32,264 bases of DNA from Flavobacteriales bacterium (lineage in GTDB: Bacteria; Bacteroidota; Bacteroidia; DT-38), in NCBI GenBank assembly GCA_013214205.1, contig JABSPQ010000021.1, positions 1 to 32,264 on the forward strand, in the 5' to 3' direction. The notes beneath the pieces were generated by a model that had not been told where the DNA came from, did no database searches, and saw only the letters and a list, made by a program, of their open reading frames with translations. Numbering within the stretch: position 1 is the stretch's first letter; each line of letters opens with the position of its first letter. Of the stretch, positions 1-32,264 are shown piece after piece. The position numbers were made by a program, and so were the translations under genes.

Positions 1-114
1 TACATTGTCTGTAATATCTGATAACCCTGTACACGTTACCTGAAAAGAACTGGCCATTAAGCCCTCCTGATAAATCTGCAATAAGTTTTCAACATCCATA
101 TGTAAATTTATCAT
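1..114 (-). CDS. Partial ORF, unknown product, runs off the window edge
   Basis: An open frame of 38 codons begins at ATG 114, immediately after the TAA that ends the upstream acyltransferase frame (TAA-ATG abut), and stays open to the left edge. An internal ATG at position 99 is an alternative start. The visible residues (MDVENLLQIYQEGLM...) match no family I recognise. It could be the start of a downstream gene in the same operon, or chance coding after a truncated gene. Only the adjacency to the preceding stop supports it. Confidence 0.3.
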   Translation of the reverse strand, partial: MINLHMDVENLLQIYQEGLMASSFQVTCTGLSDITDNV

Positions 115-830
115 TTATAACTGCGTAACATGAGTTAATAAGTAAATCTGACATGCAACAGCACCCAATAAAAAGAACAATAATTCTGTCGAAAAAAAGC
201 GGTAAGACCATGGATCCTGATTTAAACCGAGGCTATAAATAAACAGCCGGAGTGCTACCGACACGATAATTAAACCAACTATTACTTTAATCGATTTCCA
301 TAAAATAAACGGAGCGATTAAATAAAATGACAGCTCTACCTCTAGCGACCAAGCTTGTGGCATTAATAAAAACCGATGTAGCTGTGGGTTCGAATTTGTA
401 AAATCGGATGTAAAAAACAATGCTCCTGTGTTTGGCTCAATCCCTATAAACAATACGGTTTCCTGAAAGAAGAGAACAATTTGAGAAAGCACTATAAATA
501 CAAAACCGCCTGAGTTCAAGGAATCGGAATGTAAATCGTAAGCCTCCATCATGCCCCAATCAGTTTTTCCATCAAAAGCCATAAACAACAACGGCAAAAG
601 CACAAACCAATATGCGGGAAAGATTCGCAGGAACCTATTGGTAATAAACAACCGATAACTTGCCAGCTTGCTCACATACTTCTCATTTAAAATGAGCGCC
701 ATGTAAAACCCTGAGATAATAAAAAACGACTGCACAGCAACTTGTCCGCCTAAAAACCCAAATCCGAAATTTTACTGTGCGCATGCGTTAACAACACCGA
801 TATTGCAAGTAAAAACCGAAGTGTTCCCAT
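115..830 (-). pseudogene. Acyltransferase family 3 (OafA/YrhL-like), frameshifted and short
   Basis: Family 3 acyltransferases are multi-pass membrane enzymes that O-acylate cell-surface glycans. The frame from ATG 830 encodes MGTLRFLLAISVLLTHAHSK and stops at TAG within GGT-TTT-TAG; the next frame continues exactly where the family expects (GFLGGQVAVQ, then SFFIISGFYMALIL, NRFLRIFPAYWFVLL). Adding one T to the five-T run (752-756) restores one frame. An in-frame TAG just upstream of ATG 830 fixes the start. The histidine of the LLTHAHS segment is the expected N-terminal catalytic histidine. The restored product is about 239 residues, whereas family members usually have 330-380, so the last membrane segments also seem missing. 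The cause could be a sequencing indel, true decay, or -1 frameshifting at G-GGT-TTT. Confidence 0.8.
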
Positions 831-845
831 TAGCTTCTATAGTTA

Positions 846-867
846 TTCAATCACAATTGTAATTGAA
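846..867. promoter_or_regulatory. 22-bp near-perfect palindrome centred on CAATTG, possible operator
   Basis: The two halves are TTCAATCACAA and TTGTAATTGAA, complementary with a single mismatched pair. It lies 15 bases upstream of the acyltransferase start, in the divergent region shared with trkA. A related AT-rich half (AATTATAATTGTGA) lies about 60 bases further on. The shape suits a dimeric regulator binding site, but no regulator is identified and AT-rich DNA makes such palindromes easier to find by chance. Confidence 0.3.
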
Positions 868-1004
868 CTTTAAACCTCAAAACAAGGTTTGTAGACCTGC
901 TTCTAAATTATCAAAATATACCTACCTAATTATAATTGTGAAAAAAAACGTTGAAAATAGTTGAAAACTATCCGAGAAGCGTGCATATCAACGGTTATAA
1001 TAAA

Positions 1005-1012
1005 TACTTTTG
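1005..1012 (+). promoter_or_regulatory. Bacteroidetes -7 promoter element upstream of trkA
   Basis: TACTTTTG matches the Bacteroidetes housekeeping -7 consensus TAnnTTTG and lies 28 bases before the trkA start. I see no clear TTG at the -33 position. Confidence 0.45.
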
Positions 1013-1040
1013 CCAAGCTATTTTTACAACAGATTGATAG

Positions 1041-2381
1041 ATGCGAATAATAATTGCGGGAGCAGGACAGGTAGGGTTTCATTTAGCTAAGATGTTGGCC
1101 AAGGAAAATCACAACATTACGGTGATTGATAGGGACAAAAAACTTTTGGAACAGGCAAGCACTCAGCTTGATGTATTAACTGTTAGAGGAAACTCCAATC
1201 GAATAAATGTTTTGCAAGACTCCAATGCCAACAAGGCAGATTTATTAATTGCAGTAACTTCTTTAGAAGAAACCAACATTACAACTTGCGCGCTGGGCAA
1301 GCAATTGGGCGCAAAACGTACCATTGCTCGGATAAATAATGCAGGTTACCAAGACGGAAACACACTTATCGACTTCGAAAAACTGGGGATTGACCATTTG
1401 GTTTACCCCGCCGAATTGGTTGTTGAAGAGATTATTCAACTTTTAAATAGAAGCGGACTTTCTAATGTACACGAATTTTCTGGTGGCAAACTATCATTAA
1501 TTGGAGCGGTTTTAGGAGAGGATGCTCCAGCGGTGGGCAAATCTCTTGTAGATATTACCGGCATGGTAGACCAAGTTAATTTTACTTTGGTGGCCATTCA
1601 TAGAAACAAGGAAACAATTATACCAAGAGGAGATACTATTTTAGAGAAAAACGACCATCTTTACATCATTACCCCTCCCGAAGAAATTGACATTCTGCGC
1701 TATTTGAGTGGTAAGAAAAAGATTGAGATAAAAAAAATAATGGTGTTGGGCGGTTCTAAAATTGGAGAACTGGCTTGTAGCAAGTTGGAAAGGCAATACG
1801 ACATTAAGTTAATTGAGAAGGACAGACTAAAGTGTTTCGACTTGGCCAACGACTTAAACCGTACTTTAATTTTAAATGGCGATGGCAGAGATGTTGACTT
1901 TTTAGAGGAGGAAGGCATTAAGGATATGGATGCTTTCATCGCTGTTTCTGGCGATTCAGAAACAAACATCATTTCATCGTTGGTTGCTAAAAACCATGGT
2001 GTTAACGAAACAATTGCACTTGTAGACAACATCGACTACATCAATTTATCGCAAAACATGGGTGTAGACACGCTAATCAACAAGAAATTAGCAGCAGCCA
2101 GTTTTATTTCGAAGTTTATTAGAGAAGGTGAATTAAAGGAAACCATGACTTTGCCGGGCGTAAATGCAGAAGTATTGGAGTATGTGGTTAAGGCCGACTC
2201 TAAAATAGCCGACAAATCAGTTAAAGAAATAGACTTCCCCAGAGGTGCTGTAATTGGCGGTATGATAAGAGGCGAGAAAGGATTTACTGTAAACAGCACA
2301 GTAACTTTTCGGGCAAACGACGAGGTGGTTGTGTTTTCTTTACCAGAGGCCATTTACAATGTCGAAAAACTTTTCAAGTAA
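1041..2381 (+). CDS. trkA: Trk system potassium transporter regulatory subunit TrkA
   Basis: TrkA is the cytoplasmic nucleotide-binding subunit that gates the TrkH potassium channel. At 446 residues it has the usual duplicated architecture. A first Rossmann RCK_N domain (about 1-125) starts with the nucleotide-binding loop GAGQVGFHLAKML and has the acidic ribose-binding residue in VIDRD. An RCK_C domain follows (about 140-225). A second RCK_N (about 233-355) opens with VLGGSKIGELA, and a final RCK_C occupies about 370-446. The second loop lacks one of the canonical glycines, as is common in the second half. trkH starts 8 bases after the stop, so the two are surely co-transcribed. Confidence 0.96.
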   Translation: MRIIIAGAGQVGFHLAKMLAKENHNITVIDRDKKLLEQASTQLDVLTVRGNSNRINVLQDSNANKADLLIAVTSLEETNITTCALGKQLGAKRTIARINNAGYQDGNTLIDFEKLGIDHLVYPAELVVEEIIQLLNRSGLSNVHEFSGGKLSLIGAVLGEDAPAVGKSLVDITGMVDQVNFTLVAIHRNKETIIPRGDTILEKNDHLYIITPPEEIDILRYLSGKKKIEIKKIMVLGGSKIGELACSKLERQYDIKLIEKDRLKCFDLANDLNRTLILNGDGRDVDFLEEEGIKDMDAFIAVSGDSETNIISSLVAKNHGVNETIALVDNIDYINLSQNMGVDTLINKKLAAASFISKFIREGELKETMTLPGVNAEVLEYVVKADSKIADKSVKEIDFPRGAVIGGMIRGEKGFTVNSTVTFRANDEVVVFSLPEAIYNVEKLFK

Positions 2382-2389
2382 AGTAGGCC

Positions 2390-3835
2390 ATGTTCAACTT
2401 TAGACTAATCGGCAACATACTGGGTCTCTTGTTGGTTATTTACGGGGTATTGATGCTCACCACCCTTTCTGTTTCCATATTCTACAACTGTTCTAGCGTT
2501 AAAGCCATTCTAGCCTCATCGGGCGTAACTTGTATTACAGGATTGTTACTTTGGTTTTTCACTCGAAATTCATCCTCAGAAATTACCAAGCGCGAAGGAT
2601 ACATTATTGTTACACTTTGCTGGTTCGCCATGGGTGTTTTTGGAGCCCTCCCCTTTCTGTTTAGCGGTGTTACCACAAGTTTAACAGATGCCTTTTTCGA
2701 ATCGGTTTCAGGATTAACCACAACAGGCTCTACTATTTTTACCGATTTGAGTGTAATTCCAAAAGGAATTCTTTTTTGGCGCAGCATGACGCAATGGGTT
2801 GGCGGAATGGGAATTATATTACTCTCTTTGGCTATTCTTCCACTATTGGGAATTGGCGGAATGCAGCTTTTTGTAGCAGAAGTGCCCGGTCTTTCACCAG
2901 ACAAAATACACCCTAGAGTTAAAGAAATGGCCAAACGATTGTGGGGCGTTTATGTATTGCTAACCGGCTTAGAAATGCTTTTACTTTGGATAGCTGGTAT
3001 GTCGCCATTTGATGCTGTTTGCCACGCTATGACAACCATGGCAACTGGTGGTTTCTCTACTCAAAACGACAGCATTGCCTCTTTTGGGCCTGTGATTCAA
3101 TACATCATTACTGCTTTTATGTTTTTAGCAGGAATCAGTTTTTCTCTTCATTACTTTTTACTTAGCGGTAAGTTCAAAAAGCTTTTGGGCAACGACGAAT
3201 TAAAGATGTATGCTTTCGGCTCTATTCTAACTGGTTTGGCGGTTGCGGCAACCATTTATATCTCTGGCGCATTTGGGTTTGAAGAGTCGTTTAGAAATGG
3301 CTTGTTTATGGTGGTTTCCATCATTACAACTACTGGTTATGTAACATTCGATTACACTGCTGGCACATATGGACTTACTTTTCTCTTTTTGCTGCTGATG
3401 TTTGTTGGAGGCTGCTCGGGTTCTACTGCTGGTGGAATTAAAGTGGTAAGAATCATGATTTTATTTAAGAACACATTTCTCGAACTTAAAAGGATGGTAC
3501 ACCCCAACGCGGTTATTCCTGTTAGGCTTAACAATCAATCTATCCCCGAAAAAATCATTTTAGCCGTTGTTGCTTTCGCCATTTATTACTTTACCATTTT
3601 TGTGGTTAGCACGCTTATTATGACCATGGTTGGCCTCGACATTCTATCTGCTGTTGGTGCAGTGGCATCTAGCCTTGGCAACATCGGACCTGGAATTGGA
3701 TCTGTGGGCCCGATGAATACTTTTGCCGATATTCCTTTAGTTGGTAAATGGGTGTTGTCGATTTTGATGGTAATTGGGCGATTGGAAATATTTACGGTTC
3801 TTATTTTGTTAAGCAGATCGTTCTGGAAAAAATAA
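2390..3835 (+). CDS. trkH: TrkH family potassium uptake channel subunit
   Basis: This is the inner-membrane ion-conducting subunit that partners TrkA. Its 481 residues match the family length of about 480. The four selectivity-filter P-loops are visible in order: TTTGSTIF (near residue 110), ATGGFSTQ (near 222), TTTGYVTF (near 311) and SLGNIGPG (near 428), each between hydrophobic segments, with the characteristic GGCSGSTAGG segment near 340. The C-terminus ends with the typical GRLEIFTVLIL...FWKK. It is the second gene of the trkAH operon. The basis for the call is family-wide motifs, and I see no lesion. Confidence 0.97.
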   Translation: MFNFRLIGNILGLLLVIYGVLMLTTLSVSIFYNCSSVKAILASSGVTCITGLLLWFFTRNSSSEITKREGYIIVTLCWFAMGVFGALPFLFSGVTTSLTDAFFESVSGLTTTGSTIFTDLSVIPKGILFWRSMTQWVGGMGIILLSLAILPLLGIGGMQLFVAEVPGLSPDKIHPRVKEMAKRLWGVYVLLTGLEMLLLWIAGMSPFDAVCHAMTTMATGGFSTQNDSIASFGPVIQYIITAFMFLAGISFSLHYFLLSGKFKKLLGNDELKMYAFGSILTGLAVAATIYISGAFGFEESFRNGLFMVVSIITTTGYVTFDYTAGTYGLTFLFLLLMFVGGCSGSTAGGIKVVRIMILFKNTFLELKRMVHPNAVIPVRLNNQSIPEKIILAVVAFAIYYFTIFVVSTLIMTMVGLDILSAVGAVASSLGNIGPGIGSVGPMNTFADIPLVGKWVLSILMVIGRLEIFTVLILLSRSFWKK

Positions 3836-3852
3836 ATTCAAAACTACTGTCA

Positions 3853-3946
3853 TTTCAATATATAAAGAATTTGAAAGCCCATTTCGAGGAATAAAAAGAT
3901 TATAATTCCTTTCTCTCAGATAATTATTTCTTTTCAATATATAAAG
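3853..3946 (+). repeat. 15-bp direct repeat pair upstream of the MFS gene
   Basis: TTTCAATATATAAAG occurs exactly at 3853-3867 and again at 3932-3946, 79 bases apart, in the 134-base gap between trkH and the MFS gene. The second copy ends 23 bases before the MFS start. Possible roles are paired regulator sites or a duplicated promoter element; nothing else supports a function. Confidence 0.5.
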
Positions 3947-3969
3947 TCCACAAATAATTACATTAGCAC

Positions 3970-5142
3970 ATGAGTAACCAACTCGCTAACATCAAGTCCA
4001 TTATCCCAGTTGCAATTGCTATCACCGCCACCTATAGTGTTGGGCTGTTTGGGCTATACAATCAACCGCAATTGTTAATTCCTTTAATGGAGAAATTCAA
4101 TGCGACGGATCCCGATATTGGCTTGCTCTACACAGTGGAAAACGTATTTTACTTCCTTTCCATACTGCTTTCCACAATTCCTGTTTCTAAATATTCCAGG
4201 ACTCAACTAGCCTTAATGGGTTCTGTTTTATTGGTTATGGGAAACGTTGCTTCTGCTTATGCAGGAGACCTTACAGCACTAATGTTTTACAGAGTTATTG
4301 TATCTATTGGAGCGGGATTAATTTCGGCTGCAGGAACCGCCACAGCCTCGGCTGCAAAAGACCCCGAAAGAGCCTTTGCTATGTCGGGCGTTGTTTATCT
4401 ATTAATTTTTGCGGCTTCCCATGCCGTCTTTCAAGCTATACTATCCAACTTCGGAATCAAAGGAATCTATTTATGCACAGCCGCTTATTCAACATTGGTT
4501 ATTCCTGCCTTTTTCTTGCTACAGCCACCTATAAAAGGAGAAAACGACGAACCTGATTTCTTTAAAAGCCTTAAAGCTGCCCCCTATAGGCTACTTGCTA
4601 TTTTGGCCATGGCAGGCTTATTTATTTACGAACTCGGACAAAATGCAGTTTTTACCTACATGGATAAACTGGGAGACAATGCAGGTATCGAGGCCGATGA
4701 AAGAGGCATGACTCAATTTAAAGCTACTGTGTTTGGGTTATTAGGAGGTTTGTTGGCGACGTGGATGGGAAATAAATATGGCAGATTTAAACCGTTGATG
4801 GCTGGGCTTACCGTTAATATTATTGCAAGTGCTATGTTTACAATTATTGATAATAAAGATTATTACTTCTATCTCATGGCGGCCTGGGACATATCATATA
4901 GTCTGCTGATGCCTTATTTAATGAGCACATTGGCTTCTTTAGATAAGCACGGCAGATGGGCTGTTGCTGGCGATGCATTTTGGAATTTTGCTTCTACACC
5001 AGGACCAATTATTGCAACTTTAATTGTTGTACACGGTGGATATAATCCGTTAGCCATTTGGGTTTTAACTTGCGGAGCCATTGGCATGACCATGTTCTGC
5101 TACACAGCAAGGAAATCAGACCAATTGGGTTTAGAGGAGTAA
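3970..5142 (+). CDS. MFS transporter, intact copy
   Basis: A 390-residue hydrophobic protein with roughly 12 predicted membrane segments and the two-half layout of the major facilitator superfamily. The segment PVSKYSRTQLALMG after the second helix is the usual position of MFS motif A; the matching loop of the second half is WMGNKYGRFKPLMAG. A longer polar loop (about residues 190-202) separates the halves. Substrate cannot be told from sequence. The start follows the trkH gap and is supported by alignment with the decayed copy downstream, whose N-terminus (MSQQRSEF..) begins at the same place. Close copies at 5344-6511 and 7651-7734 show that this is the surviving member of a tandem array. 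Confidence 0.9.
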   Translation: MSNQLANIKSIIPVAIAITATYSVGLFGLYNQPQLLIPLMEKFNATDPDIGLLYTVENVFYFLSILLSTIPVSKYSRTQLALMGSVLLVMGNVASAYAGDLTALMFYRVIVSIGAGLISAAGTATASAAKDPERAFAMSGVVYLLIFAASHAVFQAILSNFGIKGIYLCTAAYSTLVIPAFFLLQPPIKGENDEPDFFKSLKAAPYRLLAILAMAGLFIYELGQNAVFTYMDKLGDNAGIEADERGMTQFKATVFGLLGGLLATWMGNKYGRFKPLMAGLTVNIIASAMFTIIDNKDYYFYLMAAWDISYSLLMPYLMSTLASLDKHGRWAVAGDAFWNFASTPGPIIATLIVVHGGYNPLAIWVLTCGAIGMTMFCYTARKSDQLGLEE

Positions 5143-5220
5143 GTTTTCTTCCTCAAAACTCCTGCTCAAACTCTTGCTTTCTCTCTGCTTCTTGTTCTTT
5201 CCCATTCTTAAAACCCTTCG

Positions 5221-5246
5221 TCCTCCGTAGCCTTGGCGTAGGAGGA
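5221..5246. repeat. REP-like palindrome / possible terminator
   Basis: TCCTCC and GGAGGA arms enclose inner TA-GCC and GGC-TA arms with single G bulges on each side and a two-base loop. It lies 79 bases after the stop of the intact MFS gene, between it and the decayed copy. There is no U-run directly after it, so a dispersed palindromic element is as likely as a terminator. Confidence 0.35.
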
Positions 5247-5343
5247 TTACTCGCTCTTTCTCTTGCTCAAAACTCATTTCTGACTAATCCCTACCTTTAC
5301 AATAAGCGGAAACAAATAAGCCAGTCTCGAAACAAGTATATAA

Positions 5344-6511
5344 ATGTCCCAACAGCGATCAGAATTTATATCCATTGCCACGCTCTCAATTGCCGTTATG
5401 GCTTGTTGATCGGTTGGTGTATGGGGAATGCTGTTCGCAGCCACAGCTCCTAATTCCGCTAATGGAACTATACGATGCAACTGAGCCCGAAATTGGCTGG
5501 CTTTACTCGGTCGAAAATTCCTTTTACTTCTTGTCGTTGCTCATCTCAACATTAGCGATAGCAAAATATTCGCACTTCAAATTGGCCTTACTAGGCACTA
5601 TACTCCTTGTTGCATAAAACATAGACTCTTCTTTTGCAGGCAGTTACGACTTGATTATGGCAAGTAGAATTATTGTTGCTCTTGGAGGTGGATTAATTTC
5701 TAGTTCTGGTACTGCTGCGGCATCAGGGGCCAAAAGCCCAGAACGAATTTTTGCAATTGCGGGCATTCTTTATCTGCTTGTATTTGTAATTGGCCACCGC
5801 ATTATTCCCATTGGCCTTAGCACTTTCGGTACTACAAGTACTTATCTTGGTATGATGGCTTACGCTATATGTATTGTTCCTACTTATTATTTTTTATTGA
5901 CTTCTAAAAGCGTAAAAACAGCCTCGTCCAATTTTATTCATTTTTTGGCTGATGCCCCATACCGACTTCTCGGGATTTTGGCTTTAATAGACATTTTTGT
6001 TTACGAATTAGGACAAATTGCCGTATACATTTACATGGACAAAGTGGGTAATGACGTTGGATTAGATCAAGATGAAAGAGGCGACACTATTTCTACTTCG
6101 TTGTTAATTGGAATCTCGGGCGGACTTATTGCCACGTGGCAAGGAACTCGTTTTGGCAGGTTTTGGCCGTTGATGGTGGGGTTAGGCGGATAAGTTTCGT
6201 TTAGTGCGCTTTTCGTGCTTAATAGCAATCCCGATTTTTATCAACCTCTACTTATTTCGTGGAATATCTGTTACAGCTTTTCTATACCATATATAATGGG
6301 CACTTTGGCATCGCTCGACAAACAAGGGAGATGGGCAGTGGCAGGAAACGCATTTTGGAATTTAGCCTCTTCTCCAGGCCCTTTTATAGCCACTTTAATT
6401 GCATCTTACAGCGGCTATGGCTACTTGGCCATGTGGGCTTTTACAACAGGAACAATCGGAACTATGATGTTTTGCTACTCAGGAAAGCAATCGGACAAAT
6501 TGGATCTATAG
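5344..6511 (+). pseudogene. Decayed tandem copy of the MFS transporter
   Basis: Homologous along its whole length to the intact gene at 3970-5142 (for example SQPQLLIPLMELYDATEPEIG against NQPQLLIPLMEKFNATDPDIG, and the shared RWAVAG.AFWN segment). It is broken by at least four lesions: TGA at 5407-5409, a frameshift between about 5432 and 5448, TAA at 5615-5617 and TAA at 6191-6193. After the frameshift all remaining pieces are in one frame, so the later stops are substitutions, not indels. This makes sequencing error an unlikely explanation. The copy ends with the same C-terminal segment (MFCYSGKQSDKLDL) as its parent. Small ORFs within it should not be annotated separately. Confidence 0.92.
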
Positions 6512-6591
6512 AAATAGGGTTTAGGACTTAAACTTAGCGAACTTGCAATGAGTTTTCTTGATAATTTATATCTGAAATTATTTCTTTCAAC

Positions 6592-7599
6592 TTAAGCTTT
6601 ATCTTGGTTTCGTTCTTTATTTTCTTCGATTATAAAGAACTCTTGCAACTTAGATTCTAATGTTTTTTTATCAATTAACTTTGTTTCATATTGTGACACC
6701 ATGGTAGGCGACATACTCCTACTCAAAGCATATTCAACTACTTGTTCATCTTTACTTTTACAAAGTACTATCCCAACACTTGGCTTCTCATAATCTTTTT
6801 TCACATCTCTGTCTAATGCTTCTAAATAAAATTCCATTTTACCCAAGTATTCGGGCTTGAAGTCTGTAATTTTTAAATCGAATGCAACCAAGCATTGTAA
6901 TTCTCGGTGATAAAACAAAAGATCAACATAAAAATCCTTACTGCCCACTTGAACCCTGTATTCTTGCCCGACAAACGTAAAATCCTTACCAAATTCAAGG
7001 ACGAATTCTTTCAAGTGAGATACTATGCCATTCCTCAAGTCTTTTTCTTCAAACGGCTTCGACAACGATAAAAAGTCTAGTACATAATTGTCCTTAAACA
7101 CCTGATCGGCTTTAGGATGTATTTCTCTCAGCGGTGCTGAGAGTTTTGATCCCGACAACATCGCTCTCTCGTAAATACCGCTGTCAATTTGTCTCTCTAT
7201 TTCACGCGAACTATACTTTTCCCTAATTGAAAGTTTCAGATAGAATTCTTGCTCCGTCTCTGATTTACTTTTAGAAATGATAAGTAAATTATTGGTCCAG
7301 CTTAATTCTCTCGTCAGTGCTGAGAGAATATTATTGAATATGTATGCCTCATAAAACTGACGCATTCTCCATAAATTTTGGGAGGAAAACCCCTTAATTG
7401 TTACATCTTGCTCCAAAATAAAATTAGACAGTGAAGCAACAACACTTTTCCCCCAACTACCTTCTTTGGTCCTTTCACTGATTTGCTTACCTACGTTCCA
7501 ATATAACTCAATCAATTCAGTATTAACTGATGCAATAGGTTTCTGTTTTGCTCTCTGAATAAGGGTTAAAATATCATTAAAATGCTTGTCGACCTCCAT
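6592..7599 (-). CDS. YhcG/DUF1016-type PDDEXK nuclease domain protein
   Basis: These proteins combine an N-terminal DUF1016 helical domain with a C-terminal PDDEXK nuclease fold and are common in bacterial accessory DNA; their exact role is uncertain. Here the N-terminal domain includes IELYWNVGKQISERTKEGSWG and SSQNLWRMRQFYEAY, and the nuclease core shows the acidic residue of FYVDLLFYHRELQCLV followed by FDLK, then KPEYLGKMEFYLEALD. I place the start at ATG 7599 (MEVDKHFNDIL), giving 335 residues. The open frame extends to 7707, but that extension is antisense to an MFS gene remnant, so it is not native coding. The gene is opposite in strand to the MFS array and is embedded in it, which suggests arrival by insertion. 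Confidence 0.88.
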   Translation of the reverse strand: MEVDKHFNDILTLIQRAKQKPIASVNTELIELYWNVGKQISERTKEGSWGKSVVASLSNFILEQDVTIKGFSSQNLWRMRQFYEAYIFNNILSALTRELSWTNNLLIISKSKSETEQEFYLKLSIREKYSSREIERQIDSGIYERAMLSGSKLSAPLREIHPKADQVFKDNYVLDFLSLSKPFEEKDLRNGIVSHLKEFVLEFGKDFTFVGQEYRVQVGSKDFYVDLLFYHRELQCLVAFDLKITDFKPEYLGKMEFYLEALDRDVKKDYEKPSVGIVLCKSKDEQVVEYALSRSMSPTMVSQYETKLIDKKTLESKLQEFFIIEENKERNQDKA

Positions 7600-7650
7600 T
7601 CGGAAAAAATAATAAAGATCACGCAATTTTGTGAGTTCTTTAATTATTAA

Positions 7651-7734
7651 TGGGCTTTTACAACAGGCACAATCGAAACTATGATATTTTGCTACCCAGG
7701 GAAGCAATCGGATAAATTGGGTTTGGAGAAATAG
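7651..7734 (+). pseudogene. Third MFS copy: C-terminal remnant of 27 codons plus stop
   Basis: Reads WAFTTGTIETMIFCYPGKQSDK..LEK then TAG, matching the last codons of the decayed copy (WAFTTGTIGTMMFCYSGKQSDK) and of the intact gene, also at nucleotide level. The similarity goes on for about 20 bases past the stop (AAGACTTAAATTAG against AGGACTTAAACTTAG near 6525). Nothing upstream of it is MFS-like; the YhcG gene begins 52 bases away on the other strand. It is therefore a relic of a third tandem copy, or of a duplication made when the YhcG gene was inserted. Confidence 0.85.
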
Positions 7735-7800
7735 TCGTAAGACTTAAATTAGTTCATTGTAAATTCCTCCTACTCCAAACTCACACACTCTCCTCTCTCC

Positions 7801-8841
7801 TCACTTCGCTGTCCAGCTCAAAGAAATTTCTATTCCACCTTTTGCAGATGAGGCACGTGATAAATCAGAATTATTGATGTCGTAGCTGACACCTAGAGTA
7901 AAATTGAAGATTTCTAATTGCCAGTATGGGATAAACGCATCCCCTACCTGATACAACGCTCCAATTGAAATTGCCGACTCGTCGTTTCCGATTCCTCCCT
8001 TTAAAGGTTTTCTAAGAAACAAACCTGCAGTAGCGTTTGTAGAACTAGCTTGCTTAACAAATAACACAGTTGGCACCAAAGCAAAATCACCATTGACAAT
8101 GCTAATTTGAGAACTTGCATGGAGCACCATTCTCATTGGCAACTTGTTGTCGTTAAAAGAATAGAATGTGTTATTCGGACGGTTTACATGAAAAACAGCC
8201 AAACCCACATTCACCTTAAAATCTTTTGTGCTAGTAGAAAAAACATCCTCGCTGGTGTGCGTCCAATTTAGCCCAACCCCTAAATCAGCATACATTTGAT
8301 TTTCAGAAAACTCCAATTCGTTCGTAGGCAAATCAGCGTTGTAAGCACCTCTGTCATACTGGCTGTTCCATTGCAGGTTGGTGTAATCGAGGCTGTGCTG
8401 AACAAACCCACCAATTAACCCGGCCGACAAATAATTACGCTCGGAAACCTTTAAATGATAGGCCAAAGAAAGATTCATTTGATTTGAACCCAGTTGAGAC
8501 GAACCCGCTTTATCGCTTAACACAGATATACCAATCCCTAAAAAACCAGTTTCATTTTTGCCCTTAGACAACCTTGTATCAAAAGAAAACGCAAGTGTTC
8601 TAAATGGAGCAGAGATACTTCCCCATTGATTTTTATAATTGGTGGTCAATCGCATTTTACCATCAATGGCACCGATTTCCGACGGATTTAACAAAACTTT
8701 AGAATTGTTAAATTGAGAAAACTGAAGATCTTGAGCCTTCAATTCAGATACTTGAAAAAGTAAAACCGCCAGCATTGCTAGTGTCGATTTTAAGCAGTAT
8801 TTATTTTGAGTTGTTGCCATTGTTTTTATCCACATATCCAT
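7801..8841 (-). CDS. PorP/SprF family type IX secretion-associated outer membrane protein
   Basis: Family members are outer-membrane beta barrels that associate with type IX secretion; SprF-like ones help deliver particular cargo with type B C-terminal domains. A signal peptide is followed by the family opening QDLQFSQFNNSKVLLNPSEIGA, then NYKNQWGSISAPFRTLAFSFD, and amphipathic strands to the terminal FNFTLGVSYDINNS...ISLSW. At about 347 residues it is close to the usual 300-350. ATG 8841 overlaps the stop of the upstream cargo gene (TAATG), which points to translational coupling; ATG 8835 (8 bases after GAGG) and ATG 8820, which gives a more compact signal peptide, are alternatives. The pairing with the cargo gene at 8841-10293 is the standard SprB/SprF-like arrangement. 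Confidence 0.93.
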   Translation of the reverse strand: MDMWIKTMATTQNKYCLKSTLAMLAVLLFQVSELKAQDLQFSQFNNSKVLLNPSEIGAIDGKMRLTTNYKNQWGSISAPFRTLAFSFDTRLSKGKNETGFLGIGISVLSDKAGSSQLGSNQMNLSLAYHLKVSERNYLSAGLIGGFVQHSLDYTNLQWNSQYDRGAYNADLPTNELEFSENQMYADLGVGLNWTHTSEDVFSTSTKDFKVNVGLAVFHVNRPNNTFYSFNDNKLPMRMVLHASSQISIVNGDFALVPTVLFVKQASSTNATAGLFLRKPLKGGIGNDESAISIGALYQVGDAFIPYWQLEIFNFTLGVSYDINNSDLSRASSAKGGIEISLSWTAK

Positions 8842-10293
8842 TACCTCAGTAGAGTAACATCTCCTTTCAATTCGTTCTGCTCGCCAGCTTCGTCAATTGC
8901 CAACACATAATACACGTAAACACCAATTGGTAGTTCTTTGCCATTTAGTGTGCCATCCCAGCCCTCCGAAATATCATTGGTCTCAAAATACTTTTTCTCC
9001 CCAACGGTTAAAAACAGTTATCGAAATTTCGTTGATATTATATCCTCTTACACAAAACTTTTGATTGAGCTCGCCGGAGCTATTGGGATTAAAAACATTG
9101 GCTGCCCACAATGGCTCCTCTGGAATTACTTCGTTATAAATAATTTCTATTCCGCTAATGCTATCGGTACGACACGTGGATTGCTTACCCGTTATATCGG
9201 TAATATTTATATAATGAATCCCTTCCGTTTCTATTAAGTTACCGTAATAGTTTATATGCTCCCCTTCATCTATATAATAGGTGCTTATAGATGTATCATT
9301 ATGAACTTCTAAATCCAACTTAAAAATATAATCACACCCCCAACCAGTAACAATTGTATCCACAAAATATCCAGGTTCCCGATACTCTTTCCCCGCAAAA
9401 ATCAAATAAGTTCCTTCGCAAATACCCTCAAATTGATGATACACAAAGTTGGGTTCCTTAATAATCACGTTGGTCACTTCCGAACTGCCAGCGTTATCTG
9501 TAACCGTAACTACATAATTACCAGAAACAAGACCTGTGGCAGTTTTTGTTGTTTGAACTGAGGTTGTATTCCATGAATAGCTATATGGTTCGCTCCCCTT
9601 TGTTACATCAACAGTGGCAGTTCCGTCGGCGTCTTCTAAGCAAGTTGGTGTGGTAGAACTAGTTTTACTTATAAATGCAGGTGGGTTAGGTGGATTAATT
9701 TTTATCGGGGTATTGGGCTCTGTTTCGTAAGCATATGAATGCACTGTTAGAAAACTAGCTGCCGTACCAACACTTAATTCTACCCATCCATAATGGACAT
9801 CGGCTCCAATTAAAAATTTAACTCCTAGGTACTGATGATTTACGCCTCCCCACTTTCCATAGGTGTCGTACACACTCGATGAATAATCAGCTATATGAAC
9901 AACATGTGCAAACTCGCCTTCAACGAGGTAAGATGTTTCGAGTACTCTTGCTTCTCCGTAAAAATATTCCCAAGCATAACCCTGGTACTCAAAAACATTT
10001 GAACCAGCAATACCACAATCATTTTCACATCTAAAATCTACAACGCTAGCCCAAACATCATTGGCTCCAATTAACCCGTTTCGATAAATTGTTATATCCT
10101 TTTTTTTATCACCGTTAAAATCAATTCCATACCTATCTTCCATCATATACAGACTTTGAATTTTCACAGTATCGGATGTCCAATCAGCAGCTAACTCGGT
10201 ATAAACTACACTTGCACCTACATTAGATCTTGTAACCAATGCCGCTGCAACGGCTGAATATGCCTTTAACTTGTTTGCTATTTTTTTGTTCAT
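8841..10293 (-). pseudogene. Secreted T9SS cargo with SprB-like repeat and type B (gliding motility) C-terminal domain, frame broken before the CTD end
   Basis: Begins MNKKIANKLKAYSAVAAALV with a likely signal peptide; ATG 10293 is preferred to the in-frame ATG at 10332. An N-terminal region of about 200 residues (YGIDFNGDKKKDITIYR, a possible calcium-binding loop) is followed by an SprB-like repeat (CLEDADGTATVDV...GNYVVTVTDNAG) and the gliding-motility C-terminal domain (WAANVFNPNSSG...ISITVFNRWGEKVF). The frame then meets TGA at 8983-8985. One base on, the next frame supplies the missing end of the domain (ETNDISEGWDGTLNGKELPIG ... LKGDVTLLR) and stops at 8841-8843. The lesion is one extra T in a four-T run, giving UUU-UGA. 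It may be a sequencing indel, a recent mutation, or +1 slippage. Type B domains are needed for export, so the truncated form would probably not be displayed. Confidence 0.85.
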
Positions 10294-10425
10294 GACCCTG
10301 AGTTGAAAGTAATTATACCCCAAATAAAACAAACCACCCTAAAATCAGAATTCTATTTCCTTTTTAATTGGTTTCGTAAATGTCGAAATTTGCTTAAATT
10401 AAACACCAACGCATACATAAAGCTA

Positions 10426-10989
10426 ATGAGAATCTCAATACTCATCATTTTTTGTTTTTATTCGGCCTTTGCATTTTGCCAAAAAGATGATTTTTTTGAT
10501 ACGGACTCTATTATCGATTTTGAAGAACACTGTGTTAGAAGCGTTCCTGAACCAGTACTTGAGAGCAGTAAGTTTTCAGATTATAAATTTGAACTAAGAA
10601 ACAACGTAGGGTTCGAGCAAGTTTTATTGCTGAATGGTGACAAGCTAATTATTAAAAATTGTGGCTGCGAGTACTATACGCTTGTCTTTCGCCTTGAAGT
10701 TACTAAACCTCAAGATCAAAAAAATGAATCTGTAGAAAGATGGTACAAAGAGATTCCTAAAAGGCTTGCAATGATTGAGGACTTGTCCGATTCGCCATTT
10801 GATTTGAACAAAGCCAAACTTCTGCTCATCAATTATATCGACTCTTACAACAACCATCCTTTAAAGTATAAACATGAAATAGTTATAGAGGCTGGTGAAA
10901 TGCCTACTAAAATGAGCTTGGATTATGTTAGAATACTAAACGATAAAACCGTTGCGTTAGAATTATCAATTTGGATTGGACCACTTTAA
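10426..10989 (+). CDS. Hypothetical secreted protein
   Basis: I do not recognise a family. ATG 10426 gives a clean signal peptide (MRISILIIFCFYSAFAFCQ) and a 187-residue precursor; an in-frame ATG at 10303 would add 41 residues with no signal character and would overlap the upstream gene region, so it is rejected. The mature part has three cysteines, two of them close together in IKNCGCEYYTLVFRLE, followed by an acidic, helical middle (RWYKEIPKRLAMIEDL) and a C-terminal strand-rich segment. The next gene starts on the base after this stop, so they form an operon. A TTG...TTTG pair (10367-10392, 18-base gap) resembles a Bacteroidetes -33/-7 promoter. Confidence 0.75.
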   Translation: MRISILIIFCFYSAFAFCQKDDFFDTDSIIDFEEHCVRSVPEPVLESSKFSDYKFELRNNVGFEQVLLLNGDKLIIKNCGCEYYTLVFRLEVTKPQDQKNESVERWYKEIPKRLAMIEDLSDSPFDLNKAKLLLINYIDSYNNHPLKYKHEIVIEAGEMPTKMSLDYVRILNDKTVALELSIWIGPL

Positions 10990-11733
10990 ATGAGATTTTT
11001 TCTAACCCTTTTAATTACAGCATTGGCGTTTCAAGCAGTTAGCCAAACTGTTAAGTTCGAAACATTTGAGCTTCCTCCAAATTCAAGATTTGGAAATCTG
11101 CAAGACAGCAAAATGAGTTTCCCTATTGTAAGATCGGGTAATAACTTAATCGATTCGCTTATCAACTTTAATCTCAAAAACAGTTTTACAAACTCCGAAA
11201 CTCCAAACGATCCTTTAGATTCTACTTTAATTAAATGGGCAGGCGATCAGATCATTTCACTTGGCTTTGAGGTGACTTATAATAAGGATGGGATTTTATC
11301 ATTGAACATAAGTGCCGAAGGTTGTGGAGCATATTGCACCCACTGGATAGACTATTTTAATTACTCTACAATAACAGGCCAACCGCTAAGTATCTCGGAA
11401 GTAGTAGACACAACTGGCTTGTTTAAAAAGCAGGTGTACAAACAAAAAACGGCTCAATACCTTCAACAAAAAGAAGACCTTAAAGAAATGCTATTAAATA
11501 AAGAAGGTGAACTTGAACAGTCTGCTTACGATTGGGCTATGGATAACTATACGGAATGTGAGGAGTCGTTTAACCTAGAATCATTCGCACTTTACCCAGA
11601 CTATTTACAAATAATAGAACGCTGCTCTTTGCCCAACGCAATTAAAAACTTAACGCCAGTAATCGAATTAAAATTCAAATACCTGGAGATCAAAAAACAT
11701 TTAAAGATCAAAAACATTGGCTCTGCTAAGTAG
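10990..11733 (+). CDS. Hypothetical secreted protein, possibly RsiV/DUF3298-like
   Basis: 247 residues with an N-terminal signal peptide (MRFFLTLLITALAFQAVSQT). The region ILSLNISAEGCGAYCTHWID, then YFNYSTITGQPLSISEVVD, resembles the DUF3298-type pattern in which a strand-rich domain precedes a 'folded structure/dietary' segment ending in a tyrosine- and leucine-rich stretch (FALYPDYLQIIERCSLP). I am not certain of this assignment. Four or more cysteines suggest disulfides outside the cytoplasm. ATG directly abuts the TAA of the preceding gene, so the two are translated as a unit and probably act together in the periplasm or at the surface. Confidence 0.75.
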   Translation: MRFFLTLLITALAFQAVSQTVKFETFELPPNSRFGNLQDSKMSFPIVRSGNNLIDSLINFNLKNSFTNSETPNDPLDSTLIKWAGDQIISLGFEVTYNKDGILSLNISAEGCGAYCTHWIDYFNYSTITGQPLSISEVVDTTGLFKKQVYKQKTAQYLQQKEDLKEMLLNKEGELEQSAYDWAMDNYTECEESFNLESFALYPDYLQIIERCSLPNAIKNLTPVIELKFKYLEIKKHLKIKNIGSAK

Positions 11734-11874
11734 CTGCCACCCTCCTGCTCTTTTCAAAATCGCCATTAAAGAGATTGTGCAAATGTTAGTCGATTTAATT
11801 ACTTAACATTAACTTTATCTTGTTACAATCTAATCACCAAGCTTAGCAGGCTAGGCAAACAAATATTTACTTAC

Positions 11875-12087
11875 ATGTTCGAACAAATAGGAGGAATTAT
11901 TGGCGACTTAATTCCAATGGGAATTTTTATTTACGCATCAAGGTTGTTAAGCGGAAAAAATCGTTTTAAAGATGATAAATCTCAACGCATGTTAGATGAA
12001 TATAAAAAGAAGAAATACCCTTATGTGATAGTTTACGGTGGGATCGTTTCTTTTGCGCTTCTTGCAATTATTCATCTTAGCAAATAA
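11875..12087 (+). CDS. Small membrane protein, unknown function
   Basis: 70 residues. Two hydrophobic segments (about 5-25, GGIIGDLIPMGIFIYASRLL, and 49-68, YVIVYGGIVSFALLAIIHL) flank a strongly basic loop (KNRFKDDKSQRMLDEYKKKKYP), the pattern of a real inner-membrane hairpin protein rather than of chance coding. No family recognised. It stands alone, 141 bases after the previous gene and 99 before the LOG gene, on the same strand. Confidence 0.6.
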   Translation: MFEQIGGIIGDLIPMGIFIYASRLLSGKNRFKDDKSQRMLDEYKKKKYPYVIVYGGIVSFALLAIIHLSK

Positions 12088-12186
12088 TTGTTTTAGCTGA
12101 GTAAAATAATGGAAGCACTAATTGGGAAAATCAAAATTCTTGATGGACGACCAGTTTCATATTGAAATGATTAAAGAAAGTATAAC

Positions 12187-12738
12187 ATGAAAAGCGTTTC
12201 CGTTTTCTGTGGTTCGAGTTTAGGAACAGATAAAATATTTGAAGAACAAGCCTTTCAACTTGGCGCTGCGTTGGCCAAACAAAAAATTGAATTGGTATAT
12301 GGTGGTGCAAGCATCGGATTAATGGGAGCTGTAGCCAACGGTGTGTTAGAAAACGGAGGAAAAGCATTTGGTGTAATTCCTAGTTTTTTAAACAAACGAG
12401 AAATCGGACATAAAAACCTAACAGAATTAATAGTGGTGGAAACCATGCACGAACGCAAATTAAAGATGAGCGAAATGTGCGATGGTGTTATCGCCTTACC
12501 CGGAGGCTTTGGTACTATGGAGGAGTTGTTCGAGATGCTTACTTGGGCTCAATTACAAATCGTTAAAAAACCAATCGGGATTTTAAACACCAATGGATTT
12601 TACAACGATTTAATTGGATTGATTACAAATATGAATGCCAAAAATTTCCTCTCCGATGCCAATCAAGCATTGCTTTTGGTTGACGAAAACATTGAAGGTT
12701 TATTGGAACAAATGCATAATTTTTCGCCTAATTCTTAA
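12187..12738 (+). CDS. LOG family protein (TIGR00730-type Rossmann nucleotide hydrolase)
   Basis: LOG-type enzymes cleave nucleoside 5'-monophosphates such as cytokinin ribotides into base and ribose 5-phosphate; the bacterial role is often nucleotide salvage or unknown. The 183-residue protein has the family hallmark PGGFGTMEE at 105-113, preceded by the conserved MHERK segment (87-91), the GGASIGLMGAVANG phosphate-binding loop (39-52) and the N-terminal CGSSLG. The annotation 'lysine decarboxylase' once used for this family should not be applied. chrA starts two bases after the stop. Confidence 0.93.
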   Translation: MKSVSVFCGSSLGTDKIFEEQAFQLGAALAKQKIELVYGGASIGLMGAVANGVLENGGKAFGVIPSFLNKREIGHKNLTELIVVETMHERKLKMSEMCDGVIALPGGFGTMEELFEMLTWAQLQIVKKPIGILNTNGFYNDLIGLITNMNAKNFLSDANQALLLVDENIEGLLEQMHNFSPNS

Positions 12739-12740
12739 CG

Positions 12741-13865
12741 ATGGATTTAGTTAAACTCAAAGAAGTTTTTTTGGTTTTTCTTAAACTCGGTTGCATTGCT
12801 TTTGGCGGACCAGCAGCACACATCGCTATGATGGAGGAAGAGTTGGTTAAAAAGCGCAAGTGGATTACCCAGCAGCATTTCTTGGATATGGTTGGGGCAA
12901 CAAATTTGGTACCTGGTCCTAATTCTACGCAAATGACGATGTACTGCGGACATGCTCGTGCTGGTTGGTTGGGTTTGCTAGTAGGTGGAATGTCGTTTAT
13001 TATTCCTGCTGTTTTTTTCACATTGGTGTTGGCCATTATTTATGGCGAGTATGGTGAAGTACCTGCTATTGCTCCTTTTTTCTTCGGAATTAAACCTGCG
13101 GTAATCGGCATAATTGTGAGTGCCTGTTATAAATTGGGCAAAAAGGCTTTTAAGAATTGGCAACTTGCCACCCTCGGCACTATTGTAATGGGCCTTTCCA
13201 TTTTCGGACTCGATGAGTTTACTTTAATTATTGGCGGTGGATTATTGGGAATGTTCGGCCTCCATTATTTTAAAAGGAACCAACTCACTTCTGTTTTTGC
13301 ACCCATTTTATTACTGGCTAAACCGCTGGCTTTTTCTTTAACCAGCTCATCTATCTTTTTATCGTTCTTAAAAATTGCGATGGTTTTGTTTGGTGGTGGC
13401 TATGTTTTAATTGCATACATCGATGCCGAACTGGTGGAGAAGTTGGGCTGGCTTACCAAAGCACAATTGTTAGACGCCATTGCTATGGGGCAGTTTACAC
13501 CGGGGCCTATACTTACCACGGCAACTTTTGTTGGCTATCAGCTAAATGGAATTGCAGGCGCGCTGTGGGCTTCGTTGGGCATGTTTCTCCCCTCTTTTTT
13601 CTTGGTTGGTTGGTTGGTTAAAATTATTCCGTTGCTTAAAAAGTCTGCCATGCTTTCTAAGTTTTTAGATGCCGTTAATGGTTGTGCTGTGGGTATTATG
13701 ATTGCCGTTACTTTAAAACTGGGATTTCAGATTGGTACAGATTGGCAAGGTGCTTCGTTAATGGCTTTAAGTATTGCCGTTGCATTTGTATTTCCTAAGG
13801 TTAGTGCGCTGTGGGTTATTTTAGGGGGAAGCGTATTGGGGTATTTGTTGTTGTTGTTGATTTAG
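12741..13865 (+). CDS. chrA: Chromate transporter ChrA, two-domain long form
   Basis: CHR-family transporters export chromate, with many members of unproven substrate. The 374-residue protein has two homologous CHR domains (about 5-180 and 200-374). Each carries the family motif: GCIAFGGPAAHIAMMEEELV then ATNLVPGPNSTQ in the first, and MVLFGGGYVLIAYIDAELV then MGQFTPGPILTT in the second. About ten membrane segments are expected. It probably shares a transcript with the LOG gene two bases upstream. The long fused form is the typical one in Bacteroidetes and Proteobacteria; no lesion is seen. Confidence 0.94.
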   Translation: MDLVKLKEVFLVFLKLGCIAFGGPAAHIAMMEEELVKKRKWITQQHFLDMVGATNLVPGPNSTQMTMYCGHARAGWLGLLVGGMSFIIPAVFFTLVLAIIYGEYGEVPAIAPFFFGIKPAVIGIIVSACYKLGKKAFKNWQLATLGTIVMGLSIFGLDEFTLIIGGGLLGMFGLHYFKRNQLTSVFAPILLLAKPLAFSLTSSSIFLSFLKIAMVLFGGGYVLIAYIDAELVEKLGWLTKAQLLDAIAMGQFTPGPILTTATFVGYQLNGIAGALWASLGMFLPSFFLVGWLVKIIPLLKKSAMLSKFLDAVNGCAVGIMIAVTLKLGFQIGTDWQGASLMALSIAVAFVFPKVSALWVILGGSVLGYLLLLLI

Positions 13866-14270
13866 CAGAAAGTCGTCATTGGCATTGGCGTCAGGTTAAT
13901 CATACAGTAAAATTATCAGCATTGCCCTAGCAGCGGGCGGCCACTTACTTTTTCTTTGATGAAAAAGCAAGCAAAAAATCAAGGCTTCCAAATAAATCCT
14001 ATTTCTCTCTTCTTGAACGCCAAGTGCGGCCGGATGATCTTCTCGCGTGCTCGAAGCTATCCGGTCTTACTAAGCATTCACTTTGATTTAAATAGAATTT
14101 ATTTGAAGGCCGAAACCTGCGGCATTAACCACAAAACTGAGGTTTACAGATAGCCCAAGTGTATTTTAGTTCTTCCTTAGCTTGACGCGAATGCGTAAAT
14201 GCGGGATCACTCGAATTGACCTGCCCGTTTCGTTTCAGGCAGGCACTGATTTTTTTGCATTGGAATCAGA
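13866..14270. other. 405-bp intergenic region with several hairpins, no gene
   Basis: No convincing coding sequence; a 65-codon ORF at 13956-14153 has no protein-like features. Three inverted repeats are visible: CTTTTTC/GAAAAAG at 13948-13967; CCGGAT..CTTC/GAAG..ATCCGG at 14030-14064; and CCTGCC/GGCAGG near 14219-14242. The region separates the converging chrA and CotH-like genes, so terminators for both strands are expected. The layout resembles dispersed intergenic elements of Bacteroidetes genomes, but that comparison is from memory. Confidence 0.5.
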
Positions 14271-15848
14271 TCAATAATCCTCAAACTTAGGATTAGACCA
14301 CTTCATTATTTTACTCTTACGTTCTACCGTATCCCCTTCTGCTTTGTAAATTAGCTTTTTAGCATCGTATGGCACGTAAATAATTGCATGACTTTTGTCG
14401 TCCCAATAACCCGTCATTTTAATCGATTCAATTGTCTGAGTTTCCTTATTTACATCAACGAAACCAATAATATCGATTGGGTTGCAATGAAAATTTTCTA
14501 CCGCAATTTTTCCTATTGTATCACATTGATAAGCTCTTATAGAAACATTATTAAATGGTTCTACAAACAAGCATGTGTCTTTATCGGCATATGGGCCAAA
14601 GCTGTAATACGTTTTTTTAATCTGCTCTTTACTATCAAACTCAGGAATTGCCTCCTTCATTCTATTCGCATTTTCGTAGTAATACACTCTATCGAAATCC
14701 ATCGCTAAAGCTTTTTCAAAAATTCCAATCTCTTTTTCAAGCATTACAAACATACTATCCAAATAAGCTTTTGTACCAATTCGTTTGAGTGCCGTTAAGT
14801 AAAGTTTCTTGAATTCTGTGTTGTTAAATGGCGAATAAGGAATGATTTGATTCTGCGCTTTTGCAATCACCTCTTCTTGATCGTGAAGGCCGAAAAGCGC
14901 CAATCTTCTCTTTTGTTTCATGCGTTTGCTTTCACCCAAATCGTAGGCAATTGGCTCTAACCTATCGCTTTTAACATTGTAATACCATCTCTGGTTACTC
15001 GTTTGAATGCCGTGTTGAATGCAACCCAAATCTGTTAATGCATAGTATTTGGCAAGGAGCTCAATGTCTAGCAATTCGTCAACTGGTTTTAAATTGTTTT
15101 TAAAAGCATATAACTTTCTTTGTCCTAATTCGAAAGCTGCTGTAAGCTCTTCCGAATTAAACGTTGCCTTGCTTTCAAATGGCTCTATAATGCACGATTC
15201 GTAAATTGGATAGTGCATCCCATAATCTACTTTCAAATTAATTTGCTTGGCTGTAATTTCCCAATACCCGTCTTCGGATACTTTCATCATCGGTCCTACC
15301 TTCCTGTTCTGACTCGTTAATAGATCAAATGTAAAGTGCTCTTCAAAAGCATAGATTCCTTTTTCTTTACCATTAATCTCTACTTTAATAAATTGGTAAT
15401 CGGTTGTTAATACCCCTTCCCTTTTCATCATTTCGTGCATCAACCATTCGTCTATATAACTCCGTGTATGTGGGCTTTGAATGGAGAATACACTTTTACC
15501 AAGAAATGTATTTTCGTCAGACAGTTTTATTCTAAATGACCATTTATCTGTTTTTATATGATCGGTCCAATCGCCTTTTAGTCTGATTTTTGCTTCAATA
15601 TCTTTCCCATTCAAATGAACAATGGCAGGTACATATTTCTTTAAATTTTGTGTAATGACTTTTTGCTTAATCGCAATTTTCACAAAGTCGTCCAGAATAT
15701 TTTGGCTCTCCTCAGGAATTTCTAAATTAAATTGAGGTAAATCAGATGCTTGCTGAGTCTTCGTTTCTGGTTCGGATTTGGGTTCTTCAGAATTACAGGA
15801 AAAGAAAAAAACAGGCAGTAAAAGAATTAGAAAAATCGTCAATTTCAT
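14271..15848 (-). CDS. CotH-like kinase family lipoprotein
   Basis: Spore coat protein CotH and its relatives have an atypical protein-kinase fold; bacterial secreted versions are common and mostly uncharacterised. The 525-residue precursor has a lipoprotein signal (MKLTIFLILLLPVFFFSC, lipobox cysteine at 18), a Glu/Lys/Thr-rich linker, then the CotH-like core: IRLKGDWTDHIKTDKWSFRI, FSIQSPHTRSYIDEWLMHE, VEINGKEKGIYAFEEHF (with the conserved GIYAF-E segment), and IAYDLGESKRMKQKRRLA near residue 305, where a metal-binding aspartate would lie. About 150 C-terminal residues are strand-rich and unassigned. It stands alone, 242 bases downstream of the SprB-like gene on the same strand. Surface attachment is inferred from the lipobox. 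Confidence 0.75.
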   Translation of the reverse strand: MKLTIFLILLLPVFFFSCNSEEPKSEPETKTQQASDLPQFNLEIPEESQNILDDFVKIAIKQKVITQNLKKYVPAIVHLNGKDIEAKIRLKGDWTDHIKTDKWSFRIKLSDENTFLGKSVFSIQSPHTRSYIDEWLMHEMMKREGVLTTDYQFIKVEINGKEKGIYAFEEHFTFDLLTSQNRKVGPMMKVSEDGYWEITAKQINLKVDYGMHYPIYESCIIEPFESKATFNSEELTAAFELGQRKLYAFKNNLKPVDELLDIELLAKYYALTDLGCIQHGIQTSNQRWYYNVKSDRLEPIAYDLGESKRMKQKRRLALFGLHDQEEVIAKAQNQIIPYSPFNNTEFKKLYLTALKRIGTKAYLDSMFVMLEKEIGIFEKALAMDFDRVYYYENANRMKEAIPEFDSKEQIKKTYYSFGPYADKDTCLFVEPFNNVSIRAYQCDTIGKIAVENFHCNPIDIIGFVDVNKETQTIESIKMTGYWDDKSHAIIYVPYDAKKLIYKAEGDTVERKSKIMKWSNPKFEDY

Positions 15849-15943
15849 GAGTGAAAGTTACGATATAATCTTTTTAGATTCCATTAATCAATTGTAGCCT
15901 TTTTGATTATTTAGGAATAATTATCATTTAGAACACCCCCTCA

Positions 15944-15986
15944 GTCACGTGTACCGCGTGACAGCATCCCCTGTCCGGGGGAGCTG
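15944..15986. repeat. Tandem hairpin element upstream of the CotH-like gene
   Basis: Two hairpins share one position boundary. First, GTCACG/CGTGAC with a 7-base loop (15944-15962). Second, CAGC-A-TCCCC/GGGGA-GCTG with one bulged A and a 6-base loop (15962-15986). The GC content is far above that of the surrounding DNA. It could be a structured leader on the minus strand (the CotH start is about 100 bases away) or a dispersed palindromic repeat. Confidence 0.4.
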
Positions 15987-16043
15987 TTTCATGACATTTT
16001 TATTTAACATTTTAGTTGTTGGGGAACCAAACATTATAAACGA

Positions 16044-16071
16044 CAAAGAGCGCGATAAATCGCGCTCTTTG
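16044..16071 (-). terminator. Strong hairpin terminator after the SprB-like gene
   Basis: A perfect 12-bp stem (CAAAGAGCGCGA and its complement) with a four-base TAAA loop lies 20 bases past the stop of the gene at 16091-18304. The minus-strand 3' flank is only moderately T-rich. A very similar hairpin stands at 20393-20416. Confidence 0.75.
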
Positions 16072-16090
16072 TTCTCTTAACATTTGAATA

Positions 16091-18304
16091 CTAATATCCA
16101 GAGATGTATACCTTCTTGTTAAATTGTTTCCCTTTAGAAGTTACCCTAACAATGTAAATTCCTTGATTAAGCGAAATCGAGTTCTTCCCATTATTCAAAC
16201 TTGAACGATGAACTCTTTGACCTGTTAAACTGTATACCTCAACCACTCCATTGCTAGCTTTTATAGAGATCGAGTTTCTTTGAACTCTAATTAAATCTTC
16301 TTTAGCAATTTCATTGATGCCAGTAATAGAACTTACATCTTCACAATCTGTGTCGGTACATCCATTACCGTCCGTAGCTGTTACGCAGTAATTACTAGGA
16401 ATCAAGCCCGTTGCGGTTTGAGTTGTCTGAGACCCAGTGCTTACATCCCATACGTAAGTAAAACCCAAAGTTCCACCAAAAAGACTCGCTAAAGCAGTTC
16501 CATTTGCACCATCCGCAGGAGTTGTAGTTACGGTAACTACAAATATTAGCGCGTCGGTGATTGTAATTTGATCTGTTGATTGACATCCATTATCATCGGC
16601 TATTGTTATTGTATAAGTACCTTCTGTCAACCCTGTTGCAGTAGCTGTAGTTTGACTTCCCATATCGCTCCATAAATATTGATAAGCTCCAGTTACTGTT
16701 CCACCGATAGCTGCTGAAGATGCGGTTCCATCTGAACTACCCGCACAAAGAGTATTCGTAGAGCCTATTGCGGAAGCCTCTAAAATTTGTGGTTCAAGAA
16801 TAACTGCAGCTTCTGTTCTTATACATCCATTATCATCCTCAACGGTAATGCCAATTATGCCAGACGATAAGCCATTAATAGTTGAATTTCCTGCCACTGG
16901 GTTATTAGCTGCTGCAGTTCCTGTCCAAGTAATTGTGTAAGGTGCTACACCGCCATAAAAAGCTGCAGTGGCAGCTCCGTTGTTGTCGCCAAAACAATTA
17001 AGTATTGGTGTGTAAAAAGTAATATTAACACTTGGAGAACCTGCATCTGTTACTGTTTGAGCAGTTGAAACGGTACATCCTGCAGCATCCGAAACCGTTA
17101 CTGTATAAGTACCAGCTGGGATGTTAGAAGCTGTTGCTGAAGTTTGTGATCCAAAATCGCTCCATAGATAAGTATAAGGACTTGTACCGCCCGTTACACC
17201 GCCAGCACCACCTACAATTAACACTAATCCGTCGCTTCGACTACAAGTACTTTGCACTTCAGTAGTTGAGAAAGTAATGGCCCCTGGTTCTGTTGGGGTA
17301 CTGGTTACTATTACGAAACAATTGTTATCATCCGACACTGTTATAGTGCGACCAGCAGCTTCGTATGCAAGGCCAGTTAAATCTTCGGTAGTTGCTAAAG
17401 TACTCCAAGCATATTGGTAACTCCCAACAACGCTTCCCCCTGAAACTGCCACATCTATTGCTCCATCACTACCTGCATTACAAGTTATATTAGTAACCGT
17501 TGGGGTAGCAACTAGTAAATTTGGCTGACTCAAAACCTGTTCGGATGATGCTGTACACATATAGTCGTCTTCTACAATAACAGTGTAAGTACCTGCTGTT
17601 AGGCTAGGGTTAACAGCGTTGGAAGTAGAGAATGCTCCGCCCCAAGAGTAGGAATAAACTCCCGCCCCTCCAGCTGGTACTGCTGTTGCAGAACCATTGT
17701 TATCTCCATTACATAAAGGATTTATACCTGACGTTGTTATGGATAAAACTGTTGGATCGGTTAACGTTGTTGTGCCAGAAACAGTACATCCGTTTCCGTC
17801 GGTTATCGTAACCGTATAAGTTCCGGCTGACATACCTGACGCCGCAGCGTTGGTTTGAGAACCAACATCCGACCACAAATAAGTATAGGCACCATCTCCA
17901 CCACTTGGCGTTACAGTAGCAACACCGTCAGAACTCCCATTACAAGTTGCTGCCACATTAGCAAGGCTAGCAAATGGAGCAGAATCAATATCAATCATGA
18001 TGCTATCGGCAGGCGCACCTCCATTAAATCCAGCATCAGATAAAAAGTATTTGTAAGAATTTGATGCAGATGGAGTAAACGTGTTTCCATTGGCATACCA
18101 TTCTGTAAGTTCTTTATCGGTGTACCAACTAACTGCTCCGTATGTATCAATAGCGTTAATTGTAGCAACGGCATCACCTGCACAGTATGCAACATCAGAT
18201 TCTACAATGCTAGGATCTACAGGAGCCGCAACGGTTTCGAATACATTCAGGTTTATTACGAGACAGATTAAAGCCGCTAAGCCAGTTGTTTTGGTTGATT
18301 TCAT
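16091..18304 (-). CDS. SprB-repeat surface protein with type A T9SS sorting domain
   Basis: A 737-residue secreted protein: signal peptide (ends near VFETVAA), an Ig-like CHU-associated N-terminal domain (ESDVAYCAGDAVATI..VSWYTDKEL..NTFTPSAS), then seven SprB-like repeats of about 75-90 residues. Each repeat opens with a CNG(D/S)(N/S)G(T/A)A-type segment, includes Y.WS or Y.W.., and ends G.YTVT..D.NGC. The C-terminal 70 residues are a type A sorting domain (GVVEVYSLTGQRVHRSSL .. GIYIVRV ... KKVYISGY), so export by type IX secretion and surface anchoring are expected. Related proteins act in adhesion or gliding, but no specific role can be assigned. The first 105 residues are almost identical to those of the next gene (start 20227). 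The gene is followed by a strong hairpin. Confidence 0.92.
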   Translation of the reverse strand: MKSTKTTGLAALICLVINLNVFETVAAPVDPSIVESDVAYCAGDAVATINAIDTYGAVSWYTDKELTEWYANGNTFTPSASNSYKYFLSDAGFNGGAPADSIMIDIDSAPFASLANVAATCNGSSDGVATVTPSGGDGAYTYLWSDVGSQTNAAASGMSAGTYTVTITDGNGCTVSGTTTLTDPTVLSITTSGINPLCNGDNNGSATAVPAGGAGVYSYSWGGAFSTSNAVNPSLTAGTYTVIVEDDYMCTASSEQVLSQPNLLVATPTVTNITCNAGSDGAIDVAVSGGSVVGSYQYAWSTLATTEDLTGLAYEAAGRTITVSDDNNCFVIVTSTPTEPGAITFSTTEVQSTCSRSDGLVLIVGGAGGVTGGTSPYTYLWSDFGSQTSATASNIPAGTYTVTVSDAAGCTVSTAQTVTDAGSPSVNITFYTPILNCFGDNNGAATAAFYGGVAPYTITWTGTAAANNPVAGNSTINGLSSGIIGITVEDDNGCIRTEAAVILEPQILEASAIGSTNTLCAGSSDGTASSAAIGGTVTGAYQYLWSDMGSQTTATATGLTEGTYTITIADDNGCQSTDQITITDALIFVVTVTTTPADGANGTALASLFGGTLGFTYVWDVSTGSQTTQTATGLIPSNYCVTATDGNGCTDTDCEDVSSITGINEIAKEDLIRVQRNSISIKASNGVVEVYSLTGQRVHRSSLNNGKNSISLNQGIYIVRVTSKGKQFNKKVYISGY

Positions 18305-18388
18305 AGTATTTAGTTTATTAATAATTCCCTACTAAATTAAAATCCAGTTAAGGATTTGCAAGATAAATAATTAAGCACAAGCACCTAT

Positions 18389-20227
18389 TTAATGACCTGC
18401 TATGTATACCTTCCTGGTAGCTTGCTGCTTATCGGTTCTGATTCGAACCAAATAAATTCCTTTATCTAATTGGATGGAGTTATTACCAGAATTCAAACTA
18501 GATTGATAAACTCTTTGACCCGTTAAGCTATACACTTCCACCACGCCACTATTCGCTTTTATTGAGATGGAATTTCTTTAAACTCTAATTAAATCACCTT
18601 TAGCAATTTCGCTCATTGAAGTTGTATGGTCTACCAATTGGCATTCTGAGGCTGTACATGCGTTTGCATCTGTAACAATTACACAATAGGTGGCTGTCAT
18701 CAAATTGGTTGCCGTAGATGTCATTTGAGCGTTGGCATCATCCCATAGATAAGTATACGTTCCTCCACCTGTACCTCCACTTGCTGCTACCGTAGCTGTT
18801 CCATCACCAGCTCCCGACATAGATTCTGGCGTGCTTAAAGTTGTGGCTATTAATTCCGCTGGTTCTGCTATTGTCATGGATTCAACTACAGTTATACCAA
18901 ATTCGTCTGTAACTGTAACCGTATAAGTTCCTGCCGACAGACCAACTGAACCTGTATTTCCTGATAAAGGAGGGCTCCATATGTAATCCCAAATGACTGT
19001 TAACCCATTGCCTCCTGAAACATAATCGATAAAAACTTCGCCATCTTCTGCCCCAAAGCACGAAACATCGGTTACGGAAGTTGTAAAAACCATATTTGCC
19101 GTACCTATTAAAGTAGTACAAGCAAAGTCTTCGCAACCTTCACTATCGGTTAGAGTTACACAATACGTAGTACCACCTGGAGCTGGTGCACCTGTTAAGC
19201 CTACTGCATTCTGTGTGGTTTGCGACGAAGCATCATCCCCAATATATGTCCATGGGCCATTAATATCTCCACTGCTGGTTACCTCACCTTGGGTATGTGT
19301 TGGAGGAGGGCCAAAAGGATGGGTTACCGCGCTTGCAGATGCTGTTACTCCAGCTAAATCAGCAATCGCACTATTTATATAAATCGTACAACCGTTGTCG
19401 TCAGAAACTATTACGGTATAACTTCCAGCACCAATATTAGTTACCGTAGCACCTGTTTGAGAGCCTGCATCGCTCCACATGTACATATAAGCACCAACTA
19501 CAGTTCCGCCAGAGACGGCTGCAGAAATTTGCCCATTTGATTGGTTACAATAAACATCAGTAGGAGTTGATGAACCCAATAATTCAGGTGGATCTGATAA
19601 AGTGTATTCGTCAGAAATAGTACAACCATTGTCGTCTTCTATTACCACTGTGTAAGTACCAGATGCCAAACCTGATGGCGTGGCGGTTGCCGCTGGCACT
19701 GTAGAACTACTTGTTGTCCAGACATAAGAATAAGTTACTGCAACTGTATATCCTCCTGCCGGCAAACCTGTTAAACTGGCATCGGTAGCCAAAGTGTTCC
19801 AAACATATGTAAAAGGCGAATTTCCAGTTGCTGCTACAGTTACTGTTCCGTTAGATCCGCCATTACAATTTACCAATGTGCTAGAAGCTAAACCAGTTGG
19901 AGCAGAATCAATATCAATCATGATGCTATCGGCAGGCGCACCTACATTAAATCCAGCATCAGATAAAAAGTATTTGTAAGAATTTGATGCAGATGGAGTA
20001 AACGTGTTTCCATTGGCATACCATTCTGTAAGTTCCTTATCGGTGTACCAACTGACTGCTCCATATGTATCAATAGCGTTAATTGTAGCAACGGCATCAC
20101 CTGCACAGTATGCAACATCAGATTCTGCTATACTGGGATCTACAGGAGCTGCAACGGTTTCAAATACATTCAGGTTTATTACGAAACAGATTAAGGCCGA
20201 TAAGACAATTGTTGTGTTTTTTTTCAT
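18389..20227 (-). pseudogene. Second SprB-repeat protein, T9SS sorting domain cut off by a nonsense codon
   Basis: Paralogue of the gene at 16091-18304 with the same signal peptide and Ig-like domain and about six SprB-like repeats. The frame stops at TAA 18578-18580 (LIRV-stop), giving 549 residues. The sister gene has CAA here (LIRVQRNSISI). Past the stop the same frame goes on for 62 codons with a full type A sorting domain (RNSISIKANSGVVEVYSLTG .. QRVYQSSLNSG .. YLVRI ... KVYIAGH) and ends at TAA 18389-18391. A single C-to-T change therefore separates protein from secretion signal. The protein would be made but not sorted to the surface, unless the stop is read through. One repeat junction is also abnormal: GGYTVAVT runs directly into YSYVWTTSS, as if an internal piece had been lost in frame. 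Confidence 0.88.
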
Positions 20228-20392
20228 TGGTTATGTTTGATTAGATTTCCTTTTAGCATTCCCCTAAATGGAGTTTAGTAACTGCAATATAATCAATCAA
20301 TAACAAACGTCTCGTCATTTACAATCTTCAATATTTATGAAGATATTACATTATAGAAATGAGATTGATAAACTCAAGTTTCTTTAACGACG

Positions 20393-20416
20393 AAGAGCGC
20401 GATTTCTCGCGCTCTT
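20393..20416 (-). terminator. Hairpin terminator after the LA_2272-repeat gene
   Basis: A perfect 10-bp stem (AAGAGCGCGA and complement) with a TTTC loop, 58 bases past the stop of the gene at 20474-21658. Flanks (AACGAC before it) match those of the hairpin at 16044-16071, so the two are copies of one element. Confidence 0.65.
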
Positions 20417-20473
20417 GGCTCCACCCTGGCCCCTGCTAAACTATAGAGACCGTTCTCCCAATAAGTTGATTAG

Positions 20474-21658
20474 TTAAAATCTTATACCTGCACTAACGCC
20501 TGCCCAAAGTTTTACTTTGGTGTTGCCGTCGTCTGATGTTTGCTCAACAAAAGAGTATGGCGAAATATCATCTAATGGATCAAATTCTCCGTATTGGTTG
20601 TATTGCACTTGTACATTGATACTTGGATCTATGTGCACTATTATTTTTTCACCCAATGGTAAACCAACACCTAGTTGAAGTTTGTTGATCATGTTTACAT
20701 CATCGTTCCACAACTTATCGTTTGTAACGGCGTAGGCCATTAGGTCAAGGTTCATTTTTAGTTTCGTGTAAGCTGTCCATGTAGTGCCAACACCATAACC
20801 GTATCCTAAAGCAAACTGATCTCCGTTTGGCGTACCGCTAAGTCCGAATATATTATAGAACCTATCGTGACCAACTTTAAATTGCAAGTTGGCAATGTAC
20901 GTTTCGTTAGCTGTTACATCTAAAGCGAAATAGCCGTTGCGTGCTATGCTCAAAAAGCCAATGGCCAAGCCAGACTCTACGCTGTCGGCAAAGTTGATAA
21001 AACCTATTTGAACTCCTTTTAGCTTTTTAGCTACGTTAATAAAGCCAGATAGCTGAGCGCCTTCCACATCTTTAGCTAAGTTGGCAAAACCTGCTGCCTG
21101 AATTCCTTTTACATTCTGTACAGCTATATTAACAAAACCTGCAGCTTGAATTCCTTTTATGGAATCGCCTACCACGTTTACAAAACCAGCAAACTGATGG
21201 CCTTTTACTTTACCGTTGGTGGCGTTTAGAAAACCTGCAAATTGTGCTCCGTTTACATCTGCTGCCACTGCATTGGCAAAGCCTGCTGCTTGAACTCCTG
21301 TGGTTTTTCGTCTGTTTACGTTTAGGAAACCGGCTCCTTGAAATCCGGTAGTTTCGCCAGCGTTGGCATTTAAGAATCCGCTTAGTTGAATTCCTTTTAC
21401 GTCGCCTTTTATCATGTTGCTAAAACCAGCTAGTTGAAGACCGTCTACACCGCCATTGATTCCCGCAAATATATTAAGCGAAACTTGATCGACTATGTTA
21501 ATGGCGTCTACTCCATTTGTGCCTAGTGGGTATATAAAAGAAATTTGAACCTGATTTGTTTTCATGGTGTCGGTCTTAGCTTCTTTAACTTCTTCTCCTG
21601 CGTAACTTGAGATGGCTAATCCGAATATTGCAATTGCCAGTAATTTTATTTCTTTCAT
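20474..21658 (-). CDS. LA_2272-type surface repeat protein
   Basis: 394 residues: signal peptide (MKEIKLLAIAIFGLAISSYA), about ten consecutive 16-residue repeats with consensus G(V/I)Q.AGF.N between residues 73 and 222 (GLQLAGFSN, GIQLSGFLN, GVQAAGFAN, GIQAAGFVN, GVQIGFIN), then about 170 residues of alternating strands ending in F (WAGVSAGIRF), as in outer-membrane barrels. The name LA_2272 family is the label I know for proteins with these repeats; no function is established. The regularity suggests a solenoid or strand array. The last repeats and the C-terminal domain align with the STN fusion protein at 21830-23785 (SVESGLAIGFLSIARNGYF against TIESGIAIGLFSFSKKGF). Its own ECF-like promoter lies 23 bases upstream, and it ends in a hairpin terminator. 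Confidence 0.85.
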   Translation of the reverse strand: MKEIKLLAIAIFGLAISSYAGEEVKEAKTDTMKTNQVQISFIYPLGTNGVDAINIVDQVSLNIFAGINGGVDGLQLAGFSNMIKGDVKGIQLSGFLNANAGETTGFQGAGFLNVNRRKTTGVQAAGFANAVAADVNGAQFAGFLNATNGKVKGHQFAGFVNVVGDSIKGIQAAGFVNIAVQNVKGIQAAGFANLAKDVEGAQLSGFINVAKKLKGVQIGFINFADSVESGLAIGFLSIARNGYFALDVTANETYIANLQFKVGHDRFYNIFGLSGTPNGDQFALGYGYGVGTTWTAYTKLKMNLDLMAYAVTNDKLWNDDVNMINKLQLGVGLPLGEKIIVHIDPSINVQVQYNQYGEFDPLDDISPYSFVEQTSDDGNTKVKLWAGVSAGIRF

Positions 21659-21680
21659 GGTTATTAGTTATTGTTTCCTT

Positions 21681-21707
21681 TATGACACGCGTGGTTGTGA
21701 ATACCCT
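21681..21707 (-). promoter_or_regulatory. Predicted ECF sigma promoter of the LA_2272-repeat gene
   Basis: On the minus strand AGGGTAT, 13 bases, then TGTCATA. The same pattern with identical spacing precedes the TonB receptor (27909-27935) and fecR (24839-24865). TGTC/CGTC is the usual ECF -10 core. The start codon is 22 bases beyond the element. Confidence 0.7.
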
Positions 21708-21740
21708 ATATTGAGATGTGTTTTTTTTAACTTCCCTTAT

Positions 21741-21777
21741 TCGGTGTTCGGTGTTCGGTGTTCGGTGTTCGGTGTTC
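21741..21777. repeat. Five tandem copies of a 7-bp unit (TCGGTGT; GAACACC-type on minus strand)
   Basis: TCGGTGT repeats exactly five times from 21741 to 21775, followed by TC. It lies 34 bases upstream of the -35 element of the predicted ECF promoter at 21681-21707 and past the stop of the gene at 21830. Perfect short tandem repeats change copy number by slippage, so this could tune the promoter; an ORF across it is an artefact. Confidence 0.9.
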
Positions 21778-21829
21778 AAGCTAAATTTCGAACATCGATT
21801 AACGAATTAAGAATTTTGAAGGAATCTAT

Positions 21830-23785
21830 TTAAAACTCAATACCAGCGTTGAAGCCTAACCAATATTTTGAGAAATGATCTTGGTTGGTAAGTACAGACG
21901 TGATCTCTGGTGTGGTAGTTAAATTAAGGATTTCGGAACCGTTGCTAACTTGAATATTTAGTGATGGGCCTACAAAAATGGCAAATCTATTCGCGAAGCT
22001 GTATCCAAAGTTTAGATTTAAACTGCCCTGAAAATCATCGTCGAAGGGATTGCCCGAGCTAAATGAATAGAACATCCCTTCCATGTCGACGTACATTTTT
22101 TGATCGCGAATTCTAGAACCTATTCCGTAACCCACTGCCCAATTTTCATTAGATGGTCCAGGGTGGTAACCTACAGAAAGTATGTTGTAAAACATTTTTG
22201 ATCCCGATTTAAACTTGAAGTGATAGAAACCTGTTGATTCATAAGCTAAATTGTATCGCCTAAATCCTTTCTTAGAAAAACTAAACAACCCTATCGCTAT
22301 ACCCGATTCGATTGTATCAGAAAAGTTGAACATCCCAATTTGAACCCCGTTAACAACCTTGGCGTAATTTAGAAACCCTGCGCCTTGAACTCCTCTAATT
22401 TCTTTGGCAAAGTTGGCAAAACCGGCACCTTGCACTCCAATAACTTCTTTAGCAAAGTTGGCAAAACCAGCTCCCTGCACACCTTTAATTTCTCCAGTAG
22501 CCACATTTACAAAGCCTGCTCCTTGTATGCCTTCCCAATCGCCATGCACAGTGTTTGCAAAACCAGAACTTTGAATACCCTTACCTCCATTGGTAACGAT
22601 GTTGTTAAACCCAGTACCCTGCACGCCATAAAGCGAGCCTCTAACAATATTGCTGAATCCACTTGCCTGAACGCCCTTTACATTAAACCCAGCAATGTTA
22701 CTAAAGCCAGCTGCTTGAACACCCTCTACTTTCATCTTGCTCATGTTCGAAAACCCCGCTGCTTGAATTCCTGTTGTGATTCCTCCATTTATATTTGCTA
22801 AACCAGCCAACTGAACTCCTCTTACATTAAATCTATCGATATTGATAAAAGGAGAAACCTCAACCCCTTCGAGCCCTGCCGAATACCCTATTAACAAATT
22901 GAAGACAAACCCGTTTATAATGGTGCTGGAATTGTGATCGGGATTGGTGCTAACTCCAGGCACAATAGTAAGTACTATGGGCATTTCCGAAATATTTACG
23001 CTATCGTCTATGTGATCAATAATTTTCTTTGAAAGCAATTTGGCCGCCAAGAAGCCTTTATGAACAGGCTGTAACAGTTTTTCTCTAAACGTTTTCCTGG
23101 GTGGTCTTATCATAAACATTTCAGTTGTGTCTTTCGCAACCACGGTGTCTTTAACTACAACTGGTTTTTCAATCTTCTCGATGGTTACAAGTACTACAGG
23201 CTCTTTTTCTAACTGAATATTTAATATTAAATCTGAGTTGATCTTGACCTCAATTTCTTTAGTGATGTATCCTTGCTTGTGGATAATCAATTCCATTTTA
23301 TAATCAGGATTCGGAATTTTTAATTCGTATTCACCATATGAATTCGTGATGCTTTTGATGCCAAGGTATTTATCTTCCACAATTACAGAGTCCAACAAAA
23401 GCATTCTACTCTTATTGGTAATGGTTCCGTTTAAAGTCCAGCCACTCCGCATTTGACGGTCGTCCTTTAAAGGATAAAAGTTGATTTGATCTCCCTCAAC
23501 TTTATATGTAAGCTCAGCTTTCGAACAAAGTGCGTCTAACACAATGCCTAGCTTTTGCTCTTTTACACTAAGGGAAACTTTAAAATCGGGTGGAATGCTT
23601 TTGGCATCGTAGGAAAAATCGAAGTAGGCTTGATCGCTCAATTCGAAGAGCACATCGCTCAACTCATAGTCTTGCGCGTTAATGGTAACCAGCTTATCTT
23701 CTATTTGGGCAATCAGTTGAACCGACCAAAGAACCGTACAGAATAGTACTGCAAGAAATTTAATTGGAACAGCCTTCACCATCAA
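21830..23785 (-). CDS. STN domain / regulatory-like domain / LA_2272 repeat fusion protein
   Basis: 651 residues in four parts: a signal peptide (about 1-27); an STN domain (about 33-105: LVTINAQDYELSDVLFEL, then the IVLDALCSKAELTYKVEGD segment); a carboxypeptidase-regulatory-like domain (about 114-192: LNGTITNKSRMLLLDSVIV, SYGEYELKIP); and, after a basic linker, about eleven 16-residue repeats (323-488: GVQLAGLAN, GIQAAGFSN, GVQGAGFAN) with a strand-rich C-terminus ending YWLGFNAGIEF. STN domains in TonB-dependent transducers contact FecR in the periplasm. The gene starts inside the last codons of fecR (26-base overlap), which strongly suggests coupled synthesis. No TonB plug or receptor barrel is present, so this looks like a non-canonical outer-membrane sensor. 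The receptor role is inference from domains and context. Confidence 0.85.
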   Translation of the reverse strand: MMVKAVPIKFLAVLFCTVLWSVQLIAQIEDKLVTINAQDYELSDVLFELSDQAYFDFSYDAKSIPPDFKVSLSVKEQKLGIVLDALCSKAELTYKVEGDQINFYPLKDDRQMRSGWTLNGTITNKSRMLLLDSVIVEDKYLGIKSITNSYGEYELKIPNPDYKMELIIHKQGYITKEIEVKINSDLILNIQLEKEPVVLVTIEKIEKPVVVKDTVVAKDTTEMFMIRPPRKTFREKLLQPVHKGFLAAKLLSKKIIDHIDDSVNISEMPIVLTIVPGVSTNPDHNSSTIINGFVFNLLIGYSAGLEGVEVSPFINIDRFNVRGVQLAGLANINGGITTGIQAAGFSNMSKMKVEGVQAAGFSNIAGFNVKGVQASGFSNIVRGSLYGVQGTGFNNIVTNGGKGIQSSGFANTVHGDWEGIQGAGFVNVATGEIKGVQGAGFANFAKEVIGVQGAGFANFAKEIRGVQGAGFLNYAKVVNGVQIGMFNFSDTIESGIAIGLFSFSKKGFRRYNLAYESTGFYHFKFKSGSKMFYNILSVGYHPGPSNENWAVGYGIGSRIRDQKMYVDMEGMFYSFSSGNPFDDDFQGSLNLNFGYSFANRFAIFVGPSLNIQVSNGSEILNLTTTPEITSVLTNQDHFSKYWLGFNAGIEF

Positions 23786-24824
23786 TTATAATTATCCCGT
23801 TCTTTTCTTTTATTTGAATGTTGAAGTTGTTCTGAATGTTCTCTAACACTTCTCCAATCGTTTTATCTCGGAACTGACCAGTAAATAAGCAACTCGCTAC
23901 ATTATTATTCGCCAACTCTATTTGCACATTGTAATGATCTTGTAAATCGATGATGGCAGCTGTCATTTCAACTCCACTAAATCTTAATACGTTGTTTCTC
24001 CACGATGCAAAATTATGACTTGTTAAATCTGTTTTTACGAGCGTGCCATCTGTAATGTTATAAATGCCATGCTCTCCTTTACCTATTTCAATTGCATTGC
24101 TCTGGTCTTCGGTACCAAAAAGCATAACGTTTCCACTTTTTACTTTTACTTCAATAAAATTGTCAACTTCTTTTACCAAAAAGGATGTTCCCAAAACTTT
24201 TACCGTTGCACTGCCAACTCTAATTAAAAATGGTTTTTCTTCATCTCTTACAACATCAAAAAACGCTTCACCTTCTAATTCAACTTCCCTAATGCCTTCC
24301 TCAAAGTTGGTTGGGTATTTAAGAGTACTTCCTTTTTTGATGCTAACATCACTGCCATCGGGAGTTTTAACGTCCTCTTTTTCCATTAAAGCAATGGCAT
24401 TCATCACACTTTCATCTTCAACCGTTTCTTCAATGGTAGCAACAGCAGACACACTGTTGTTGCTATTGTTGTTGTTGTTCATATAATAATAGGAAACGCC
24501 CAAGCCAACAATTAAAATTGCGGCGTATTTCATCAATCGGTTCGTGCTTTCTTTAACGGCATGCATTACAGGGGTAGCTTCTTCAACTTCCGAAGTTGCT
24601 ATGTGATCCATTATATTTCCCCAAGCTAAATCCACATCTACTTCAATTGGTTCAGAATCGTTTGCTTGGCTAACCTGCTCTTGCAATTTTTTAATTTCTT
24701 CAAACTCGATTCTATTTTCATCATTTTTTAGCCATTCCGTTACCAGCTGCATTTCTTCCGAATTACACTCGTTGTCCAAATACTTGTACAACATATCTTC
24801 TATATGTTCATTAGAATTGCTCAT
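23760..24824 (-). CDS. FecR family anti-sigma factor
   Basis: Inner-membrane anti-sigma factor of the FecR type, 354 residues. The cytoplasmic N-terminus (about 1-95; MLYKYLDNECNSEEMQLVTE, AWGNIMDHI) binds sigma; one membrane segment follows (about 98-114, MKYAAILIVGLGVSYYYM). An Asn-rich stretch encoded by a (GTT/TTG)n-like microsatellite comes next, then the periplasmic FecR domain (about 150-245: TPDGSDVSIKKGSTLKYP, GEAFFDVVRDEEKPFLIRVG, VKVLGTSFLVK), and a C-terminal DUF4974 domain (MTAAIIDLQDHYNVQIELAN ... TIGEVLENIQNNFNIQI). Gene order sigma-fecR-STN protein fits a surface-signalling cascade. Its own ECF-like promoter sits only 15 bases before the start, so the mRNA would be nearly leaderless. 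Confidence 0.95.
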   Translation of the reverse strand: MSNSNEHIEDMLYKYLDNECNSEEMQLVTEWLKNDENRIEFEEIKKLQEQVSQANDSEPIEVDVDLAWGNIMDHIATSEVEEATPVMHAVKESTNRLMKYAAILIVGLGVSYYYMNNNNNSNNSVSAVATIEETVEDESVMNAIALMEKEDVKTPDGSDVSIKKGSTLKYPTNFEEGIREVELEGEAFFDVVRDEEKPFLIRVGSATVKVLGTSFLVKEVDNFIEVKVKSGNVMLFGTEDQSNAIEIGKGEHGIYNITDGTLVKTDLTSHNFASWRNNVLRFSGVEMTAAIIDLQDHYNVQIELANNNVASCLFTGQFRDKTIGEVLENIQNNFNIQIKEKNGIIIIDGEGCSN

Positions 24825-24838
24825 AGTATTCTCAATTA

Positions 24839-24865
24839 CTTGACACTTGACTGATAAAACACCCT
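24839..24865 (-). promoter_or_regulatory. Predicted ECF sigma promoter of the fecR-STN operon
   Basis: On the minus strand AGGGTGT, 13 bases, then TGTCAAG, in the 67-base gap between the sigma gene and fecR. Spacing is identical to the copies at 21681-21707 and 27909-27935, which differ from it only by one base in the -35 part and two in the -10 part. Confidence 0.65.
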
Positions 24866-24891
24866 ACATCTATTTTTAAAATTCTTTTCAT

Positions 24892-25458
24892 TTAGTTAAA
24901 AAATATTAAAATTAGAATGGTCATAAACTCTTTTAATTCCGTCCGAAGCGTCTTTAAAGCCCTAGAAACATTGGCTTCTACAGCTTTTTTAGAAATCTTC
25001 ATTTTGTCGGCTATCTCTTGATATTTTAATCCTTCAAATCGACTTAATTCAAAAGATTTTCGGCATTGTTCGGGCAAAGCAGCTATGCTTGCCATAATTT
25101 TTTGATCTAATTCGGCAGAAATTAATTCGTCATGCACAGTAACTTCAACATGGGTTTCTCCTATTAAAACGGCTTGCGTTTCGTGACTGTCTTTGATTTT
25201 TCTATGTCGAAGGTGATTAAGAGAACTATTTCTAACCGACCTATACATGTATGATTTAGGTGACTCCTGAATATCGATAGAATCTCGTTTGTCCCAATAT
25301 CTACAGAAGAAATCCTGAACGGTTTCCTCTGAGAGCGCAACGTCTTGAAGGTATTTATTCGCAAAACCAACCAATGGTTGGTAATACGTTTTAAACAATA
25401 CCTCAAACGATTTCTGATCGCCTGATTTCACATTCTGTACGAGTAATCTTTCCTCCAC
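24892..25458 (-). CDS. ECF RNA polymerase sigma-70 factor
   Basis: 188-residue group IV sigma factor. Region 2 (about 20-90) includes FEVLFKTYYQPLVGFANKYL, VQDFFCRYWDKR and SYMYRSVRNSSLNHLRHRK; region 4 (about 122-172) includes IAALPEQCRKSFELSRFEGL and the helix-turn-helix YQEIADKMKISKKAVEANVS. The start is GTG at 25458: a TGA lies two codons upstream in frame, and the nearby ATG is in another frame. There is no TonB-box promoter directly before it; the gap to the TonB receptor gene is 47 bases, so it is probably co-transcribed with that gene. FecR is encoded next, its presumed anti-sigma partner. Confidence 0.96.
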   Translation of the reverse strand: MEERLLVQNVKSGDQKSFEVLFKTYYQPLVGFANKYLQDVALSEETVQDFFCRYWDKRDSIDIQESPKSYMYRSVRNSSLNHLRHRKIKDSHETQAVLIGETHVEVTVHDELISAELDQKIMASIAALPEQCRKSFELSRFEGLKYQEIADKMKISKKAVEANVSRALKTLRTELKEFMTILILIFFN

Positions 25459-25505
25459 CCATCAAAAATAATTAATAAATGGAGGATATGATTGCTACCT
25501 ACTGT

Positions 25506-27869
25506 TTAAAAATAAACTCTGTAGATAAGATTTGGAATAATGCTCAGTTGTCTTTCGTAAACAATCTCACCATTGTTGAAATATTCGTTTAATCTGGCTT
25601 GGTTGTTCGTAATGTTCAAGATGTCGATTTGAAGCTCTCTTGTTGTTTTGCCCTTGTTTCTTTTCATGCTCATAGAAAAGTTCATTTGAAAAACAGGATC
25701 ACCTTTCGCTTCGTTTCGTAAGTCATAATTACGTTCTTCAGTTTCAATGTCGATTGCCGTGTATCGTTTAGGGCCTCCTAAGAAAAACTTTGTATCCAGA
25801 CTCAACGTTCTGTTCTTTTCTGCTTTACCAAGTCTCATTGTTTTACCAATCAGAAAGTTTGCCGTATAGTTACCGTTGTAAACCGTGTTTCTCCACACGC
25901 CATCAAGTGCTGCATACTTCGATTCGAACAAGGATGCATTCACCAAGAAATAGAATTCGTTGTCTAAGAATCTTTCGAATGTTATTTCTACACCGTAGTT
26001 CTTGCCTTTTCCTTCACTCGTTAAATCGATATTTTTAAACCAATCGCTTTGATCTATAGAAGAGTAGTTTTCTTCAATATCGTTAGCAACTGGTATGTCT
26101 CTTAGCTGCTGATAGTATACTTCTGCCTTAATATTAATTTTCTTGCTAACGCGGTGGTTGTACCCCAAAACATAGTGGTTAGACTTTATCAGTTTTAAAT
26201 CTTCGTTTACCAAATTGCCAATTGAATCTGTTACAGAATAATTAAGCAATGATTCACTTTTTGAGTGCATTCCAAAGCCCAAATTTAAAGCTCCCTTTTC
26301 CGACATTTTCCACTTCATGGCCAATCTTGGTTCTACAGAAGTTTCGTTGTTTAAGCTATAATGCATTGTATGAAGTCCACTAACCATAGTAAGTTCTTCG
26401 CTAAAACGGTGTTTCCACGAAACGAATCCTTGGTAAAGCATTTCGTTTTCTTTCATGTCCATTTCAAGATATCTCTGTTCGTCATCCTCATCATAGTAAT
26501 CCGAAAAGTTGACGAATGTGCTCTGCTTAACAATTACACCCGCTTTAATCCTGTTTTTAGCATTGATCTTATTATTTAAAGTAATAGCATATCTCAATCG
26601 GTTTTTTGATAAATTACTGTGTGCTTGGTTGCGGCTCACTGAATCTTTTGCCAGTAGTAACCTGTCCGACATAAAGTCTTCTTTATCTATATCCGAATAG
26701 AAATACGTTTTCTCTCCATCGTATCCGCTACCATTAGTTGACAGGGCAACAGAAGATTTTATAAAGGTTTTATTATTGATAAAATACGTGTTAGAAAGTC
26801 CAACAACACCCATATACGATGAGTATTTACCTTGCCAAGATCGAACTGGATTCGAAGTGTCTTTATAAGTTTCTAAAATACTACTCATTCCACCAATTCC
26901 GAAGAGAGAAAAGATACCAGCCTTTTTTGTTGGCACATGAATTTTAAGCGCTGCATCTGTGTATTTAGGAACTCCGTTAAAATCTACCACTCCCAATCCG
27001 TCTAATAAAGCCAACGAAGAATAACGATAATTAAAAAGATACGATGCCTTGCTGCTATCGCTAAACGGGCCTTCTGCTGTTGCATCCAATCCCAAAGCAC
27101 CCAATCCAACCGAGTATTCTCTTTTCTCATTGTTTCCCTTTCTCAGTTTCATGTCCATAACGCCAGAGTAAGCGTTGCCATATTCGGGCGCAAATGCACT
27201 GGTAGAGAAATCTGAATTATCTAGAATATTTGATGTAAGGATGCTAATTGGTCCACCTGATGCGCCCTCATCCGCAAAGTGATTAGGGTTTGGAATCTCC
27301 ACATCATCCAATCTCCATAAAATTCCTTTTGGCGAATTACCTCTAACAATAATATCGTTGTTGCCATCGTAGTTACCGCTAACGCCTGCAAATGCAGATA
27401 CCATACGAGAAGGATCGTTAAATGAACCCGCGTACTTTTTTGTTTCCTCAACGGAAATTGCTTGGGTGCTCGAAATAGACATTTCGTTTTGTGCTACAGA
27501 AACATCTTGCCTAGCCGTTATTTTAACTTCGCCTAGCTGAGTTAAGGATTCAAGCAGGTTGATTTCCAATACAACTTCTTTACCTGTGTTTACCTCAACG
27601 TTTTGAATTTGTGTGTTTTCATAACCTAAGGCAGAAATGGTAAGGTTTATTCGACCGATTTTCACATCGGTCATTTTAAAGTAGCCATCAATGTCTGTGG
27701 CGGCTCCTTTAAATGGATCGGAACCAGGGATTATAATGTTGGCACCAAATATTGGAGCTTTAGAATCTTCGTCTACAACTCTACCTCTTACGGTTTGGGT
27801 GAGTTGTTGCGCGTTTACTATTTGTGCAATGAAAAATAGGAATGTAATGAGTGTCAGTTTAGCTTTCAT
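25506..27869 (-). CDS. TonB-dependent receptor with carboxypeptidase-like N-terminal domain
   Basis: Outer-membrane active transporter, 787 residues. Signal peptide (ends near IVNAQQ); carboxypeptidase-regulatory-like domain (about 25-110: RGRVVDEDSKAPIFGANIII, TDIDGYFKMTDVKIG); plug domain (about 120-240: SFNDPSRMVSAFAGVSGNY, NDIIVRGNSPKGILWRLDD, GGPISILTSNILDNSDFSTS, GNAYSGVMDMKLR); and a barrel ending in RQLSIIPNLIYRVYF with terminal Phe. It lacks an STN domain. No SusD-like partner lies next to it. Substrate unknown; the plug motif GNSPKGILWRLDDVEIPNPN is typical of the Bacteroidetes 'TonB-dependent receptor/carboxypeptidase-like' group. It begins the sigma operon and has an ECF-like promoter 40 bases upstream. 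Confidence 0.94.
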   Translation of the reverse strand: MKAKLTLITFLFFIAQIVNAQQLTQTVRGRVVDEDSKAPIFGANIIIPGSDPFKGAATDIDGYFKMTDVKIGRINLTISALGYENTQIQNVEVNTGKEVVLEINLLESLTQLGEVKITARQDVSVAQNEMSISSTQAISVEETKKYAGSFNDPSRMVSAFAGVSGNYDGNNDIIVRGNSPKGILWRLDDVEIPNPNHFADEGASGGPISILTSNILDNSDFSTSAFAPEYGNAYSGVMDMKLRKGNNEKREYSVGLGALGLDATAEGPFSDSSKASYLFNYRYSSLALLDGLGVVDFNGVPKYTDAALKIHVPTKKAGIFSLFGIGGMSSILETYKDTSNPVRSWQGKYSSYMGVVGLSNTYFINNKTFIKSSVALSTNGSGYDGEKTYFYSDIDKEDFMSDRLLLAKDSVSRNQAHSNLSKNRLRYAITLNNKINAKNRIKAGVIVKQSTFVNFSDYYDEDDEQRYLEMDMKENEMLYQGFVSWKHRFSEELTMVSGLHTMHYSLNNETSVEPRLAMKWKMSEKGALNLGFGMHSKSESLLNYSVTDSIGNLVNEDLKLIKSNHYVLGYNHRVSKKINIKAEVYYQQLRDIPVANDIEENYSSIDQSDWFKNIDLTSEGKGKNYGVEITFERFLDNEFYFLVNASLFESKYAALDGVWRNTVYNGNYTANFLIGKTMRLGKAEKNRTLSLDTKFFLGGPKRYTAIDIETEERNYDLRNEAKGDPVFQMNFSMSMKRNKGKTTRELQIDILNITNNQARLNEYFNNGEIVYERQLSIIPNLIYRVYF

Positions 27870-27908
27870 GAGTGTAAAATTAATTTGAATTTTTTAATGT
27901 TTCAATTC

Positions 27909-27935
27909 TATGACACTCGGATTTATGCATACCCT
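27909..27935 (-). promoter_or_regulatory. Predicted ECF sigma promoter of the TonB receptor-sigma operon
   Basis: On the minus strand TATAGGGTAT, 13 bases, then TGTCATA. It matches the element before the LA_2272-repeat gene in every base of both motifs, with unrelated sequence in the spacer. Its position upstream of the operon that probably includes the sigma gene implies positive autoregulation. Confidence 0.7.
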
Positions 27936-28031
27936 ATACAGGAATAACGAAAGTACAGCTAAGTAGTTATAACAGTGTGGTTTTAGGCTAAATAAAACTT
28001 AGTATTTATGGTATTGGTGTTCTTTTCTGTA

Positions 28032-28225
28032 CCACGACCTAAAGGACGTGGCAAAAGCATCAATTGTTGTTTTAATCATTTTAAAAATTAAAAAGAAAGG
28101 CATTTCGTTCGTCGGTCTGTGCTTGACCTAAAGGATAAACAAAAGCAAAATGCTCTTTTTTGCCGCTTCCTTCAGGTGGCGGTAAAAAAGTGATTTGGTT
28201 CTATGTGTAGCACCTAAAAGACACA
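28032..28225. repeat. Cluster of degenerate palindromes with a CCTAAAGG-like core
   Basis: The 431-base gap between the divergent TonB receptor and STAS-like genes has no gene but four related elements: CCACGACCTAAAGGACGTGG (28032-28051); GCTTG-ACCTAAAGG-..AAAGC (28121-28145); CCGC-TT-CCTTCAGG-TG-GCGG (28163-28182); and TGTGT-AGCACCTAAAAG-ACACA (28204-28225). Three are preceded by CTGT/CTAT and followed by A-rich DNA at intervals of about 85-90 bases. The outer arms differ but stay complementary, as if structure were kept while sequence changed. Confidence 0.45.
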
Positions 28226-28266
28226 GAATAATCATCTCATTTAAATAGATTAATATTTCTTCAAAC

Positions 28267-28274
28267 TATCTTTG
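28267..28274 (+). promoter_or_regulatory. -7 promoter element of the STAS-like gene
   Basis: TATCTTTG matches TAnnTTTG and lies 26 bases before the start codon at 28301. No clear -33 TTG is seen. Confidence 0.45.
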
Positions 28275-28300
28275 ATGCACTTAACAAACAACAGTAGCAC

Positions 28301-28669
28301 ATGGGAAATTTTGATATAGCCAGTTATCATAAATATTATTTTGACTTAGAGTTTTACGATATTCCCATGAGAACTATAGCAAAAGATGATTTAATCCCTT
28401 TTGGTAAAGAATTGGTAGATGTTTTAAAACAACGAACCGAAAAAATAAATTTGATTATTGATTTTACCGAAGTTAAAATTAATACCGCTTTTATGCAGTC
28501 GTTTAAAAAAGATGGTGTGGTTCTAAAACCATTAATCGGCACTCAGGTTGCAATTGGCGTTAAGGGCATTAGTTATGTACTAATGCTTGCCTACCAAGCA
28601 TATACTAAAAAAAGTTTTGTTGTTTTTCGTACTAGAGATGAGGCTATGAAGTATCTTCAAGAATTATAA
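28301..28669 (+). CDS. Hypothetical protein, possible STAS-like fold
   Basis: 122 residues, no signal peptide, no membrane segment. Alternating strands and helices (INLIIDFTEVKINTAFMQSF, VAIGVKGISYVLMLAYQAYT, FVVFRTRDEAMKYLQEL) resemble STAS/SpoIIAA-like domains found in anti-anti-sigma factors and related regulators; the DFTEV segment stands where such domains have a conserved DFS/DLS. The resemblance is by eye only. The next gene, an HTH regulator, begins 14 bases after the stop, so the two probably form an operon. Confidence 0.7.
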   Translation: MGNFDIASYHKYYFDLEFYDIPMRTIAKDDLIPFGKELVDVLKQRTEKINLIIDFTEVKINTAFMQSFKKDGVVLKPLIGTQVAIGVKGISYVLMLAYQAYTKKSFVVFRTRDEAMKYLQEL

Positions 28670-28683
28670 CCTAGTCAACTTTA

Positions 28684-29126
28684 ATGGACGATTTATTAAG
28701 TAAAAAGCAACGTAATATTGTATCGTTAGAAACGCTACTAGAATCTAACAGAAAATTCCTACTTCAAATAAAGCGCGATTTAGAGAAGGTATTAAAAAAT
28801 GACAATTCAGATAAAAATTCAGGAGTTCAAAAGCTTATTAATAAGATTGCCAAAAGGGAAAAATACGAATACGACTACGATTTATTAATTGTTCATTTCG
28901 AAGAAGTTCATCCGGATTTCTACAAACATATTTTAGCAAAAACACCACTCTAACTGTAAGAGACCTCCGTCTATTGGCGTTAATAAAATTAGAATTAACC
29001 AATAAAGACGTTGCCATTTTACAAAACATAACTTACGATGGTGTGCGAAAATCAATTCAGAGAATCAGGAAAAAAGTCGGCCTTACAGAAGATGTGTCGA
29101 TAAGGGATTTTGTACGATTATTCTAG
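28684..29126 (+). pseudogene. LuxR-type HTH regulator, frameshifted
   Basis: The first frame (28684-28953) encodes 89 residues: a coiled-coil-like charged segment, then YDLLIVHFEEVHPDFYKHIL. It stops just where the family's HTH begins. Re-entering the -1 frame at about 28954 gives LTVRDLRLLALIKLELTNKD, VAILQNITYDGVRKSIQRIR and KKVGL to TAG 29124-29126: a complete C-terminal DNA-binding domain with the usual LT..ELR-, NK.IA- and V..R..R.RKK-like positions. Such domains end Bacteroidetes regulators of the triple-tyrosine or TPR type. One missing or extra base near 28950 explains the break. It might be a sequencing error; no slippery heptamer is apparent. Confidence 0.8.
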
Positions 29127-29133
29127 GAATCGA

Positions 29134-29328
29134 TTATTTCTTAAGAAAGGTAGATATTAGGAGCACTGCACCTAAAGCTGCAACTACAAACGCAATGATG
29201 TATCCATTTTTATTTAAGCGATAAGATTCATATTCGCGTCGTACATTCCAAATCATGAATAGGCCTATGGCCAAAATGATGCCATTACCGATTTCGGTAC
29301 CGAATAAAAACTGAAATATTTTTGCCAT
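29134..29328 (-). CDS. Small two-helix membrane protein, unknown
   Basis: 64 residues with two hydrophobic segments (about 12-26, GIILAIGLFMIWNV, and 43-61, YIIAFVVAALGAVLLISTF) around a basic, tyrosine-rich loop (RREYESYRLNKNG). The composition is that of a real membrane protein. The stop is 8 bases from that of the convergent HTH regulator. No family recognised. Confidence 0.6.
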   Translation of the reverse strand: MAKIFQFLFGTEIGNGIILAIGLFMIWNVRREYESYRLNKNGYIIAFVVAALGAVLLISTFLKK

Positions 29329-29389
29329 TTGATTGGTGAGCTCTGCTTGATTTTATCAAAGGGCAATTTACAAACTTCTCAACATTAAT

Positions 29390-29420
29390 GCGACCATGCT
29401 ACTGAGAATAACATGGTCGC
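29390..29420 (-). terminator. Hairpin terminator after the gene at 29448
   Basis: GCGACCATG and CATGGTCGC form a perfect 9-bp stem with a 13-base loop, starting 28 bases past the stop of the minus-strand gene. No strong U-run follows, so efficiency is uncertain; the position favours a terminator. Confidence 0.5.
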
Positions 29421-29447
29421 TAGTTTTGGTTAAATAAATCTCCGGTT

Positions 29448-29900
29448 CTAAGCCACTACACTTATTCCATAGAATGCAGATTTTGGTTGAGGTTTTTCTG
29501 CTCCCCAATCTTTTACGTCGGCTGCAGCTGAATCTTCCAATCCGTTAACCGTTACGCTTTTAAAACGCAGTATCGAATTGTGCTCATCGCCATCTATTGC
29601 AGCTGTGCACAGCTCAACTTTTACCACACAGTTTCCTGTTAAAACAGTTGGATCGATAGTAACGATTCCAAAAGCAGTTTTCTCCTCGCCATTGAATTTA
29701 TAGTTGGCCATTAAACCAAACTCTGTATCGTTGGTTCCTGTGTTTGTCCATGTCCATGGGCTGTTACCCGCAGGAGCTGGACTCCAAAAGATTCCGGTTG
29801 ATGGATCAACCATATTTCCGAATACCAGACCTGTTACATGACTAAGGTATTCTGCGCTACCTTCTCTTTTTAATTTGATTATTATTGATGTTGCTGACAT
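29448..29900 (-). CDS. Hypothetical protein, strand-rich, unknown family
   Basis: 150 residues beginning MSATSIIIKLKREGSAEYLS, with no signal peptide or membrane segment. It is rich in Gly, Thr, Ser, Trp and Asn (IFWSPAPAGNSPWTWTNTGT, FGLMANYKFNGEEKTAFGIV) and looks like a soluble beta-sandwich, such as a lectin- or tube-like protein. I do not recognise a family. It stands alone between a hairpin terminator and a 207-base gap before trhO. Confidence 0.65.
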   Translation of the reverse strand: MSATSIIIKLKREGSAEYLSHVTGLVFGNMVDPSTGIFWSPAPAGNSPWTWTNTGTNDTEFGLMANYKFNGEEKTAFGIVTIDPTVLTGNCVVKVELCTAAIDGDEHNSILRFKSVTVNGLEDSAAADVKDWGAEKPQPKSAFYGISVVA

Positions 29901-30107
29901 AGTATTGAAGTTTTAATGCTCTCCTACTCTTTTAAGGTTTTTCGGATTCCACCAGCAAAATCCCAAATCAATTGAAATGTAACGAACCCCTCATTGATTT
30001 TACTTAATGCAAGTAAATGAATCTATTTATCTTATTACTATGTACTTATGTCTATTTTTAAGTGGTGGAATTACCTAATTCATAGAATATTATTCTATAA
30101 ACCTCAG

Positions 30108-31163
30108 CTACAAGCCCTTCAACTTCTCGTTTATTTGGTCGGTTAATTTAGGACGGAGACGCCCTTTTTTGTAGATATTGCCTTGTGTAAACCTAATGCC
30201 TTTGCGCAATACGCGTTGTTCTTCTTCTGGTAACGAATTAAAATCTTTGCACACTTTACAGCAACAACCATTGTGTTTTTCTTTGCATTTTCCGCATTGA
30301 ATAAAAAGCAGGTGACATGCTTCGTTTAAACAATTTACATGCGTGTCGCATGGTTCTCCACATTGATGACAATTCGCTACTACTTCATCTCCAATAGATT
30401 CAGCCATTCGCTTATCGAAAACAAAGTTTTTACCAATGTACCTATTCTCTAAACCTTGTTCCTTTACTTGTCTGTCGTACTCTATAATGCCGCCCTCTAA
30501 TTGATGCACGTTCTCGAAACCTTGGTGCTTAAACCAAGCACTCGCCTTTTCGCAACGAATGCCCCCAGTGCAATACATAGCGATATTCTTATCCTTATGC
30601 GGCTCCAATAATTCCTCAATAATTGGCAACGAATCTCTAAAAGTATCCACATCAGGTTTAATCGCGCCTTCAAAATACCCCACCTCAGTTTCGTAGTGGT
30701 TCCGCATGTCTATTAATATAGTCTCGGGATCGGCAATAAGTTCGTTGAACTCTTGCGCCTTTAAATGCTTGCCTCTATCTGTAACATCAAACGATTCATC
30801 AGTTAAGCCATCAGCAACAATTTTTGCCCGGTGCTTTATCTTGAGTTTTACAAAGGAGAACTCCTTCTCTTCTCGCGCAATATTTAAACGAACGTCTTTT
30901 AAAAAACCTGTTCCACTTAAAACTTCAACAAAGGCGTCAAAATTCTCTTTCGGTACACTCATTTGAGCATTAATGCCTTCGTGCGCAACATAAATTCGGC
31001 CCAATGCACCAACCACTTCTAGTTGCTCATAAAAGTAATTTCTGAAAATATCGGGATTCCCAATTTTATGATATTGGTAAAACGACACGGTAATGCGCAT
31101 TACATCATCGTTGGCCATTTGAACCTCTAGTACTTTCCGATCTATTTTATTGTAAAGCTGCAT
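30108..31163 (-). CDS. trhO: tRNA uridine(34) hydroxylase TrhO (YceA-type rhodanese)
   Basis: TrhO hydroxylates U34 in certain tRNAs, a step towards 5-oxyacetyluridine-type modifications, using an oxygen-dependent route. The 351-residue protein has the N-terminal acylphosphatase-like domain (VSFYQYHKIGNPDIFRNYF .. GRIYVAHEGINAQ), the rhodanese domain (about 130-245) with active-site loop CTGGIRCEK (Cys198) and LEGGI, and a C-terminal cysteine-rich zinc-binding-like module (CHQCGEPCDTHVNCLNEAC ... CGKC...CCCKVC). Length and order fit the long bacterial form. It is divergent from the pirin pseudogene. Confidence 0.95.
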   Translation of the reverse strand: MQLYNKIDRKVLEVQMANDDVMRITVSFYQYHKIGNPDIFRNYFYEQLEVVGALGRIYVAHEGINAQMSVPKENFDAFVEVLSGTGFLKDVRLNIAREEKEFSFVKLKIKHRAKIVADGLTDESFDVTDRGKHLKAQEFNELIADPETILIDMRNHYETEVGYFEGAIKPDVDTFRDSLPIIEELLEPHKDKNIAMYCTGGIRCEKASAWFKHQGFENVHQLEGGIIEYDRQVKEQGLENRYIGKNFVFDKRMAESIGDEVVANCHQCGEPCDTHVNCLNEACHLLFIQCGKCKEKHNGCCCKVCKDFNSLPEEEQRVLRKGIRFTQGNIYKKGRLRPKLTDQINEKLKGL

Positions 31164-31315
31164 TGATAATTATTGATGGCAAAGATAAGAAGGTTGGCAA
31201 TAAAAACCACTCAACAATTTTATGGCTATCCGAGCACGCTTCTAGTCCTACCTTGCTAAAGCGAATACTTGCATTTCGTTTATTTTACTGTAGTTTAGAG
31301 ATAACATTATTTAGC

Positions 31316-32083
31316 ATGACAAACACCGTCGAAATTTTATAAAAAAAGCAGCAATTGCCATAACAGGTCTTAGTGCTGGTTATAGTATTTATGATTTTTC
31401 TTCTCAGAAAAAAGAAAAACCTACTCCTATGAATGATTCATCTGGCAATGATTCCGCTGTTATTAAGGTTCGAGAACTTCAATTTACTTGGGACACTTTA
31501 GACCCTTTTATTTTCTGTGTACACTACGAGGACTTTTATCCTGAAGGAAACGAGGAAATGAGCCCAAAGCCAAGAACGGCGGGTAGAAGCTTAGGACAGG
31601 ATTTCGGACACAAGGACTAGAACTATGTACCATGGTATGAAGGCACCAGGCTGCACGAAGCATCCGCATTGTGGTTTTGAAACGATTACAATTGTTAGAA
31701 AAGGTGTTGTAGATCATGTAGATTCTGCTGGTGGTCAAGGTCGTTTTGGGAATGGAGATGTGCAGTGGGTAACCGCTGGAGGTGGTATTGAATATTCGGA
31801 GATGTTTCCATTGGTTAATAAGGACGAAACCAACACAATGGAGTTATTCTAGATTTGGTTGAACTTACCCAAGAATAAAAAAGATGCTGAACCAAACTAT
31901 TTGATGTTTGGGGGCGAAGAAATTCCAGGGATCACAACTAAGAGTAAAAATGAAGCAAGCACAGAAATTAAAGTTATTGCAGGCCATTTTAATAATGTTA
32001 AAGCACTAACTCCTCCACCAAATTCATGGGCTGCCGATCCAAACAATGGTTTAGCTATATGGAATCAATCCCGTCCTAAATAA
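31316..32083 (+). pseudogene. Pirin family protein with Tat-like signal, multiply disrupted
   Basis: Pirins are cupin-fold proteins of mostly unknown substrate; some secreted ones have Tat signals. ATG 31316 (MTNT) loses frame within five codons; one extra base in the CC run near 31326 would give M-TNT-RRNFIKKAAIAITGLSAG, a twin-arginine signal. The pirin body then reads VRELQFTWDTLDPFIFCVHY .. [22 protein letters not shown] (31618-31620, Trp expected), a +1 indel at 31621-31624, [20 protein letters not shown] (with the expected HPH.GFET metal-site motif), [20 protein letters not shown] .. ELF, TAG (31850-31852, Gln expected), then IWLNLPKN and a divergent end at 32083. The last third of the family is missing. 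Two frameshifts, two nonsense codons and a short 3' end make decay certain. Confidence 0.88.
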
Positions 32084-32147
32084 AATCCAGAACCTATTAA
32101 AGGCCTTGATTCAACAGTAAAATTTACTTAAAAATCATTAGAAGTTG

Positions 32148-32192
32148 AAAAGCCCCCCCCTGGTGAGTAATATTGGGAGGTTTTTCTTTTTT
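32148..32192 (+). terminator. Terminator-like structure after the pirin remnant
   Basis: AAAA-G-CC-C-CCC pairs with GGG-A-GG-TTTT (one mismatch, one bulge) around an AT-rich loop, then TTTTTCTTTTTT gives a U-run. The C-run of eight at 32153-32160 makes the exact stem uncertain. The remaining 70 bases hold nothing recognisable. Confidence 0.4.
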
Positions 32193-32264
32193 CAAAAAGG
32201 GTTTATCTAACCATTTTTGAAGTTCTATCTTAACAAATAGGTTGAGTCTTAGAAAGGCAACAAA

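Follow-up and report, generated by a model that had tools for sequence, protein, structure and literature searches.

The STN-bearing protein of a Flavobacteriales bacterium (DT-38) presented here probably serves an ECF sigma/FecR cell-surface signalling system as its transducer in the outer membrane, the STN domain being borne by an LA_2272 repeat protein in place of a TonB-dependent receptor. A widespread group of Bacteroidota appears to have wired an outer-membrane protein of the functionally uncharacterized LA_2272 type to an intracellular gene switch by means of the signalling domain known from TonB receptors. The linkage of this fusion protein to fecR argues strongly for an ECF sigma/FecR pathway whose input lies at the outer membrane. 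The window analyzed is the whole stretch of 32,264 nucleotides of contig JABSPQ010000021.1.

Organization of the locus

The genes of the locus lie on the minus strand and are transcribed in the order TonB receptor, ECF sigma factor, FecR, STN fusion, and LA_2272 barrel without STN. The TonB-dependent receptor (25506..27869) consists of a carboxypeptidase-regulatory-like (CPD) domain and a plug only, in agreement with the original prediction that it lacks STN. It is followed by the ECF sigma factor (24892..25458), which matches TIGR02985 above the cut-off, and by the FecR anti-sigma factor (23760..24824) with its FecR and STN-like FecR_C domains. The fecR product also matches the solved anti-sigma factor 4m0n (E 1.2e-29) over FecR residues 148-346. 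With an ECF sigma factor adjoining a FecR that has both domains, the sigma/FecR half of the system does not depart from the usual FecI/FecR sigma and anti-sigma pairs.

The fusion gene (21830..23785) is an open reading frame of 651 codons. Its first in-frame ATG is found at 23782 and is the probable start, leading to an overlap of 23 bases with fecR. The overlap of 26 bases given originally holds only for a TTG start. Downstream lies the paralogue P0002 (20474..21658), an LA_2272 repeat barrel without STN and a predicted target gene. A short tandem repeat of CCGAACA (21730-21775, minus strand) is located between both genes, just upstream of a predicted promoter. Further downstream two SprB-repeat proteins with near identical N-termini are encoded (16091-20227, minus strand), and the one at 16091-18304 carries a Por secretion sorting domain at its end.

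Domain architecture of the fusion protein

The fusion is organized as signal peptide, STN domain (residues 32-105; 23471..23692, minus strand as for all its parts), CPD domain (residues 116-192; 23210..23440), a probably disordered linker (residues 198-260; 23006..23194), 11-13 LA_2272-type repeats, and a C-terminal barrel (residues 501-651; 21833..22285) whose last residue is Phe. The original prediction of a signal peptide, an STN domain, a regulatory-like domain and about eleven repeats in one protein is confirmed, the regulatory-like domain being CarbopepD_reg_2 (residues 119-195). An N-terminal STN domain after a signal peptide is the arrangement of FecA-type transducers.

HMM searches with the STN and LA_2272_repeat (NCBIfam NF047436) models, proposed originally as a check, were successful for 18 (Pfam, best 9e-10) and 17 out of 26 fusion homologues, respectively, but left the fusion of the window itself below both cut-offs (STN 14.3 bits; FecR_C 16.0 bits). 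The CPD domain was found in all 26 homologues. The STN identity of the N-terminus is nevertheless established by the homologues together with three further lines of evidence: a profile of the family aligns with the N0 domain of PilQ (E 5e-4) over residues 28-109, hhalign aligns the fusion STN with the STN of SusC receptors adjoining fecR at 99.3%, and the AlphaFold2 model of residues 32-105 shows a beta-alpha-beta-beta-alpha-beta-beta order with a pLDDT of about 72-89. The STN fold predicted for residues 33-105 can therefore be regarded as confident.

In the same model the linker has a pLDDT of mostly 32-52 with few short predicted helices, and the repeat region reaches 93-97. Foldseek searches with the model returned CPD domains, secretin N0 domains and outer-membrane barrels. 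A shorter homologue (L066) gave the same picture and matches the 8-strand barrels OmpA, OprF and NspA. As pTM values were 0.54 and 0.67 for the two models, the relative placement of the domains is uninformative. The C-terminal barrel resembles 8-strand proteins and not the 22-strand barrel of TonB-dependent receptors. Neither the window fusion nor the families listed for the 26 homologues include a plug or receptor match, with the exception of three homologues matching the SusC/RagA NCBIfam model, probably via STN-CPD. Because the fusion lacks a plug, no TonB box is expected in it.

The LA_2272-type repeats

Eleven clear G(V/I)Q.AGF.N repeats occupy residues 323-493 (22307..22819, minus strand), flanked by two degenerate copies, with a period of 16 and then 15 residues. 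Across fusions and proteins of the LA_2272 family without STN (LA-only proteins) the number of repeats is mostly 5 to 16, and odd and even numbers are both common. A closed antiparallel barrel with one strand per repeat is therefore unlikely. The single-unit additions suggest, as far as the repeat sequences can tell, stacked coils of a solenoid rather than one transmembrane strand each; alternatively, the repeats may form part of the barrel. The window fusion is joined to the LA_2272 family through P0002 (BLASTP 4e-55), which itself scores above the cut-off of the LA_2272_repeat model.

Linkage to fecR in other genomes

Protein searches over 149 genomes of the same class yielded fusions in 27 of them, and a pattern scan over 84,980 species genomes yielded 80 loci, some on contigs already found. 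After removal of duplicates 88 distinct fusions remain. This count and those derived from it take in related species and do not stand for independent events. All are from Bacteroidota and are distributed over at least seven orders (Cytophagales, Chitinophagales, Sphingobacteriales, Flavobacteriales, Saprospirales, Bacteroidales, Marinilabiliales). LA-only proteins are found in Balneolota, Spirochaetota and Myxococcota as well.

For 85 fusions more than 1.2 kb of upstream sequence is available. In 84 of these fecR is directly upstream, with a gap between −130 and +128 bases, and in 78 sigma-fecR precedes the fusion, compared to no fecR upstream of any of 67 LA-only proteins. The position beside fecR is thus kept in related genomes, as the original prediction demanded. 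The sole fusion with neither sigma nor fecR nearby (L099:7917-9806, Chitinophaga silvisoli) might be served by a sigma/FecR pair encoded far away, or be a remnant. In a concatenated sigma and FecR tree with a weak backbone, 76 of the 78 fusion-linked pairs cluster, with one FecA-linked row inside; the pair of the window nests with pairs from other families and not with the paralogues of its own genome.

A DUF2807 (“head GIN”, putative adhesin) lipoprotein is encoded within 7 kb in 25 of the 88 fusion loci, and a DUF4249 lipoprotein is present in six. In Porphyromonas gingivalis, a protein with DUF2807 functions as an adhesin (PMC10949514). The predicted targets are thus proteins of the surface and the outer membrane.

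Other STN and FecR proteins of the host genome

The host genome (5.1 Mb) contains eight FecR loci, seven of them with an STN protein beside fecR, and there is no TonB receptor among these seven STN proteins linked to sigma-FecR. This lends support to the original idea that a repeat barrel replaces the receptor as signal input. The six further sigma-FecR-STN sets all encode non-TonB barrels. Five are STN-linker-small-barrel proteins of 456-483 residues (L067 and L157-L160), and the sixth (L156:6001-9782, host contig C111) is an STN-CPD-ankyrin protein of 801 residues with a barrel-like C-terminal part, next to sigma-fecR. The sigma factors of the five small-barrel sets form one clade (support 100) common to a genome of the same genus (G001). 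We also observed that each of these five sets (contigs C221, C294, C421, C98 and C152) adjoins a large secreted or surface-like protein. The remaining STN match of the host is, judged by sequence, a secretin-like protein adjoining an ATPase gene.

TonB-like genes are present in the host genome, and none of its 17 plug-domain receptors carries STN. Since the plug receptors lack STN and the FecR-linked STN carriers are non-TonB proteins, FecR-linked signalling of this genome appears to operate with no TonB receptor that bears an STN domain.

Predicted promoter and regulon

The promoter motif was derived de novo from an unbiased k-mer count 5' of the sigma genes. TAGGGGT occurs 5' of 30 out of 78 sigma genes (0.9 expected) and, together with TTGTC, also 5' of LA-only genes and adjacent TonB receptors. 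Aligned, the motif consists of TAGGG(G)TA and TTGTCNTA, separated by a spacer of almost constant length, and mostly lies 20-60 bases ahead of the open reading frame, leading to the two-block consensus TAGGG(G)TA-N14-TTGTC. Exact two-block matches were found for 27 of 78 sigma genes, 20 of 44 LA-only genes adjoining a fusion and 13 of 30 adjacent TonB receptors (0.0-0.1 expected), and before 10 of 85 fecR genes. At the sigma gene, the exact motif is missing in about two thirds of the loci, and half of the loci have no match even at one mismatch. The motif is absent from the fusion gene's own, operon-internal start (0/86) and from 26 control sigma-FecR loci of the SusC, FecA and small-barrel types. 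It precedes 12 of 683 other open reading frames, most of them DUF2807-like genes or a barrel gene of about 200 residues of the same loci. A protein of about 200 residues with the pattern QMD.G.A.PK.GGIGA has a predicted promoter in L104:11954-12607, L110:9592-10197 and L120:12135-12740; in Cyclobacteriaceae its gene is flanked by those of the LA-only protein and the TonB receptor.

In the window three sites are present on the minus strand (shuffle expectation 0.04). TATAGGGTAT-N12-GTGTCATA is predicted as sigma promoter for the TonB receptor (27909..27938) and for the LA-only gene (21681..21710), and TAGGGT-N15-TGTC for fecR (24842..24866). The nearest relative (L033) has the fecR site at an unchanged distance. 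A TAGGGGAA word is found at 20259-20266, just 5' of the SprB-repeat gene other than that at 16091-18304, with no matching TGTC block in the scans.

The strict form TATAGGGTAT-N12-GTGTCATA was built from the window sites, the motif itself coming from other genomes. At 0-2 mismatches the 5.1-Mb genome contains its two perfect 18-base matches and no others. A shorter pattern gave nine matches genome-wide, three of them in the window, with ten for the backward control; outside the window, looser patterns gave no more than background matches. As the strict form occurs genome-wide at the two window sites only, the regulon is predicted to comprise just the locus. The computational promoter evidence speaks strongly for the predicted circuit acting back on the locus, and control by the switch appears to be confined to this gene cluster.

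Proposed mechanism and alternative explanations

The mechanism we propose starts from the computed features, namely the domain make-up, the obligate fecR linkage, the common promoter motif and its confinement to the locus in the host genome. The C-terminal barrel would anchor the fusion in the outer membrane, where the repeats could bind or report something at the cell surface. Carried by a long flexible linker, the STN-CPD arm would span the periplasm and contact the STN-like C-terminal domain of FecR, a contact we infer by analogy to PupB/PupR and FoxA/FoxR. A change at the surface would alter this contact and lead to processing of FecR, which as a relay between fusion and sigma would set the sigma factor free. 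The latter could then transcribe the TonB-receptor/sigma operon, fecR with the fusion, and the LA-only barrel from TAGGG(G)TA-N14-TTGTC. The LA-only paralogue, sharing the barrel and lacking STN, is the likely output. Proteolysis as the mode of FecR processing, the direction of the signal, a ligand and independence from TonB are presumed parts of this scheme.

A variant compatible with the proposed transducer is that the STN domain keeps FecR protected, so that the system would report loss or mis-assembly of the LA_2272/TonB-receptor/DUF2807 layer instead of a ligand. As long as there is no signal, the STN of FoxA shields FoxR from proteolysis (PMC11637429), and the predicted surface and outer-membrane targets include the sensor's own barrel family; by this analogy the variant is possible, albeit somewhat doubtful. 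A different arrangement would be a split receptor, where the substrate is bound by the adjacent STN-less TonB receptor, which, driven by TonB, signals laterally to the LA_2272 barrel, the fusion being its detached arm. The model can be considered because the receptor gene shares the predicted promoter, both in the window and in the 13 of 30 cases above, and a TonB receptor of a 790-residue subfamily is encoded no more than 4 kb away from 36 of the 85 fusions and from 23 of the 67 LA-only genes. More than half of the fusions, however, have no such receptor nearby, and in the stretches read the STN small-barrel proteins of the host have none beside them either, and we consider the split receptor unlikely. 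Secretins carry STN/N0 domains as well (cf. the PilQ matches), and STN could serve only for oligomerization or anchoring here with an incidental fecR neighbourhood; with fecR directly before nearly all fusions and before none of the LA-only genes, and a promoter common to locus and sigma gene, this is highly improbable.

If the fusion is indeed a non-TonB transducer, the FecR pathway could be driven by other surface proteins. Taking the host sets into account, there might be a class of TonB-independent signalling in Bacteroidota in which an STN adaptor sits on interchangeable barrels (LA_2272, small, ankyrin-repeat) and has replaced TonB-receptor signalling entirely in some genomes, with LA_2272 proteins as both input and target of a self-contained sigma circuit; our own judgement of this wider proposal is evenly divided. 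The defined promoter offers itself for reporter tests in cultured species of Chitinophaga, Pedobacter or Algoriphagus.

Comparison with known systems

Cell-surface signalling through FecR has been described as requiring a TonB-dependent receptor and TonB energy (PMC9249621, PMC11637429), and we found no paper in the open-access literature tying LA_2272 or a non-TonB STN protein to FecR. The system shares with FecA/FecR/FecI (also PupB/PupR and FoxA/FoxR) the ECF sigma factor, a FecR with STN-like FecR_C domain, an outer-membrane protein with N-terminal STN, the adjacent genes and a control of the local locus, which is predicted in our case. The STN carrier of the FecA type is a plug-containing TonB-dependent receptor, whereas here it is a protein of 16-residue repeats with a small C-terminal barrel, and a CPD domain and long linker intervene. 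Having kept STN and being devoid of the plug and the large receptor barrel, the fusion would represent a variant of the transducer in FecI/FecR cell-surface signalling.

The SusC/RagA receptors beside ECF sigma/FecR in Bacteroidota have the same STN-CPD order and homologous STN and sigma/FecR families. Unlike the fusion they are TonB receptors of 1085-1201 residues, and their sigma genes lack the TAGGGG/TGTC motif (0/12). The STN small-barrel and ankyrin proteins of the same genome share the sigma-fecR-STN order and the lack of a plug. They differ from the fusion in an OMP_b-brl_2-like barrel without LA_2272 repeats, a separate sigma clade and the lack of the TAGGGG motif.

The LA_2272 surface-repeat/VC2662 family (NF047436, NF047437) has the G.Q..GF.N repeats and the C-terminal domain in common with the fusion, while the LA-only members examined here lack STN and the link to fecR (0/67). 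We found no established function for this family; VC2662 is an uncharacterized protein that shows enrichment when ompU of V. cholerae is mutated (PMC10865864). If correct, our proposal would provide the first functional context for LA_2272/VC2662 proteins, which occur in several phyla.
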